From contig CAMUHY010000001.1 of NCBI GenBank assembly GCA_947088865.1, positions 372,001-436,000 on the forward strand: a DNA stretch of 64,000 nt, given 5' to 3'. Source of the stretch: an uncultured Eubacterium sp. (GTDB lineage: Bacteria; Bacillota; Clostridia; Lachnospirales; Lachnospiraceae). Below are positions 1 through 64,000 of this stretch, piece by piece. Every line of letters begins with the position of its first letter. The first letter of the stretch is position 1. The position numbers were made by a program, and so were the translations under genes. A model generated the notes under the pieces. It was not told the origin of the DNA. It saw nothing but the letters and a program-made list of their open reading frames with translations, and did no database searches.

Positions 1-2674
1 TTTCCTCACCTGCTGCCGCTGTAATACCTAATGGCTGCCATGCGTTAAGACCGCCAAAGCCACGATTGACATCAGCTGTCTTGATTGTATTATGAATTTG
101 TACAGAATTGCTTAATACAGAGTTTAAAATATCCTCTGCTGTCTTTAATTCTCTCTCTAACTTTTCCTTATCTGGATGATATTCTCCACTCACTTCATCT
201 GGTGTATTAATTCTGTTGCGAAGCTCATCAATGGTAGCCTGTGTCACATCACTTCTGAGTACAGTATGAAGATCATCTTCATATAATGCCATAATATCAT
301 CTTCTATGGAATCATAATGATAAAAATATACTTCAGAAAATGTAATCGTACCTGAAGCCACTGCACGGCTCACGCCAAACTGAATCTTCTTTGCTGTTAT
401 TGCCTCTGGAAGTCGAATCACATAATATGCGTGATTTCCAGACACTTTCCTTTGAATGCCCATTCTGTTAATCTCTACTGCTTTTCCGTTCTCATCCCAG
501 TATCGTACACGCACATATCCATATGCAGGGCTTTGTTCCAACACTTCTGAGAGCGCAATATTTTGCAATTTATATGGCTCATCAAATTCATAAGTGACAC
601 CATTGACTCCTAAAGGATTATATCCGCCTGAATCCCAGCTATTTAATAAAAAGTGTGAGTATGGATTATTATCCACTGTTCCCCAAGCTGTTTTACCCTC
701 TGCATCCAGCGGACTATTTACCATACTGCCATTTGTATAAAATGCGTTAATAATATGTTCACTGACTTTACCTTCTTCAGCATAATTAATCAACTTATAC
801 TTTGGCATCTGTACTGGCTCTAAATCGGTTGTCTCTGCTATTCCTGTAAGTGATGGCTTTCCTTCACCAAGCTCATTGACACCTGTCACATAGACTTCAT
901 ATGTTGTTTTATCCTTTAATTCAGGTATGGTATAGCTATTTGGTTCAATTCCTTCTACTTTTATAAAGGTACTAGCACCAGATTCTCTATAATATAAATT
1001 ATAAGAGTCTGTGTCTTCCATCTTTTTCCATGAAGCCTTAATTGCTTTATATGTTCCTGTCACCTTTAAGTAATCTGGTGCATCCGGCAATTTATCGGTC
1101 TTCATAACCACTTTGCTTACATCGCTGTATTTGCTTCTCCATGTACCATTGACAGAACGTACTTGAACTGTATACTCCTCACCGTTGACAAATTTATCAC
1201 CATTGAAAGAAGAAGCATTTAACATATTGCCTTTTGTGTAAACAAGCTCTTCTTTTCCTTCAAACTGAATAAGCACTTCATATCCTGTAATGTTTATACA
1301 TGGGTCCCATGTCAATGTAAATTTCTTGTTTCCTGGCTGTGCTGTCACATTTTGTGGGATATCTAAAGCAGGCTCTGGAATACGATTTTCCATTCCATTT
1401 AAAAATTCCACTTTTGATATCTCTGCAAGTGTAGCATTTTTCTTCATTCCTTTAATTAAAAAGGTTACCTTTTTCACTGCAATCTGTGTACCAAAATTAA
1501 TGTTAATTGCACCATTTCCTTCTTGCATCGCCTTTATATTTTCATTTTCCAACAAGAAGTGTATTCCTTCTTCCAAAGGCACTGTTACTTTCTGCTCTTT
1601 TCCATTAGCATCCTGATACGTAACAACAGCTTCCATACTTTGGATAGCATTATCGTTTGCTGTATTAATTGTCACACCACCGACAAGGCGTTCCTTATTC
1701 TCCGAAAAATCAAAATCCAAAGAAACTGGATTGCTTCCTGAAATATCGCCACCTTTTGCTGGTGATAATGCTACGACGCCACCTTCATTGGTCATCAGTG
1801 TGTTTAAATCACCTTTTACGGAAGTTACAGACGAATCACATTTTACATCCACTGCATTTGCTGGCACACCGACTTCCAATGTAGCGCTTACTGCTTCCAT
1901 CTGATATCCTTTAGCAAACTTCTCTAAGTCTACAAGATTCACTTCCCCATCACCGTTTAAATCGGCACTGTCATTTACAAAACCTGCATCAATGGCATCG
2001 ATTAATGTTGTTTTATCAACATCATCAACTATGCCATCTTTATTGACGTCACCAATTAAAAGAACGCCTGGATGCGGACCATTAACATAATCGTAACCAT
2101 CAACAAAACCTGTCATCAGCTTAATAAAATAAGCTTGATTTCCCACCGTAATCTCTTGGGTATACTTTGCAAAACCTGGTGCTGACACGGTCAACACATA
2201 ATCGCCTGGCTCAAGGTTTTCAAAAGAAACGCCTTGCTGCACTGTCTGCAAACCTGCATCGCTGTCGCCTGGCAAGGTAATAGACTTTACCTCTTGCCCT
2301 GTAAGAGAAACGGTAAATGAAACACTTTTCTCCAACAGTAATGCTGATAAAATAGACACATCAATCTGTCCAATACCATTTTTATTTTCTGTATTGACTG
2401 CCAAATTTTGTGTTCCTGCTGTCACAGAGCCAGTCTGTGATTCAGCTCCATTCGTCTCTTTGTTTTCTGCCTCTGTCGATGCAGAACTCGTCTGATTTTG
2501 CGTATTATCCGCTTGTGTTGGCTCTGTTGGAGTAGCTTCATCTACATTTACTGCCGCCAACATCTCATCATTTACGTTTGCTTGTATATCTGCTTCTTTT
2601 TGAAAAGCTTCGATTTGCAAACATGGAATAATAATAAGAATTGCTAAAATCAGACAAATTGCTTTTTTCTTCAT
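1..2674 (-). CDS. Large secreted protein: dockerin-like repeats, FN3 domains, M60-like start (3' end missing)
   Basis: The frame is open from an ATG at 2674 (ribosome site GGAGG just upstream) to the window edge, so about 891 residues are visible and the C-terminus is missing. A signal peptide (MKKKAICLILAILIIIP) is followed by a Thr/Gln/Asn-rich linker. Two calcium-loop repeats of dockerin type lie near residues 205-255 (DVNKDGIVDD and DLNGDGEVNL). Two fibronectin type III-like domains lie at about 435-615, then a discoidin-like stretch. The last visible residues (NAWQPLGITAAAGE) resemble the start of an M60/enhancin metallopeptidase domain; its zinc motif would be off-window. Inference: an exported surface protease or adhesin. 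The internal dockerin pair could dock on the cohesin protein at 59820. Confidence 0.72.
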   Translation of the reverse strand, partial: MKKKAICLILAILIIIPCLQIEAFQKEADIQANVNDEMLAAVNVDEATPTEPTQADNTQNQTSSASTEAENKETNGAESQTGSVTAGTQNLAVNTENKNGIGQIDVSILSALLLEKSVSFTVSLTGQEVKSITLPGDSDAGLQTVQQGVSFENLEPGDYVLTVSAPGFAKYTQEITVGNQAYFIKLMTGFVDGYDYVNGPHPGVLLIGDVNKDGIVDDVDKTTLIDAIDAGFVNDSADLNGDGEVNLVDLEKFAKGYQMEAVSATLEVGVPANAVDVKCDSSVTSVKGDLNTLMTNEGGVVALSPAKGGDISGSNPVSLDFDFSENKERLVGGVTINTANDNAIQSMEAVVTYQDANGKEQKVTVPLEEGIHFLLENENIKAMQEGNGAININFGTQIAVKKVTFLIKGMKKNATLAEISKVEFLNGMENRIPEPALDIPQNVTAQPGNKKFTLTWDPCINITGYEVLIQFEGKEELVYTKGNMLNASSFNGDKFVNGEEYTVQVRSVNGTWRSKYSDVSKVVMKTDKLPDAPDYLKVTGTYKAIKASWKKMEDTDSYNLYYRESGASTFIKVEGIEPNSYTIPELKDKTTYEVYVTGVNELGEGKPSLTGIAETTDLEPVQMPKYKLINYAEEGKVSEHIINAFYTNGSMVNSPLDAEGKTAWGTVDNNPYSHFLLNSWDSGGYNPLGVNGVTYEFDEPYKLQNIALSEVLEQSPAYGYVRVRYWDENGKAVEINRMGIQRKVSGNHAYYVIRLPEAITAKKIQFGVSRAVASGTITFSEVYFYHYDSIEDDIMALYEDDLHTVLRSDVTQATIDELRNRINTPDEVSGEYHPDKEKLERELKTAEDILNSVLSNSVQIHNTIKTADVNRGFGGLNAWQPLGITAAAGEE

Positions 2675-2778
2675 AACTTCCTCCTTTTAAATAGATTTAG
2701 GTTCTTATAAAACCTATCACTTGTTTACATGTCCTACTGTCTAGGAAAAACTAAAAATAAAACTATATTTTCAGAGTA

Positions 2779-2808
2779 ATTATACCACCTCTATACTATT
2801 CTTGACAA
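2779..2808 (-). promoter_or_regulatory. Sigma-A-type promoter for the large secreted protein
   Basis: On the minus strand a TTGTCA box and a TATAAT box are separated by 18 bases. They lie about 105 bases before the start codon of the dockerin/M60-like gene. Confidence 0.6.
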
Positions 2809-2871
2809 GATTTCCCATGAAAGAATAGTTATTTTGCACAATCCATTTTATATAAATGCACAAATATTTAG

Positions 2872-2893
2872 GCACCTTCTCTAGAAGGTGCCC
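2872..2893 (-). terminator. Terminator-like hairpin after the trigger-factor-like gene
   Basis: A perfect 9-bp stem (GGCACCTTC/GAAGGTGCC) with a TCTA loop lies 4 bases past the stop codon. The T-rich tail is better on the plus strand, so termination in the gene's direction is likely but not certain. Confidence 0.5.
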
Positions 2894-2896
2894 CTT

Positions 2897-3976
2897 TTAT
2901 TTAAATACAGCATTATTCATCACTAAATCTTGAGCATTTTGTAGTATCATGCCTTTTACAATCTTATCTTTATCATACTTTTCAGTAAACGATTGTACAT
3001 CGGAATGACCTCTTGACTCAGCAAATCCTGGAAGATTAGCCTTATAATCATACTCTTTTATAATAATGTTTTCATTTTGAGCAATCGCATAAAATATTAA
3101 CTCTTGGGCGGCTGCTCTCTTTACATACTCATCAAAACTTATATTAAACTTATTTTGACAATATTCATCTGGTGTCATATCCTGCATCAGTGCATAAAAA
3201 TTAATGCTTTTATTTAATTCTTCCGTCTTGGTTTCAATTAATGCATCTGGATATCCTGTGACTGAACATATATCTTGTAACTTGGTAAGCACTGCCTCTT
3301 TTTTTGCCTCTTCAATCTGTTCATCAATAGTTTCTTGAATTTCATTTTTAATTTTATTTTCATATGCTTCCACAGTATCACAGTCAAAATTTTCTTTTAC
3401 ATAAGTATCGGTTATCATAGGAACATTTGGTGCTTGTACCTGATTTACTGTAATTTCAAAAACAATTTTGCTCCCTGCATATTCTTGTGCCATTGTAAAG
3501 TTTTCTGGAACCGTCAATATAACAATCTTAAAATCATCTGCTTTCATACCATATAATTCATCAATAAACCCCTCAACAATAAAGGTATCCGTTCCTAGTA
3601 TTAATCCTTGCTCATCATTACTAAACCCACTAACCTGCTGCCCATTAATACTGCCTGTATACGTTACAATAACTTTATCTCCCTGTATCGCTTCTCGGTC
3701 TACATTGCTATATGTGGTTTTTTCTTTTTGGTCATTTAACACTCTTTTGTTTATAAGTCCCTTTTCAATGGCAGCTTCATCAACCTGAACTTCTATCCCT
3801 TTATACTGTCCTAACTGAACATAATCGGAAGGATTATATCCATAATCTACTTTAATTTCTGTATTACATGCAGTTAAACTAAATAATGCTATCACTGTAA
3901 CGGCACAAGTTATCCATTTTTTTAAACTTTTATTCAACATATCGTTCCCCATTCTAAATGATTTCCTTCGTATCAT
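2897..3976 (-). CDS. Trigger-factor-like lipoprotein peptidyl-prolyl isomerase
   Basis: 359 residues. The N-terminus has a type II signal with a lipobox (LTAC at about residues 34-37), so the mature protein should be a lipid-anchored extracytoplasmic protein. Residues 75-185 resemble the FKBP-type isomerase domain of trigger factor (GDKVIVTYTGSINGQ, then LILGTDTFIVEGF). Residues 190-350 resemble its helical C-terminal chaperone region. The N-terminal ribosome-binding domain of cytosolic trigger factor is absent. Inference: a surface foldase using the trigger-factor fold, parallel in role to PrsA. Alternative starts at residues 9 and 13 are possible; AAGGGA lies 8 bases before the first ATG. 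Confidence 0.8.
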   Translation of the reverse strand: MIRRKSFRMGNDMLNKSLKKWITCAVTVIALFSLTACNTEIKVDYGYNPSDYVQLGQYKGIEVQVDEAAIEKGLINKRVLNDQKEKTTYSNVDREAIQGDKVIVTYTGSINGQQVSGFSNDEQGLILGTDTFIVEGFIDELYGMKADDFKIVILTVPENFTMAQEYAGSKIVFEITVNQVQAPNVPMITDTYVKENFDCDTVEAYENKIKNEIQETIDEQIEEAKKEAVLTKLQDICSVTGYPDALIETKTEELNKSINFYALMQDMTPDEYCQNKFNISFDEYVKRAAAQELIFYAIAQNENIIIKEYDYKANLPGFAESRGHSDVQSFTEKYDKDKIVKGMILQNAQDLVMNNAVFK

Positions 3977-4083
3977 ATCACATGTCCCTTATAAATCATA
4001 GAATAAATTTGTTATATTCACATAAATTTCACAAACCTAAAAAAAATATATAAATAATCTGTAACGATAAATATTTATAACGT

Positions 4084-4107
4084 AAAAACTGCCGCAATAC
4101 GCGGCAG
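4084..4107 (-). terminator. Rho-independent terminator of infC-rpmI-rplT
   Basis: The 7-bp stem CTGCCGC/GCGGCAG is followed on the minus strand by TTTTTA. It lies 17 bases past the rplT stop codon. Confidence 0.9.
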
Positions 4108-4124
4108 CACAAATGTCTCAATTA

Positions 4125-4481
4125 TTAAGCAACTTTTGACTTTGCAAGACTTGCAAGTTTAGCAAACCCTTCAGCATCGTGAATAGCCATCTCTGACAAT
4201 ACTTTTCTGTTCAAGTCTACATTTGCAAGTTTTAATCCATACATAAACTTGCTGTATGACAAACCATTCAATCTTGCAGCAGCATTGATTCTGGCAATCC
4301 ATAATCTTCTAAATTGTCTCTTTCTTTGCTTTCTGCCAGAATAAGACTCTGTGAGCGCTCTCATAACGGACTGTTTTGCAACTCTGTACTGCTTTGACCT
4401 TGCTCCTCTGTAACCTTTAGCGAGCTTTAATACTTTATTATGTTTTCTTCTTGCGTTTAAACCGCCTTTAATTCTTGCCAT
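4125..4481 (-). CDS. rplT: 50S ribosomal protein L20
   Basis: 118 residues starting [14 protein letters not shown], the usual L20 N-terminus and length. Basic motifs ([28 protein letters not shown]) are the rRNA-binding helices. L20 is needed early in 50S assembly and represses its own operon in other Firmicutes. An upstream in-frame ATG would add four residues, but GAGGG sits directly before the chosen ATG. Last gene of infC-rpmI-rplT. The 127-base gap before it holds a copy of the repeated 5'-UTR element and a separate palindrome. Confidence 0.98.
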
Positions 4482-4486
4482 TTTTT

Positions 4487-4550
4487 CCCTCATTTCTGCG
4501 CTGCTTTATGAGCATAACAAGTTTGTGTCAAGCAACGCGCAGACACAAAT
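4487..4550 (-). repeat. 5'-UTR repeat element A, copy 1 (upstream of rplT)
   Basis: Read on the minus strand: TTTGTGTC, a 12-base loop TGCGCGTTGCTT, then GACACAAA (8-bp stem). A 15-base linker follows, then AAGCAGCGCA, which is complementary to the loop, then GAAATGAGGG containing the Shine-Dalgarno site of rplT. This geometry allows a hairpin or pseudoknot ending four bases before the GAGG. Four other full copies exist in the window. Confidence 0.8.
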
Positions 4551-4555
4551 CTTGC

Positions 4556-4579
4556 GGTTGAAAATTTTAATTTTCAACC
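4556..4579. repeat. 24-base palindrome between rpmI and rplT
   Basis: GGTTGAAAATT and AATTTTCAACC form an 11-bp stem with a two-base loop. There is no T tail, so it is not an obvious terminator. It could be a processing or regulatory structure within the operon. Confidence 0.5.
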
Positions 4580-4608
4580 TGATACTCCTCCTTTTACTAG
4601 ACTCTCAA

Positions 4609-4806
4609 TTAAATATAAGGCATAATCTTTTTCATTGCCTTTACATTTGTTGAATCTGTAATCGTTGCCTGTCTAAGATTTCTCTTTCTCTTAGCGCTCT
4701 TTTTTGTAAGAATATGACTCTTGTATGCCTTCATTCTCTTTAACTTACCTGTACCAGTTACTTTAAAACGCTTTGCTGCGCTCTTTTTTGTCTTTACCTT
4801 TGGCAT
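4609..4806 (-). CDS. rpmI: 50S ribosomal protein L35
   Basis: 65 residues, the standard L35 length, beginning [20 protein letters not shown] and rich in Lys/Arg. AGGAGG lies just upstream of the ATG. It sits between infC and rplT, the conserved order in Firmicutes. It is a structural protein of the large subunit. Confidence 0.98.
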
Positions 4807-4845
4807 AATAAACCTCCTAATAACCTTAAATATATAGTATCTATT

Positions 4846-5352
4846 TTAACGTTTTTCAGTTAAAAACATCATCATACTCCTGCCCTCTAATTTAGGAGCC
4901 TTCTCTATCACAGCTATATCACTAAGCTTTTCTGCAAAATCTGTAAGTATATGCCTGCTATTCTCAATATGAGTCATTTCACGTCCGCGAAACCTCAATG
5001 TAACCTTCACCTTATTGCCTTTTTCAAGAAACTTTCTAGCTGCATTACACTTTGTATTCAAATCGTTGACATCAATATTTGGCGACAATCGCACTTCTTT
5101 TGTCTCGATTGTTCGTTGTTTTTTCTTTGCTTCTTTCTCTTTTCTGATTAACTCATACTTATACTTGCCATAATCAATCAGTTTACATACAGGCGGTACA
5201 GCAGACGGTGCAATCTTAACAAGGTCAACTTCTGCCTCTCTCGCAAGCTTCATTGCTTCCTTTGCTGACATAATGCCTAGCTGTTCCCCATTTCCTCCAA
5301 TAAGACGGACTTCTTTATCCCTGATTTGTTCATTAATCATTAACTCGCTAAT
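4846..5352 (-). CDS. infC: Translation initiation factor IF-3, starting at an ATT codon
   Basis: The start is best placed at ATT (5352-5350). GGAGGT lies 8 bases before it, and it gives (M)SELMINEQIRDKEVRLIG, a typical IF-3 beginning. The first ATG, at 5340, has no ribosome site of its own at the right distance. An AUU start is the classic device by which IF-3 represses its own translation. The N-domain (INEQIRDKEVRLIG...) and the C-domain (KEVRLSPNIDVNDL, VTLRFRGREMTH) are both complete at 168 residues total. IF-3 binds the 30S subunit and checks the initiator tRNA and start codon. First gene of infC-rpmI-rplT. Confidence 0.95.
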   Translation of the reverse strand: MSELMINEQIRDKEVRLIGGNGEQLGIMSAKEAMKLAREAEVDLVKIAPSAVPPVCKLIDYGKYKYELIRKEKEAKKKQRTIETKEVRLSPNIDVNDLNTKCNAARKFLEKGNKVKVTLRFRGREMTHIENSRHILTDFAEKLSDIAVIEKAPKLEGRSMMMFLTEKR

Positions 5353-5412
5353 GGTCTTACACCTCCAAAAAAATGTTCAAAATCAAGTAGAAAAGGGTAC
5401 TTTCCCTACTTG

Positions 5413-5465
5413 TCGCGCGGAGTGCGTGCTGCAAAACAGCAAATTTCCTTACGCACTCCTGCGCA
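5413..5465 (-). promoter_or_regulatory. Long leader hairpin ahead of infC
   Basis: GGAGTGCGT pairs with ACGCACTCC, extended outward by GCGC/GCGC and containing an inner GCTG/CAGC stem. It lies between the leader terminator and the infC ribosome site, where it could act as the readthrough or repressor-binding structure. Confidence 0.55.
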
Positions 5466-5466
5466 T

Positions 5467-5493
5467 AAAAAAGTGGATAGCAGCACTATCCAC
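5467..5493 (-). terminator. Leader (attenuation) terminator of the infC operon
   Basis: An 8-bp stem GTGGATAG/CTATCCAC with a TGCTG loop is followed by TTTTTT on the minus strand. It lies about 115 bases upstream of the infC start, inside the leader. Confidence 0.8.
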
Positions 5494-5596
5494 ATACATA
5501 CATTTATCAATAAAAATATCAAAAAAGTATCATAACCCGAGTCGCCGTATGCGCTAAGGTGAGAGTGGATGCTCTGCTTCATTTCATAACTTTTGT

Positions 5597-5625
5597 ATCT
5601 TACCATTTCAAATGATATTTGTCAA
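5597..5625 (-). promoter_or_regulatory. Promoter of infC-rpmI-rplT
   Basis: TTGACA and TAAGAT boxes are exactly 17 bases apart on the minus strand, just downstream of the stop codon of the SpoIID-like gene. Confidence 0.85.
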
Positions 5626-5632
5626 CAAAAAT

Positions 5633-6898
5633 TTATACTAATTCTGCAATACCTGATAATGCCACATATTTATTTGATATTTGATACCATGTAGCAAAAT
5701 CTACTATACCTGTTTGAGGCATATCAAATATTCTTTGAAATGTTCTTACAGCATTTGCTGTATTTTCCCCATATATTCCATCCGGCTCCAAAACACGAAT
5801 CGCAGTGTAATATTCTCCGATAAGATTGAGTTGCTCTTGAAGCTGACGAACTTTTGAACCCGATGAACCGATATCCAAGTTATATCCAGGCCATGAAGAT
5901 GGGATTCCCTGTATCTCTTCAGCCGAGTTGATATACATATTGTCTCCATAATAATATCGTAGTATCTCAATTGCACTATAATTTTGGTCGCCTAAATATT
6001 TACTTCCCCACTGACTGAGCCAATTTGGACAAGACACACGCTTGCCGTCACAGTATTGTGTTAAAATAGGCTGCTTTACATTGGGTCTTGACAGATAAAG
6101 ATTAAATATCTCATCGACAACATCCGATATACTCTCAAAAACATTTCGACCATAAATCCATTTATGGTCATATGCCGTAGACGATGTAATTGTAAAATTA
6201 TAGCCCTTATTTCTATAAAACTCTGTATAGACTCGATTTAACGTAAAGGACATAATAGCAAGAATATTTGCTTTCATTGTCTCTCTTGGCCATGTTGAAT
6301 AAATTTCACTGCTTGCTACATTTTTAATATAATCCGCATAGCGCACATAATAATTTGAAGCTGACGAATCAGAGGGTGGTCCGTCATGTACAACAACGGT
6401 TTCTGGTATCACCACTTTACTGAGGACAATTTCACCGCTTTGATTGGTTGGCTGAATCTCATTTTCAGGTATTTTAGGCGGATACACGCCATACAGTGTA
6501 TTTACAGGAATAACAATACTCGTTTCCACCTCATCATTTCCACTTAAATCAACTTGCTGCAAACTGGTTTGACCAGCAAATAAATCGCTTCCAGAAATGA
6601 CCTTCTCCTCATAACCAGGTGCATTTATTCTTAAGTAATACTCCGAAAACGGCTGATTGGCGCCCGGCTCCATACTGTACTCTAACGGCGGCGTTGACAA
6701 TTCCACCTCCTCTGTATTTCCACTCTCATCTGTACGCAATTCTTCAAGTGTTCGGTCTGGCTGGCTTGTTGTCGAAATATCAACAATAGCATTCATAATT
6801 GGTCTTGTCGTTCTTTTATCAATAACATTTATTTTTAGTTTTCCCTTATCCACGCTTTCTGGCGGACGTTCCAGCGTGTGAACATAACCTGTATACAT
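5633..6898 (-). CDS. SpoIID-like / peptidoglycan-binding protein
   Basis: 421 residues from the ATG at 6898 (GAGG 6 bases upstream); two earlier ATGs lack such a site. There is no clear signal peptide. The N-terminal third is beta-rich with carboxypeptidase-regulatory-like segments. Residues about 185-330 carry a SpoIID-type stretch (YIKNVASSEIYSTWPRETMK) in which the Glu of SSE matches the lytic transglycosylase acid. The C-terminus (about 345-405) is a peptidoglycan-binding_1 domain (LDIGSSGSKVRQLQEQLNLI, then GIYGENTANAVRTFQ). Likely role: a spore or cell-wall remodelling factor. The enzymatic assignment is by motif only. Confidence 0.72.
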   Translation of the reverse strand: MYTGYVHTLERPPESVDKGKLKINVIDKRTTRPIMNAIVDISTTSQPDRTLEELRTDESGNTEEVELSTPPLEYSMEPGANQPFSEYYLRINAPGYEEKVISGSDLFAGQTSLQQVDLSGNDEVETSIVIPVNTLYGVYPPKIPENEIQPTNQSGEIVLSKVVIPETVVVHDGPPSDSSASNYYVRYADYIKNVASSEIYSTWPRETMKANILAIMSFTLNRVYTEFYRNKGYNFTITSSTAYDHKWIYGRNVFESISDVVDEIFNLYLSRPNVKQPILTQYCDGKRVSCPNWLSQWGSKYLGDQNYSAIEILRYYYGDNMYINSAEEIQGIPSSWPGYNLDIGSSGSKVRQLQEQLNLIGEYYTAIRVLEPDGIYGENTANAVRTFQRIFDMPQTGIVDFATWYQISNKYVALSGIAELV

Positions 6899-7009
6899 AT
6901 AGAACCTCATCTCTATTATCTTACCAATATTTCTATTCATGATATTTTCAATTTATGCACTTCACTGGTAAAATCGCAAGATAAAGCAATTTTAAAAAAT
7001 TTTTAATCC

Positions 7010-8338
7010 TTATTTGCTCACTCGTCCAATCGCTTGCAACAGACTTTTATCGGGGTCAGAAGTGTCTTGCGTCAACTCCCAGACCATCACGCCTCCCAAA
7101 TTTTCTTTGGCATACCGTGTCTTTGCTGTGATAGTGTTCAAACCATTATAGTAAACCTCCATACCATTATAGGATACACAATCGGTATCGCTTGCTTTTG
7201 GCACACTCTCCAAAATCACGCCATAACTTTCCCAGCTAGGTCGAGCATAAAAAGGCATTCCCATCACGACCTTGTGTGCAGGAAGACCCCTTGTATCTTT
7301 CCAGTATGTTCCACAGTTTACCGCAAACGAATAAGATGAATGCCGTTCTCCATCACCCCCATCATATGCCATCACATTAATAAAATCCACCGCATTAAGA
7401 ACAACATTGGTATGTGCAGCAGCATCGTAATAAATATTGCCATCAGCCGTAGCGCCGCTAAGTACAGCAGCTGTTAAAAGTTTGCCCTGTGCATGGAGTC
7501 TTTCCGATAAAAGAAGCATCAAAGATTCATACTGCTTTGCACTGGTACCATCTACGCGAGGATGCTCCCAGTCCATATCCACCCCATCAAATCCATATGC
7601 TTCACACATAGACAGGATACTTTCTGCAAACCGCTGAATTTTGGCTTCATTAGCAGTAGCCTCCATAAACACATTTTCCAGTGGTATATCATTGTGACTC
7701 CAGCCGCCCACAGACAACAGCACTTTTGCTCCATTTGCATGAGCTGATTGAAGAATCGTGCGGGCAGTATCTGGATTTTGCAGGTCAAGCAGACCACCGT
7801 CTGCCGTAGGAATAGCAAAAGCATAACAGACATGAGTAATTACACTAAAATCTATGGCAGAAAGCTTATCTGGTTTCCATGCAGGATAATAGCCCACCAC
7901 CTTAAAATCCGTTAATTCTGTATTCTGAGGAGTCGATGCATCGATTGGAACATTATCCGTCCCCTGAGGCTGCACTGCCTCACCCTCTAAAACGCCCAAA
8001 TTTTCCCACACATCGCTTGTATCTGGCAATTCGCCCTGTGTCCACCACTTTGCACGATACTGGCGCCCCTGATAGCTGACAATATCGCCTCCCGTATAGA
8101 CAGAGGCAGCATCCCATGTTTTTACTTTCTTTGTATCCACATCAACTGCCACATGAGACGATGTTTCATCTAAACCATTAGAAGAAGGATTTATCTGAGA
8201 CTTTGTTTGATTTTCTTGAGAAGCAATAGGCAGACTTTCACTGGACTTTTTATTGATATTTAACAACATTACAGCAGTTAGTATAACACCCAATAGAAAG
8301 CCACCCAGTACGTAGGATAATTTCTGTTTCATTTTCAT
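7010..8338 (-). CDS. Membrane-anchored family 18 glycoside hydrolase with CBM5/12
   Basis: 442 residues from the ATG at 8338, chosen because GGAGG lies 8 bases before it; a further ATG five codons upstream overlaps that site. One N-terminal membrane segment is followed by a Ser/Asn-rich linker. A chitin-binding type 5/12 module follows at about 72-118 (YTGGDIVSYQGRQYRAKWWT). The GH18 barrel starts with KVVGYYPAW and contains the catalytic DGVDMDWE, whose last Glu (about residue 258) is the acid. Substrate could be chitin or peptidoglycan-type GlcNAc polymers; the CBM favours chitin-like glycans. It lies convergent-to-wall genes on both sides. Confidence 0.88.
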   Translation of the reverse strand: MKMKQKLSYVLGGFLLGVILTAVMLLNINKKSSESLPIASQENQTKSQINPSSNGLDETSSHVAVDVDTKKVKTWDAASVYTGGDIVSYQGRQYRAKWWTQGELPDTSDVWENLGVLEGEAVQPQGTDNVPIDASTPQNTELTDFKVVGYYPAWKPDKLSAIDFSVITHVCYAFAIPTADGGLLDLQNPDTARTILQSAHANGAKVLLSVGGWSHNDIPLENVFMEATANEAKIQRFAESILSMCEAYGFDGVDMDWEHPRVDGTSAKQYESLMLLLSERLHAQGKLLTAAVLSGATADGNIYYDAAAHTNVVLNAVDFINVMAYDGGDGERHSSYSFAVNCGTYWKDTRGLPAHKVVMGMPFYARPSWESYGVILESVPKASDTDCVSYNGMEVYYNGLNTITAKTRYAKENLGGVMVWELTQDTSDPDKSLLQAIGRVSK

Positions 8339-8444
8339 AGCAAAAGCCTCCATCTATATATTATATAAATTTTTTATATTTTTAAAATAAAATAAATAAA
8401 AAATATTTTCTATATAGTAATATCATACTATAAAGTCTGTATAA

Positions 8445-8473
8445 TAGAAAAGTTTGTAAAGCAAACTTTTCTA
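8445..8473. repeat. 12-bp perfect inverted repeat in the divergent intergenic region
   Basis: TAGAAAAGTTTG and CAAACTTTTCTA flank a 5-base TAAAG loop. It sits between the divergent GH18 and amidase genes, so it is more likely an operator or leader structure than a terminator. Confidence 0.5.
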
Positions 8474-8631
8474 GCCCAGCTTTAACCAAAATTATCATAC
8501 CATAAACATACCTTGATAACAAACACTCAATATTTAGTTTCGCTATTAACAAAACCGTCCTTTATGAATATATTATTAAAAAGCACATTTTTAATAGAAA
8601 TATGCGCAAAACGCGCAGAAATGAGGTTGAT

Positions 8632-9612
8632 ATGTCAAACATAACAGTAGCGCTGGATGCCGGTCATGGAGGAAGCGACCCTGGTGCCGTATATGGCAAC
8701 AGACAAGAAAAGGATGATGTTCTTAAACTCACTATGGCAGTTGGGAATATTCTTCAAAATGCTGGTATTAATGTTGTTTATACTAGAACCAATGACATAT
8801 ATGAAACACCTTTTAAGAAAGCTACTGATGCCAATAATTCAGGAGCCGATTATTTTGTATCTATACATCGTAACTCTTCAGAAAAAAATAACCAATACAG
8901 CGGCGTAGAAACACTTGTATATAAAGATTCTGGCGTTCGTTCAGAAATGGCAGATAATATTAATAAACAACTTGAACAGGTAGGTTTTACAAATCTTGGT
9001 ATAACAGAACGTCCAAACTTGGTTGTTTTAAAGAGAACGACAATGCCTGCTGTCTTAGTTGAAGTTGGCTTTATCAATACCGATGCCGACAATGCTTTAT
9101 TTGACAAAGAATTTTCTAATATTGCACAAGGCATAGCCGATGGAATCCTTCAAACGATTTATAATACAGATACCAGAACGACAGAAGCAAATCAAAGTGA
9201 AGAACAAAATAATTATTTTCCAACTCCTGAGAGCAATACCTCAGATATGAGCGATAATTATGATGCAACGAACAATCCTTACAATGAAAGAAATACAGAA
9301 TATAACGAAATGAGTACCAATTTTGAAACAGACGAATATGAACGAATCCGCATACCTTCAAACAACTGCAACTGCACTTGTGACAACAATACAGAAAAAC
9401 TCTATCGTGTTCAAGTAGGCGCTTACAATAATAAAGAAAATGCAGACCGCACGTTAGATTCCTTGCTTGTAGAGGGCTTTCCTGCATTTTTGCTGTATGA
9501 AGATGGATATTATAAAGTTCAAGTTGGCGCTTATGAATTTTTGACAAACGCAATCAAAATGGAACAGCGTTTAAGACGTTTTCGATATAATACTTATATT
9601 GTGTACGCATAA
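8632..9612 (+). CDS. N-acetylmuramoyl-L-alanine amidase with C-terminal SPOR domain
   Basis: 326 residues from MSNITVALDAGHGG. The start is set by GAGG 6 bases upstream; the frame opens 10 codons earlier. An Amidase_3 domain covers about 3-175: zinc ligands are the His of DAGHGG, a downstream Glu and the His of FVSIHRN, and the catalytic Glu is in VLVEVGFI. A low-complexity Asn/Glu/Thr linker follows, and residues 265-326 form a SPOR domain (LYRVQVGAYNNKENADR) that binds denuded glycan. No signal peptide is visible, as in several mother-cell or phage-like amidases. The ribosome site lies in CGCAGAAATGAGG, matching the 3' end of repeat element A. Confidence 0.9.
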   Translation: MSNITVALDAGHGGSDPGAVYGNRQEKDDVLKLTMAVGNILQNAGINVVYTRTNDIYETPFKKATDANNSGADYFVSIHRNSSEKNNQYSGVETLVYKDSGVRSEMADNINKQLEQVGFTNLGITERPNLVVLKRTTMPAVLVEVGFINTDADNALFDKEFSNIAQGIADGILQTIYNTDTRTTEANQSEEQNNYFPTPESNTSDMSDNYDATNNPYNERNTEYNEMSTNFETDEYERIRIPSNNCNCTCDNNTEKLYRVQVGAYNNKENADRTLDSLLVEGFPAFLLYEDGYYKVQVGAYEFLTNAIKMEQRLRRFRYNTYIVYA

Positions 9613-9618
9613 TATTTT

Positions 9619-9672
9619 AAATGCTCCCTTTCTAGCAGCAAGTTTTTATTTGTCTGCTAAAAGGGAGCATTT
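9619..9672 (+). terminator. Terminator after the amidase gene (possibly bidirectional)
   Basis: AAATGCTCCCTT...AAGGGAGCATTT forms a long stem with an inner CTAGCAG/CTGCTAA extension. It lies between the amidase and the convergent gene at 9697 and may serve both. Confidence 0.8.
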
Positions 9673-9696
9673 ATCCAGCCTTTTCCATCAGTAAGC

Positions 9697-10602
9697 TTAA
9701 AAATGCAAGGTAAGATGACACGCTTCTTTGCCATTATCAATGAAATACGCATACAAACTTTGTATTGTGTCGGTCTTTTCATCAATATCCACAATAAAAT
9801 CAATATCGCCTATATATTCCATAAATCTAGTGCTGTATTCTTTTAAAGTATCTTTGCCTATCCCTGCTGAAGTTTTTAAAATAGAAATATATGGAAGCAC
9901 TTTACTATCTGAATAAAGTTCATCAATAACTGCATTATTTCCTTGTTCTACAAGCTGCTGCGGAAAAACGATTCTATAAGAAACAACGTCACTATCTAAA
10001 TTATCCATCTTTTCATATTCTACATTTTGCAGCATCGATGCATATCCTTTTACAACATCTTTACTTGCAGCCGATATAATATCACTATGCTTTTTAAAAT
10101 CTATTTTAGAAATTTCATGCAATATTATATCCAACTTTTTGCAGATATCTTGATATTGCTTATATTCTGCTGGTAGCTGACCGCTTATATTGGATTCTTT
10201 TAATTGATTGATATCTGAAAGCTGAACTTCTATCGAAATATCATCTTCAAAAAGCTGCAATGAACGAACCTGTATTTTATTGTCCTTAAGCCAAAAACGA
10301 ATTGTAATATTATCACTGTCATCTTGCATTGTTAAGGATTCTTTTAATGTTGGAAACGCATCAAGACAAATCTCAAGTTCTCCCTCCATTTCCATAAATT
10401 CAATTTTTTCAGACAAACTGTCAACCATATGCTGCAATCTGCCTCCAAAATTTATAAACGCATTGATTACATGTCTTTTTGGCAAAACAATATCCGCCAA
10501 TGTAGGATAAGCAAAATATCCGCCAACTGATAAAAATAAAATTGATAATACAATAATACAAGAGACTATTTTTTTGCTTCGTTTTCCCTTTTTTCCCATC
10601 AT
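9697..10602 (-). CDS. Single-pass membrane-anchored protein of unknown function
   Basis: 301 residues (or 300 from the second ATG; AAGGAAG lies upstream). A basic start (MMGKKGKRSKK) and one membrane helix at about 12-34 are followed by about 265 extracytoplasmic residues, rich in acidic and aliphatic residues, with no motif I recognise. The alternating pattern of short strands near the C-terminus (DIDFIVDIDEKTDTIQSLYAYFID) suggests a beta-rich ligand or lipoprotein-like domain. It lies immediately downstream of hflX in the same direction, 92 bases apart, and may be cotranscribed. Confidence 0.6.
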   Translation of the reverse strand: MMGKKGKRSKKIVSCIIVLSILFLSVGGYFAYPTLADIVLPKRHVINAFINFGGRLQHMVDSLSEKIEFMEMEGELEICLDAFPTLKESLTMQDDSDNITIRFWLKDNKIQVRSLQLFEDDISIEVQLSDINQLKESNISGQLPAEYKQYQDICKKLDIILHEISKIDFKKHSDIISAASKDVVKGYASMLQNVEYEKMDNLDSDVVSYRIVFPQQLVEQGNNAVIDELYSDSKVLPYISILKTSAGIGKDTLKEYSTRFMEYIGDIDFIVDIDEKTDTIQSLYAYFIDNGKEACHLTLHF

Positions 10603-10694
10603 AATCTTCCTTTCCTGCTCAATTCATATGTCTTTAATCCAAATGCTCCTCTTAATTTTACTTATCAAACATATTTGCAATACAATTTTTAGTA

Positions 10695-11924
10695 TTACTT
10701 TGGCATCCATGCTTCTATATATATGCCATCTTCCCTGTACTCTTCTTTTAAAACTTTTCCATATTCTCTTATTAATTGAATTTTTCCAGCATCTGCATAA
10801 GCAAATAATTGTTCAATCTTTTGACATCCATCCCTTATAATATTTTGAAGCTCTTTTAAAAATGCCTCAAGACCTTCTCCTGTTTTTGCAGAAATTTTAA
10901 TCGTCTGCTTTGCCTTAGGGTCAATACCACATATATTGCTTTGTACCAAATCACTTTTATTGTACAGCGTTATAATTGGTTTATCGCCCACCTCAAGGCT
11001 TTCTAATATCTCATATACCGTTTTGATATGTTTATCCATATCTGGATTGGAACTGTCAACTACATGTATGATAATATCTGCAAATTTTGCCTCCTGCAAT
11101 GTACTCTTAAACGCCTCAATTAAATGATGCGGCAATTTCCGTATAAATCCAACCGTATCTGTAAGAAGTACTTTTTCTCCATCTGGAATAATTAATGCTC
11201 TTGTCGTTGGATCTAGTGTAGCAAATAATTTATCCTCCGACAATACGCCAGCATCTGTCAATTTATTCAATAGTGTAGACTTACCCGCGTTCGTATATCC
11301 TACAATCGCTGCAATCGGTGTTGATATATTCTTTCTCTTTTTTCGGATGGTCTGTCTGTGCTGTTCTATCTCTTTAAGCTGCACGGACAGTCTTGAAATA
11401 CGTTCTCTTATAATACGTCTATCCGTCTCTATCTTTTTTTCACCAGGTCCCCTTGTTCCTATACCGCCGCCCAATCGTGACAACGCCTTGCCAAAACCAG
11501 ACAATCTTGTCATTCTATATTTAAGCTGTGCCATCTCAACTTGAATTTTGCCCTCGCTTGTATTTGCTCTGGCAGCAAAGATATCGAGAATAACCATTGT
11601 TCTGTCCATAACTTTTGTATTTAATTCATCTTCTAAATTTTTTAACTGTGCTGGACTTAATTCATCATCACACACAATTCCTGTCGCATCAAGTTCATCT
11701 ATAAGAACACGAATTTCATCTAACTTTCCTTTTCCAATATACGTTGCAGGGTGAAATTGCTCTCTGGACTGTATGATTCTTCCTACAACAATCCCTCCAG
11801 CCGTCTTTACCAACTCTTCTAACTCATCAAGAAGACTCTCCTCATTCTCGCCATTATCCAATTGCACACCCACAAGAATCACCTTTTCTATAATATCCTG
11901 CGTCGATAATACTTTTCCCATCAT
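10695..11924 (-). CDS. hflX: GTPase HflX
   Basis: 409 residues. The N-terminal HflX domain (about 1-170) ends in the conserved glycine-rich linker GGGIGTRGPGEKKIETDRR. The GTPase domain carries the P-loop GYTNAGKST, the switch motif DTVGFIRKLPH and the NKSD base-recognition motif. HflX binds ribosomes and splits stalled or stress-inactivated 70S particles. The start overlaps its ribosome site closely (GAGGAATGATG), so initiation may be at either of the two adjacent ATGs. It lies 36 bases after ptsI, probably cotranscribed. Confidence 0.96.
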   Translation of the reverse strand: MMGKVLSTQDIIEKVILVGVQLDNGENEESLLDELEELVKTAGGIVVGRIIQSREQFHPATYIGKGKLDEIRVLIDELDATGIVCDDELSPAQLKNLEDELNTKVMDRTMVILDIFAARANTSEGKIQVEMAQLKYRMTRLSGFGKALSRLGGGIGTRGPGEKKIETDRRIIRERISRLSVQLKEIEQHRQTIRKKRKNISTPIAAIVGYTNAGKSTLLNKLTDAGVLSEDKLFATLDPTTRALIIPDGEKVLLTDTVGFIRKLPHHLIEAFKSTLQEAKFADIIIHVVDSSNPDMDKHIKTVYEILESLEVGDKPIITLYNKSDLVQSNICGIDPKAKQTIKISAKTGEGLEAFLKELQNIIRDGCQKIEQLFAYADAGKIQLIREYGKVLKEEYREDGIYIEAWMPK

Positions 11925-11960
11925 TCCTCATTTCTGTGCTGTATTCTACTGTGTAAGAAT

Positions 11961-13703
11961 TTATTTTTCACCGTTGACAGCACTGTTTTTGTCAAAAATA
12001 ACTTGATTTAAATATGTTGTTATCTCTTTTTCTGTATTCATCAAAAGCACCTTATCTGCTATCTGTTTTGCTTCTCCTTTTTCCCACAAAGCAATATTTT
12101 TTCTGGTCTCTAATACCTTTGCGGCAGACACCGAAAACTCATCTAATCCAAATGCTAAAAGCAATGGTATCATATTGGGATTTGCTGCCGCTTCACCGCA
12201 CATTCCCACTTCAATATGTCCATTTTTAGCACAGGAAATGACATGTTTAATAGCTCTTAAAACGGCGGGGTTCAATACAGAATATAAATAGGAAACATGT
12301 TCATTGCCGCGGTCTACCGCCAATATATATTGTGTGAGGTCATTTGTGCCAATTGAAAAAAAATCAGCTTCCTTTACAAGCACATCTGCTATAAATGCTG
12401 CTGCTGGCGTTTCAACCATTATCCCTATTTTTATATTTTTATTATAATTAATATTATATTTATCTAACTCTTTCATTGCATCATAAATCATTTTTTTTCC
12501 TATGATAACCTCATCAATTGTGGTAATCAGCGGAAGCATAATCCTTATATTGCCATAAGCACTTGCCTGGAGAATCGCCTTTAACTGTGTGGTAAAAATA
12601 TCAATTCTTCCAAGACAAAAGCGGATTGCTCTGTAACCCAAAAAAGGATTGGCTTCTTTTGTAAGTCCCATATATGGAATATCTTTATCGCCGCCAATAT
12701 CCAGTGTTCTTATGGTCAATGGTTTATCGCCGCATAAAATAGCCGCCTTTTTGTACACTTCAAATTGCTGTTCTTGTGTAGGCATCGATTTTCCATTCAT
12801 AAATAAAAATTCTGTACGAAACAGCCCTACGCCTTCTGCACCAGATTTCATCGCTTTGGCAGCTTCATTTTCGTCTCCTATATTTGCCATAAGACCAACG
12901 CTGCTGCCATCTGCTGTTTTTGTCTTTTTATTAATATATTTTCTTAGTTCTTTAACCTTTTCCTTATAACGTGCTTTTTTCTTCTCAAATATTTGTATCG
13001 TCTTTGGAATGGGATTGACAAAAACTTCACCATATTCGCCGTCCACAATCAATAAATCACCTGTTTTTATAAGCTCTGTCGCATTTTTTACACTTAACAC
13101 AGCCGGTATTTCCAACGCTCTTGCAAGAATTGCAGCATGGGACGTTTCTCCGCCTTTCTGCGCTATAATGCCAACCACATGCGCTGTATCCATGCCAGCC
13201 GTAACAGAAGGATGAAGTTGATTTGCAACAATTACCGTATTGGGCTCTAACTGTGATAAATCAACTTGTTTATCCCCAGATAATAAGCATAACACTCGAT
13301 TTTTTAAATCTTCAATATCAGCTACCCTCTGACTCATCAATTCGCTATTCATTGAAGCAAACATACCTGCAAAAAATTGACAAGTTTGTTCTACTGCCAT
13401 TTCCACGCACATATGCTGGTTTTCAATCAAATGGATTACTTCTTTGCACAATTCTTCATCTTTGATTAAATAAATTTGATTTTTAAGCACCAGCGCTGTT
13501 TTATCCTGTTCACCAAGTTTATTTTGTAATTTTTCAATCATCTTTTCAGTCTCTTGAATAAATGCCTGTTTTACTTGAATAAATCGGTTTTTTTCTTCTT
13601 CAATCCCAATTCCAGACGTTGTTTTTACATTGAAAATATTGTTTTCTATCAATAAAGCACGACCAATTCCTATCCCATTAGAAGTCCCAATACCCTTTAT
13701 CAT
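11961..13703 (-). CDS. ptsI: Phosphoenolpyruvate-protein phosphotransferase (PTS enzyme I)
   Basis: 580 residues, normal length. The N-terminal domain contains the phosphorylated His in GGETSHAAILAR. The C-terminal PEP-binding barrel has GVGLFRTEFLFM, the signature IGTNDLTQYILAVDR and the catalytic Cys in EVGMCGEAAANP. It transfers phosphate from PEP to HPr for sugar uptake. No ptsH or sugar-specific EII lies next to it, so HPr must be encoded elsewhere. GGAGGG lies 6 bases before the ATG. Two repeat features (element B and a MITE-like repeat) occupy the gap upstream. Confidence 0.97.
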   Translation of the reverse strand: MIKGIGTSNGIGIGRALLIENNIFNVKTTSGIGIEEEKNRFIQVKQAFIQETEKMIEKLQNKLGEQDKTALVLKNQIYLIKDEELCKEVIHLIENQHMCVEMAVEQTCQFFAGMFASMNSELMSQRVADIEDLKNRVLCLLSGDKQVDLSQLEPNTVIVANQLHPSVTAGMDTAHVVGIIAQKGGETSHAAILARALEIPAVLSVKNATELIKTGDLLIVDGEYGEVFVNPIPKTIQIFEKKKARYKEKVKELRKYINKKTKTADGSSVGLMANIGDENEAAKAMKSGAEGVGLFRTEFLFMNGKSMPTQEQQFEVYKKAAILCGDKPLTIRTLDIGGDKDIPYMGLTKEANPFLGYRAIRFCLGRIDIFTTQLKAILQASAYGNIRIMLPLITTIDEVIIGKKMIYDAMKELDKYNINYNKNIKIGIMVETPAAAFIADVLVKEADFFSIGTNDLTQYILAVDRGNEHVSYLYSVLNPAVLRAIKHVISCAKNGHIEVGMCGEAAANPNMIPLLLAFGLDEFSVSAAKVLETRKNIALWEKGEAKQIADKVLLMNTEKEITTYLNQVIFDKNSAVNGEK

Positions 13704-13780
13704 TTAGCCCTCCACAAAAATATCGACGTTCTTTTGTGACTTACAAATTTGAATCACAAACACAAATGTGCATTTTTCTT

Positions 13781-13827
13781 AGTTAAGCGGATATTCGCAA
13801 TCCGCTACGCTACTTGATGAGGTTAAA
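13781..13827 (+). repeat. Interspersed element B, short copy 1
   Basis: AGTTAAGCGGATATTCGCA is followed by ATCCGCTACGCTACTTGATG and AGGTTAAA. It contains the 7-bp stem AGCGGAT/ATCCGCT. Compared with the copy at 57891 it lacks the middle part, and the junction lies exactly between two CTTG tetramers, as expected of a deletion by short homology. Confidence 0.7.
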
Positions 13828-13830
13828 ATA

Positions 13831-13923
13831 GGGACTGCTGCAAAATGAACCCATTTCTAAAGATATGCCAAACTCAAGTAAGCATTCATATCCTACATAA
13901 ACATTTCATTTTACAATAGTCCC
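13831..13923. mobile_element. MITE-like element of 93 bp
   Basis: Terminal inverted repeats of 19 bases, GGGACTGCTGCAAAATGAA and (reverse complement of the right end) GGGACTATTGTAAAATGAA, match at 16 positions. There is no coding capacity. A clear target duplication is not visible. It lies just past the stop of the CmpB-like gene and may also act as its terminator. Confidence 0.5.
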
Positions 13924-13929
13924 CAATAA

Positions 13930-14550
13930 TTATTTTTGTATCTTATGTGCAAGCGATTTACTTTCACCGTTATTTTTATCCATTGAATTAAATCCATGAA
14001 TATTTTTCACAAAATGATATACAAAATCTAAAATATACGATAAAACCAAAACCATTCCTATTACATTAGCAATTGCTGGCGGTATTATTTTTACAAAATT
14101 TTCAATCATATTATTTAGTACAAAAAATACAAATACAGCCAAGAATCCCCATCCTAACGTGCTTTGCAAACAAAGTATTCCCTTGTAATTAAAACGCAGA
14201 TGGTCATAATTCCACCATACTTCTCCAAAAAGCCTTATCATAACCATTGCCGTCAAATACTCAAATATGGTTGCACCAATACAGCCTGCTATATATACTG
14301 CAATGATATTATCTTTAATTGGCATAAATAGAACCATTGCAATCAGCACACCAAATCCATATATAACACAGAACGGCAACTTTGCAAAACCTCTGTTTTC
14401 CCATCTTTTAAGCTGTATCCTAATCACAACACATTCCATAGCCCAACCGCAAAAGCTATATATAAAAAACCATATAACCATCTGCCCTATATTCATGCCA
14501 TGAAATGATAAATTCATTAAATTCATATCAATCCACCATTCTTGCTTCAT
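13930..14550 (-). CDS. CmpB-type polytopic membrane protein (putative ABC-transporter type IV family)
   Basis: 206 residues. Four or five membrane helices are evident. The motifs FCGWAMECV, NRGFAKLPFCVIYGFG, EYLTAMVM and WWNYDHLRFNYKGILCLQST match the family named putative ABC-transporter type IV (CmpB). The actual substrate is unknown for the family. Several possible starts exist; the Met at residue 9 (MNLMNLSFHG) may be the real one. It lies next to a MITE-like repeat downstream and pgsA upstream. Confidence 0.75.
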   Translation of the reverse strand: MKQEWWIDMNLMNLSFHGMNIGQMVIWFFIYSFCGWAMECVVIRIQLKRWENRGFAKLPFCVIYGFGVLIAMVLFMPIKDNIIAVYIAGCIGATIFEYLTAMVMIRLFGEVWWNYDHLRFNYKGILCLQSTLGWGFLAVFVFFVLNNMIENFVKIIPPAIANVIGMVLVLSYILDFVYHFVKNIHGFNSMDKNNGESKSLAHKIQK

Positions 14551-14620
14551 TTTTAATTCATGTCCTTGAAACTGTCTATGTATAGTTTAGCCATGAAATA
14601 AACTTTTAATCACAAGACAA

Positions 14621-15217
14621 CTAATATAATACCTTATCATTTCTATCTTTAACAGCATCTAAAACCATTATTGCATACAACCGTACATACATAATAAACG
14701 CCATAATTAATGCAGCAGCACATACAATTAACAGACAACGCTGAAGCATCAAATCCACATGTGGAAAAGCAACTAAAATCAACATAACCGCATATAAAAC
14801 TGCTGTGCAGACTTTACCGTACCACTTTGCACCATTGAGTCTGCGCTTTACAGTCTTTAATACAATAAATCCCACAACAGACGTCACACACTCTTTTAAT
14901 ACAAACAAGATTACCAATATATACATATATGGAATCTCATAAGTCAATGCCACTACCATTGCTAACTGCATCAGCTTATCGGCTATTGGGTCAATAAGTT
15001 TCCCTAAATCTGTAACCATATTAAATTTTCTGGCTATCTGTCCATCCAAAAAATCGGTCGCACCCGAAATCATAACAACAGATGTCGCAATATAATAATC
15101 TTTTGGTTCTGCAGCTGTAAAAAATATATACAAAAACAATGGCACCAATAAAATTCTTATATAGCATAATATATTTGGTATTTTAAACAAATCACCAAAC
15201 TCAAATTCAAATTTCAT
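14621..15217 (-). CDS. pgsA: CDP-diacylglycerol-glycerol-3-phosphate phosphatidyltransferase
   Basis: 198 residues from the ATG at 15217, where GGAGG sits 7 bases upstream; the frame is open 16 codons further. The CDP-alcohol phosphotransferase signature D-G-x2-A-R-x8-G-x3-D-x3-D is complete (DGQIARKFNMVTDLGKLIDPIAD). There are five to six membrane helices. It makes phosphatidylglycerol phosphate, the committed step to anionic phospholipids, at the membrane. Confidence 0.93.
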   Translation of the reverse strand: MKFEFEFGDLFKIPNILCYIRILLVPLFLYIFFTAAEPKDYYIATSVVMISGATDFLDGQIARKFNMVTDLGKLIDPIADKLMQLAMVVALTYEIPYMYILVILFVLKECVTSVVGFIVLKTVKRRLNGAKWYGKVCTAVLYAVMLILVAFPHVDLMLQRCLLIVCAAALIMAFIMYVRLYAIMVLDAVKDRNDKVLY

Positions 15218-15373
15218 TAATCTGCCTCCGCTGAATCCGCTTCTTACATTGAATAAAACTATCAAATATTAAGACCAAACAACGGATAGAATCTTTATGT
15301 TAAACAATAGATAATAATCCTTATGTTAAATAATGATGTCCATAATATACAAATAGTTCAAACAAACCTTATC

Positions 15374-16582
15374 TTATAACAAAGTATCCAATGTTTCTCG
15401 AACGGCTTTAATAAAATTCTCTGTATTTAAGGTAACAGGATTGTCAAATGTTGTTATAAGAGCTAAATCTTTTGTCATTTTACCACTTTCTATGGTATTT
15501 ATGCAAGCCTGTTCCAATTTATCAGCAAATATACTCAATTCGGATATATTATCAAGCTCTCCGCGCTTTCTCAACGCTCCTGTCCAAGCAAATATTGTTG
15601 CAAGAGGATTCGTTGATGTCTCCTCCCCCTTAAGATGCTTGTAATAATGTCTCTGAACCGTGCCATGTGCCGCTTCATACTCATAGTAACCATCTGGTGA
15701 TACAAGCACAGATGTCATCATAGAAAGAGAACCAAACGCTGTGGCAACCATATCACTCATAACATCTCCGTCATAATTTTTACATGCCCATATATAGCCG
15801 CCTTCTGAACGGATAACTCTGGCAACGGCATCGTCTATCAATGTATAGAAATACTCAATATTTGCAGCTTTAAACTGCTCTGCATACTCCTTGTCAAATA
15901 TTTCTTGAAAAATATCTTTAAATGTATGGTCATATTTTTTAGAAATAGTATCCTTCGTAGCAAACCATAAATCTTGCTTTGTCTCTAGTGCAAAGTTAAA
16001 ACAACTCCTTGCAAAACTTTCAATAGAATCCTCAAGATTGTGCATTCCCTGTAAAATACCAGCTCCCTTAAAGTCATGTATCAACTCTCTTGTCTCTTGT
16101 CCCTGCTCGTCTGTAAACACAAGTTCTGCTTTGCCTGCACCTGCAATTTTCATCTCAGAAGCCTTATATACATCACCATAGGCATGTCTTGCAATTGTAA
16201 TTGGTTTCTTCCATGTCTTTACATAAGGCTCAATACCCTTGACAATAATAGGCGCTCTAAATACAGTGCCATCAAGAATTGCACGAATTGTTCCATTAGG
16301 ACTTTTATACATTTCTTTGAGATTATACTCAGTCATTCTCGCAGCATTTGGTGTGATCGTTGCACATTTTACTGCAACACCATACTTTTTGGTTGCGTTG
16401 GCTGAATCAATCGTCACTTGGTCGTCTGTCTCATTTCTATGGACAAGCCCTAAATCATAATATTCTGTATGAAGGTCAATATAAGGTGTCAATAATTCAT
16501 CTTTTATCAACTTCCAAAGAATCCTAGTCATCTCATCCCCATCCATCTCAACTAATGGCGTTGTCATCTTAATCTTTTCCAT
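15374..16582 (-). CDS. icd: Isocitrate dehydrogenase (NADP+), eukaryotic-like subfamily
   Basis: 402 residues, as usual for the IDP-like subfamily rather than the E. coli type. It begins [21 protein letters not shown], and contains the substrate-binding segment [19 protein letters not shown] and the metal/substrate region [21 protein letters not shown]. It oxidises isocitrate to 2-oxoglutarate with NADP+, feeding glutamate synthesis. AGGAGG lies 7 bases before the ATG. No aconitase or citrate synthase is adjacent. Confidence 0.95.
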
Positions 16583-16703
16583 TGTACAATCCTCCTAAAC
16601 TTTTACATAATTGTTGTAATTATATATTATTTTTTTTGTTTTGTAAATAATCAGAGTCTTATCAAATAACAAACTTCCTTTGCATGAAGCTGTGCATAAT
16701 ATA

Positions 16704-16729
16704 AGAGAGCCAGATTACTCCGACTCCCT
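16704..16729 (-). terminator. Hairpin after the tandem membrane-protein genes
   Basis: An 11-bp stem with a TTAC/GTAA loop (AGGGAGTCGGA with TCTGGCTCTCT, using G-U pairs in RNA) lies about 40 bases past the stop of the last tandem paralogue. A moderately T-rich tail (TATATTATG) follows. Confidence 0.55.
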
Positions 16730-16769
16730 TAAGTATACAGTCATAAATAAAATATATCTCAAAATTTGT

Positions 16770-17195
16770 CTACTTTTCACCTAATTCCTTATACATCGTT
16801 CCTACATACTCTTCTAATTCACGATTATATTGATAACTTTTTGTATCATCATTATATACAATATGTGTATGTCCTCCTCCAAACCACATTTTCCAATCCA
16901 TATTATTTATTGTATATGAAATGCTATATGACCAGCCATCATACTGTTTTGGAAACAATACAAGCTTAAAATTAATTTCATCTATTTTATTAGCAAGTTT
17001 TTCTATATCTTCCTTTGCTATCAAAACACTTTCTCCTGTATTTCCACTCATAATACGTACTTCCTCTGCCTGCCGTATAGTTGCTTTAAAATTTTTTGCT
17101 CTACTTGAATAGATGTATATTATTATAATTAAAATAGTTAATATTACACTGAAAAATAATGTAATATGTATAATTGATTTTTTATATTTTTGCAT
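16770..17195 (-). CDS. Tandem membrane-anchored paralogue 1 (unknown function)
   Basis: 141 residues: one N-terminal membrane helix (about 8-28) then a roughly 110-residue outer domain. Conserved blocks across the three paralogues are EEVRIMSGNTGES, DIEKLANKIDEI, GWSYSISYTIN, MDWKMWFGGGHTHIV and EEYVGTMYKELG. It is nearly identical to paralogue 3 and more distant from paralogue 2. I know no named family. Upstream, GATTATACCAGATTAGAGG repeats the last codons of the protease gene at 18221, showing it arose by tandem duplication. Possible role: inhibitor or immunity partner of that protease (inference from context only). Confidence 0.75.
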   Translation of the reverse strand: MQKYKKSIIHITLFFSVILTILIIIIYIYSSRAKNFKATIRQAEEVRIMSGNTGESVLIAKEDIEKLANKIDEINFKLVLFPKQYDGWSYSISYTINNMDWKMWFGGGHTHIVYNDDTKSYQYNRELEEYVGTMYKELGEK

Positions 17196-17266
17196 AATAA
17201 CGCCTCTAATCTGGTATAATCACCATATAATTTTATCTTTTTGTATAATATTTAGAAATATCTTGT

Positions 17267-17716
17267 CTACTTTCCGCCTAATTCTTTATACATCGTTCCT
17301 ACATATTCTGCTAAATCACGATTATCCTGATAATATTTCCAATCACCATTATGTACAATTTGTGTGTACCCTCCGCTAAACCACATACTCCACCAGTCGT
17401 TTTCATCTACTCTATACAAAATTTCATATGACCAACCTCCACGCTGTTCTGAACGCGGTACACTCAATACATATTCAAAATGAATTTCATCTACCTTATC
17501 AGCCAATTTTTCTATATTTTCTGTTGATAATAAAATATATTCTCCTGTATTTCCGCTTACAATACGAACTTCATCCGCAATTCGTATATTAGACTTAAAA
17601 TTTTTTTCTCGGCTTGAATAACTATATAAATAATTATATTTCATTATAATAAATACACTTAATACAAAAAGAAGAAATACAAAAATAGTCATCATTAACT
17701 TTTTATGTTTTTTCAT
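17267..17716 (-). CDS. Tandem membrane-anchored paralogue 2 (unknown function)
   Basis: 149 residues from the ATG at 17716 (GAGG 8 bases upstream); a GTG three codons earlier overlaps the ribosome site and is rejected. It has the same architecture as its neighbours: basic tip, one membrane helix, outer domain with DEVRIVSGNTGEY, NIEKLADKVDEIHF, GGWSYEILYRVDENDW and AEYVGTMYKELGGK. It diverges from the other two in the middle (SVPRSEQRGG). Its 5' flank also carries GTTATACCAGATTAGAGG, the tail of the protease gene. Confidence 0.75.
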   Translation of the reverse strand: MKKHKKLMMTIFVFLLFVLSVFIIMKYNYLYSYSSREKNFKSNIRIADEVRIVSGNTGEYILLSTENIEKLADKVDEIHFEYVLSVPRSEQRGGWSYEILYRVDENDWWSMWFSGGYTQIVHNGDWKYYQDNRDLAEYVGTMYKELGGK

Positions 17717-17787
17717 AAGCTTCACCTCTAATCTGGTATAACTACTAGATAATCTTACCTTTTGTATAACATTTAGAAATATATTTT

Positions 17788-18210
17788 CTATTTTCCACCT
17801 AATTCCTTATACATCATTCCTATATATTCTTTCAATGCACGATTATATTGATAACTTTTTGTATCATCATTATATACAATATGTGTATATCCTCCAAACC
17901 ACATGCTCCAATCCATATCATTTATTGTATATGAAATACTATATGACCAACCTTCATACTGTTTTGGAAATAATACAAGCTTAAAATCCGTTTCTTCTAT
18001 TTTATTAGCAAGTTTTTCTATATCTTTCTTTGTTATCAAAATACTTTCTCCTGTATTGCCGCTCATAATTCGTACTTCTTCTGCCTGTCGTATAGTTGCC
18101 TTAAAATTCTTCGCTCTACTTGAATAGATACATATTATTACAATTAAAATAATTAGTATCGCAATTAAAAACAATACAATATGTATGATTGATTTTTTAT
18201 ATTTTTGCAT
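17788..18210 (-). CDS. Tandem membrane-anchored paralogue 3 (unknown function)
   Basis: 140 residues from MQKYKKSIIHIVLF. The frame is open a further 31 codons into the protease gene, but GAGGTGTGATTATG fixes the start here, 10 bases after the protease stop codon. It has one membrane helix and the outer domain EEVRIMSGNTGESI, DIEKLANKIEET, GWSYSISYTINDMDW and YIGMMYKELGGK. It is the paralogue directly coupled to the protease and probably the founder of the array. Confidence 0.78.
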   Translation of the reverse strand: MQKYKKSIIHIVLFLIAILIILIVIICIYSSRAKNFKATIRQAEEVRIMSGNTGESILITKKDIEKLANKIEETDFKLVLFPKQYEGWSYSISYTINDMDWSMWFGGYTHIVYNDDTKSYQYNRALKEYIGMMYKELGGK

Positions 18211-18220
18211 AATCACACCT

Positions 18221-19462
18221 CTAATCTGGTATAACCACTGTATAATCCCATGTTCCTGCACAATGTCCCCAAACATATCTTGAAGGATAATTTGTATCTC
18301 CATCTGCTATCCTGATATAAGTACTACAATATCCATTAGAATATGTAAACTGTGAATATCCTAATGCTAATACTCCATGATTACCATATCTTTTATGACC
18401 ATGTAAACTTAAATGACAAGGTCTATTATTATCCAACTCTTCGGCAACATGTATTCCATTATTTGTGCCATAGTATAAATATGCACTACAACTTAATCCC
18501 CTATCATAAAAATAAAGTCTATATGCATCTGCTATTTTATGATAATCTGTTCCTTCCTCATCTGTTTCCATATTATTGTGCATTTCCCAAAATACATCAT
18601 TCCATGAACAATTTAAAAATAAATCACCATATTTAGAAGGGTCTCTAAGATACCAATATTTACATAAATTCGTTGCGGCTGTTGGCGAACATACATTACC
18701 ATTACTAAAGTCATCCATAACATTATAATATATAAATCCACCATCAACCATATAATATTTACTATTTTGATATCCACTTTCATAATTATTAGGATTGGTT
18801 ATAAATTCTTCCTTATTATCTGGCGGATTGCTTCCTCTAGTACTCATATCCAGATACATCTCCCACATATCTGAATAATCCTGTTCCTGTGTTTCTTCCT
18901 CTTCTCGACAAACTTCTTCCATCTCAACAATATCACTTGTAGTTATATCATATATTTTAGAATCATTATTATCAACTTTACATTCCACAGCATAATTCAT
19001 ATCACCCATATAATATAACTTACAATTTTTACTGCTTAAGTCTGCCTGTTCCATATCATTGACTTTTTCTACTACATGCTCAATAGATACATTTAAAAAA
19101 GACTCGCCCTCCTCAGCAAATTCAATAATTGGATACATACTTGTATTTGCCCCTGTTATTACATAACCACAATCGTTATTATCCTTATCTTTTATACCAA
19201 AATAATAGCATTCTAACCGATTCTTATCATCAAATATTGCCTTTCTTACACCAATTTTTACACCTGTATTCCATAACGATTCTTCATTTGTACTCATTAC
19301 ATTTTTAATATGTGTAGTAGCTGCTTGTTCAGCTTCTTCTATTGAAATAATACGCACATTATTTCCTGTCGCCTCATCTTGTGCCGCAAAAACTGCACTC
19401 GAATTTACCAAAAACAAAACTACTGTCATTACACATGCTATTGTTCTTTTGATTTTTTTCAT
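18221..19462 (-). CDS. Secreted papain-like (C39/streptopain-type) cysteine peptidase, probable
   Basis: 413 residues from the ATG at 19462 (GGGGG 5 bases upstream). Signal peptide MKKIKRTIACVMTVVLFLVNSSAVFA. Residues about 30-200 look like a propeptide, including a PepSY-like Tyr/Gly-rich part. The C-terminal half carries GNVCSPTAATNLCKYW (nucleophile Cys), then HGVLALGY (His) and ADGD (possible Asp), the order of papain-like C39_2/C10 enzymes. Substrate unknown. It is followed at 10 bases by the first of three small membrane proteins. Streptopain-type proteases often travel with a dedicated inhibitor gene, which makes these neighbours candidates; this is inference. Confidence 0.7.
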   Translation of the reverse strand: MKKIKRTIACVMTVVLFLVNSSAVFAAQDEATGNNVRIISIEEAEQAATTHIKNVMSTNEESLWNTGVKIGVRKAIFDDKNRLECYYFGIKDKDNNDCGYVITGANTSMYPIIEFAEEGESFLNVSIEHVVEKVNDMEQADLSSKNCKLYYMGDMNYAVECKVDNNDSKIYDITTSDIVEMEEVCREEEETQEQDYSDMWEMYLDMSTRGSNPPDNKEEFITNPNNYESGYQNSKYYMVDGGFIYYNVMDDFSNGNVCSPTAATNLCKYWYLRDPSKYGDLFLNCSWNDVFWEMHNNMETDEEGTDYHKIADAYRLYFYDRGLSCSAYLYYGTNNGIHVAEELDNNRPCHLSLHGHKRYGNHGVLALGYSQFTYSNGYCSTYIRIADGDTNYPSRYVWGHCAGTWDYTVVIPD

Positions 19463-19623
19463 AAATGCCCCCATTTCTGTGTTGTATCTTACTTGCAATA
19501 AACTATTTACATCTTCTTTCTTTATTGCTTCACTAAAACACATTCACTTAAACTGTACAATCCCCATTTGTTACTCTTTAACACACTTTATATTCATTAT
19601 ATTAATTTTTCTGCCCCCTCCTT

Positions 19624-20076
19624 TCAAATCAAACGCACCTGCAATCGTTCCCTTATAAAATCAATCAATCTTTCTGTTTCAGCCTTATAAAATTTATTTT
19701 CATTAACAGTGATACAATTATCATCAACAATCGTAATAATGTATAATTCCCCTTCCATTATAAATTGTATATGATACAGTCATTCTGTTAATGGCTTATG
19801 AAAAAAATCTCTTGTCCATTCTAAATTTTTAAGTTTTTCAAACAGTTCTTCTTTTTCTTTATCAAGTACTTTAACCGAATTTCCATTATTGCCATCTATT
19901 ATATAGACATTTTCATATGCTTGACTTGGTTTTCTAAGAAACGCTGTATCTAATTTTGTTGAAATTATCATTAATGCTCCAACTGCTGCTATTGCTATCA
20001 TTACAGCAAAAATAATGATATATTTTTTCTTTTTCATAAATTTTGCCCGTTTCATATAAATAAATTTATAGTACAA
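19624..20076 (-). pseudogene. Broken fourth paralogue of the tandem membrane proteins (in-frame TGA)
   Basis: The first 98 codons encode a membrane helix and an outer domain start (ENVYIIDGNNGNSVKVLDKEKEELFEKLKNL, given here as the region near residues 55-85). A TGA stops the frame at 19782-19780. Beyond it the same frame runs another 51 codons (LYHIQFIMEGELYIITIVDD, then LIDFIRERL) to a TGA at 19624. The pattern matches the layout of the three paralogues downstream at low similarity. The simplest reading is a nonsense mutation. Confidence 0.6.
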
Positions 20077-20399
20077 TTATATTTTTAATCGAATTTATAT
20101 CTATTTTATATTTATAAGTATAATAATATATAAAACTTATAACTATTATAATATAACTAATCTAAAATATTTATATTACTAGTAAATTATATCATTATAC
20201 TTTAATCAATGTCAATTTTATTCTTTCCATATAAATCTAAATAAATGACGATTTCTTCATTTTTCTTATATCACTATAATTTGCCTTATCTATAAAATTC
20301 TTTTATGTTATTCTTGTAAACCATATTTTTCTTTGCTATAATCGGGAAAGTTGTAGGTTATAATGAAAATAGCAGATAATACAAAAATGGAGGATTCGT
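20077..20399. other. AT-rich intergenic region with the asnB promoter
   Basis: 323 bases between divergent units. Apart from the asnB promoter near its right end it is very AT-rich, and no further gene or structured RNA is visible. Confidence 0.6.
20314..20342 (+). promoter_or_regulatory. Promoter of asnB
   Basis: TTGTAA and TATAAT are separated by 17 bases, about 58 bases before the asnB start codon. Confidence 0.75.
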
Positions 20400-22259
20400 A
20401 TGTGTGGATTTGCAGGATTTACGGGTTATTTAGAGAATGGCAGCGAGGTTCTTACGAACATGATGGATAAAATTGTTCATAGAGGTCCTGACAGCGCTGG
20501 TCAATATATTGATGAAAAGATATCTATGGGATTTCGACGTTTAAGTATTATTGATTTAGATAATGGCAGTCAGCCAATGTTTAATGAAGATAAAACAATT
20601 GTAATTACTTTTAATGGTGAAATTTATAATCATCAGGAATTAAGACAGGAATTGATTGAAAAAGGACATGTATTTGCCAACAATGCAGACACTGAAGTTC
20701 TTATACATGCCTATGAGGAATATGGTGAGGATATGCTGTGCAAACTTCGCGGAATGTTTGCATTTGTTATATGGGACAGCGTAAAAGAAACTGTTTTTGC
20801 CGCCAGAGATTTTTTTGGAATTAAACCATTTTATTATACCATAGCCAATGGACATTTTATATATGCATCTGAAATCAAAAGTATTCTTGAACACCCTGCT
20901 TATAAAAAAGAAGTAAATCTTGTCGCTTTAGAAAATTATCTTACCTTTCAATATTCTGTACTTGAGGAAACTTTTTTCAAGGGAATCTACAAACTGATGC
21001 CTTCTTTTTGCTTGACTTACCATGATGGCAAATTAAATATTAAACGATACTGGGAACCAACATTTGATATGGACGAGTCTAAAGACCTTGATTGTTGGGT
21101 TGACGAGATTGACAACGCTATGCTTGATTCCGTAGAACACCATAAAATAAGCGATGTAGAAGTAGGTTCCTTTCTTTCAAGCGGCGTGGACTCTAGCTAT
21201 GTAGCTGCCGTTTTTAATGGAGACAAAACATTTACTGTTGGTTTTGACTATGACAAATATAATGAAATCAGCTATGCAAAATCACTCTCCGATAAAATCA
21301 AAATTGACAATTACAGCAAACTGGTTTCAAGTGAAGAATATTGGAACGCCATCCCTAAAATTTTATATCATATGGATGAACCCCTTGCTGACCCTGCCGC
21401 TATTGCATTATATTTTGTAAGTCAAACAGCCGCCGACCATGTTAAAGTTGCCTTGTCTGGCGAAGGCGCAGATGAATTTTTTGGAGGATACAACATATAC
21501 CACGAACCGCACGATTTAGCTTCTTTTCAAAAATTACCTTCTGTTTTGCGCAAAGCATTGGCAAAGTTTGCAGAAATTCTGCCGTTTAAATTTAAAGGAA
21601 AAAACTTTTTAATTCGTGCCAGCAAACCGGTTGAGGAACGATTTATTGGCAACGCATTTATGTTTAATGAAAAAGAACGCGCCAAACTATTAAAAAATCC
21701 GACTGGTAAATATCATCACACAGAGCTTACAAAACCTTATTATGATAAAGTAAAAAATCAAGATGATGTCACAAAAATGCAATATATTGATATCAATTTT
21801 TGGCTGATTGGCGATATTCTTCTAAAGGCAGATAAAATGAGTATGGCACACTCTTTGGAAGTGCGTGTACCTTTCTTGGATAAAAAAGTATTTGAAGTGG
21901 CAAGGCATATACCTACCAAGTACAAAGTGAATAAACAAAATACAAAATATGCTATGCGAATGGCAGCACACCGCCATCTTCCAGATATGGTTGCAGAAAA
22001 GAAAAAATTAGGATTTCCTGTTCCAATTCGTATTTGGATTAAAGATGAAAAATATTATAATATGATTAAAAAGGCATTTACAAGCGAAGCTGCCAGCACA
22101 TTTTTTAATACCAATGTGCTTATGAACTATCTAAACGACCACAAAGAAGGAAAAGCAGATAATTCAAGAAAAATATGGACTGTGTATATGTTTCTTGTAT
22201 GGTATAATAACTTTTTTGGCAATGGGTATAATGGTAAAACAGCAGATTCTTCATCTTAA
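20400..22259 (+). CDS. asnB: Asparagine synthetase (glutamine-hydrolysing)
   Basis: 619 residues. Cys2 (MCGFAGFTG) is the glutaminase nucleophile, so glutamine serves as nitrogen donor. The N-terminal class II amidotransferase domain includes RGPDSAGQYID and RLSIIDLDNGSQPM. The synthetase domain has the pyrophosphate loop SSGVDSS and the motif ALSGEGADEFFGGYN. It makes asparagine from aspartate and ATP. GGAGG lies 7 bases upstream. It is a monocistronic plus-strand unit with its own promoter and terminator in a minus-strand neighbourhood. Confidence 0.96.
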   Translation: MCGFAGFTGYLENGSEVLTNMMDKIVHRGPDSAGQYIDEKISMGFRRLSIIDLDNGSQPMFNEDKTIVITFNGEIYNHQELRQELIEKGHVFANNADTEVLIHAYEEYGEDMLCKLRGMFAFVIWDSVKETVFAARDFFGIKPFYYTIANGHFIYASEIKSILEHPAYKKEVNLVALENYLTFQYSVLEETFFKGIYKLMPSFCLTYHDGKLNIKRYWEPTFDMDESKDLDCWVDEIDNAMLDSVEHHKISDVEVGSFLSSGVDSSYVAAVFNGDKTFTVGFDYDKYNEISYAKSLSDKIKIDNYSKLVSSEEYWNAIPKILYHMDEPLADPAAIALYFVSQTAADHVKVALSGEGADEFFGGYNIYHEPHDLASFQKLPSVLRKALAKFAEILPFKFKGKNFLIRASKPVEERFIGNAFMFNEKERAKLLKNPTGKYHHTELTKPYYDKVKNQDDVTKMQYIDINFWLIGDILLKADKMSMAHSLEVRVPFLDKKVFEVARHIPTKYKVNKQNTKYAMRMAAHRHLPDMVAEKKKLGFPVPIRIWIKDEKYYNMIKKAFTSEAASTFFNTNVLMNYLNDHKEGKADNSRKIWTVYMFLVWYNNFFGNGYNGKTADSSS

Positions 22260-22304
22260 ATAATGGATAATAACTTAACTAATTATATCTGGACTAAATA
22301 TAAC

Positions 22305-22347
22305 CAAGCGGGTATTTGCAATTCGTTTCACTTCTTGCTCATAATCT
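22305..22347 (+). repeat. Interspersed element B, degenerate copy
   Basis: CAAGCGGGTATTTGCAATTC then TTGCTCATAATCTTAT matches the first half of the copy at 57891, with several substitutions that break the AGCGGAT/ATCCGCT stem. It looks like an old copy. Confidence 0.5.
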
Positions 22348-22428
22348 TATAACAACTAATTTTTAACTTTATCTATAAATTATCTATGTAAAAAATTTTT
22401 TACACTTTAATAAAATATATAATTTTTA

Positions 22429-22476
22429 AAGCCCCTTTAGATGGATTTTATACTATAAGTACCATATTAGGGGCTT
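22429..22476 (+). terminator. Terminator of asnB
   Basis: AAGCCCCT and AGGGGCTT form an 8-bp stem with a long AT-rich loop, followed by ATTTTCC. The distance from the asnB stop is about 170 bases. Confidence 0.6.
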
Positions 22477-22824
22477 ATTTTCCTTCATTCAATAACACAA
22501 AATTATAAATAACATCTATAATAAAATTTACCTTTGTTAAAATTTTTATTACTTTTTATTTTACATTTAAATTCAAAAACCTTAGACAATATTAAAACCA
22601 AAAGTCAAGTAGATATTCACAATCCATTTTACCACTTGCTTATAACCCTATTTCTACTTTGTAGCATTTTTTTACAGATAATTCTAACTTCTTCCTGAGC
22701 TTTTAATAAATACTTGCATCATTTTTTTAACATCAATAATTTTGACAAAATTCTACAAAAGTAATACAATAAGACATAAAAAATAAAACTTTTTAAGATT
22801 AGCAAAAAATAAATAGCTATTTAA

Positions 22825-23028
22825 AAATGCAAAATGTGTGATGGTAATCTCAAAATCAATGAACAAAACATTGTTGATGGATTTCCTGAAGAGAAGCCTA
22901 TTGGAGCTTATGTTGATGCAAATATGGAATTGAATATGTTGATGCCTTCACAACTTCAAAAAAACACTTACTGCCATCGTACCTCTTTTGAAAGTATTTT
23001 TAAAGATAATAACTTTATTTTAGTATAG
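22825..23028 (+). pseudogene. Remnant of a zinc-ribbon (MKCKMCGG-type) protein gene
   Basis: Reading across frames gives KCKMCDGNLKINEQ, then FPEE, then (frame shifted by two bases, with one TGA) EAYWSLC-stop-CKYGIEYVDAFTTSKKT, then back in the first frame CHRTSFESIFKDNNF. The order matches a protein type I recall from Lachnospiraceae: an N-terminal CxxC zinc ribbon followed by FPEE..AYW.L.LCKYGIEYV and CHR.SF.S. The start ATG, the second CxxC and much of the middle are missing. Two frameshifts, one stop and deletions show it is dead. The 64-codon open frame at 22834 is only part of it. Confidence 0.6.
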
Positions 23029-23110
23029 GCATAATTGTAGACAAATGAAAGATTATTTACTTTATTATTAATAATTTATTTTAACTAAATATAAAAGGAG
23101 TATTCTTAAA

Positions 23111-24397
23111 ATGAGCAAAAATGATTCTAAAAAGACCTGCTTTTTATTTGGTGCAGGTACAGAAGTAGATTTTAATCTTTGTAATGGCATAGATTTTGCT
23201 AAAAATGTAGTTGGATTAAAAAATGACATAATGAATACCAGTGTAAAAAATTTTTACATGGATATGGTAAAACAATTAGATGATGAAAAGAAAAAATGGT
23301 ATCCTTCTCCACAAAATTGTCATTTAAAATTTCCCGAGAAAGTATTGCTAAAATCATCAATTAAAAAGCAATTTTTAGAAGACTTTATATATAGTGACTT
23401 TACCACACAAGAAAAGTTTAATAGTAAAGTGGAACAAGAATTACAAAAACATATTATAAAAAAAAGAAGTAAAAAACAACTTAAAAAAAGTGGTTATGAA
23501 CTAATTGAAAAATATACAAGTTATATGGGATTAATTGATGAAAAATTTCATACTATTATTTGTCCTTTGGCTCTTGGTCCACATAAATTTTGGGATGTTA
23601 TTTTCTGTTATACAAGAGCATATTTGTCGCTTGTAAGTAAGATATATTCTGAAAATGAATATTATCAATCCACATTAACAAATGAATATTATACAACCAT
23701 CCTTAATAATCCACAAGAAGTACTAAAAAAATTCAAAACATTCTGTCAAAAAAATAAAGATACTAACAGCTATTACAAAGCATTAAAAAACTATAAAGAC
23801 AAAATAGGAAGTAATAATATTACTGTTATTACCACCAATTATACACCTTTATGTTCTGAAATTGCTGAAATAAATGATGACAATATTGCTTATATACATG
23901 GAAGAATAGGTTGGTTTGAATCACCTTATGAATTAAAAATTTACAGTATAATAGAAAAAAATCTTAAAAACAATCAATCTCAAATATTACCCAACAATGA
24001 CATTTATTTTCCTTACATATTCATACAAAGTGGAATAAAACCAGTAATTGATAAAACACAAATAGAAGAATATTCTAAAATGTTAAAATTTTTAAAGAAT
24101 GCTAATCGACTTATTATCTTAGGGTATAAAATTAATTGTGACGATAATCATATAAATACAATTTTAAAGTCATATATAGAAGATAATGAAAATCTAAAAG
24201 AAACTATTTATATAAAATATAAAGAAAAAAATGATAATAAAAATGAAGAAGCAAGCAAAAAAGAAATACTTTCACTATTTAGATTAACTTCCGAAAAATG
24301 TCCCAATTTTAAAGTAGTAACAATTGATGGTAGTAAAAGCAAAGAAGAAAATTTACAAATATTTACAAATATTTTATATGAAAATAGTATTTCCTAA
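23111..24397 (+). CDS. SIR2-like domain protein, candidate NAD-consuming defence effector
   Basis: 428 residues, Lys/Asn-rich and more AT-rich than its neighbours. Sirtuin-fold motifs appear in order: FLFGAGTEVDF (residues 11-21, NAD-binding GAG), VITTNYTPLCSEI (about 238-250, with the Asn of TNY), YIHGRIGWF (about 261-269, catalytic His) and RLIILGYKINCDD (about 333-345). This is the layout of SIR2_2/DSR-like proteins that deplete NAD+ during phage infection, rather than of deacetylase sirtuins with a zinc ribbon. No partner such as HerA or an Argonaute is adjacent, so it may act alone. AAAGGAG lies 8 bases upstream. A decayed gene lies before it, suggesting an accessory spot. Confidence 0.7.
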   Translation: MSKNDSKKTCFLFGAGTEVDFNLCNGIDFAKNVVGLKNDIMNTSVKNFYMDMVKQLDDEKKKWYPSPQNCHLKFPEKVLLKSSIKKQFLEDFIYSDFTTQEKFNSKVEQELQKHIIKKRSKKQLKKSGYELIEKYTSYMGLIDEKFHTIICPLALGPHKFWDVIFCYTRAYLSLVSKIYSENEYYQSTLTNEYYTTILNNPQEVLKKFKTFCQKNKDTNSYYKALKNYKDKIGSNNITVITTNYTPLCSEIAEINDDNIAYIHGRIGWFESPYELKIYSIIEKNLKNNQSQILPNNDIYFPYIFIQSGIKPVIDKTQIEEYSKMLKFLKNANRLIILGYKINCDDNHINTILKSYIEDNENLKETIYIKYKEKNDNKNEEASKKEILSLFRLTSEKCPNFKVVTIDGSKSKEENLQIFTNILYENSIS

Positions 24398-24477
24398 TTC
24401 CAATATAACAATAAAAATTATACTTTAATAATTAATAACAGAAACATTATAACACAATCAAAAAAACATTTATAAAT

Positions 24478-24523
24478 AAAGCTGCCAAGACTGAAAATAC
24501 CATCTTTTCAATCTTAACAGCTT
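24478..24523 (+). terminator. Terminator of the SIR2-like gene
   Basis: AAAGCTG-CCAAGA-CTGAAAA pairs with TTTTCAA-TCTTAA-CAGCTTT around a short loop, followed by TTATTTTTTT. Confidence 0.8.
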
Positions 24524-24636
24524 TTTATTTTTTTATCTTATCAATTATATTATCAATTTAAATATTTTTATATAAAAAATTATTTTTACTCTATTGATAA
24601 TAATACATTTTTTACATTTAATAAATATTATTTACA

Positions 24637-25665
24637 TCACTCTATCTTTTTTCCTGCAAGCACTTCCATATAATCCTTATAATTTTCCTGCAATAGCTTT
24701 GGGGTATCAAGACCATACGGACAATTGGATGCACATTTTCCACATTTAAAACACTTTTCAATTTTGCGCATTTTTTCCTGAACTTCCGGTGTAAGCTGCA
24801 ATTCAGAAGGCGAACGCCTCAAGAGCAGCGACATTCTAGCACAGTTATTAATTTCTATGCCTACGGGACATGATGGAACACAGTAACCACAGCCTCTGCA
24901 AAAATTTCCTGCAAGCTGCTTTTTATCCTTATCAATAATCATTTTTATATCATCCGTCATCACTGGCGGATTATCAATATAATCAATAAATTCATCAAGT
25001 TCCGATTCTCTTTGAACGCCCCATATTGGAAGTACATGCTCATAATCTGCCAAATAGGCATAGGCAGCTTTGGAATTTGTAATTAATCCGCCTGAAAGAG
25101 CTTTCATTGCTATAAATCCCATATTCTTCTCTTTGCAAGCCGTCGCAAGTTCCTGCTCTTTTTTATTTGCCAGATAGCTAAAAGGAAATTGTAAGGTTTC
25201 ATATAATCCCGACTCAACCGCTTCAAAAGCGACGCTTAGTCTATGGTTTGTAATTCCAATATGCCTTATCTTTCCCTGTGCTTTCGCTTCTAGCATAGCC
25301 TCATAAAGTCCTGTTTTATCATCAGGTTTTGGACAAAAGGATGGGTTGTGAAACTGATATATATCAATATAATCTGTTTTTAAATTGTGTAAACTAACCT
25401 CTAAATCTTTCCAAAATGCATCCGCATTTTGGGCGGCTGTCTTGGTTGCAATATAAATTTTATCTCTTATATCGCTCAGTGCATACCCTATTTTTTCCTC
25501 ACTGTCCGTATAAAATCGCGCTGTATCAAAAAATGTGATGCCTGCTTTATACGCTTTTATTAACAGCTTTTTTGCCTCTTCCTTACTTATTCTTTGTATT
25601 GGCAAAGCTCCAAAGCCATTTTTATTTACAGTGATTTGTGTACTTCCTAATGTTACTGTAACCAT
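24637..25665 (-). CDS. Aldo/keto reductase with C-terminal 4Fe-4S ferredoxin domain
   Basis: 342 residues. The AKR barrel carries Asp and Tyr of FFDTARFYTDSEEK, Lys of IYIATKTA and the QFHNP segment. The C-terminus has two ferredoxin-type clusters, CRGCGYCVPSCPVG and CFKCGKCASNCPYG, so electrons probably pass through Fe-S centres as well as, or instead of, NADPH. This fused family is common in anaerobes; its physiological substrate is unknown. It is separated from purL by a strong terminator and looks monocistronic. Confidence 0.88.
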   Translation of the reverse strand: MVTVTLGSTQITVNKNGFGALPIQRISKEEAKKLLIKAYKAGITFFDTARFYTDSEEKIGYALSDIRDKIYIATKTAAQNADAFWKDLEVSLHNLKTDYIDIYQFHNPSFCPKPDDKTGLYEAMLEAKAQGKIRHIGITNHRLSVAFEAVESGLYETLQFPFSYLANKKEQELATACKEKNMGFIAMKALSGGLITNSKAAYAYLADYEHVLPIWGVQRESELDEFIDYIDNPPVMTDDIKMIIDKDKKQLAGNFCRGCGYCVPSCPVGIEINNCARMSLLLRRSPSELQLTPEVQEKMRKIEKCFKCGKCASNCPYGLDTPKLLQENYKDYMEVLAGKKIE

Positions 25666-25712
25666 ATAAATCCTTTCATTTATTCAATAACTATAAAATC
25701 TATTATTAATAT

Positions 25713-25755
25713 AAAGGTCAAATATCACATTGCAAATAATGTATATTTGACCTTT
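25713..25755 (-). terminator. Terminator of purL
   Basis: A 13-bp perfect stem AAAGGTCAAATAT/ATATTTGACCTTT with a 17-base loop lies about 70 bases past the purL stop codon. Confidence 0.75.
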
Positions 25756-25824
25756 ACAACAATCGCCAAATCTGTAAACATAACGACTTGGCTCGTTGCT
25801 CACAGGAATAAATTTTACATTTAC

Positions 25825-28800
25825 TTATTTAAAATACGCTACACCAGATTCAAATATCTTCATATCCTGCTCGCCGTCAATATTGATTGCAACACCGTCG
25901 CCGCGTCGTTCCGAATGTGCCATCTTTCCAAGACATCTGCCATCAGGACTGGTAATACCCTCAATAGCCATATAAGAACCATTGACATTCCACTCTTCGT
26001 CCATTAAGACATTTCCATTAATATCACAATATTGTGTGGCAACCTGTCCATTATCAAACAATGTTTTAATCCATTCGTCCGATGCGACAAATCGACCTTC
26101 ACCATGCGAAGCTGGATTGCAATAAACACCTCCAAGTGTCGCCTTTGACAGCCATGGACTCTTGTTTGTCATCACTTTTAAATAAACCATTTTTGATATA
26201 TGTCGATTAATGGTATTAAAGGTCAATGTTGGTGAATTACAATCCTGTCCTGTAATCGAACCATTTGGCACCAATCCAAGTTTAATAAGAGCCTGAAAAC
26301 CATTGCAGATGCCAAGCGCAAGACCATCTCTTTCATGAAGCAGCTTTTCAACAGCTTCTTTCATCTTTTCATTTCTAAATGCCGTAGCAAAAAATTTAGC
26401 GGAACCATCTGGCTCATCACCTGCCGAAAAACCACCTGGAAACATAATAATCTGTGCTTGTGCTATTGCTTTTTCAAACTCTTCAACCGATTCTCGTATC
26501 GCATTGGCATCCATATTTCTAAACACCTTAACATTGACATCAGCCCCTGCCTTTACAAATGCTTTCATACTGTCATATTCACAGTTTGTTCCCGGAAATA
26601 CAGGAATAAATACCGTTGGCTTTGCAACCTTATTTTTACATACATAGATATTGCTTGTTTTATAAGGTTCTATATCAATAACATCTTTTGAAAATGTTGC
26701 CTTTGTAGGAAATACCTTTTCTAACGTATCACTCCATACACTGATAGCTTCCTCCATATTAATAGAAACTTCTTTGTAGGTAAATACACCATTTTTCTTT
26801 ACTTCACCTACCTTTATAAAAGGCACGTTGATTTCTGAAATTCTTGAAGTGTCTACTTCAGCCACAATACAGCCATAACTTGGTGCAAACAACGCTTCTT
26901 CTTTGATATCGGAACTGATAGAAAAGCCCATCTTATTGCCAAACGCCATCTTGGACAATGCAGGAACAAGTCCATTTCCATCAAGTACATAAGCCGATTT
27001 GATAATGCCATCGCCAATCAATTGATGAATTGCACTGTAAAGCGTTTTTATCTGTTCAAATACAGGCATATCATATTCATTTTTTTCAATATCAAATCGC
27101 ACCAGTGTATTGCCTTCCTTTTTCAGTTCTGGTGTAATAATATCGTCTTGTTTTGCCACATCCACAGCAAATGAACATAATGTAGGAGGAACGTCAATAT
27201 CTTCAAACGTACCAGACATACTGTCTTTGCCGCCAATAGACGGAAGCCCAAAGCCTAACTGTGCCTCATATGCTCCAAGCAATGCAGCAAATGGCTGACT
27301 CCAACGAGATGGGTCTTCAGTCATTCTTCTAAAATATTCCTGAAAGGTAAATCGAATTTTTGTATAATCGCCGCCAGCCGCTACAATTTTTGCAACAGAA
27401 TCAACAACAGCAAACATCGCTCCATGATATGGACTCCACTTTGAAAGATATGGGTCAAATCCATAAGACATCATCGTGACTGTATCACATTTTCCCTCAA
27501 GCACAGGCAGTTTTGCAACCATAGCCTGTGTCTCTGTAAGCTGATATTTTCCGCCGTATGGCATAAGTACAGAAGCCGCTCCGATAGAGCTGTCAAAACG
27601 TTCAACAAGTCCTTTTTGCGAACATTCATTTAAATCGGATAATGTCTTAAGCCATTTGCCTCTTACATCTTCCACTTTCTTTGGTTTCAGATAACAGTTA
27701 TCTTTTTGTGGAATATCAACAAGCACAGACGTTTCCTGATGTGCTCCATTCGTATTTAAAAATTCTCTTGAGATATTGACAATCTCTTTTCCTCTCCACT
27801 CTAACACAAGTCTTGGCTCTTTTGTCACAACAGCCACCTCAACAGCTTCAAGGTTTTCTTCATCAGCATACTTTAAAAAAGCTTCAACATCTTCTGGCGC
27901 AATAACGACAGCCATTCGTTCCTGTGACTCTGAAATAGCAAGCTCTGTACCATCAAGACCTTCATACTTTTTAGGAACTTTATCAAGCGATATGCGAAGT
28001 CCATCGGCAAGTTCGCCAATAGCTACCGATACACCGCCTGCACCAAAGTCATTACACTTTTTAATCAAGCGGGTCACTTCTGGTCTTCTAAACAATCGCT
28101 GCATCTTTCGCTCCGTAGGTGCATTTCCCTTTTGTACTTCCGCACCGCACGTTTCAATGGAGCTTGCCGTATGCACTTTGGAAGAACCTGTTGCACCGCC
28201 ACAGCCGTCGCGTCCTGTCCGTCCGCCAAGCAAAATAATAATATCGTCGGGGTCTGAATTTTCTCTCTTAACGGCAGCTCTTGGCGCTGCTGCCATAACA
28301 GCCCCTATCTCCATTCTCTTTGCAACATAATCGGGGTGATAAATTTCTTTGACATAACCCGTCGCAAGACCTATCTGATTTCCATAAGAGCTGTACCCCT
28401 GTGCCGCCCCTGTGACAAGCTTTTTTTGAGGAAGCTTGCCGTGCAGTGTCTTATGGACAGGCTTTGTAGGGTCTGCCGCTCCTGTTATACGCATTGCCTG
28501 ATATACATATGTACGCCCTGACAATGGGTCTCTTATGGCTCCGCCAAGACAAGTGGCAGCGCCACCAAACGGCTCTATCTCCGTAGGGTGGTTATGCGTC
28601 TCATTCTTAAAATTAACAAGCCACTCTTGTGTATTTCCGTCAATCTCCACAGGAACAACAATACTGCAAGCGTTAATCTCGTCGGACTCCTCTTGGTCTG
28701 CAAGCTTTCCTTCCGCTTTTAGCTTCTTCATTGCCATAAGCGCTAAATCCATCAGACAGACATATTTATCTTTTCTATCTTTATACAACACTTTTCTATC

Positions 28801-29577
28801 ATCAAGGTACTGTTTATATGTATGCTCCATAGGAATTTTGTAAAATCCCTCTTTAAACTGAACGTCAACAAGTTCTGTTGCAAATGTTGTATGGCGGCAA
28901 TGGTCAGACCAGTAGGTGTCAAGCACACGAATTTCAGTCATGGAAGGATTCCTTTTTTCCTCATTTTTAAAGTAATCCTGTATAAACTTAAAATCCTTTA
29001 ATGTCATAGCAAGCCCTAAAGAATCATAAAGTTCCTTTAACTGAGCTTCATTCATATGGATAAATTCATCCAATATCTGAACATCTCTTGGCGCCTTAAA
29101 TTCTGTAAAAAGAGTATTTGGTATCTTGCTGTCTGCCTCTCTTGAGTCCACAGGATTAATGCACAATTCCTTAATTTTAATTTTATCTTCATCCGTCAAT
29201 GTGCCTTCTATCACATATGTAACTGCTGTCTTAATAACAGGCTGTTCATTCTCATTTAAAAATTTAACACATTGTTCAGCAGAATCTGCTCTTTGGTCAA
29301 ACTGACCTGGCAGAAATTCTACTGAAAACACAAAGCTTTCCTCTGGATAATCCAATTCCATCTCATAGACATCATCTACTGGTGGTTCTGAAAATACAGT
29401 AATCAATGCTTTTTCATATGTGTCCTGTGAAAGATTTTCAATATCATAACGAATAAGCTGTCTTACATTAGTTACAGACTTAATATTTAAATAACCTGTA
29501 ATCTCATCATAAAGCTCTTTTGCTTTTACAGCAAAAGGCTTTTTCTTTTCAACAAATACTCGTTTAACGCCGCTCAT
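25825..29577 (-). CDS. purL: Phosphoribosylformylglycinamidine synthase, large single-chain form
   Basis: 1250 residues, the fused form in which synthase and glutaminase domains are in one chain. The central part holds two AIR-synthase-like halves (FKNETHNHPTEIEPFGGAAT is the ATP/FGAR region). The C-terminal class I glutaminase domain has FPGTNCEYD, the nucleophile Cys in GICNGFQAL and the late His-Gly-Glu (PASHGEGRF). It converts FGAR, glutamine and ATP to FGAM in purine synthesis. No purS/purQ are needed with this form. No purine riboswitch was found in the 54 bases upstream. Only fapA-like genes precede it. Confidence 0.97.
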   Translation of the reverse strand: MSGVKRVFVEKKKPFAVKAKELYDEITGYLNIKSVTNVRQLIRYDIENLSQDTYEKALITVFSEPPVDDVYEMELDYPEESFVFSVEFLPGQFDQRADSAEQCVKFLNENEQPVIKTAVTYVIEGTLTDEDKIKIKELCINPVDSREADSKIPNTLFTEFKAPRDVQILDEFIHMNEAQLKELYDSLGLAMTLKDFKFIQDYFKNEEKRNPSMTEIRVLDTYWSDHCRHTTFATELVDVQFKEGFYKIPMEHTYKQYLDDRKVLYKDRKDKYVCLMDLALMAMKKLKAEGKLADQEESDEINACSIVVPVEIDGNTQEWLVNFKNETHNHPTEIEPFGGAATCLGGAIRDPLSGRTYVYQAMRITGAADPTKPVHKTLHGKLPQKKLVTGAAQGYSSYGNQIGLATGYVKEIYHPDYVAKRMEIGAVMAAAPRAAVKRENSDPDDIIILLGGRTGRDGCGGATGSSKVHTASSIETCGAEVQKGNAPTERKMQRLFRRPEVTRLIKKCNDFGAGGVSVAIGELADGLRISLDKVPKKYEGLDGTELAISESQERMAVVIAPEDVEAFLKYADEENLEAVEVAVVTKEPRLVLEWRGKEIVNISREFLNTNGAHQETSVLVDIPQKDNCYLKPKKVEDVRGKWLKTLSDLNECSQKGLVERFDSSIGAASVLMPYGGKYQLTETQAMVAKLPVLEGKCDTVTMMSYGFDPYLSKWSPYHGAMFAVVDSVAKIVAAGGDYTKIRFTFQEYFRRMTEDPSRWSQPFAALLGAYEAQLGFGLPSIGGKDSMSGTFEDIDVPPTLCSFAVDVAKQDDIITPELKKEGNTLVRFDIEKNEYDMPVFEQIKTLYSAIHQLIGDGIIKSAYVLDGNGLVPALSKMAFGNKMGFSISSDIKEEALFAPSYGCIVAEVDTSRISEINVPFIKVGEVKKNGVFTYKEVSINMEEAISVWSDTLEKVFPTKATFSKDVIDIEPYKTSNIYVCKNKVAKPTVFIPVFPGTNCEYDSMKAFVKAGADVNVKVFRNMDANAIRESVEEFEKAIAQAQIIMFPGGFSAGDEPDGSAKFFATAFRNEKMKEAVEKLLHERDGLALGICNGFQALIKLGLVPNGSITGQDCNSPTLTFNTINRHISKMVYLKVMTNKSPWLSKATLGGVYCNPASHGEGRFVASDEWIKTLFDNGQVATQYCDINGNVLMDEEWNVNGSYMAIEGITSPDGRCLGKMAHSERRGDGVAINIDGEQDMKIFESGVAYFK

Positions 29578-29631
29578 ATTATTCCTCCATTTATATCATG
29601 TAATCGTTTTAAAACTGGTATTTTCACCAGA

Positions 29632-31038
29632 TTAATCCCATATGCCCTCTACGGCAACTTTATCTTTTCCCTTCTTTATAATGAGATGTGCAACAATATC
29701 ATGCGGTTCATACACAAATCCATCAATAAATAACTTTGCGCCAGGGTGCAAATTTTTATCAACAATAACCCTTGCTTTTTCCGCCTGCTGCATAAGATAT
29801 AAAGCCGCCTTGCTGTCCGCATCACACTTAGAAAGTTCTGAATTTTTTATAATTTTTGTCTGCAAAAGCTTCTGATGTTTTGCCTTGTCATATCGGTCTG
29901 AAGAAACTGCTTTCAAGTGTTCATATTTATTAAGCAGCAAATTATACATATCGATTTCTGAATTAATTTCTTTCATTCTTGCCATTAAATCGGTATATTT
30001 TTGCTTTAATTCCTTTGTGGCGCCAACTCGAATTACTGTCATAACGCCGGAATCATTTCCCACTCCGCCAACACTGACACCCAAAACACCTGCAACGTCA
30101 CCGCCTTGTATCGTTCCTATCTTTCCCTGAACATTGACCTGACCATTGCAAATTACATTGCAGTTTAATATATAATTGGCATTCAAATTTCCCTCGCATA
30201 CAACAAGCGTATTTTCAAGGAAATTTGCATGTACATTGCCTTTAGCTTCCACTCTTGCCACGCCTTTGCCATTTACGCCATCTCGAAATACAATATCTTT
30301 TTCCGACTTTATCACTGCGCCTTCAACATGCCCGCCAATTGTAATAGAACCTTTGGCGTGAATTACTAAACCACTAATTACATTTCCTTTGATTTCCACA
30401 TCACCATTAAAATCAATATTACCAACATTTAAATCTACATCACCTGATATTTCAAGAACATTATATACATTTAAATCAGCATTTCGATATTCAACTTTAC
30501 CATCTATTGCTGCAAAATAGGTATTGCCATCTTCCGATGTCGTAAATCCCTTGCCCCTCAATGGAAGCTTTGGTTTTCCAGGTCTTGGAACAAGAAGTTT
30601 TCCTCTTACATTAAAACCAAAAACACCCTTTGTAGGAGGAACATACTCTACCAATTTTTGACCTTCTGTAACAACCTCAAATAATTTTAAATTATAATAA
30701 TCAACAGAACCATCTTCTTTTAACGTTGGCTTTCCATTATTATTTGAATCAAAGAATAAATTATACTTTCCATCAACACCATCTTCAGATACTTTTCCCT
30801 CTGCAAAGAGAATTTCCATATCAAACTTTTTTTCCGAAAGAATATCATGTAGGACATCTTTCTTTATCCCCATCTTCACTCCAACTTCGGCAATACTGGC
30901 ATTGACCTCATCAATCGTATAATCGTAGTCTCCTATGGCTAATGCTTTCAGTCTAATATAAGCTGACATGTTGTCCTCTGAAATGGTGACAGTGATTCGC
31001 TTATTCAATTGTTTATCATCATTCATATTCATGCCCAT
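29632..31038 (-). CDS. FapA family protein (DUF342)
   Basis: About 468 residues. Several starts are possible: a GTG at 31041 and ATGs at 31038, 31032 and 31026, with GGAG at 31046-31043. The central part is the DUF342/FapA beta-helix (ISGDVDLNVGNIDFNGDVEI, KGNVISGLVIHAKGSITIGG, VEGAVIKSEKDIVF), followed by a coiled-coil (about 345-400) and a C-terminal beta domain. FapA proteins are implicated in flagellar assembly or cell-surface polymers; exact biochemistry is unclear. It begins 16-20 bases after the stop of the repeat protein at 31057, so the two are probably cotranscribed. Confidence 0.85.
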   Translation of the reverse strand: MGMNMNDDKQLNKRITVTISEDNMSAYIRLKALAIGDYDYTIDEVNASIAEVGVKMGIKKDVLHDILSEKKFDMEILFAEGKVSEDGVDGKYNLFFDSNNNGKPTLKEDGSVDYYNLKLFEVVTEGQKLVEYVPPTKGVFGFNVRGKLLVPRPGKPKLPLRGKGFTTSEDGNTYFAAIDGKVEYRNADLNVYNVLEISGDVDLNVGNIDFNGDVEIKGNVISGLVIHAKGSITIGGHVEGAVIKSEKDIVFRDGVNGKGVARVEAKGNVHANFLENTLVVCEGNLNANYILNCNVICNGQVNVQGKIGTIQGGDVAGVLGVSVGGVGNDSGVMTVIRVGATKELKQKYTDLMARMKEINSEIDMYNLLLNKYEHLKAVSSDRYDKAKHQKLLQTKIIKNSELSKCDADSKAALYLMQQAEKARVIVDKNLHPGAKLFIDGFVYEPHDIVAHLIIKKGKDKVAVEGIWD

Positions 31039-31056
31039 CACACTCCATTTTTACAA

Positions 31057-32028
31057 TTAAACACCCATTCTTATACGTTTCATTTCTTCCCATGACAGAT
31101 TGTTGTCAAGCAATGCTGACACATCGCTGCCAGCTTCCAGACCTAATCGTATCTGTTCCATCTGCTGATAACTGTAACATGGGTCTGCATAAACACTCAC
31201 GTCCAGTCCTGCCGCCAATCCAAGAAGAATCTCATTGCTTTGCAAATCATCAAGCACTATATTTTCTAGCGCCGAATCATCTTTATTACCAGTTCTCATC
31301 TGCTTCATCTGTGCCGCATCAATAAATGGGTCACTGTATGTAGTAACGTCTTCGCCGTCTTTTAACCCAAGACGAATTTGCTCCATCTGTGCCGAAGAAA
31401 ATCCTGGCATTGCATATTGTTCAACATCAACCTTTTCCTCAAGCCCCAAACGTATCTGTTTCATCTGTTCTGCGTTAAACTCATGCCCCATATATTTTGT
31501 GACATCCACACAGCTTTGCAGACCGATTCTTAACTCTTTTAACTGGTAATCATCATAGCCATCATTGACGTAAAAACTCAAATCAATTCCGTCTTTATCT
31601 GCTATCCTAAGCTGTTTTATAGCCTCGCCGCTGCAACCCTTATTTATATACTCCCTGACATCATAATGATACCCTTCTGCCAGACGAATCTCACGCATAA
31701 CCGTATAATCGTATGCTGGATTACATATAAGTTCCATATCGGCTTGCTCTATAATCGCTAACTTAATTTCTTCCATCTGCATATATGTATATGCAGGATT
31801 TGCATAAAATTTAGAATCCAACCCTTCCTCTAGCCCTAATCGTATCGACTTCATCTGCGCTGAATTATAATCAATATCTGCATAAACATAGATATCTATA
31901 CCACTCTTTACGCCCTTTTTAATCTCTAGGCTTTGAAATCTGTCAAATCCAACTTTTGCAAGTTCCCCTTTAAAATCATTTGTACTAATGGCAGCCTCTA
32001 CTGCTGCTTTAACTGAATCCATATTCAT
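31057..32028 (-). CDS. Repeat protein: about twelve 26-residue units around QM-x2-IRLGL-x2-G-x-D
   Basis: 323 residues made almost wholly of tandem units of the form Y/F-x3-QM-x2-IRLGLEEGLD-x3-YA-xP. Clear units include YNSAQMKSIRLGLEEGLD, FNAEQMKQIRLGLEEKVD, FSSAQMEQIRLGLKDGED and YSYQQMEQIRLGLEAGSD. The third, fourth, fifth and ninth units are diverged and the tenth is shortened. The pattern predicts helix-turn-helix solenoid packing. No signal peptide or membrane segment. Function unknown; it precedes fapA directly and may be a partner or scaffold for it. Confidence 0.75.
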   Translation of the reverse strand: MNMDSVKAAVEAAISTNDFKGELAKVGFDRFQSLEIKKGVKSGIDIYVYADIDYNSAQMKSIRLGLEEGLDSKFYANPAYTYMQMEEIKLAIIEQADMELICNPAYDYTVMREIRLAEGYHYDVREYINKGCSGEAIKQLRIADKDGIDLSFYVNDGYDDYQLKELRIGLQSCVDVTKYMGHEFNAEQMKQIRLGLEEKVDVEQYAMPGFSSAQMEQIRLGLKDGEDVTTYSDPFIDAAQMKQMRTGNKDDSALENIVLDDLQSNEILLGLAAGLDVSVYADPCYSYQQMEQIRLGLEAGSDVSALLDNNLSWEEMKRIRMGV

Positions 32029-32075
32029 AATGAACCATGCCTTTCAATGCTTTTGTCATATAACACAATTATACT

Positions 32076-34571
32076 CTATAAATTTTTATATTGCACTACA
32101 TTTTTCCAGAATTCCAATAGTATATTTTTAATCCGACTTTGAGAAACGGTATACACCTGCTTCCACTCTTTTGGGTAAAGATTTTGATATTCACTGCGAA
32201 GCAGTCTGTTATCCAATAATTCAATGATTCCTTTATCACTCGCCGTTCTTATAACTCTTCCTGCTGCTTGAAGCACTTTATTCATACCTGGATACAAATA
32301 TGCGTAAGAAAATCCATCTTTCCCCATACTGTCAAAATATTCCTTCAAAACATTTCTTTGCCTGCAAATCATTGGCAATCCTGTTCCGACAATAATAACT
32401 CCAATCAGACTTTCTTCTCTTAAATCAATCCCTTCAGAAAAAGCTCCTCCAATCACACAAAAACCTACCAGTGAACCTTTGTAATCTCCTTTGTCAAACA
32501 ATTTTAAAAACCACTCTTTTTGTGCCTCTGTCATGTAGTTTTCCTGTACAGCTAAATGGAGATTGGCATTTTTTGCCATATCCTCATTACCATTTGTATT
32601 CAAATTCATCTCCTGAGATTCTTCCAGTTGCAGCCGATGAACAGGATATAAACGCTCATACAAAATCGTAACTTCATTCATATAGCTGTAAGATGGAAAA
32701 TATACCATATATTTTCCATTATGTGTCGTTACAGTGTCATAAATATAAGCGCAAATTTTTTGATACTCCGCATGATTTCGCTTAACATATCGGCTGCTCA
32801 CATCGGACGCCACTACAACACACCTATTGTTATCATCAAATGATGACTCCGCATATACTGCATAATCACGAACTTCTCCAGACAACATCTCCTTAAAATA
32901 ATTTACTGGCAGCAGCGTTGCTGAGAAAAATATGGTACTTCTTCCCATGCCCAAACACTGCGCAATATTATTGGATGGGTCTACACAAAACAGATGAATA
33001 CAAAAATCACCATGTTCATCATGTTCTGTATAAATCTCATATTTATTGTCTAGTTTATCATAAATAAACATAAAAAATTTAACATGAAAATAAAATTCCA
33101 GCAATGTATCTTTTTCTGAATAGGTCTTATATTTTTCAAAAAACAGAGCCAATTCGGCAGTAAGGCAGCTTAAATACTCTGGAAGCCTTCCAAGTGATTC
33201 CACGCCGCTTAATATACAATATGTATCACATTGTCTTTTAAGCATTAAAAGCTCTTTATTACACTTTTCAAGATATTTTACAACAGGCTTTCCATAAGAT
33301 ACCGTATTTAATATTCTTTTTATTTTAAGAAACTCCTCTTTCACCAAAACAGCACTATACATTTGCCTTGCTCTATCCACAAGATTGTGTGCTTCATCGA
33401 CAAGAAAGGCATAATCCCCTTTTGCTCCATCGCTAAAATATCGCTTTAATGCTACACTGGGGTCAAACACATAATTGTAATCACAAATAATGCTATCACA
33501 CCAATTCGATATATCCAACTCCATTTCAAAAGGGCATACTTGATACTTCATCGCATATTTTTCTATACATTCCCTGTCAATAAAATTATTTTCAACAATA
33601 ATATTATATACGGCATCATTGATTCTGTCAAAATGTCCTTTTGCATAAGGACATTCCGATGGATTACAGATACATTTTCCGCCAAAACAAATTTTTTCTT
33701 TTGCCGTTATGGTCACCGTTTTAATACAAAGACCATTCTCTTGAAGTAATTTATAGGTGTCTTGTGCAACGGTTCTTGTTATGGTTTTTGAAGTAAGATA
33801 AAAAATTTTATCGACATAACCTTGCCCCATAGCGGCAACCGCTGGGAAAATAGTCGATAAGGTCTTACCTACCCCTGTCGATGCCTGAATATATAAATTT
33901 CTTTTTTGCTCAATTGTCTTATAAACACTCACAACAAGGTTTCTTTGTCCTGGTCTGTAATCATATGGAAATTGTAAATGGACAATCGATGACTGCCTTA
34001 ATTGTTTATGTTTCAATAAAAAATCCATCCATTTTGAAAATTTTTCTATGACATCATTAAACCAATCTATTAAAGCTTTAGCTGTAAAACGTTCTGTATA
34101 TTGCTTTATTTCTCTTGTCTGCGAATTGCAATAAGTAAGTCTTATATCGATGCTCTCAAGATGATTTTGTGTAATATACATAGCCCCATAGCACATTGCC
34201 TGTGCTTTATGTACATAAATGGGTTCTTTTAATATATTGATATCACTTTGCATCGTCTTTATCTCATCAATACAAATATTGGAAGATGCCATCTTATTAC
34301 TTTCATCTTCCTTATCCCAATCATATATAATTCCGTCTGCTCTGCCTTCAAGTTGTATTTGATAGTCAATATTATTGTCCGTTTGCCTTTCTATCAGTAT
34401 TTTTAATGGCACTTCCGCATGATAACATTCCCCTGCTTCTTTTTGCAGCATACGATGAATCTTAGCGCCTTCCTGCATAGCCTTGACATCTTGTCCCATG
34501 CCCAAACCTGTATTGATATCACCTGTCTTAAATATAAATTCAACGAGATTGCGAACGGATATTTTAATCAT
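32076..34571 (-). CDS. XPD/DinG-family DNA helicase with N-terminal PD-(D/E)XK-like domain
   Basis: 831 residues from the ATG at 34571, which overlaps the stop of the upstream gene (ATGATTAA); an ATG 18 bases earlier is the alternative. Neither has a good ribosome site, so translation is probably coupled. N-terminal residues about 75-150 hold EGRADGIIYD...CIDEIKT, the Asp and Glu-x-Lys of a Cas4-like nuclease fold. Helicase motifs: QASTGVGKTLS (Walker A), four Cys around CFGGKCICNPSECPY and YQVCPFE (Fe-S cluster), DEAHNLVDRA, and the C-terminal motif AAGRVIRT. Probably a repair helicase-nuclease that removes unusual DNA structures. Confidence 0.88.
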   Translation of the reverse strand: MIKISVRNLVEFIFKTGDINTGLGMGQDVKAMQEGAKIHRMLQKEAGECYHAEVPLKILIERQTDNNIDYQIQLEGRADGIIYDWDKEDESNKMASSNICIDEIKTMQSDINILKEPIYVHKAQAMCYGAMYITQNHLESIDIRLTYCNSQTREIKQYTERFTAKALIDWFNDVIEKFSKWMDFLLKHKQLRQSSIVHLQFPYDYRPGQRNLVVSVYKTIEQKRNLYIQASTGVGKTLSTIFPAVAAMGQGYVDKIFYLTSKTITRTVAQDTYKLLQENGLCIKTVTITAKEKICFGGKCICNPSECPYAKGHFDRINDAVYNIIVENNFIDRECIEKYAMKYQVCPFEMELDISNWCDSIICDYNYVFDPSVALKRYFSDGAKGDYAFLVDEAHNLVDRARQMYSAVLVKEEFLKIKRILNTVSYGKPVVKYLEKCNKELLMLKRQCDTYCILSGVESLGRLPEYLSCLTAELALFFEKYKTYSEKDTLLEFYFHVKFFMFIYDKLDNKYEIYTEHDEHGDFCIHLFCVDPSNNIAQCLGMGRSTIFFSATLLPVNYFKEMLSGEVRDYAVYAESSFDDNNRCVVVASDVSSRYVKRNHAEYQKICAYIYDTVTTHNGKYMVYFPSYSYMNEVTILYERLYPVHRLQLEESQEMNLNTNGNEDMAKNANLHLAVQENYMTEAQKEWFLKLFDKGDYKGSLVGFCVIGGAFSEGIDLREESLIGVIIVGTGLPMICRQRNVLKEYFDSMGKDGFSYAYLYPGMNKVLQAAGRVIRTASDKGIIELLDNRLLRSEYQNLYPKEWKQVYTVSQSRIKNILLEFWKNVVQYKNL

Positions 34572-35325
34572 ATTGTCTGTCAAGCTCATATAAATATGCG
34601 TTTCCCTTCTTGCCTGTTCTTTTTACAATCCCCATATAATGTAATATATGAAGTACTGCCCCTGCTGTTTTTGATGAGACATGAATTGCTTTTGCATAAT
34701 CTTTTGAAGTAAATGGCATCTTAATATCATAGGGAACAAACTGTACATAATCTTCTTGTTGTTCAATACTCACAATATTTCTAATACCAATAGGTATCTT
34801 GTCATATTTAGCAGCACCTCTTTTTTTGGTATCATTCCACCCATTGAGAACTTTATATTCATTGACATCTAGCAAAACAAACTTAATTTTTATATTTGGA
34901 CTTTTTAAAAACATTTTAATTTTATATAACTCACAAAATGCATCATATTCTGTATAATGTTTTGGTGACTTTCGCTTTTCACGAACCTCTTTGGTATCTG
35001 GATTCATCCATAAAATCCATTTGTTATAAAGACATGGATACACAATGGTCACAGGATAATGATTCAAAAATATGCTCAATTTATCTCTTAACTTATTAAG
35101 CTGGCTTGTCTGAATCTCTATAACACCTGATTCATTAAAAATATCTGCATAATATCCATCTAGTGCAACTTCCTGATTATCTTCATTGGGTTCAAAATAC
35201 TGTTTTAAAACACCGTGCATTGTCTTTTCTGACAACGTTCCAATCCCCTTATAATGATGTTTTTTACCTGTAACATATTTTAAAGCTGTCTGAAAATTAT
35301 CGTAATCCATGTATTTATTACTCAT
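34564..35325 (-). CDS. Uncharacterised protein with PD-(D/E)XK-like core and C-terminal winged helix
   Basis: 253 residues from the ATG at 35325 (AAGG upstream); 13 further codons are open. Residues about 40-80 read EVALDGYYADIFNESG then VIEIQTSQLNKLRDKL, with Asp and Glu-x-Gln spaced as in nuclease-like folds, Gln replacing Lys. The last 50 residues (KDYAKAIHVSSKTAGAVLHI...GKKGNAYLYEL) form a winged-helix DNA-binding domain. It overlaps the start of the helicase gene, implying coupled translation and a joint role in DNA repair. No name is assigned. Confidence 0.65.
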   Translation of the reverse strand: MSNKYMDYDNFQTALKYVTGKKHHYKGIGTLSEKTMHGVLKQYFEPNEDNQEVALDGYYADIFNESGVIEIQTSQLNKLRDKLSIFLNHYPVTIVYPCLYNKWILWMNPDTKEVREKRKSPKHYTEYDAFCELYKIKMFLKSPNIKIKFVLLDVNEYKVLNGWNDTKKRGAAKYDKIPIGIRNIVSIEQQEDYVQFVPYDIKMPFTSKDYAKAIHVSSKTAGAVLHILHYMGIVKRTGKKGNAYLYELDRQYD

Positions 35326-35432
35326 ACTACCTTTTTTGCTCCGCCTATCTATTGATAAAGACACTTTACTGTAACTATTATAACATAATTTTTTACAAAT
35401 ACCACTCTTATATTTATATTGTCAAACAATAA

Positions 35433-35474
35433 AGGGATATTTCCAAAAGTCATACGACCTCCGAAAATATCCCT
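35433..35474 (-). terminator. Terminator of the pectate lyase gene
   Basis: A 10-bp perfect stem AGGGATATTT/AAATATCCCT lies about 40 bases past the stop and is followed on the minus strand by TTATTGTTTG. Confidence 0.65.
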
Positions 35475-35511
35475 ATTTATTTTATCAACAAAATAACAAA
35501 CTTACCACGTC

Positions 35512-37476
35512 TTAATCAATGGCATAAACAATTCTTGATGCTTGCGCTCCTGCACACTGCTGTGCCCAAGTCCTAGCATCCACTGCACTTCTTGTATCAT
35601 AGCCATAATTGCTGATTGGTCTCCATGAAGTTGGACCTGTCTTTAAATCCGTCACAGAGCTTGTCAAAACAGAATCTGTATCTGTAAACGAACCTACGCC
35701 ATGGTCATCTACCACACACCCTGCATAGCTTCCTTTATCAAAATAGTTCTTTTCTGAATAAATATTGCAGCCTGTGTATGGAGTATAACCCAGATTAAAT
35801 CCATAGATATAATTGTTGTAGCAATGGAAATAACCATAACGCATCAATCCTGGCGCGCGTGTATAATTATTATAAAAATAATTATTCGCAATGGTCATAC
35901 GTGGATAACCATCATATGTACCTACACCATCTTCTTCTGGATACCCCAGAATCAATCCATATTTATGTCCGCCAAAATAGCAGCCTGTCACAGAAACATA
36001 ATCTGCTTTCAGTCCCACATACATATGTTTGTCTACATCCGTACTTGTCATACTGGTATGACCAGTAAAGGTACAATGGTCAACCCAAAAATTATTTCCA
36101 TTAGAAATATACATTTGAATATCATCATTCGCATTTTTACTTGCATCATGTTTAAATGTAATATTCTTAAAAATCACATTGCCTGAACTGCTGATACATC
36201 TAAAATGAATATTATTTAATGTACCTGAGCCAAACTTACCAATAAATGTCTTATTTTTGCCTACGGTTACTTTTGTAAGGTCTGTTGCTGAAATATTTGC
36301 ATTAATAACAATCGTATAAGGTGTAGAGCCTGAAGCATATTTTTGTAAATCGCTTATATTGGATACATAAACAACTGTTCCTAAAACACCTCCTGTTACA
36401 GATGCCTTCTCTTGGTTGCTCATATTCTTGCAATAACCTGCAAAACCTTCAGCACCATGTGCATTAAATCGAAAATTCTGTGCTGCACCACCGCTGTAAC
36501 TGCTCAATTGATAACTTCCATTTGAGAGTGTCAAAGCAAGATTTGTATTAGCATAGTTTACCACCTTATAATTTAGTGAATCACCATTGCTGTCGTTTTT
36601 AACTGCTACAATCTTCCAATACTGAGCATTGTTGTTAGCAACACCTGTCACAACGACAGAAGCGCCAGCTGAAGCGTTATTTCCAGTAGGTGCAAGCGCA
36701 TAACCGTTTGCTGCATTGATAATTTGATAATAATCTTCACCTTTTTTAACCAACTTCCACCTATTTGAAGCAGAACCTGTCGCATTTGATTTTACAGTAG
36801 CATTCAAAGAAGATGCTGTAACAAATGCGCCGTCGCTTGTAGAAACAAACTCCATAAGTTGGTCTGGATAACCGTCAGCATCGATTGCTGAAGAAACATT
36901 GCCTGAGCCTGAACCACCTGAAGGCCATTGTGCTTCCTCAAAATACCAAATCTGATTTGCTGCTCCTTTGTTTGTCCACTGAATTACGTTAGCGCCAGAT
37001 ACTTTACTTGCATTGGTTACATCAAGACAACTCTTATGTTCTGTAATTTCTGTTGTGATAGCATAACCATCTCCACTTGGCGTAATACCGAAATTTTGTG
37101 GTGAAAGACCATTATTTTCCCAAATCTGAATATTGGTTCCGCCCTCCACATTTCCGTATGTTACATCCAGTGAAACGCCACCTGTCATATCTGTTGCAGG
37201 GTGAAGTCGGAATGTGCCATTTGCATTCTTTTCCAAAACCCACCTTTGTCCAAGTGAACCTGTACCTGTTTTTTGGCATACATTTGCACCGTTAGCTGAT
37301 GAATCCCCTTCAACCGTAAGATACATTCCGCTGTTCTTGTTCTTAATGTAGTAAATTTTACCACTTTCTGGTGCAACTGCTGCTGCATGGACTTGTTCTC
37401 CTAAAATCCCCATTGTAGAAAGCACAAAGATAAGACTCATAAGAACTGCCATCAATCTTTTGCATTTTGAAGCCAT
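35512..37476 (-). CDS. Secreted pectate lyase (PL1) with two ricin-type lectin domains
   Basis: 654 residues. Signal peptide ends near VHAAA (residue 32). Two ricin-B-like/CBM13 regions lie at about 38-180 and 208-335 (QRWVLEKNANGTFRLHPATD; QIWYFEEAQWP; RWKLVKKGEDYYQIINAANG). The PL1 beta-helix follows: TVVYVSNISDLQKYAS, IFKNITFKHD, DDIQMYISNGNNFWVDHCTF, DKHMYVGLKADYVSVTGCYF, and the catalytic-region Arg in TRAPGLMRYGYFHCYNNYI. It cleaves polygalacturonate by beta-elimination with calcium. Monocistronic, with AAAGGGGG as ribosome site. Best direct evidence for a pectin-using lifestyle. Confidence 0.92.
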   Translation of the reverse strand: MASKCKRLMAVLMSLIFVLSTMGILGEQVHAAAVAPESGKIYYIKNKNSGMYLTVEGDSSANGANVCQKTGTGSLGQRWVLEKNANGTFRLHPATDMTGGVSLDVTYGNVEGGTNIQIWENNGLSPQNFGITPSGDGYAITTEITEHKSCLDVTNASKVSGANVIQWTNKGAANQIWYFEEAQWPSGGSGSGNVSSAIDADGYPDQLMEFVSTSDGAFVTASSLNATVKSNATGSASNRWKLVKKGEDYYQIINAANGYALAPTGNNASAGASVVVTGVANNNAQYWKIVAVKNDSNGDSLNYKVVNYANTNLALTLSNGSYQLSSYSGGAAQNFRFNAHGAEGFAGYCKNMSNQEKASVTGGVLGTVVYVSNISDLQKYASGSTPYTIVINANISATDLTKVTVGKNKTFIGKFGSGTLNNIHFRCISSSGNVIFKNITFKHDASKNANDDIQMYISNGNNFWVDHCTFTGHTSMTSTDVDKHMYVGLKADYVSVTGCYFGGHKYGLILGYPEEDGVGTYDGYPRMTIANNYFYNNYTRAPGLMRYGYFHCYNNYIYGFNLGYTPYTGCNIYSEKNYFDKGSYAGCVVDDHGVGSFTDTDSVLTSSVTDLKTGPTSWRPISNYGYDTRSAVDARTWAQQCAGAQASRIVYAID

Positions 37477-37873
37477 AATTTAATACCCCCTTTTTAAATA
37501 TTACTACAACATCATTGTAGCATTTTATAATGGCTATTTTAAATTTATCGTACATGTATTATAAAATCAATAACAATGTTTGATATTGTGCATTTTCTAT
37601 ATTTTATATAAAATTTATATTAATTTTTTGTATATTTTTACATAGTTTATCATTATTTAACCTTATCTGGGAACTTTTCACTTCTTAAAAAAGTATTTGT
37701 CTTATCTGTTTAAAAATTCTGTGAAGTGACAGATAAATATCTGCTTGACGACTCTTTCTTCATTTATGATATAATAATTTTGGCAAAAGCCGAGTTATAA
37801 AAGTTTGCTTTGGAAACTTTCGTTATTTTTTAATGTAATAATTACAACATTCCAATTACAAAAGGAGGAATTT
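37477..37873. other. AT-rich divergent promoter region
   Basis: About 400 bases between the pectate lyase and the glycosyltransferase, which are divergent. It contains a plus-strand promoter at 37745-37775 and a short inverted repeat AAAGTTTGC/AAACTTT near 37800 resembling the hairpin at 8445. No further gene is visible. Confidence 0.55.
37745..37775 (+). promoter_or_regulatory. Promoter-like boxes of the glycosyltransferase gene
   Basis: TTGACG and TATAAT are 19 bases apart, slightly long. They lie about 100 bases before the start codon. Confidence 0.5.
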
Positions 37874-38959
37874 ATGATTACGATATCTTTATGTATGATT
37901 GTTAAAAATGAAGAAAAAATATTATCTCGCTGTCTTGACTCTTATTCAGGGTTATTTGATGAAATAATTATTGTAGATACAGGTTCTACGGATAATACAA
38001 AAAATATTGCTTTAAAATATACCAATAAAATTTATGATTATCAATGGATAAACGATTTTTCCGATGCAAGAAATTATGCGTTTAGTCTATGTAACTGTCA
38101 GTATATTTTTAGCGCCGATGCTGACGAAGTTCTTGACGATACCAATCGCCTTGCGTTTTTGCAGCTAAAAGAAGCGCTTTTGCCCGAGATTGATATGGTA
38201 CAAATGAAATATATAAATATCGATAATATAAATTCCTATTATAACTGCAAAAAGGAGCTACGTCCAAAACTATTTAAACGACTGCGCACTTTTACTTGGA
38301 TTTCTCCTATTCACGAAACCGTACTATTAGAACCTGTTATTTATGACAGTGATATTGAAATTCTGCATATGCCTGAAACACTGCATACTAAGAGAGACTT
38401 TTCAATATTTGCAACAATTCTTGAACGCGGCGAACGATTAAAAAAATATGTTGTCTTGATGTTTTGTAAGGAAATGTATATAACGGCAACCCATGAAGAC
38501 CTCATTCAATATAAGCCTCTATTTTTACAATATATGACCGAATACACCGATAACGACTGTATGTTAGCGGTCAATTGTGTTCTTGCAAAAATGTGCCGTA
38601 TCACAAACGATATTAATAATTTTTTTAAGTATGCCTTAAAAAATATAGCAAGTGAAGCCTGCTCTGAAATTTGCATGGAAATTGGTGAATATTACTTTGA
38701 AGTCCAGGATTATGAGGAAGCTATCCTATGGTTTATCAATGCCGAAGGAGAGACTTCGAGCATACTTGATATTCATTCAGGAAATGATGCCCCTCTAAAC
38801 CGGCTATCAGACTGTTATGCCATCTTAGCTGAAATCATGACAAAACAATATCAAGATACAGGAAATGAAGAATGCCAAAATTTAGCAACCATTTACTATA
38901 ACAACAGTACACAATATCGTACTCAGGCACAAAATTGGAAAATGCCAGAAGAATTATAA
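37874..38959 (+). CDS. Family 2 glycosyltransferase with C-terminal helical (TPR-like) region
   Basis: 361 residues from MITISLCMIVKNEE, with AAAGGAGG 7 bases upstream; the frame opens 23 codons earlier. The GT-A domain has the nucleotide-sugar motif IIVDTGSTDNT, then FSDARNYAFSLC and the DxD-like YIFSADADEVLD. The C-terminal half is helical (EICMEIGEYYFEVQDYEEAILWFINAEG), as in SunS-like and flagellin- or peptide-modifying transferases. The acceptor is unknown. Single gene followed by element B copy 2, whose 13-bp hairpin likely terminates it. Confidence 0.85.
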   Translation: MITISLCMIVKNEEKILSRCLDSYSGLFDEIIIVDTGSTDNTKNIALKYTNKIYDYQWINDFSDARNYAFSLCNCQYIFSADADEVLDDTNRLAFLQLKEALLPEIDMVQMKYINIDNINSYYNCKKELRPKLFKRLRTFTWISPIHETVLLEPVIYDSDIEILHMPETLHTKRDFSIFATILERGERLKKYVVLMFCKEMYITATHEDLIQYKPLFLQYMTEYTDNDCMLAVNCVLAKMCRITNDINNFFKYALKNIASEACSEICMEIGEYYFEVQDYEEAILWFINAEGETSSILDIHSGNDAPLNRLSDCYAILAEIMTKQYQDTGNEECQNLATIYYNNSTQYRTQAQNWKMPEEL

Positions 38960-38966
38960 ATTTGCT

Positions 38967-39095
38967 AGTTAAGCGGATACTCACAATCCGCTACGATGCT
39001 TGCTTAAACCACCTAGCTACTATCGCAGCTTTTAGCAAGTTCCCCACTTATGCCTTTGCAGCATTGAAGTGGGGAACTTCCTTGATAAGGTTAAA
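38967..39095 (+). repeat. Interspersed element B, long copy 2 with 13-bp hairpin
   Basis: It begins AGTTAAGCGGATACTCACA, ATCCGCTACGATGCTTGCTT and ends CTTGATAAGGTTAAA, the ends shared with the copy at 57891. The interior differs and contains a perfect 13-bp hairpin, AAGTTCCCCACTT (39037-39049) with AAGTGGGGAACTT (39067-39079). It lies directly after the glycosyltransferase and could terminate transcription. Confidence 0.7.
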
Positions 39096-39120
39096 TTAAA
39101 CTTTCCTATAAAATTTATTA

Positions 39121-39525
39121 TTATGTGTTTTTTATAAAGGATAAGCGGCACTTAGGACACTTTATCTCAATTTTTCCCTTGCCTCTTGGCACTCTTATCT
39201 TTTGCCTGCAACTTGGACATTTAAAAATTTTGTGTGTTTTTTGGTCTTTGCATCGTGCTTTAAATTGATTAAAACGCCCTAAAAATTTATAACGTATATT
39301 TAAATAGGTCTGATTTTCGCTGTATCGCTTTGATATATTTTTTGAAAAAATCCTAAAATAAGAATAAAACAAAAAAACTAATGCTAAACTGTATAATAAA
39401 GTACTACGCCAAAATAAAGTTATGATAAGTAAGAGAAGCGATATAAACATCAATAATTTTGAAAAGTGGTCTACTCCATATCTTCCCTGCGCAAATTTAG
39501 TAAGTTTTTCTCTAAATTTATTCAT
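39121..39525 (-). CDS. Small membrane protein with C-terminal zinc ribbon
   Basis: 134 residues. Two membrane helices lie at about 22-60 (LLMFISLLLLIITLF, LLYSLALVFLFYSYF). A basic loop follows, and the C-terminus is a zinc ribbon, CPSCRQKIRVPRGKGKIE then CPKCRLSF. The topology suggests the ribbon is cytoplasmic. Such proteins occur widely in Lachnospiraceae without known function. Probably monocistronic. Confidence 0.75.
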   Translation of the reverse strand: MNKFREKLTKFAQGRYGVDHFSKLLMFISLLLLIITLFWRSTLLYSLALVFLFYSYFRIFSKNISKRYSENQTYLNIRYKFLGRFNQFKARCKDQKTHKIFKCPSCRQKIRVPRGKGKIEIKCPKCRLSFIKNT

Positions 39526-39667
39526 AATTTCCCCTTCTTAAACTCTATGAAATATATTTAGATAATAATGAACTATCCACATATGAAATGCAATTAAAAA
39601 ATTATTAAAATTTATTATATTTATACGAATGAATTGGCATATATATGCAGTGAAAAAGCTCTATATT

Positions 39668-40207
39668 TTAATCTAGTACATTATAAATAGTACCTTCCAT
39701 ATCTTTCCAATAAAATTTATCGGTCAATATCATATAACTTGGACAACTCCCTTCTTTTGGTATTGAAACAGAACCTGGATTAATATAGGTATAACCTTTT
39801 TTTATCTCATATTTTGGCACATGCGTATGTCCGCATACAAGATAATCCCCTTGTGCTAAAGCAGGCATATTTTTTTCATCCAGCTTATGCCCATGTACCA
39901 ATACAAGATGTCTGTCATTTACATATATATGGGCTTGTTGACATAAAATATTAAAATCAAGCACCATCTGGTCTACTTCGGTATCACAGTTTCCCTGAAC
40001 ACAGACAATTTTATTTTTTATTGAATTGAACATCCCGATAACTTCCTTTGGCGCATATTCTCTTGGAAGGTCATTGCGTGGTCCATGATACAAAATATCC
40101 CCCAATAACAGAAGTAAATCCGCTTCTTCTGCAAAAAATCGTTCCATTAATTTTTTGCAAAAATATGCTGAACCGTGAATATCTGAAGCAATCATTATTT
40201 TTTTCAT
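39668..40207 (-). CDS. yfcE: YfcE-family metallophosphoesterase
   Basis: 179 residues. The two-metal motifs are complete: DIHGS, GDILYHGP, GNCDTE, HGH and GHTHVPKY. The family hydrolyses phosphodiesters in vitro with manganese; the natural substrate is uncertain. The ATG is preceded by GTAGAAATGAGGAAAAT, another instance of the AGAAATGAGGA ribosome-site motif found at the 3' end of repeat element A. Confidence 0.9.
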   Translation of the reverse strand: MKKIMIASDIHGSAYFCKKLMERFFAEEADLLLLLGDILYHGPRNDLPREYAPKEVIGMFNSIKNKIVCVQGNCDTEVDQMVLDFNILCQQAHIYVNDRHLVLVHGHKLDEKNMPALAQGDYLVCGHTHVPKYEIKKGYTYINPGSVSIPKEGSCPSYMILTDKFYWKDMEGTIYNVLD

Positions 40208-40271
40208 ATTTTCCTCATTTCTACACTATTTTTTATATATGGTTTTTTCAGCTACCAAGCAGGAATAAATA

Positions 40272-41342
40272 TTATCCTTTTGACGAGCGCATTCGCAAGC
40301 CTTTAACAGCACTAAGAATATAATATGATAACACAATATTAATTGGCAGTTGTATTAAATTTTTTGCCATTCTTGCAGTAAAATAAAACATAAATCCTTT
40401 TCCGTACATAATCGATGCCCAATATGTTCCCATCAAAATATTTACAAGAATTGTATCAAATGTAAGACATATTGCCACTCGAATAAAATAACTCATATCA
40501 ACGGCATGTTTTCTTTGAAGTATTACCATTTTTACAATAACAAATGCTATCATCAATCCAACAACACAATAAAAACCCCAATTGCCTACCGTTGTTTTTT
40601 TATCGGTGTAAATAGCAAGCACAGCAGCAAATGTACATGACACTGAAAGAATAAGCGATATAATATTAAAATGAAAAATGGACAATACCACCAGACAAAC
40701 CATCAAAATGGACAAAATAATTGCTAGGATTGCAACATTTTTGGTATTTCCAGTCAAATCCGACATCATATAATCCAATCCATTTCCCTGTGCAATCACA
40801 CTGCCGCTATCTTTGTCAATAACCGTTGCCATTGGAGCAAAGCAAAGACACAACAATCCTATACTTGGCAAAACAAAACTAAAAATATCAAGAACCCAAT
40901 CAAACGGTTGTTTTTTTGTTTTGTCTTCTTCTAAACCATTTATATTGCCCTGTTCTTTATCTTTTTTTGACAACCTTTTTGAAGATATATTTTTTACATT
41001 TACCTTATCAGGAAATTTATTATAAAAAAATATTCCATAAATCATGCCTGCCATCGCAGCATTTAATGTCCAACCCGGAAAATAACCGCCCACTGGTTTT
41101 AAAATAAACTGAACAATATCACCTATTCCGCCGCAGACAAATCCTATAACAGGTCCAAATAAACAGCCTGTCACTACATTGGTAATAAATGATAAGGAAA
41201 TTCTTAGGGATGTTGTTACTTGAACAGAGACAACCATTGCTAAAATGGTGTGAACTGCCACTAAAAGCGCAGCAGTAATAACAGAATTTAAATTTTTAAA
41301 TTCTTTAGCAGAGGAGGTGAACAGTAAAATAAATTTTTTCAT
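40272..41342 (-). CDS. folT: Folate-type ECF transporter S component (FolT-like) with a large membrane insertion
   Basis: 356 residues against about 170-200 for usual FolT. Residues 18-112 match the family N-half (NSVITAALLVAVHTIL, RISLSFITNVVTGCLFGPV, GGIGDIVQFILKPVGGYFPG). Residues about 279-350 match the C-half (DTILVNILMGTYWAS, YGKGFMFYFTARMAKNLIQL). Between them lies a charged linker (113-148) and about four extra membrane helices (150-276) not typical of the family. It binds folates with the energy-coupling module encoded elsewhere. A tetrahydrofolate riboswitch lies upstream in its leader, which supports the substrate assignment. Confidence 0.85.
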   Translation of the reverse strand: MKKFILLFTSSAKEFKNLNSVITAALLVAVHTILAMVVSVQVTTSLRISLSFITNVVTGCLFGPVIGFVCGGIGDIVQFILKPVGGYFPGWTLNAAMAGMIYGIFFYNKFPDKVNVKNISSKRLSKKDKEQGNINGLEEDKTKKQPFDWVLDIFSFVLPSIGLLCLCFAPMATVIDKDSGSVIAQGNGLDYMMSDLTGNTKNVAILAIILSILMVCLVVLSIFHFNIISLILSVSCTFAAVLAIYTDKKTTVGNWGFYCVVGLMIAFVIVKMVILQRKHAVDMSYFIRVAICLTFDTILVNILMGTYWASIMYGKGFMFYFTARMAKNLIQLPINIVLSYYILSAVKGLRMRSSKG

Positions 41343-41633
41343 AAAATAACCATGCCTTTCTTGTGTATATTTATTTTGTGATATTTAAGGCAAAACAAAC
41401 AAATATAATGTTATTTATAAAACATATTTATTGTTATTTGCTTAACCTATTTATATGAGCAATAGCCCTACATAAATAGTTCACAAATCAAATACTCTCT
41501 GTGTTTTTGGTGGATATCAATCTTTGCCGCACTTGTCAATATACCAAACAGCTAAAGACTGTAATACCAAGCATACGGCTTATGATAAATATGCACAAAA
41601 AACACATTATAACACTTGTAAGACAGATTATGT
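41343..41633. other. folT leader between riboswitch and start codon
   Basis: About 290 bases of AT-rich leader. A minus-strand imperfect hairpin at about 41384-41426 (AACAATAAATATGTT with AACATTATATTTGTT) precedes a TGTTTTG stretch. A weaker hairpin directly after the riboswitch, near 41600-41634, ends in TTTTTT. Either could be the expression platform terminator. No gene is supported here. Confidence 0.45.
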
Positions 41634-41732
41634 AGCAGCGGGATGCGAACAATGTACCGCAAGAAAACTTTTCGTCCCAATGTCAACTCCCTGTTCATCA
41701 GGCACTTAACGCACATCATTCTACTCTGCTCA
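41634..41732 (-). ncRNA. Tetrahydrofolate (THF) riboswitch
   Basis: On the minus strand the RNA begins with AGCAG then AGTAG (conserved), and has AATGATGTGCGTTAAGTG, which carries the GCGTTAAGTG block of the class. It ends with TGCGGTACATTGTTCGCATC and CCGCTGCT. AGCAG pairs with CTGCT (P1). AATGATGT pairs with ACATTGTT over eight positions, counting G-U pairs (P2). The match to the known folate aptamer is by memory of its consensus. It lies in the leader of the folT-like gene, the expected target. Confidence 0.85.
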
Positions 41733-41752
41733 TTTTATTTTTTCACATGAAT

Positions 41753-41781
41753 AGTATATACTTATCTATCTTTATTGTAAA
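41753..41781 (-). promoter_or_regulatory. Promoter of the THF riboswitch-folT transcript
   Basis: TTTACA and TATACT are 17 bases apart on the minus strand. They overlap the last codons of the licD-like gene, so transcription would start about 15 bases before the aptamer. Confidence 0.7.
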
Positions 41782-42748
41782 GAAATATTTTTTCATTGAT
41801 TAAATTATCAAGCTCCCCTTCTTTTAATTGAATATGAAATTCAGCCTCTATAACTTTTGCTAACTCCACCTCTTGTTTCTTATAAAATGGATAATCATGC
41901 GAGCTGTCAGCGCGTATAGGCGTCATATAATCATCGGAATACTTAATTCTTAATATACCGTCAAATCCGACAGGCACAGGAATGGTAGTATGTTCAAAAG
42001 GCATCTGTATTGCGCTTTCATACCATTCTTTTTTTGCATGATAATCCCATCCCATTGCAAAATCAATCATAGAACATACCTCATCACCATCGTTGTCTGT
42101 ATATAATGCACTGACTTCATCAACCATTTTTTTTAACTCATGAAACAATCGATTTTTCTTATTTATTTTAAATCCAGACAATTCTTCCAACTTATGAAGA
42201 ATATTGATAACCGAATTATCATACGGCGGATTTTCAGGAATACTTGCAGCGGTTGTCATAATTAAATGAATTATTTGATTTTGATAATCTGATTTTTTTT
42301 GCTCTCTTGGAATATAGTCAATTGGAAAAATATCTACACCAACTACATAAGGGCAATAATGAAATCGTTTAAGATACGCCTCATCAAAATTCATACTTCT
42401 TCCAGATATCACTCTGGCTTTTACATTGTCATGGCTTATATCATTATAAATGCTTTTCAACTCAAAATATTGTGCTAATTCAGACGGAGCAACTTCCAAA
42501 AATTTTTGATAATCTCCCCGTAACATACCAATATCCAAATCATCATCCCATGGGATAAAACCATGATGTCTTACTGCCCCAAGCAATGTCCCCCAATCAG
42601 CAAAAAATGGTATTTGATGCAAAGCACAAACGCGCTTAATTTCTTCAAGAACTTCTATCTGTGCTGCCCACGCTCTTTTCATTTTAGACTCAATATAAAA
42701 GCCCTCTCTTGTCTCACCTTCAAAATACGAATCCTCATATTGTATCAC
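41762..42748 (-). CDS. LicD-family phosphotransferase, GTG start
   Basis: 328 residues starting at GTG (42748), which has GGGAG 7 bases upstream. The LicD core reads FADWGTLLGAVRHHGFIPWD then DDLDIGMLRGDY, with the nucleotidyltransferase-fold Asp residues (DDDLD). LicD proteins transfer phosphocholine or related phospho-groups to cell-surface glycans. Upstream are two degenerate copies of the element A 3' end (CAGAAATG). The glycan target is not evident from the neighbourhood. Confidence 0.85.
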   Translation of the reverse strand: MIQYEDSYFEGETREGFYIESKMKRAWAAQIEVLEEIKRVCALHQIPFFADWGTLLGAVRHHGFIPWDDDLDIGMLRGDYQKFLEVAPSELAQYFELKSIYNDISHDNVKARVISGRSMNFDEAYLKRFHYCPYVVGVDIFPIDYIPREQKKSDYQNQIIHLIMTTAASIPENPPYDNSVINILHKLEELSGFKINKKNRLFHELKKMVDEVSALYTDNDGDEVCSMIDFAMGWDYHAKKEWYESAIQMPFEHTTIPVPVGFDGILRIKYSDDYMTPIRADSSHDYPFYKKQEVELAKVIEAEFHIQLKEGELDNLINEKIFLYNKDR

Positions 42749-42882
42749 GATATTTCTCCCTTATGACTTTTTATCCATTTCTGCACAAAAAAATTTTCTA
42801 CATTTATAAAATTCTCATTTCTGCACTGCTTTATTGCACAAAAAACAAAATTTTAATGTTCACTCTTTTATTTACATAAAAA

Positions 42883-42928
42883 AGCTGCCTGAACCTCGTT
42901 GAAAAAAATTTTCATCAAGTTGGCAGCT
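42883..42928 (-). terminator. Terminator after the acidic-tail protein gene
   Basis: AGCTGCC/GGCAGCT with an inner AACTTGATGAAAA/TTTTCAACGAGGTT pairing is followed by TTTTTTATG on the minus strand, 10 bases past the stop codon. Confidence 0.85.
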
Positions 42929-42938
42929 CTTCACTTTT

Positions 42939-43676
42939 TTAATCGTCTAATTCGTCTAACTCTTGTACTTCAAGTTCCTCTGCGCCATAAGGTTCTACTG
43001 CTATGGCTACATCAATATCATCATTGTTATTGCTATCTTCCTCATCACTACTATCATCATCATCTTTTTCAACGGCTACGGTCACATCAAAATCATCTTT
43101 TTCTTCACTGATAACTGTTTTATCTACCTTAGGCGTTACTGTATTGTCAACGACAACTTCAAATTCTTCATTATCTGAAATATCTTCAAAATCATCTTCA
43201 TCGTCCACATAAAAATTAACAGGCACTACTTCAATATTGCTGCAAACTGCCTTTCCTATAATATAAACGGTGTGTATACCTTCCTCTTCAACATTCTCAA
43301 CAAGATTGCGCATACCGCTTGCTGTTCTTGTTATATCACAGGCAGCATTCACTCCTTCTGGAAGAATAATTGTCAGACTGCTTGCAGTGCTTGTAAAGTT
43401 AATATATACATCTTTCTCAAAGGCAGCAAGCCCTAAATCGACAACAATATTTGAAGAAACTGCCTTAATCTCACAGCCAGTAAATTCTTCATCCTCAACT
43501 TCAATCACTTTCTTTTCAAATAAAGCATTATACTTTTTTACTTCCTCGCCAACACTGTCGGCTTCCTCTTGAGCATAGGTTTCTTTTGCTGTCTTATATT
43601 TACTGTAAGCTACCTTTGAGGCAACACCCAATGCACCCAAACATACGATTGTTTTTGCCAATTTTTTCTTTGCCAT
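42939..43676 (-). CDS. Protein with DUF4097-like domain and long acidic tail
   Basis: 245 residues from the ATG at 43676 (GGAGG 10 bases upstream). A short hydrophobic N-terminus (KTIVCLGALGVASKVAYS) could be a weak membrane anchor. Residues about 45-155 (VIEVEDEEFTGCEIKAVSSN, VYINFTSTASSLTIILPEGV) resemble the beta-helical repeat of LiaF/DUF4097-type proteins. Residues 165-245 are extremely acidic, with runs such as EKDDDDSSDEEDSNNNDD. Function unknown; the tail may bind cations or basic partners. The same composition makes spurious open frames on the other strand. Confidence 0.68.
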   Translation of the reverse strand: MAKKKLAKTIVCLGALGVASKVAYSKYKTAKETYAQEEADSVGEEVKKYNALFEKKVIEVEDEEFTGCEIKAVSSNIVVDLGLAAFEKDVYINFTSTASSLTIILPEGVNAACDITRTASGMRNLVENVEEEGIHTVYIIGKAVCSNIEVVPVNFYVDDEDDFEDISDNEEFEVVVDNTVTPKVDKTVISEEKDDFDVTVAVEKDDDDSSDEEDSNNNDDIDVAIAVEPYGAEELEVQELDELDD

Positions 43677-43735
43677 ATACGCAAATCCTCCTACATTATA
43701 ATAATGTATTATTTTACCATAATTAAAACAAAATA

Positions 43736-44377
43736 TCAATTTTTTTGTCGCTGTCGTTGTTCATAGGAAAATGTACAGCCACAATAATCTTGTCTATATA
43801 AATGATATAGACTTGAAAGTTGTATAGACCTTTTATACCCTTCCTTCTTTTTAAAATCCGACAAAAGATACGAAACTTTATATTGTTTTCCCAGTGCTAA
43901 TCCAATTTCATTGAGCTTATAACTATTTTTTAACGGACTTATCGTGAGTGTCGTTGTAAAATAGTCCATATTCATCTGCTTTGCCAAACGAGCAGTCTTT
44001 TCAAGTCTCATTCGATAACAGATAAAACAACGCTCGCCGCCTTCCAAACAATCCTCATACCCTTTTACTTTATCCAAAAATAAATCTGGCTCATAATCGC
44101 CCTCAATAAAATTCACTTTATGAACAGCCGGAAATTCACGAATAAAACGCTGCTGTTCTTCCACTCTTTTTTTATATTCTTCATTGGCGGATATATTGGG
44201 ATTATAATAAAAAACAACAATATTAAAATATCTTGATAAATATTCAATCACATAACTGCTGCAAGGCGCACAGCAACTATGAAGCAAAAGAGAAGGCACA
44301 CGCCCTTCATTTGTCAATTGTTCAAGCAATTGCTCCAATTCTTTTTGAAAATTTCGCTGTAAAAATGGTACTGCCAT
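43736..44377 (-). CDS. queH: Epoxyqueuosine reductase QueH
   Basis: 213 residues. Cysteine motifs of the DUF208/QueH family are complete: LHSCCAPCSSYV (vicinal Cys pair), then CFICYRMR and YCGC near the C-terminus. Fe-S and metal sites at these cysteines reduce epoxyqueuosine to queuosine in tRNA anticodons. The gene lies 5 bases after hisC (stop 44383) and its ribosome site is in the hisC end (AAATGAGGATTAA), so the two are probably translated together. Confidence 0.93.
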   Translation of the reverse strand: MAVPFLQRNFQKELEQLLEQLTNEGRVPSLLLHSCCAPCSSYVIEYLSRYFNIVVFYYNPNISANEEYKKRVEEQQRFIREFPAVHKVNFIEGDYEPDLFLDKVKGYEDCLEGGERCFICYRMRLEKTARLAKQMNMDYFTTTLTISPLKNSYKLNEIGLALGKQYKVSYLLSDFKKKEGYKRSIQLSSLYHLYRQDYCGCTFSYEQRQRQKN

Positions 44378-44382
44378 ACATT

Positions 44383-45444
44383 TTAATCCTCATTTATAAT
44401 CTCTTTGAGAGCCGCAAACAACTTATTCATCTGTTCGTCTGTTCCTATTGTTATACGAAGGTAATTATCAATCTTTGGCTTGTTAAAATACCGCACATAT
44501 ATATTTTTCTTTTTCAATTCTTCAAACAAAGCATCGGCATGAATTTTTTTATGCTGTGCAAAAATAAAATTTGTTTTTGAATCCAAAAATGTAAAACCTA
44601 ACGTTGTAAGCTCGCGCTTTGTTCGCTCACGTGTAGCGATAATCTTTTCAACACATTCCTTAAAATACTCTTCATCTTCAAGAACTGCTGAACCATAAAC
44701 CAATGATGTTACATTCATCGTATAAGAATTAATTGAAAATTTTACCGCCTGCATTGCCTGAATCAATCGTTCATTTCCAATCGCATAACCAATTCGCATA
44801 CCAGCCATTGAACGGGATTTTGAATAGGTTTGTACAACTAATAAATTTTCATATTTATCAATTAAAGATATAGCAGACTTTCCCCCAAAATCTATGTAGG
44901 CCTCATCGACAATAACAACGGATTTTTGATTATTTTTAACAATATTTTCTACTTCATCCAATTCCATATATAACGATGTAGGAGCATTTGGATTTGGAAA
45001 AATAACACCGCCATTTTCTCTGTAATAATCACTTGCAGTAATATGAAAATCCTTGTCCACAGGAATTTCACAGTATGGTATCTGATACATATTTGCCCAT
45101 ACAGGATAAAATGAATAGGATATATCAGGAAATAAAATAGGCTTATCCGAATTAAAAAAAGTTAAAAAACAAATTGAAAGAACATCATCGGAACCAACAC
45201 CTACAAAAACTTGATTGTCCGAAACCCCATAATACTTTGCCAATCCATGCACCAATTCAAAAGCATTTGGGTCTGGATAGAGCTTTAATCGGTCAAAATT
45301 AAAGTCTCTTGCCGCCAACTCGGCTTTTGGTGAAGGCGGATATGGATTTTCGTTAGTATTTAGCTTAATGACCCCCACTAATTTAGGCTGTTCTCCTGGT
45401 ATATATGGCTCTACGTTTCTTATATTTTTTTCCCATTCTCTCAT
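44383..45444 (-). CDS. hisC: Histidinol-phosphate aminotransferase
   Basis: 353 residues from MREWEKNIRNVEPYIPGEQP; the frame is open 14 codons upstream but GAGG lies 6 bases before this ATG. The class II PLP fold includes KLNTNENPYPPSP, VGVGSDDVLSICF, VDEAYIDFGG and the PLP Lys in QTYSKSRSMAGMRIGYAIG. It converts imidazole acetol phosphate to histidinol phosphate. No other his gene is adjacent. The 5'-UTR contains element A copy 2. Confidence 0.94.
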   Translation of the reverse strand: MREWEKNIRNVEPYIPGEQPKLVGVIKLNTNENPYPPSPKAELAARDFNFDRLKLYPDPNAFELVHGLAKYYGVSDNQVFVGVGSDDVLSICFLTFFNSDKPILFPDISYSFYPVWANMYQIPYCEIPVDKDFHITASDYYRENGGVIFPNPNAPTSLYMELDEVENIVKNNQKSVVIVDEAYIDFGGKSAISLIDKYENLLVVQTYSKSRSMAGMRIGYAIGNERLIQAMQAVKFSINSYTMNVTSLVYGSAVLEDEEYFKECVEKIIATRERTKRELTTLGFTFLDSKTNFIFAQHKKIHADALFEELKKKNIYVRYFNKPKIDNYLRITIGTDEQMNKLFAALKEIINED

Positions 45445-45450
45445 AAAAAT

Positions 45451-45539
45451 CCTCATTTCTGCGCTGCTTTCTTGCGCAAAAAACAAAATAAAACATTTTG
45501 TTTTTACAACTTTGTGTCAAGCAACGCGCAGACACAAAT
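45451..45539 (-). repeat. 5'-UTR repeat element A, copy 2 (upstream of hisC)
   Basis: Minus strand: TTTGTGTC, loop TGCGCGTTGCTT, GACACAAA, then an inserted hairpin AAACAAAAT/ATTTTATTTTGTTT, then AAAGCAGCGCAGAAATGAGG. Stem, loop and pairing segment are identical to copy 1, while the linker differs. Confidence 0.8.
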
Positions 45540-45646
45540 TGCTAGTTAAATTTTATTTAACTTGTGAAATAATTTATTTTTCACACTAATAACCATACCT
45601 TTCATGCTCTTTTTTGCCACTATTATAATTGTAGGATTTATCCTTG

Positions 45647-47458
45647 TCAATTTTTTCTTCTAAATACTGCTATACATACTTCATCGTAATAAATAGTCTC
45701 AAACGCTTCATTATTCAAATAATCATTGACATCATAATCTCGCGGCGCTCCTCTTAAATCCAGTGCGATATATTCATCAATCTTATCCGTATAATAAATC
45801 TCATGTAAAACATCTCTGGAAGATAATTTTGCACACAGAAATGTACTTGCTGTAACGCTGGCATCATCTGGTATCAATGCTAATGCCTCATCCATTTTCT
45901 GATAGGTCACCTGATTGTATTCTTTATTATATGTCCTCATATAGTAAAGCTTGTCCCACATTGTTGACATAAAAAATAAAATACAGGATACCGCCATCAT
46001 TGCAAGTAATTTCGTTTTAGGCGACTTATTCAACTCTTCTAATGTAACAAAAGCACTATACAAAAGCAGTGTTGCACTTCCAAACGTATATTGAAATCCT
46101 ATATTGCTAAAATATTCGTAATCGGGCATAAGATTAAACAATAACAAAGGACCTAACAATATTACTTTTTGCCATTTACCTGGCCATATGGGAATAAACA
46201 GCAAAGGAGCCATCACTGTAATAAAATACTGTAATTTTTCCCCGCAAAACATTTGCCCAAACACATAAGCAGGATTTACAAGAACGGTTTTAATAATGCC
46301 AAGCACATTTCCATCACCAGATGCAATCACATTATTAAATCGGTCTGACGACGTTCCCATACCAAAATGATTAATATAATAAACTGCTCCAAAAAAGTAT
46401 ATAACCGATACCATCAATACGATTGTCCCTTTTTTATACATTTTTTTTGCAAAAATCATATATAGAGCAACAAATGCTGCATATACAGCGGCATCTTCTT
46501 TAATACTAAGCACAAAAATCGTTGAAATGACAATTCCCCAAAGCGAATCTTTTTCAAATGCTAAAATTAAACACAATATCGCTACGGGAAGAAACATATT
46601 TTCATGTATATCATAAGAACAGCCTGCACTCATAACAGGATAAAAGAAATAGACTGCGGACAATAAAGTAATCTGTATAGGCTTCATATAATGATTTTTT
46701 CCAATTAAAACCAACGGTATAACACCCAGCGCTATAACAATCGCCTGAAGAACTTGCAATATCGCTGTTCCCGGATAAAGCAAATAAAAAGGCAGCAACA
46801 GCCAATAAACGGGCGATCTATGAATTTTCATATGCGATACCAACATATCGCGTTCACAGGTTGTCTCCATTGTAAAATGATTTTTCATATAATAAAACAT
46901 TTGTGAAAACAAACCGCCATCAAAATTAGGGACAGAATATGTTAAATATCGATATACGGTAAATCCACCTGTAAATAAAACAAAAGCTATGGCTAATATT
47001 ATAATAACAATCATTGCCAATTCCTTATTAAAATATTGTCCTACATCTTTTTGGGATTCCATTATACAGCGAAATATATAAGATAGCTCACACAACATAA
47101 GAATGACAAGAAACAGACAAAATACAATCTCTTTCTGAAAAGCAGCACATACAACCGCATAGGGAAATGTGGTGATAAAAACAAGAGCTGCCTCCATTAT
47201 CTTACTGTTGGTTACTATCAACAATGCCAAAAAGGACGCTGCCACTATAAAAACAATCCCTATAAAAATTAACGTGTTCCATGAATAACTTACGCTCAAC
47301 AAGCTACTTATAGGATTATTTACCTGTTTTGAGGTAACTATGGTCTGAACAAAGCAAACACAACACCATGCCATAATCAAACTTATAACACAGTGTTGTA
47401 TAGTTGCTTTTAAATTGAATTTTTTATTATTTGAAATAATCACAATAATTTTCTCCAA
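45647..47458 (-). CDS. DUF2079 polytopic membrane protein
   Basis: 603 residues with about 12 membrane helices. The DUF2079 hallmarks are NFDGGLFSQMFYYMKNHF, then SHMKIHRSPVYWLLLPFYLLYP and YDIHENMFLPVA. These resemble GT-C glycosyltransferases using lipid-linked donors, with Asp/Glu in the first outer loop. A short C-terminal outer domain follows (residues about 520-600). Acceptor unknown. It is followed by a repeat-containing gap and hisC; the ROK regulator lies 23 bases upstream, so it may be part of that transcript. Confidence 0.78.
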   Translation of the reverse strand: MEKIIVIISNNKKFNLKATIQHCVISLIMAWCCVCFVQTIVTSKQVNNPISSLLSVSYSWNTLIFIGIVFIVAASFLALLIVTNSKIMEAALVFITTFPYAVVCAAFQKEIVFCLFLVILMLCELSYIFRCIMESQKDVGQYFNKELAMIVIIILAIAFVLFTGGFTVYRYLTYSVPNFDGGLFSQMFYYMKNHFTMETTCERDMLVSHMKIHRSPVYWLLLPFYLLYPGTAILQVLQAIVIALGVIPLVLIGKNHYMKPIQITLLSAVYFFYPVMSAGCSYDIHENMFLPVAILCLILAFEKDSLWGIVISTIFVLSIKEDAAVYAAFVALYMIFAKKMYKKGTIVLMVSVIYFFGAVYYINHFGMGTSSDRFNNVIASGDGNVLGIIKTVLVNPAYVFGQMFCGEKLQYFITVMAPLLFIPIWPGKWQKVILLGPLLLFNLMPDYEYFSNIGFQYTFGSATLLLYSAFVTLEELNKSPKTKLLAMMAVSCILFFMSTMWDKLYYMRTYNKEYNQVTYQKMDEALALIPDDASVTASTFLCAKLSSRDVLHEIYYTDKIDEYIALDLRGAPRDYDVNDYLNNEAFETIYYDEVCIAVFRRKN

Positions 47459-47481
47459 TCTAACAAATCAAAACAAATCAT

Positions 47482-48633
47482 TTATTCAAATATGAAATCC
47501 GCTATATATGTCAATGCTGCGCCCATTTGTTCCTGCTCTTTGCTGCATGAAGTCAATCTCATATAAGAACCGTCTGTCTCAAAGGAACATTTGCTTATTA
47601 ACTTTTGTGTTAATAGTTCTTTATACTCGCCAAGATATCCTGCCACATGACCGCCTATAACAACATCACTGTCATATATAATATAAAGATTGTTTACCCC
47701 TATTGCCAAATTTGTAATATATTCATCAAGAATACATCTATATTCTTGATTATGTTTTACTTCAGAAAAAAAACTATTTAATGATATATTCAAATCTTTT
47801 GATAATCTTCTTGCAGAGACATAACACTCAAAACATCCATTTTGTCCACAAAAGCATTTTCTTCCATTCGGTCGAATAACCATATGTCCAAATTCACCCA
47901 TACGGTTATGTTTTCCTGCAATAATTTTATTGTCTGATACAATTGCTCCACCAACTCCATCATTTAACATTAAATACATAATGCTGGAATCTTTGCTGTT
48001 TTGTGTTTTTTTAAATGCTTCTCCACTTAACCAATGCTGCGCATATGCTGCTGCTCTAGCATCATTCATAATACGGCATGGAAACTTAATATTTTTAGTA
48101 AGTTCTTTTAAGGAATAATTTTTTACTCCCATAGTAGGTGCATTGACTGCCACTGCATTGACTTCGTCCACAATTCCCGGAATGGTTACTCCAACTCCTA
48201 AAATATCCTCCTCACAGATGGATATTCCACTAAGATTGATGATGTCTTTAATTGCTTCTATAATATGTTTTACATAATCCTTTTGTGTACACAATTCCAT
48301 ATACGTTCTGCTGCACACAATCTGAGAACGTAGGTTAATTAATGAAACTTTATAGCTGGTATCTGTTATATTTACTGCAATTGTAAATCTAGCACTGGGA
48401 TTGATGGATATAACCTGTGCTTTTCTTCCACCTGTTGACTTATAACTTCCCTCCAGCAAAATTAAATTTTCACTTTCAAGCAATCTTAAATTTTGGTGAA
48501 CCGTCGGCAATGATAATTGAAGTTTATCGGCAATATTCTGCCTGGACGCATGTTCGTTAGAATATATATATTGCAATATCCTATTTCTGTTTATTTTTTT
48601 TACATCAGTCGTGGTTATCTTTGCATTTTTCAT
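47482..48633 (-). CDS. ROK-family transcriptional regulator (XylR/NagC type)
   Basis: 383 residues from MKNAKITTTDVKKINRNR (GGAAGGA upstream). N-terminal winged helix: RILQYIYSNEHASRQNIADK then LQLSLPTVHQNLRLLE. The ROK part has an N-terminal ATPase-like fold and the zinc-binding Cys motif CFCGQNGCFECYVS with the preceding His (EFGHMVIRP). It lies just downstream of the sugar operon (transaldolase-like, xylB, fucose-isomerase-like, DUF4867) in the same orientation, so it is the obvious candidate for its sugar-responsive repressor. The inducing sugar is unknown. Confidence 0.88.
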   Translation of the reverse strand: MKNAKITTTDVKKINRNRILQYIYSNEHASRQNIADKLQLSLPTVHQNLRLLESENLILLEGSYKSTGGRKAQVISINPSARFTIAVNITDTSYKVSLINLRSQIVCSRTYMELCTQKDYVKHIIEAIKDIINLSGISICEEDILGVGVTIPGIVDEVNAVAVNAPTMGVKNYSLKELTKNIKFPCRIMNDARAAAYAQHWLSGEAFKKTQNSKDSSIMYLMLNDGVGGAIVSDNKIIAGKHNRMGEFGHMVIRPNGRKCFCGQNGCFECYVSARRLSKDLNISLNSFFSEVKHNQEYRCILDEYITNLAIGVNNLYIIYDSDVVIGGHVAGYLGEYKELLTQKLISKCSFETDGSYMRLTSCSKEQEQMGAALTYIADFIFE

Positions 48634-48657
48634 ATTTATCCTTCCATGATGTATATC

Positions 48658-48709
48658 AAAGGACGTCACAATTTAACAAATATTACGCTAATACTATGCA
48701 ACGTCCTTT
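48658..48709 (-). promoter_or_regulatory. Stem-loop between the transaldolase-like gene and the ROK gene
   Basis: AAAGGACGT and ACGTCCTTT form a 9-bp perfect inverted repeat with a 34-base loop. It lies 11 bases past the stop of the upstream gene and has no T tail. It could be a partial terminator or an operator for the ROK protein. Confidence 0.45.
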
Positions 48710-48719
48710 TAAGGAATTT

Positions 48720-49373
48720 TTACTCTCCAAATACAGCAATGTAATCTTTCTGGAATTTATCAATGCCTTGGTCTGTAAGTGGGTGATGAACCATCTGCTC
48801 AATTACTTTATATGGCACTGTTGCGATATCGCCGCCTGCAAGCGCACACTCTGTAACATGTACTGTATTACGGACACTGGCGCATATTATTTCTGTCTTG
48901 ATATCATAATTTTTAAATATCGTAACAATATCTCTTATAAGACCAATACCTGGCTGTGATATATCATCAAGTCTTCCCAAGAATGGTGAAACATAAGCAG
49001 CGCCTGCCTTTGCAGCAAGAAGTGCCTGATTTGCGGAAAAGATAAGTGTCACATTAACAGGAATACCCTCTGAAGAAAGCACTTTTGTTGCCTTTAATCC
49101 TTCAACAGTCATAGGAATCTTAACAACCATATTTTTATGAATCTTTGCAATCTCTCTTCCCTCTGCAATCATTCCCTCTGCATCGGTTGTTGTTGCTTTT
49201 ACCTCACCGCTGATAGGTCCATCTACTATTGAAGTAATTTCTTTTATAACTTCATTAAAGTCTCTTCCCTCTTTTGCTATCAATGATGGATTGGTTGTAA
49301 CACCACATATAACCCCCATATCATTTGCTTTGCGAATATCCTCTACATTTGCTGTATCTATAAAAAATTTCAT
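48720..49373 (-). CDS. fsa: Transaldolase-like fructose-6-phosphate aldolase
   Basis: 217 residues, the short transaldolase (TalC/Fsa) type. It begins [13 protein letters not shown], has [13 protein letters not shown], the Schiff-base Lys in MVVKIPMT and [12 protein letters not shown]. It could act either as fructose-6-phosphate aldolase or as a transaldolase in the pentose phosphate route; sequence alone does not decide. Its place after xylB suggests processing of pentulose phosphate. The leader contains element A copy 3. Confidence 0.88.
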
Positions 49374-49380
49374 GATTTAC

Positions 49381-49457
49381 TCCTATTCTGCGCTGTTTAT
49401 CATCAAAAAACTATTTTACGCTTATATTATGTGCCAACAACGCACAGACACCATAAT
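49381..49457 (-). repeat. 5'-UTR repeat element A, diverged copy 3
   Basis: Minus strand: TTATGGTGTC, loop with TGTGCGTTGTT, GGCACATAA, AT-rich linker, then AAACAGCGCAGAATAGGAG. Both arms have changed together: TTATG with CATAA in stem 1, and TGTT with AACA in the loop-pairing segment, compared with TTTGTG/CACAAA and TGCT/AGCA in other copies. Confidence 0.7.
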
Positions 49458-49528
49458 TTTCATCCAATATTTTACAGCAAGCTGATACAACATTAACAAT
49501 ATCAAGCTTACTGCGTAAAAAAATAGTT

Positions 49529-50998
49529 TTATTCCATATACATTTTTTTCAAAGCTGGATATAACTTTTTAAATTTTTGATATTTTTCTTCATAACGTGC
49601 TGTAATCTGTGCATCCGGCTCAATAACTTCTTTTACTTTAACCATCTTTTCGGCTGCTGCCACAACACTGTCAAACTCTTTTGCACCTACACCTGCAAGC
49701 ATTGCAGCGCCCAGTGCTGGTCCTTCCTCTGTCTCTAAGATTTCAACATTAATACCAAGCACGTTTGCAATAATTTTGCGCCATAATGGACTTTTTGCAC
49801 CACCGCCGCACAATTTTGTCTTATCAATATGTATTCCAAGACTTTTTGCAACCTCATAAGAATCTCGGATAGCAAATGCGACGCCTTCCAATACTGCCTG
49901 TGTCATATCTTGTCTTGTCGTATCCATCGACATTCCCCAAAATGCTGCTCTTGCAAGCGGGTCATTGTGCGGTGAACGCTCTCCCATAAGATATGGAAGA
50001 TAGAATACATTATTGTTTCCAAGCTTGTCATCGGTAATACCTTCCTGCTCGGCACTGTAATCTTTTGTTCCAATAATTTCATCCATCCACCATTTGTTGC
50101 AGGAAGCAGCAGAGAGCATACACCCCATCAGATGATAGCTTCCATCTGCATGGTCAAATGAATGCAGCGCATTATTTTCATCGACGCCAAACGTGTCACT
50201 TGATATAAATATCGTGCCGCTTGTGCCAAGTGAAATATTGCACATACCATTGCCGACCGTTCCTGTTCCCACTGCCGCTGCCGCATTATCTCCGGCGCCT
50301 GCAATCACTTTTACATCTTCTGATAATCCAAGCTTTTCTGCCTGCTCTTTTAGAAGTGTTCCCACACACTCATAGCTTTCATATACCTGCGCAAGCATAT
50401 CTTCCCGAACACCGCATATATCTACCATTTCCTTTGACCATTGTCTGTTTTTTACATCAAACAAAAGCATTCCTGACGCATCGGAAACATCTGTACAATG
50501 AACGCCTGAAAGCTTGTAAGCAAGGAAATCCTTTGGTAGCATAATCTTACTTATCTTTGCAAAATTTTCAGGTTCATTCTCCTTTACCCACAAAATTTTA
50601 GGAGCTGTAAATCCTGCAAACGCTATATTAGCAGTATATTTTGTCAATGTGGCTTTGCCAATTACATTGTTAAGATATTCACATTCTTTTGTTGTTCGAC
50701 CGTCATTCCACAATATCGCTGGACGAATAATGTGGTCGTCCTTATCCAAAATAACGAGTCCATGCATCTGTCCGCCAAAACTTATGCCTTTTATTTGTGA
50801 CTTATCAAAACCTTCTGTCAGCTCGATAATACCCTCAACGCTCTTTTCATACCAGTCCTGTGGATTTTGTTCAGACCAGCCTGGCTGTGGAAACGACAAA
50901 GGATATTCTTTAGAAACCGTATTGACAACGGCTCCGCTGCTATCCATAAGAATAAGCTTCACAGCGGAAGTTCCCAAATCAACACCTATGTAATACAT
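49529..50998 (-). CDS. xylB: Xylulokinase
   Basis: 489 residues. FGGY kinase fold: N-terminal phosphate loop GVDLGTSAVKLILMD, substrate motif FGGQMHGLV, the middle FNISLGTSGT-like stretch NISLGTSGTIFIS, and the C-terminal signature GGGAKSPLWRKIIANVLG. It phosphorylates D-xylulose. AGGAGG lies upstream and it starts 15 bases after the isomerase-like gene. No xylA is nearby, so the adjacent fucose-isomerase-like enzyme may make the ketose, or the kinase may act on another pentulose. Confidence 0.93.
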   Translation of the reverse strand: MYYIGVDLGTSAVKLILMDSSGAVVNTVSKEYPLSFPQPGWSEQNPQDWYEKSVEGIIELTEGFDKSQIKGISFGGQMHGLVILDKDDHIIRPAILWNDGRTTKECEYLNNVIGKATLTKYTANIAFAGFTAPKILWVKENEPENFAKISKIMLPKDFLAYKLSGVHCTDVSDASGMLLFDVKNRQWSKEMVDICGVREDMLAQVYESYECVGTLLKEQAEKLGLSEDVKVIAGAGDNAAAAVGTGTVGNGMCNISLGTSGTIFISSDTFGVDENNALHSFDHADGSYHLMGCMLSAASCNKWWMDEIIGTKDYSAEQEGITDDKLGNNNVFYLPYLMGERSPHNDPLARAAFWGMSMDTTRQDMTQAVLEGVAFAIRDSYEVAKSLGIHIDKTKLCGGGAKSPLWRKIIANVLGINVEILETEEGPALGAAMLAGVGAKEFDSVVAAAEKMVKVKEVIEPDAQITARYEEKYQKFKKLYPALKKMYME

Positions 50999-51013
50999 AA
51001 AATCCTCCTATTT

Positions 51014-52498
51014 TTATGAAAATGGATTTTCTGTCTTATAAAGCATACCTGCTGGTTGGTTAAATCCAATCTCCTCAACGCCGATATACTTAAATAAGTC
51101 AAACAAGGCTTTGCCAAAATGACCAAAAGCAACTGCACCATGATGTGGGAAGTTCTTTTCAATCAGCCAATGTCTGTAAAATCGTCCCATTTCAGGAATT
51201 GCAAATATACCAATGGCACCAAACGACCTTGTTGGAACTGGAAGTACCTCGCCATGTGCAATATATGCTCTCAACTCACCGTCGGCTGTACTTTGAAGTC
51301 TGAAAAATGTAATATCGCCTGGAATAATATCTCCTTCAAGCGTACCATTTGTAACTTCTTCTGGAAGACTTCTTGCCATAATCATCTGGTTTTTCATCTC
51401 ACAGAATGACAGCTTGCTTGAAGCAGTATTGCCGCAGTGGAAGCCCATAAATGTATCTTTTTGTGTATACTCGAACTTGCCGGCAATATCATTGTTATAT
51501 ATATCCGCTGGAACGGAATTGTTAATATCAAGAAGTGTAACTGTATCATTACTTATTACGGTTCCTATAAATTCACTTAACGCGCCATAAATATCTACTT
51601 CACATGAAACAGGTATACCCATCTGTGTCAATCTTGAATTGACATAACAAGGAACACAGCCAAACTGTGTCTGGAATGCAGGCCAGCACTTGCCAGCAAC
51701 AGCAACATATTTTCTTGAGCCTCGATGTGCTTCAATCCAATCAAGAAGCGTAAGCTCATACTGTGCAAGTTTATTTAAAATCTCTGGCTTTTTATTGCCG
51801 TTGCCAAGCTCTTTTGCCATATCTTCAACAACACTTGGGATTCTCTCATCATTTGCATGATTATTAAAGGATTCAAATAAATCCAATTCTGAATTTTCTT
51901 CAATTTCAACACCTAAATTGAAAAGCTGTTTAATTGGAGCATTGCAGGCAAGGAAGTTGGTTGGTCTTGGACCAAAGCTGATTATCTTTAAATTTTGTAA
52001 AGCATACACTGCTTTTGCTATTGGTACAAACTCATGTATCATATCTGCACATTCTTCTGCCGTACCAACAGGATAATCTGGTATGTACGCATTGACATTT
52101 CTCAGTTTCAGATTATAGCTTGCATTTAACATACCACAGTATGCATCACCACGTCCTTGAATCAATCCACCATTTTCAGAAGTTTCTTCTGCTGCTGCTA
52201 CAAACATCTTTGGACCATCAAAATATTTTGCAAGCATTGTCTCTGATATTTCTGGACCAAAGTTTCCTAAATATACACAAAGCGCATTACAACCAGCTCT
52301 CTTGATATCCTCAAGAGCCTGCATCATGTGAATTTCACTCTCTACAATACAAACTGGACACTCATAAATTTCAGAAGCGTCATACTTTTGTGTGTAAGCC
52401 TTAACAAGATTCTGTCTTCTTGTGACAGACAAACTTTCTGGAAAACAATCACGGCTCACCGCAACAATTCCAATCTTCATTTCTGGCATATTATTCAT
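51014..52498 (-). CDS. L-fucose/L-arabinose isomerase-family protein
   Basis: 494 residues from the ATG at 52498, where GGAGG lies 5 bases upstream. The family's metal-binding Glu and Asp probably lie in CEVDIYGALSEFIG and LLDINNSVPADI, with His in FMGFHCGNTASSKL. It interconverts an aldose and a ketose; the family includes fucose, D-arabinose and L-arabinose isomerases and divergent members of unknown substrate. The neighbouring xylB and DUF4867 genes form a recurring cluster, and xylulose or ribulose production is the natural inference. Confidence 0.82.
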   Translation of the reverse strand: MNNMPEMKIGIVAVSRDCFPESLSVTRRQNLVKAYTQKYDASEIYECPVCIVESEIHMMQALEDIKRAGCNALCVYLGNFGPEISETMLAKYFDGPKMFVAAAEETSENGGLIQGRGDAYCGMLNASYNLKLRNVNAYIPDYPVGTAEECADMIHEFVPIAKAVYALQNLKIISFGPRPTNFLACNAPIKQLFNLGVEIEENSELDLFESFNNHANDERIPSVVEDMAKELGNGNKKPEILNKLAQYELTLLDWIEAHRGSRKYVAVAGKCWPAFQTQFGCVPCYVNSRLTQMGIPVSCEVDIYGALSEFIGTVISNDTVTLLDINNSVPADIYNNDIAGKFEYTQKDTFMGFHCGNTASSKLSFCEMKNQMIMARSLPEEVTNGTLEGDIIPGDITFFRLQSTADGELRAYIAHGEVLPVPTRSFGAIGIFAIPEMGRFYRHWLIEKNFPHHGAVAFGHFGKALFDLFKYIGVEEIGFNQPAGMLYKTENPFS

Positions 52499-52580
52499 TT
52501 TTTCCTCCATGCTGCGACTATTTTTTAATTCCTATTCATTTTGATATGGATGCGCAGCTCTCCATTGCACATCATTTGTT

Positions 52581-53192
52581 TTATACGGACAAATTCTCAC
52601 CTATCAGCCCATTAAAAGCACCTTCTATATTTGCTTCCTCGTGTGCGATAAGCCACTTGTTTGTTGCAGCTAACAACTTATCTTCCCTCGTTGCAGTCTG
52701 TGGCTTCCTGTCATAGTTTGTTCCTTTTGGCAATACTACAACACATCGAAATCCTTGTCCATCAACTCCACAAGGCGCATAATGCAATGTTGTTGCATAC
52801 ACTTCAAGAACCGTTCCTTTTGGAACCATAAATGCCTCTGCAAGACTAGTATCATATGTATAATCTTTTGTGATATCCTGCTGTCTGCCTAATATCAATA
52901 TCATATCGGTAACTGCTATATTAATTTCCGAACTTCTATGATATTCCAGCGCATTGAGCTTTGTATTATGTCCATTACAATAGCCAATCTGTATAGGCAT
53001 CTGTCCATAGACACTGTCTGAAAAAATACGACAAACTTTTGTACTTTCCAAATCGTTATCTGATGGAATATATATTACATCATCAGGAAGTGGTGTATTT
53101 TGCATCTTATCCATCAGTTCACTTACATCAACATCTGTAATAACACGCCCATACTGCAAAAAACATGCATCATCAATTGTCTTAATATCCAA
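52581..53192 (-). CDS. DUF4867 family protein (cupin-like), TTG start
   Basis: 203 residues starting at TTG; AGGAGG lies 8 bases upstream and no ATG fits as well. It begins MDIKTIDDACFLQYGRVITD, a DUF4867 beginning. The beta-rich middle (QIGYCNGHNTKLNALEYHRS, then EAFMVPKGTVLEVYATTLHY) is cupin-like with two possible metal His/Glu (YHRSSE, LHYAP). The family goes with sugar isomerase/kinase operons and could be a mutarotase or sugar-binding enzyme. First gene of the sugar operon, with a good promoter. Confidence 0.78.
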   Translation of the reverse strand: MDIKTIDDACFLQYGRVITDVDVSELMDKMQNTPLPDDVIYIPSDNDLESTKVCRIFSDSVYGQMPIQIGYCNGHNTKLNALEYHRSSEINIAVTDMILILGRQQDITKDYTYDTSLAEAFMVPKGTVLEVYATTLHYAPCGVDGQGFRCVVVLPKGTNYDRKPQTATREDKLLAATNKWLIAHEEANIEGAFNGLIGENLSV

Positions 53193-53221
53193 TAAATCAA
53201 CCTCCTATTTTTAATACTTAT

Positions 53222-53250
53222 ATAATACTATTGTATCCATCTTTTGTAAA
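53222..53250 (-). promoter_or_regulatory. Promoter of the DUF4867-isomerase-xylB-aldolase operon
   Basis: TTTACA and TATTAT are separated by 17 bases on the minus strand, 30 bases before the TTG start. Operator sites for the ROK protein were not recognisable. Confidence 0.7.
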
Positions 53251-53268
53251 GTCGTTTTATTAAAGTGA

Positions 53269-54111
53269 TTATATAAAATCAATTACAATTCCACTCAACA
53301 CTCCTATGACATATAAAAGCCCTACTATCTTTATGTTTTCTTTTATTTTTCTATTTTCCTTAAACAGTACTAAAAGACCAACTCCCGCACCGGATAACAA
53401 CCCTGCAAGCACTGTGCCTGCTGACATTAAGCCTTCTACATACAATTTGGTAATCACAACGCTTGATGCACAATTAGGAATCAAGCCGACAAACGATGCA
53501 ATAATAGGACCTAGAATAGGTCGGTTTAATATTAAATTTGCTAATGTCTCCTCCCCGATAAAGAAGATAACACTATTTAAAACCAGTGTTATCACAAGAA
53601 TATACCCAAATATTACAATGGTATGTTTCAGTGATGATTTCAGTATACTTTTATCACAATGACAGTGTGCATGGTCGCATATATTGCCGATTTTTTCAGA
53701 AATCGTTATATTGCCCTTGTCTTTTTTGGCAAATAAATCCAGTAGCAATCCCGCTACCATACCAATTACTATCTTGACTGCAATTAATTCAAGTATAATT
53801 TTAATGGATACATTTTCTGATAACAATACAGGAAGCATCTCATCGGACGTTGATAAATAAATAGCAATTAATGTACCCAATGTAATCACTCTGCCTGCAT
53901 ACAGATTCGATGCAGCAGCCGAGAACCCACATTGCGGAAACGCACCCAAAACAGCGCCTACAATTGGACCTGCCTTTCCCGAATTTTTAATTATTTTTTT
54001 CGTCTTATCGGTTGTGCTATGCTCTAAATATTCCATTACCAGATAGGCTAAAAATAAAAAGGGCAGCAATTTTATACTGTCCATTAACGCGTCTACAATA
54101 ACATCAAACAT
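53269..54111 (-). CDS. Putative arsenic-efflux/manganese-type permease (ArsP_2-like)
   Basis: 280 residues from MFDVIVDALMDSIK (GAGAGG 4 bases upstream); 18 more codons are open before it. About eight helices. Two related halves carry GAFPQCGFSAAASNLYAGR and GLIPNCASSVVITKLYVEG, each with Cys in the membrane, as in the ArsP_2-type family. A His/Cys-rich loop (ICDHAHCHCDKS) between the halves suggests metal binding. Substrate unproven. Single gene between the sugar operon and the PAP2 gene. Confidence 0.75.
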   Translation of the reverse strand: MFDVIVDALMDSIKLLPFLFLAYLVMEYLEHSTTDKTKKIIKNSGKAGPIVGAVLGAFPQCGFSAAASNLYAGRVITLGTLIAIYLSTSDEMLPVLLSENVSIKIILELIAVKIVIGMVAGLLLDLFAKKDKGNITISEKIGNICDHAHCHCDKSILKSSLKHTIVIFGYILVITLVLNSVIFFIGEETLANLILNRPILGPIIASFVGLIPNCASSVVITKLYVEGLMSAGTVLAGLLSGAGVGLLVLFKENRKIKENIKIVGLLYVIGVLSGIVIDFI

Positions 54112-54206
54112 AGTTCCTCTCATTCTGAAGCGTTTTATACTAAGAAAACTGTGACGCTTCCGCACAAGTCCATGTATTTATTTAATCTTATTTTTTCTAA
54201 CCATAT

Positions 54207-54800
54207 TTATGACTTTGAAAAAAGAATTTTATAGGACTTTCCCTCTTCAAACACTTCCTTTACTTTTGGAAATTTTCTTATCAAAAACTTTACTATGTAA
54301 TAGGATAAAACACCATATAAACTGCCAAGAATAAGGCTTACCAATACATCTGTTGGAAAATGAACCGTAAGATATAATCGAGACAACGATACCATCACAG
54401 CAATAACAATCATCGTTATTCCTTCTTTTTTATACCACATAAAACATGCCAGCGCCGCTGCAAAAGAAGCAGACGTATGTCCTGATGGAAACGACCAATC
54501 ATAAATGGTTGAAAAGATACCAAACAATTCTGTCTCTACCAGTGTTGGGTCTTGTATAAATGGTCGAACCCTATGAAATAAGTTTTTCATAACGCCATTG
54601 CACATAATCACAGACAACACAAGTGCAATGGTCATTGTAAGCGCAACTTTGCGATACTTTTTAGGAAGTATCGTAAATCCTAATAACGCTAAGATAATCC
54701 ATAATATTCCAGCTTCGCCAAGCATAGTAAATCCATACATAATTGGATTAAGCACTGCATTGTGCAGACTTGCAAACCAATGTAATATTGTAAATTCCAT
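54207..54800 (-). CDS. PAP2-family membrane phosphatase
   Basis: 197 residues from the ATG at 54800; two earlier in-frame ATGs overlap the GAGG site. Five to six helices. The acid phosphatase signature is split as usual: KNLFHRVRPF, then SFPSGHTSASF with catalytic His, then SRLYLTVHFPTDV. Probable substrate is undecaprenyl diphosphate or phosphatidylglycerol phosphate; sequence does not decide. Element A copy 4 forms its 5'-UTR, and rnhA ends directly at the repeat. Confidence 0.9.
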   Translation of the reverse strand: MEFTILHWFASLHNAVLNPIMYGFTMLGEAGILWIILALLGFTILPKKYRKVALTMTIALVLSVIMCNGVMKNLFHRVRPFIQDPTLVETELFGIFSTIYDWSFPSGHTSASFAAALACFMWYKKEGITMIVIAVMVSLSRLYLTVHFPTDVLVSLILGSLYGVLSYYIVKFLIRKFPKVKEVFEEGKSYKILFSKS

Positions 54801-54806
54801 TCTCAT

Positions 54807-54893
54807 CCTCATTTCTGCGCTGCTTTATTAACAAACAAAATTTTTCCAATTTTGTTTTTAAAACTTTGTGTCCAGCAACGCACAGACACAAAG
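54807..54893 (-). repeat. 5'-UTR repeat element A, copy 4 (upstream of the PAP2 gene)
   Basis: Minus strand: TTTGTGTC, loop TGTGCGTTGCTG, GACACAAA, then a linker hairpin ACAAAATT/AATTTTGTTT, then AAAGCAGCGCAGAAATGAGG. The linker hairpin resembles that of copy 2 but with a different loop. The copy begins one base after the rnhA stop. Confidence 0.8.
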
Positions 54894-55496
54894 TTATTCA
54901 TTAATTCCTACTGCCAATTTTGCCAGTTTATCTGCCTCCTCATTTCCTTCAACACCTGAATGACCTTTTACCTTTATAAAATTTATCACAATCTTTTCTT
55001 TTACAGACTGTATGTAATCATAGTAGGCTATCGTTCCTTTTTTATTGCGTTTCCACTCTCCTATTGCCCACTTTTCAATTCCCATATAATCATAATAAAT
55101 ATCAATGGAGGGCAGTTTTAATTCAACTGCCCTTTTTATTGCTTCCATACTTCCTAAAATTTCTCCTGCAACATTTCTCATTAACGCCATTTCTTTATCA
55201 TTGCCGCTGCCGCTAAATTTCTCTATTTTAGAAGCATATTTTATAAATCCGCCATATCCATACGTATTTGTTGATGGATTATAGGAACCATCCACATACG
55301 CATATGCACGATTCTCACTTTTATTTATTAATTCTTTATTTTTATTAAAATTAATATATTCCTGTGCTTCCTGCATACTGCCAAAACTTTTATATTCTGC
55401 TGCTGGATAGCCATGCACAACAGCTTTGCAATCATCCCAAGATGTATATATTCCTGGAACCTTTCCAACACGAACAGCATAAAACTTTGTCGCCAT
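54894..55496 (-). CDS. rnhA: Ribonuclease HI with N-terminal viroplasmin-type domain
   Basis: 200 residues from MATKFYAVRVGKVPG (AAGGA 5 bases upstream). N-terminal caulimovirus viroplasmin-like domain (GIYTSWDDCKAVVHGYPAAE, then SFGSMQEAQEYI) binds RNA-DNA hybrids. The RNase H fold has the acidic residues in AYVDGSYNP, AGEILGSMEA, DIYYDY and GNEEADKLA, and HSGVEGN with the flexible-loop His. It removes RNA from hybrids in replication. Ends directly next to element A copy 4. Confidence 0.94.
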   Translation of the reverse strand: MATKFYAVRVGKVPGIYTSWDDCKAVVHGYPAAEYKSFGSMQEAQEYINFNKNKELINKSENRAYAYVDGSYNPSTNTYGYGGFIKYASKIEKFSGSGNDKEMALMRNVAGEILGSMEAIKRAVELKLPSIDIYYDYMGIEKWAIGEWKRNKKGTIAYYDYIQSVKEKIVINFIKVKGHSGVEGNEEADKLAKLAVGINE

Positions 55497-55556
55497 ATCA
55501 TTCCTTATCTCTCTGCTATTTTTATGCAAAGAATCCTCGCTCTTTCAATGCCTTTT

Positions 55557-55856
55557 TTACTTGCACAAGTCCTCTAATTGTCCTTTCTCGCGAAATCCAA
55601 CTTCTGTTGAAACGACCTGTCCATCTTTAATAAATACAATCGTTGGAACAAACTCAATATTATATTTTTGTGCAAGACTCATCTCATCATTGACATTTAT
55701 CTTTCCAACTTTAATCTCTGGATGTTCTTTTTCAAACTGTTCTAATACCGATGCAAACATTTTGCATGGCATACACCCTTCAGACCAAAAGTCCAATAAG
55801 ACAGGCTTATCACTTTTAGTTACTTCTTGTTCATAATTATTACTGGTAATATTCAT
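55557..55856 (-). CDS. Thioredoxin-like protein
   Basis: 99 residues, standard thioredoxin length. The active site is WSEGCMPCK (CMPC instead of CGPC), followed by the cis-Pro segment FVPTIVFIKDG. No signal peptide, so cytoplasmic. The CMPC variant should change redox potential compared with CGPC; that is inference. Ribosome site GAGG 5 bases before ATG lies in element A copy 5. Confidence 0.9.
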   Translation of the reverse strand: MNITSNNYEQEVTKSDKPVLLDFWSEGCMPCKMFASVLEQFEKEHPEIKVGKINVNDEMSLAQKYNIEFVPTIVFIKDGQVVSTEVGFREKGQLEDLCK

Positions 55857-55860
55857 TTTT

Positions 55861-55926
55861 TCCTCATTTCTGCGCTGCCTTTTTCATATAAATAGATTTG
55901 TGATAAGCAGCGCGCAGGCACAAATC
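55861..55926 (-). repeat. 5'-UTR repeat element A, copy 5 (upstream of the thioredoxin gene)
   Basis: Minus strand: GATTTGTG, loop containing CCTGCGCGCTGCTTAT, CACAAATC, short linker, then AGGCAGCGCAGAAATGAGG. The stem is GATTTGTG/CACAAATC, shifted by two bases from that of copies 1 and 2, but again perfect. Confidence 0.75.
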
Positions 55927-56015
55927 CCATAATAGTTAAATACTTTTTTTGTTGTCATAGACAATTATATAAATATATAGCATACTTACCATTTTTATGC
56001 AACAAATAGTATTCC

Positions 56016-56036
56016 CAAAAATCATATTTTTACACA
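56016..56036. repeat. Left 21-bp direct repeat flanking the ATPase module
   Basis: CAAAAATCATATTTTT followed by ACACA, identical over 21 bases to the copy at 57995-58015. No similarity continues on either side. Confidence 0.8.
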
Positions 56037-56093
56037 GAACGCTTTTTATTCTGCTAATATCAATCTATAATTATAAATATGTTTTTATAGCAT

Positions 56094-56618
56094 TTATTTT
56101 AACAAGTCCCATATAGACATTTCATCTTTAAAACTTTTTGATTTGCTATGATATGTCGCCAATACATTTATTAAATTCTGTATATCTGAAAAATACTTTT
56201 TTACAAATTCATAGCTCTTGACATCTTTATATTTTAGTTTTGTTTTGCAATAAATGCTAGGCTTTAAATCGTGATTTTTTCGTTCTTCATTTTTATATTC
56301 TTTATACTTATTTTCATTATGAATAATAAGCATCTCAATTTCTGGAGCAGTAATTACATTCTTAACATCGACTTGATTAGCATATGCTTTGCTTAAATTA
56401 AATTTTTCACTGCGCGAATCTAAAACTCTATAAATTGTAATTTTTTCTTCATAGCTTTTTCTTAAATACTTATTTTCAAATTCTTTTGCACTTCTGCATC
56501 TTAATACTTCTTCCTCAATCAAATCTTCACGTTCAAATTTTAATTGATGATTATCAAGCAATAAATCCAATATAGCCCTTTCAGCACCGCCCTCACAAAT
56601 ACATGCGATATATTTCAT
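56094..56618 (-). CDS. RloB/TOPRIM-like small protein, partner of the upstream ATPase
   Basis: 174 residues. It starts MKYIACICEGGAERAILDLL, with a Glu after the first strand as in TOPRIM domains. A second strand ends in IYRVLDSRSEKF, where an acidic metal site would lie, followed by APEIEMLIIHNENKY, resembling the FE-x-WLLLHF segment of RloB-type proteins. The rest is Lys-rich helix. It starts 13 bases after the ATPase gene, so they form one transcript. Likely role: nuclease or effector triggered by the ATPase, as in RloAB/AbiL/PARIS-like pairs. Family assignment is by motif only. Confidence 0.6.
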   Translation of the reverse strand: MKYIACICEGGAERAILDLLLDNHQLKFEREDLIEEEVLRCRSAKEFENKYLRKSYEEKITIYRVLDSRSEKFNLSKAYANQVDVKNVITAPEIEMLIIHNENKYKEYKNEERKNHDLKPSIYCKTKLKYKDVKSYEFVKKYFSDIQNLINVLATYHSKSKSFKDEMSIWDLLK

Positions 56619-56631
56619 ATAAAAGTCTCCC

Positions 56632-57789
56632 TTACTCTACTCTCATTAGAACCTTTTTTAATGCCATATATGCCTCATATACAGGAACAGTGCCTCCTAG
56701 ATAATTACTATCATAGGCTTCACTCTTTTTAATATCATTTCTACTTAAAATAGTGGACAAATTTTTTGCAGTAATCCCACTTTTATTTCTAACAATATAA
56801 ATACTATCATTTCTGTCAAACTCGTCTAACAATTCTGAATAATGTGTTGAAAATAGAAGTGTTGCTCCATTTTTATTTACTTTTGAATCCATAAAAAACC
56901 GAATTAACGTAGCAACAATTTCTCTATTAAAATGATTTTCTATCTCATCAACAATTAAATATCCTCCTTCAATAAATGCAACCCAAGCACTCATAAATAT
57001 GCCTAGTCCCTTTATTGTTCCTGATGAAAGATAATTTGCAAGCATATGCGGGCTATTGATAATCACTTCTTTTTTTCCATAAAATTTCAGCCGAATATCA
57101 AACTTTTTCTTTTCCATATGACATTGTAGATATTCTATACTAGGGTCTAAAAAGATTAAAAGTTCTTTTGGAAACTGTCCTAAAACATTTATCATATTGT
57201 GGTCTGTCCATTCTAACATATCCTTGACAAAAAAAGACTTCTTATTTTTTTTATTGATAGCGATTATAATACTAATATCATTCATTAAATATTGTTCATC
57301 TTGATTTCTTTTTTGTTTTAAATCCGAACCTTTAAAGTCAAATATACTCTTTTTTGTTTTTATTCTACTACTTTCTTTTGACCATAAACTTTCATCTACA
57401 ATAATAAATTTCTCACTGTTATCTACAATATTTATTTCCTTTGCAATAACCGTCTGTAATTTATTTACAAAACCATTGTCATAAAAATACGATGTAACAG
57501 TTACTTTCTGATTATTTTCTAAATCATTTAAAACTTCTTTTGATTGACTATTATTTATTGATTCATTTTTTAACATATTCATAACAAATGAAAGTACTTT
57601 TAATATGGTGGTCTTTCCTGAAGCATTAATACCAACAAATGCTATAACTTGATTGATATAAATCTTTGAAAAAACATTATAGAGTTGTTCTTTATCATCT
57701 TCACCAACTCTTTGCCTTGCTATAAAATCGATATCAAATATACCATCAAAATGTGGTAACCCTTCCACAGTTAATTTTAAAAGTTTCAT
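56632..57789 (-). CDS. AAA_15/21-type ATPase, candidate anti-phage module component
   Basis: 385 residues. SMC/ABC-like ATPase of the OLD/RloA type: Walker A GINASGKTT (residues 53-61), a middle helical insertion, the signature-like SSGTIKGLGIF, Walker B YLIVDEIENHF and the switch His in LLFSTHYSELL. The N-terminus (MKLLKLTVEGLPHFDGIFDI) is the first strand of such ATPases. No membrane segment. With the small RloB/TOPRIM-like gene downstream it makes a two-gene operon like abortive-infection systems. The pair lies between 21-bp direct repeats with an element B copy. Confidence 0.8.
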   Translation of the reverse strand: MKLLKLTVEGLPHFDGIFDIDFIARQRVGEDDKEQLYNVFSKIYINQVIAFVGINASGKTTILKVLSFVMNMLKNESINNSQSKEVLNDLENNQKVTVTSYFYDNGFVNKLQTVIAKEINIVDNSEKFIIVDESLWSKESSRIKTKKSIFDFKGSDLKQKRNQDEQYLMNDISIIIAINKKNKKSFFVKDMLEWTDHNMINVLGQFPKELLIFLDPSIEYLQCHMEKKKFDIRLKFYGKKEVIINSPHMLANYLSSGTIKGLGIFMSAWVAFIEGGYLIVDEIENHFNREIVATLIRFFMDSKVNKNGATLLFSTHYSELLDEFDRNDSIYIVRNKSGITAKNLSTILSRNDIKKSEAYDSNYLGGTVPVYEAYMALKKVLMRVE

Positions 57790-57890
57790 ATCAGCCTCCC
57801 TATTGTAACTTATTTTATAATTAATGTTTTTATAATTAAATTATACCCAATTAAAAGGATAAATCAACATTTATTTACGTGATATACGTT

Positions 57891-57992
57891 TTTAACCTCA
57901 TCAAGGGAGTATAAGCTCCCACTGAAAAGCTACGATAATAGCTATGAGATTATGAGCAAGTAGCGTAGCGGATTGCAAATATCCGCTTAACT
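57891..57992 (-). repeat. Interspersed element B, long copy 3
   Basis: Minus strand: AGTTAAGCGGATATTTGCA, ATCCGCTACGCTACTTGCTC, ATAATCTCATAGCTATTATC, GTAGCTTTTCAGTGGGAGCT, TATACTCCCTTGATGAGG, TTAAA. Three hairpins are possible: AGCGGAT/ATCCGCT, AGCTA/TAGCT and GGGAG/CTCCC. This is the fullest copy and serves here as the reference. Confidence 0.75.
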
Positions 57993-57994
57993 CT

Positions 57995-58015
57995 CAAAAA
58001 TCATATTTTTACACA
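57995..58015. repeat. Right 21-bp direct repeat, covering the protease stop codon
   Basis: Identical to 56016-56036. It includes the TGA (58003-58001) and last codons of the Csp-like protease, so the module between the repeats sits at the 3' end of that gene, as integrated elements often do. Confidence 0.8.
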
Positions 58016-59689
58016 CAATGTCCCCCACCCTGTAAGCGGATTGTGACCATTGCCAAAACCTGGAAGCTGCTTTGCACTGTTGATAAGATACGCTTTTACC
58101 TTCTGCCCCCAAAGATAATCGTCATTTCCTTTTACAATGCCCCACTCCATCAAAAGCGCTGCTGCTCCTGTGGCAAATGGCGTCGCAAACGATGTTCCTG
58201 TCGCATAAGTACCTGCGCCTAGATTAACCTCCACACCTGGAGCTACAATATCTGGTTTAAAAAATGATGTGCTGCCCTGCATCCCTTCCCAGCCTCTGCC
58301 TGAAAAAGGCGCATAGGAATACCGATAAGAATCATATGCACCTACCGTTATCGCATTGGACACAGTAGATGGTATAGTAAACGTTGCATAACTGTCTGGT
58401 ATAATAAATCCTGTTCCTGAATTAACCACATTTTCATTGGTTAGCCAAATATTATAATACCCATTAATCAGCCGAAACGGAATCAGCCGCAATTTCCAAA
58501 TACCTGTTGTAATATAGCCATTCTCCGACAAGATATTAATATAAATTTCTTGCTTCATGCTATATGGCGAAGGTTCTCCATAGTACGACAAAACTAAATT
58601 ATTGTTAATCTGCATTCGATTGATACGGCTAAATCCGCTGATTCTGCCTAAGTTTTGTCCTGTTGGTGCAATGATTTCAACCTGAAAATCCTCCCAATAA
58701 TCTTTCCATATCTGTATTCCCACCGATGTCTCATAATTGCCAACAGCTAATTCTACCAACTCTTCTTTGCCATTTTGCAGAATGCCTGCATGATGGATAA
58801 TTCCTAATCCCTCATTTCCACTGCCAATACAAATACAGCACTTCCACATATCACACACCGAATTAATATACGTTTCAAGAATGGAATCTCCCCTATGCGA
58901 ACCATAGTTATTGCCAAAACTAATATTGATTGCAATAGGCATATTCAGTGCGCCTGCTTGCCTGATACAATAATCAATTGCTCTCATCAACTGTGTTGTT
59001 CGCGGAAAGGAATGAATCGCTTGACTATCATTTAATTTCGTGTTATTTCCCATTTTTACAACAATGATAGAAGCATTTGGCGCAACGCCTGAATTACCGC
59101 AGGCAATTGCCGCTACCTGTGTTCCATGTCCCACAAAGTCCATATTGGCAGTTCCTTGTTCTATCATACGATTAATATCGTCACTTGTGTAATACTCATC
59201 TTTATCTTGGTCCCATGCTGATATAATCCTCGTTTTTCCCTGTGCATCAAGAAATTCACTGTTTGCCGCATCAATACCTGTGTCAATAACTGCAACAATC
59301 GTACCTGTGCCATATAACTTATTGGGATTATCAAATCCTTGCTGTAAAGCAGAGATACAGCTAGCGCTTTTTTCTTCCTGAATCTCAAATTGAATTAATT
59401 TCGGTTTTTCAATAAATTCAATATATTTTTTGTTAGCAATTTCATTGATGTACGATTTTGGTGTAATTAAAACAGCATACTGTCCCAACAATTCATATAC
59501 TTGTATATTCGGAAATGATGTGGTGATATCCGAGTAAAAATCTCCTGATAACGAACTATATTTTACAATTATTTCCCATAATTCACCTGACGGACTTACA
59601 CCAACTTCCAAATCTGGTGAGCTTCTCCTTTCACTGTCTGTAACATTCATACTTACTGTTAAAAGCTGTTCGATTTTTTGATTATTCAT
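58001..59689 (-). CDS. Subtilisin-family (S8) protease, Csp-like
   Basis: 562 residues, no signal peptide. Catalytic triad appears complete: Asp136 in VAVIDTGID, His188 in DFVGHGTQVA, Ser500 in ATGTSFATP. A roughly 110-residue N-terminal part resembles a propeptide, and a jellyroll-like insertion lies at about 310-430. Length and layout match clostridial CspB/CspA-like germination proteases; members of this group also occur in many Lachnospiraceae with unknown roles. GGGGAG lies 2 bases before ATG. Its stop codon is inside the right direct repeat of the ATPase module. Confidence 0.88.
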   Translation of the reverse strand: MNNQKIEQLLTVSMNVTDSERRSSPDLEVGVSPSGELWEIIVKYSSLSGDFYSDITTSFPNIQVYELLGQYAVLITPKSYINEIANKKYIEFIEKPKLIQFEIQEEKSASCISALQQGFDNPNKLYGTGTIVAVIDTGIDAANSEFLDAQGKTRIISAWDQDKDEYYTSDDINRMIEQGTANMDFVGHGTQVAAIACGNSGVAPNASIIVVKMGNNTKLNDSQAIHSFPRTTQLMRAIDYCIRQAGALNMPIAINISFGNNYGSHRGDSILETYINSVCDMWKCCICIGSGNEGLGIIHHAGILQNGKEELVELAVGNYETSVGIQIWKDYWEDFQVEIIAPTGQNLGRISGFSRINRMQINNNLVLSYYGEPSPYSMKQEIYINILSENGYITTGIWKLRLIPFRLINGYYNIWLTNENVVNSGTGFIIPDSYATFTIPSTVSNAITVGAYDSYRYSYAPFSGRGWEGMQGSTSFFKPDIVAPGVEVNLGAGTYATGTSFATPFATGAAALLMEWGIVKGNDDYLWGQKVKAYLINSAKQLPGFGNGHNPLTGWGTLCVKI

Positions 59690-59715
59690 AACTCCCCATT
59701 TCTGTTTAAACGGAC

Positions 59716-59781
59716 AATGCCAAACACAATCTACTATATTGTGGTAAATGAACCTACTTATAGTACATTATGTTTGGCATT
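59716..59781. repeat. Long imperfect palindrome between the protease and cohesin genes
   Basis: Outer arms AATGCCAAACA/TGTTTGGCATT pair over 11 bases, and inner arms TACTATA/TATAGTA pair over 7. It lies 38 bases past the stop of the cohesin gene. There is no T run, so it may be a terminator, an old insertion or an operator. Confidence 0.45.
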
Positions 59782-59819
59782 ATTGTTTATGACGCAAAAA
59801 TAGATTGTCCTTTCAAAAT

Positions 59820-61352
59820 TTATTCTTCGTCTATATCATATAAATCGACCTGTGAAGGTTCCTCTTCTATTGTATCGGATTCTACCTCATAAAATGGGTC
59901 TTGATTATCTAAATTTAATGTTTCAGCCATAGCCCTTTTCATTTTTTCAACTTTTTTCATATTATTTATCACAATATATGCACAGGCTGCAATGGATGCT
60001 AACGCCAACACAACGGCCACAATTGCAATCACTTCCCGAACACGATTGCCCGAATTGTTTTGCAGCGCTGCATTTGCTGTTACATCTGGTCTTGTATAGG
60101 TCTGTACTGTATCAGGCAAAGCAAAAAATCGCTGTATCGTGCCAAATTTATTATCATAACAATACCACCCAACATTGCCATCTTGGTCTGTTCCATAAAT
60201 TAAATAATACTCTTTGCTGTCTCCTATCAATATCTGTGTATCCTGCCCTGATATTTGAACTTTTGTAACCTTATATCCTGATGGAATCTCCATATCGTCC
60301 GTAATTGGAAGAAAACAAATTCGATTTCTCGGCTGTGACACCTCCACATATGGAGCAAATGATTTTCTTACACTGTCATAGATATAAAACCCTGATTTTC
60401 CATCTGCTGATGCCGCTTCTAAATACATCAATGTTACTCGCTCTCCAAACCCTTTTGCCGCAGTCATCTCTTTGTCATTATATAAAATCGTTGTTTCTGT
60501 AAATCCATCTGGAAGTGCATGAATCGAAAAGTCATTGTCAAATTCATACTTTATCCCATCAATTACAACCGTATTGGTATCCTCTTGAGGGGGATTGTCT
60601 GCCTGTGTTGTGTTGTTTTCATCCGTTTTCGTTGTTGTATTATTACTTGGTTCAGGTCGATATGTTTTTATAATATACGATTTTTTTGAACCATTTTCCG
60701 CTGTCACTGTAATCGTTGTTGTATTATCACCATAATCCATTCTTGTTCCTGTAACAGAAACAGAAGCTTTTGAATCATTTGGATGTGCGCTCACTGTAAG
60801 CCTTTGCGTATCGGAATCAATCGTTGCTGTGTACGATGTAACATCTGGCGAAAATGCTGGACTCAATCTGCCTGGACTTATCTCAAGAGATGAAAGCTTA
60901 TTATCATCAGAGTAGCTTGCAGGTGCATTTCCTGTTATTGTTCCTGAATTTCTTGTAATCTGCATATAATCTTCGCTCATATCAGCCAACTGTGAACCTG
61001 GCGATACACTGACTGAAGAAGTGCCTGCCTTTAATATTTTAAATGTAAGCGACACGGTCTTTGACTGATATGTATCCGTATCAATCCACATAACCGTTCC
61101 ACCGCCTCTGTTATCACCGCCAGCAACGGCTTCAAGCATATTGGCATCATACGAAATATACATTTTGGTCGCTCCAATATCGCTATCAGAAGTGATATTG
61201 ACATCCACTGTCACCTGCTCTCCAACATCTCCACTTGCTGAACTAACCGAAATATTTGCTGTTCCCGCCGCGTATGCTTTTGTAGTTGTTACCACCATAA
61301 ATATAGTAAAAAAATATATTATATACATCTTAAACGGATGCTGCTTTTTCAT
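59820..61352 (-). CDS. Membrane-anchored cohesin-domain protein
   Basis: 510 residues from MKKQHPFKMYIIYF (GAGG 6 bases upstream); 16 further codons are open. Signal peptide ends near AYAA. Residues about 30-145 are a cohesin-like domain: GDVGEQVTVDVNITSDSDIG, MYISYDANMLEAV, SLTFKILKAGTSSVSVSP. A cadherin-like beta-sandwich follows (about 155-235, KLSSLEISPGRLSPAFSPD). Then comes a Thr/Asn-rich linker, an uncharacterised domain, one membrane helix (about 435-460) and an acidic cytoplasmic tail. The cohesin would face outward and could dock the dockerin proteins encoded next door (61440) and at 1-2674. Confidence 0.8.
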   Translation of the reverse strand: MKKQHPFKMYIIYFFTIFMVVTTTKAYAAGTANISVSSASGDVGEQVTVDVNITSDSDIGATKMYISYDANMLEAVAGGDNRGGGTVMWIDTDTYQSKTVSLTFKILKAGTSSVSVSPGSQLADMSEDYMQITRNSGTITGNAPASYSDDNKLSSLEISPGRLSPAFSPDVTSYTATIDSDTQRLTVSAHPNDSKASVSVTGTRMDYGDNTTTITVTAENGSKKSYIIKTYRPEPSNNTTTKTDENNTTQADNPPQEDTNTVVIDGIKYEFDNDFSIHALPDGFTETTILYNDKEMTAAKGFGERVTLMYLEAASADGKSGFYIYDSVRKSFAPYVEVSQPRNRICFLPITDDMEIPSGYKVTKVQISGQDTQILIGDSKEYYLIYGTDQDGNVGWYCYDNKFGTIQRFFALPDTVQTYTRPDVTANAALQNNSGNRVREVIAIVAVVLALASIAACAYIVINNMKKVEKMKRAMAETLNLDNQDPFYEVESDTIEEEPSQVDLYDIDEE

Positions 61353-61357
61353 TTTAA

Positions 61358-61424
61358 TCCTCATTTCTGCGCTATTTTTACGTAAAAATCTGTCAGTCAA
61401 GCGGATATTTACAATCCGCTTGCT
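61358..61424 (-). repeat. Mixed remnant: element A 3' end joined to element B first hairpin
   Basis: The minus strand, upstream of the cohesin gene, has AAGCGGATTGTAAATATCC then GCTTGACTGAC (hairpin of element B, inverted), and TAGCGCAGAAATGAGGAT (3' end of element A). Only the pairing segment and ribosome site of A remain; the TTTGTGTC hairpin is missing. Confidence 0.6.
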
Positions 61425-61439
61425 GTTTGCTTATAAAAA

Positions 61440-63494
61440 TCATTGAACAATTGTTTTTACGCCAAGTATATGATTTTTAATTGCTACAATATCAATCAAG
61501 TCTACTCCATCCTTTCGATTGACATCGGCTGCTTTCATATAGATATCAGACAAATCAATCCAGCCCAACATATTTCTTTTTAATCGAACAATATCCAACA
61601 AATCAATCTCACCGTCACCGTTGACATCTCCATATAAAAGAATGGTATACTGTTCAAATATACTGCCATCATTTGAAACAATTTTAACAATATCACCTGT
61701 TCCAACGATTCCTGATGTCTTTTCCACATCATTTTTATCATATACTTTTAAAATGGCAGGTCCTTCAATATGTACAGATGCAGCAACATCTTGAATAGTG
61801 CTTCCCAAAGCAATTCCACTTACTATATAAGTTTCCTTATCAAAAGTATAATCTGAAGTAAATGATATCGACTCTGGTGGACTTGGTGGATTATGCTGTT
61901 CCTTTCTTGCAACTGTAATGGTATAGGTTCTTGTTGTGCCATTTCCTGCATGGATATGGATATCAAACATATTATCGCCAACAGCTAAATCCTTTTGTCC
62001 TAAACCTTCAATGCTGTCTACATCACCCAATGCATCCGCCCAAATTTGAATTGTATCAACATCATTTTCAACAACTAATGTATATTCTGTCGTATACTTA
62101 CTGAAAGAAGGCGTCAACGTATAGCCTTCTACCTCCAAATTTTTAAGAAGATTATTCGGACTTCCGTCACCTTCTGGTATTGGACATGCAGACTCTGGCA
62201 TATTTTCATATACAGGTATTGTAAATATTAACGCTGTATTTTCTTTGATTTCATCAGAATAAGCCTTTGATGCAGTAATAGACTCACTTCTGGCTGCTAA
62301 TATATTGGTCATATACTGATGCCAATATGGCGATACCATATCAAATTTTTCATAATAAATGGTATCTTGTCCGCGATTAATATAATTTTTTCCGATAATT
62401 TTAGCGCCGCCAATAATGGACAACATTCTGCTATTCCACGGACGAAGCGTCTCTTCATCATATCGCTTTGCATAGATTAAGCCATTGACAACAGCACCCT
62501 GCCCATTAGCGGCAAACGCCCCCTGATTATAATAATTGTAATAGCCTTCATACCCTGATATCGTGCCGGATATACTTCCTCCATATCCAGAACTTCCCTG
62601 CTCCTGTATAATTCTTGAAGCCAAATGATATGGGCTTACACCAGACTCTTGTCCTGCCTTTAACAATCCTGAAGCATAGGTATAACGAGTTCCATTATAA
62701 GACAAGTCATGTTCTGAATCGGACATAAATGTGCCACGAATAACATTAGAAATTCCGCTTTCCATATGTAAATTAGAATTATAGGACAAACGCTCAAACA
62801 TAAAAATATTGGTCTCATTTAAGAAATTTCTTGCATCCAGTGCATATTGAACCAACTCGCTTGAGGCTTGAACCCAACCGCCGCTGTCAAATACTATCCA
62901 TCTGTCCGCATCCCAATCATAACATCCTTCTTCAATGGATTTCCAAGAACTGACAGAAGACTCGTGAATTAAACTTCTGCCAATGGCATTTTCATTTTCA
63001 ACAACTTCGTTCCAGTCTTTCCCAACATGGTCTGCCACAAATACCCACTTTGGATAACGCGCATGAAGATTTCGCAATCCTTCTTTATAGGATTCAGGAA
63101 ATTGCTGTTTCTCTAAATATTCTTCAAAATCAGTCTCTTCCTCATATATGATGACTTCATGGACAAATTCACCGCTTATATATCCATATGTATAAGAGCC
63201 ATTATAATCAAAACCAATTTTATACCAGTAATATGTATCGCTTGTATATACTTTATCGTATATATCAAACCCAAAACCGCCGTTAACGGTCGTTATAATA
63301 TTACTATTATCTGACGTAGATGTGCTTGTCCTAATTCTTAATCCTGTGACATCCGCATTCACTTCACCTTTCCCTATGATTTCATCTGCTCTTACATACT
63401 CTGGATTAAAAACAAACGTGTTTAGTACGATTCCTGAAAAAATCATCACCAATATGAGAAGTAAACTTATTATTACTTTTTTCCATCTTTCCAC
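61440..63494 (-). CDS. Secreted glucosaminidase with SH3, cadherin-like and dockerin domains
   Basis: 684 residues. An N-terminal membrane segment or signal (MERWKKVIISLLLILVMIFS). An SH3-type domain lies at about 45-110 (VTGLRIRTSTSTSDN). A glucosaminidase-like domain covers about 145-405 (YPKWVFVADHVGKDW, PYHLASRIIQEQGSSGYGG, RWNSRM-like segment at the end). A cadherin-like beta-sandwich follows at about 440-530 (LLKNLEVEGYTLTPSFSKYT). The C-terminus is a dockerin pair, DVNGDGEIDLLDIVRLKR and DVNRKDGVDLIDIVAIKN. Likely cleaves peptidoglycan glycan strands and docks on a cohesin. 16-base gap to the cohesin gene's leader. Confidence 0.88.
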   Translation of the reverse strand: MERWKKVIISLLLILVMIFSGIVLNTFVFNPEYVRADEIIGKGEVNADVTGLRIRTSTSTSDNSNIITTVNGGFGFDIYDKVYTSDTYYWYKIGFDYNGSYTYGYISGEFVHEVIIYEEETDFEEYLEKQQFPESYKEGLRNLHARYPKWVFVADHVGKDWNEVVENENAIGRSLIHESSVSSWKSIEEGCYDWDADRWIVFDSGGWVQASSELVQYALDARNFLNETNIFMFERLSYNSNLHMESGISNVIRGTFMSDSEHDLSYNGTRYTYASGLLKAGQESGVSPYHLASRIIQEQGSSGYGGSISGTISGYEGYYNYYNQGAFAANGQGAVVNGLIYAKRYDEETLRPWNSRMLSIIGGAKIIGKNYINRGQDTIYYEKFDMVSPYWHQYMTNILAARSESITASKAYSDEIKENTALIFTIPVYENMPESACPIPEGDGSPNNLLKNLEVEGYTLTPSFSKYTTEYTLVVENDVDTIQIWADALGDVDSIEGLGQKDLAVGDNMFDIHIHAGNGTTRTYTITVARKEQHNPPSPPESISFTSDYTFDKETYIVSGIALGSTIQDVAASVHIEGPAILKVYDKNDVEKTSGIVGTGDIVKIVSNDGSIFEQYTILLYGDVNGDGEIDLLDIVRLKRNMLGWIDLSDIYMKAADVNRKDGVDLIDIVAIKNHILGVKTIVQ

Positions 63495-63519
63495 AGTACC
63501 CCTCCATTAATCATGTCGT

Positions 63520-64000
63520 CTAGTTATTTCTTCCAAACTCTGAGAGTTTTAACCCCTCATTTCTCTCCAGTACCATATTAACACTCCAACTGTTTACAAA
63601 CAATAAAAGCGGATTATCTTTTAAGTCTTTTATTTTTTTCATATCAGATGTTCCAACAATCTTATTCATATCAACATGCGCTGCATCTTCAATCCAGCGA
63701 ATATACTCATATGGCAGTTTTTCAAGTTTAATTTCTACATTATACTCATTTTTTAATCGATATTCTAACACTTCAAATTGAAGCACACCAACAACGCCGA
63801 CAATAATTTCTTCCATGCCGGAATTAAATTCCTGAAATATCTGAATGGCGCCCTCTTGTGCAATCTGACTGATTCCTTTCACAAATTGTTTTCTTTTCAT
63901 GGTATCGACTTGTCTTACTCTAGCAAAATGTTCTGGTGCAAATGTCGGTATACCCTCATATTGAAATTTCTTATCGGATAAACATATCGTATCGCCTATC
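63520..64000 (-). CDS. prfC: Peptide chain release factor 3, C-terminal part (cut by window edge)
   Basis: The frame is open from the window edge to the stop at 63520, giving about 159 residues. It reads IGDTICLSDKKFQYEGIPTF, then APEHFARVRQVDTMKRKQFV and KGISQIAQEGAIQIF, then VVGVLQFEVLEYRLKNEY, the C-terminal domains of RF3. RF3 is a GTPase that recycles RF1/RF2 after termination. The N-terminal GTPase domain is outside the window. It is followed 26 bases later by the dockerin gene's start. Confidence 0.92.
   Translation of the reverse strand, partial: IGDTICLSDKKFQYEGIPTFAPEHFARVRQVDTMKRKQFVKGISQIAQEGAIQIFQEFNSGMEEIIVGVVGVLQFEVLEYRLKNEYNVEIKLEKLPYEYIRWIEDAAHVDMNKIVGTSDMKKIKDLKDNPLLLFVNSWSVNMVLERNEGLKLSEFGRNN

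Follow-up and report, generated by a model that had tools for sequence, protein, structure and literature searches.

A Rad50/PtuA-type ATPase and a compact, possibly TOPRIM-like partner form a module inserted at the 3' end of a Csp-like protease gene

Genes and features at the protease locus

The window, meaning the whole stretch of 64,000 nucleotides analysed here, comes from an uncultured Eubacterium sp. of the Lachnospiraceae, a bacterium of gut type, and carries a gene pair (56094-57789) between a thioredoxin gene and a gene for a Csp-like protease. The features of the locus are the following.

55557..55856, minus strand: thioredoxin gene, the next host gene (Pfam)
56016..56036, no strand assigned: left 21-bp direct repeat (exact-match search)
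56094..56618, minus strand: partner of 174 aa, a compact and possibly TOPRIM-like protein, proposed effector (family searches, predicted fold)
56632..57789, minus strand: ATPase of Rad50/PtuA type, AbiLi-like, 385 aa (Pfam, PADLOC, predicted fold)
57810..57832, minus strand: inferred place of operator 2, a weak match set by its spacing of 62 bp from operator 1 (sequence and relatives' spacing)
57840..57867, minus strand: promoter-like site TTGATT-16-TATAAT (consensus match; the region has 22 such sites where 15.8 are expected)
57872..57894, minus strand: putative operator 1, palindrome TAAAAACG-N7-CGTTTTTA, 13/16 positions (palindrome search)
57890..57992 (about), minus strand: copy of element B, a palindromic intergenic repeat (end points taken from an alignment)
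57995..58015, no strand assigned: right 21-bp direct repeat with the Csp stop codon inside (exact-match search)
58001..59689, minus strand: Csp-like subtilase (CspB prodomain and Peptidase_S8), host gene with the insertion at its 3' end (Pfam)

Read in gene sense, the order is right repeat, 2 bp, element B, operator 1, promoter, ATPase, partner, about 60 bp from the stop of the partner gene, and left repeat. The sequence-only reading had described exact direct repeats bracketing the two genes, the right one including the protease stop codon, and both observations hold: the 21-mer CAAAAATCATATTTTTACACA is exact in both flanks, its copies lying 1979 bp apart, and the stop codon (58001-58003) falls within the right copy. 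At up to 3 mismatches there are two copies in the window (shuffle mean 0.02), and at up to 2 mismatches there are likewise two in the whole 3.29-Mb genome. Likeness around the repeats reaches 27 bp with 2 mismatches. Among the 15 exact repeat pairs of at least 18 bp in the window, CAAAAATCATATTTTTACACA alone is, by our sorting, neither a dispersed repeat nor part of a tandem array. We found no hairpin or terminator in the window's own 21-bp repeat, no terminal inverted repeats at its module and no matches to the 21-mer in viral contigs.

The insertion is not limited to the two genes, because a copy of element B of about 103 bp also sits between the repeats, 2 bp from the right one and abutting the module promoter. 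Allowing up to 2 mismatches, the 22-base core of this element matches the genome 137 times and its reversed pattern not once, and 30 aligned copies begin AGTT/AGTC-AAGCGG with no clear conservation ahead of that start. Element B is palindromic, intergenic and roughly 100-150 bp long, with some copies shortened internally; it occurs genome-wide and in the window at 13785, 22306 (diverged), 38971, 57988 (minus strand) and 61399, and its window copies had no match in Rfam. The window further contains a second dispersed intergenic repeat, TCCTCATTTCTGCGCTGCTTT ... AGCAACGCGCAGACACAAAT (4476-4550, 45439-45539, 54795-54893 and 55850-55925), a tandem array (16766-18256) whose three diverged copies are spaced at about 500 bp and a THF riboswitch (RF01831, 86.3 bits; 41634-41730, minus strand).

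The module is an insertion relative to its kin, at the 3' end of the Csp-like gene. The CspBA profile match of the protease lies under the profile's cut-off. Neither module gene was present at the Csp loci of any of 20 relatives, 17 congeneric and 3 from other genera, which bears out the earlier proposal of a small cassette inserted behind the protease gene and goes against the module being a constant part of this locus in distant relatives. None of 20 module loci elsewhere had Csp, thioredoxin or RNase H beside the module. Some of the loci compared are on short contigs. Two module-free genomes keep much of the neighbourhood: dockerin, cohesin, Csp, thioredoxin and RNase H in G004, and dockerin, cohesin, Csp, RNase H, PAP2, ArsP-like, DUF4867, fucose isomerase and kinase genes in G016. 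Their Csp proteins share only 43-53% identity with that of the window, and the old junction therefore cannot be read back from them. The best matches to the 21-mer at these two syntenic but strongly diverged empty junctions have 9 and 6 mismatches, and none of the relatives offers a single-copy protease-thioredoxin junction.

The host gene had also been read as left intact. Its C-terminus, LCVKI*, ends 2 residues after the conserved L-C-V/L, while 18 of 18 comparable relatives (21 rows) extend at least 5 residues past it, so the gene is not clearly intact. The short tail either predates the insertion or came with it, because the left repeat copy reads the same codons. The absence of an integrase noted earlier is upheld for the segment between the repeats, whose ORFs include no recombinase, and for its surroundings, where Pfam gave no integrase or transposase in the 13 ORFs scanned of the 21 of at least 80 aa between 49.5 and 63.9 kb.

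The gene pair, its family and its promoters

The ATPase matches Pfam AAA_21 (2.8e-13) and, in PADLOC, both AbiLi (1.8e-31, profile positions 49-280 of 326, the best of 28 matches) and AriA (3.1e-13). A PDB sequence search gave nothing at 0.001, and the predicted fold is Rad50/PtuA-like. Profiles and predicted fold together support the earlier description of an SMC-like protein, more precisely one of the SMC/Rad50 type.

The partner matched no family in Pfam, NCBIfam, PADLOC or PHROGs; its best hit in a PDB sequence search had an E of 0.79, and Foldseek returned no match at E 0.001 or below. Its predicted fold weakly resembles the TOPRIM domains of OLD proteins, which together with conserved acidic residues weakly suggests a TOPRIM-like protein. 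The sequence-only reading had seen in it a reduced TOPRIM or RloB protein. The first half of that claim is weakly sustained, since structure prediction of the 174-residue protein leans towards rather than away from a TOPRIM fold. The RloB half is not supported: no RloB or AbiLii model (Pfam, PADLOC) matched any of 16 members of the partner family, and hhalign comparison with 13 RloB proteins gave probabilities of 2.7% and 2.3%. The top score in that comparison, 21.1, exceeded 30 column-shuffled controls (best 18.4) but is discounted, since the 20 columns behind it do not represent the acidic motif and the probability is 2.3%; a second hit, scoring 18.5, has EG motifs in register. In the same 16 members no AriB model (PADLOC, Pfam) and no HNH family matched at E 1. 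Three RloB-family matches lie elsewhere in the same genome (G000:C1:449464-450132, C36:4550-5086 and C44:1291-1836), one with an internal TGA.

Known systems, for which we draw on PMC10440598, PMC12409363 and PMC10568477, compare as follows. AbiL (AbiLi + AbiLii), an abortive-infection system of a Lactococcus lactis plasmid, likewise has two genes, an ABC-type ATPase first and a TOPRIM-related partner second. The window's ATPase is of the AbiLi type, whereas its partner is unlike AbiLii, with neither an RloB/AbiLii model match nor profile-profile similarity. PARIS (AriA + AriB), in which an AriA ring sequesters the tRNA-cutting effector AriB, also keeps ATPase and TOPRIM effector on separate genes, but the AriA-like score concerns the ATPase only and the 174-residue partner has no AriB match. 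In OLD nucleases and Gabija GajA the two parts are fused, while the window pair occupies two separate, smaller reading frames. Septu (PtuA + PtuB) differs in its HNH protein PtuB, since the partner has no HNH match.

We found the partner in 26 of 299 genomes of the taxonomic family by single-sequence search, in 36 of 397 by alignment search and in 19 of 392 genomes of the order, 3 of the 19 outside the taxonomic family; these samples overlap and many of the hits are fragments. At least part of the partner adjoins the ATPase at 43 of 44 ATPase loci, most of which were found via the partner. Of 13 viral loci found via the ATPase, 11 were inspected: the partner was present in 10, and 1 locus is cut off. 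A search for the partner in phages found none, and in plasmids it gave 3 records at 29-43% identity. In the alignments, members of the remotest clade share 28-30% identity with the proteins of the window. The ATPase genes of G324, G364, G376 and G213 share 96.7-99.0% DNA identity and have flanks in common, that of G324 including a phage-integrase gene. Between the G222 copy (91%) and the G324 copy, likeness is confined to a stretch that begins 126 bp ahead of the ATPase and ends about 100 bp behind the partner, an example of how small a shared unit may be. One module lies upstream of a terminase gene (L174) and another after tail-fibre and endolysin genes (L178); further neighbours are a ResIII/DUF3427 helicase, a UvrD-like gene and DUF2290. 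Overall, the family is patchy, with many degraded copies, and occurs in prophages and beside defence-type genes.

In 15 of 24 module promoters the 23-bp palindrome TAAAAACG-N7-CGTTTTTA scores better than shuffled sequence (0.02 or less). Eleven of the 24 carry two matches of at least 12/16 positions with a spacing, read from the match list, of 61-64 bp, the first at the -35 region or directly upstream of it and the second near the ribosome-binding site. With at least 13 positions it occurs at 57 places in 967 kb of loci, about 40 of them in module promoters (two contigs counted twice), against 4-22 matches (mean 13.9) for 20 permuted palindromes. The palindrome thus goes with the module and therefore points to control by the module's own products; such operators suggest self-repression.

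The gene pair is probably a phage-defence pair of an ATPase and a compact nuclease-like protein. Our preferred reading, to which we give an even chance, is that the module is a cassette for abortive infection, akin to AbiL and PARIS and with a small TOPRIM-like protein as effector, which was acquired horizontally as a self-contained operon and integrated without a recombinase of its own. An abortive-infection function had been called plausible before, and kinship and neighbourhood, from which we infer the defence role, support it as such. By analogy with AbiL and PARIS, the ATPase would hold the small partner inactive and sense infection. Once triggered, the partner may cut nucleic acid, either tRNA, as AriB does, or DNA, and this would halt growth ahead of phage release. 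Meanwhile the operators would hold expression low through the module's own products.

A selfish toxin-antitoxin pair, with the partner as toxin and the ATPase as antitoxin, kept by addiction and without a defence role, is unlikely. Toxin-antitoxin operons commonly have two operators flanking their promoter, as seen in module promoters. Such a pair would also agree with the treatment of AAA + TOPRIM pairs as candidate toxin-antitoxin systems in PMC10440598. It sits less well with the occurrence of modules in prophages and beside restriction or helicase genes, and with the many degraded copies. The two readings overlap, because abortive infection can work as toxin-antitoxin.

Direct repeats around the modules and the route of arrival

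Direct repeats were scored around 44 modules. Of 56 loci submitted, 9 had no ATPase hit and one (L167) a short flank; 46 were scored, and two contigs present twice (L179 and L181) were dropped. The 44 are not all independent (L066, L075, L078, L144 and L145 form one lineage, and L182/L183 are 97% alike), and in truncated copies (L075, L076, L140 and others) flank positions were extrapolated. The window module scored 44, while 0 of 1500 random 1.7-kb segments, taken from 669 kb of window and fetched loci, reached 40. Five of the 44 modules scored at least 40 (the window, L063, L067, L149 and L114), and we excluded L114, whose repeat is dispersed in its own contig. Close unique direct repeats at 4/44 modules against 0/1500 controls are therefore associated with the module.

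The four pairs, of 21, 37/38, 51 and 55 bp, are unlike in sequence and origin. In G317 an exact 55-bp pair surrounds the module and has 2 copies in that genome; as this is the only genome of its genus in the sample, no empty site was available for comparison. The repeat in G336 is a hairpin whose 15-bp arms are identical and whose loops differ, and no empty junction was found among 40 genomes of the genus, 3 of which, including G336 itself, had matches. In G195 the repeat (51 bp, 96%) is a piece of the neighbouring Nudix gene copied to the module's far side. Past this fragment the sequence (L149, G195:C93) reads to us as the interior of an ABC-F-like gene, as if cut by insertion; in a contig as short as this one (3.5 kb), a misassembly is possible.

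Thirty-nine of the 44 modules had no direct repeat of this kind within 600 bp. Beyond 600 bp there are a few further pairs (L066, L153, L168 and L185), left out of the count. An outer 50-bp, 90% pair in G578 is the terminator of a repeated secreted-protein gene. In this genus (L168, L215, L216 and L217) copies of that gene have similar terminators and varied cargo between them: the module in G808, a HigA-like gene pair in G770 and other genes in G796. At L068 (G071) a 45-bp inverted repeat scoring 47 flanks the module, one arm about 131-176 bp ahead of the ATPase and the other directly behind the partner; none of the 1500 controls reached 40 for inverted pairs.

A cassette making target duplications of fixed length was rejected on the four differing lengths, and the module lacks what a transposase-type element would show, terminal inverted repeats and a fixed repeat length. 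Because lengths, sequences and origins differ and 39 of 44 modules have no pair, no single integrase or transposase accounts for them, whereas recombination at local repeats or a set of unrelated routes would. The earlier view of the window's repeats as an att core or target duplication is not demonstrated, on the same grounds and because no relative shows a single-copy junction. It reaches, like the RloB label, further than the evidence, although the sequence-only reading picked out a real feature and interpreted much of it correctly.

We consider it improbable that the module is a non-autonomous, site-specific cassette, in which an integrase supplied in trans would recognise the Csp gene's end and the 21-bp repeats would be attL/attR cores. 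The exact and unique repeats, one at the gene's stop codon, and the 55-bp pair of G317 would agree with this, but the modules without a pair, the unlike lengths and sequences of the others, the shortened Csp tail and the lack of an integrase in the 13 scanned ORFs all argue against it. Equally improbable is a 21-mer unrelated to the module's arrival and copied across later, for example by template switching: element B inside the segment, 2 bp from the right repeat, the lack of terminal inverted repeats and the copied Nudix piece of G195 speak for it, and the excess of close pairs over control segments against it.

For a horizontally acquired abortive-infection cassette, integration would have left the 21-bp repeats with no recombinase encoded at the locus. 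The likeliest, though unproven, route would be recombination or template switching at short intergenic repeats, or the trimming of a larger element.

Wider meaning

The operators conserved with the module, alongside the gene family, are the new part more than the repeats. A further-reaching but unlikely proposal is that the modules make up a widespread immune family of two genes, to which none of the four libraries searched gives a name. It would couple a Rad50/PtuA-type ATPase to a very small free-standing TOPRIM-like effector, be held down by twin operators bound by its own products and move as a cassette without a recombinase, inserting at gene ends, terminators and palindromic repeats. ATPase + TOPRIM pairs recur in phage defence, and a 174-residue effector family unnamed in the searched libraries would widen this design and supply biochemists with a small enzyme to study. 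Through the conserved operators, a link from sensing to expression can be tested directly, and a small defence cassette without a visible mobile element bears on how such genes move.
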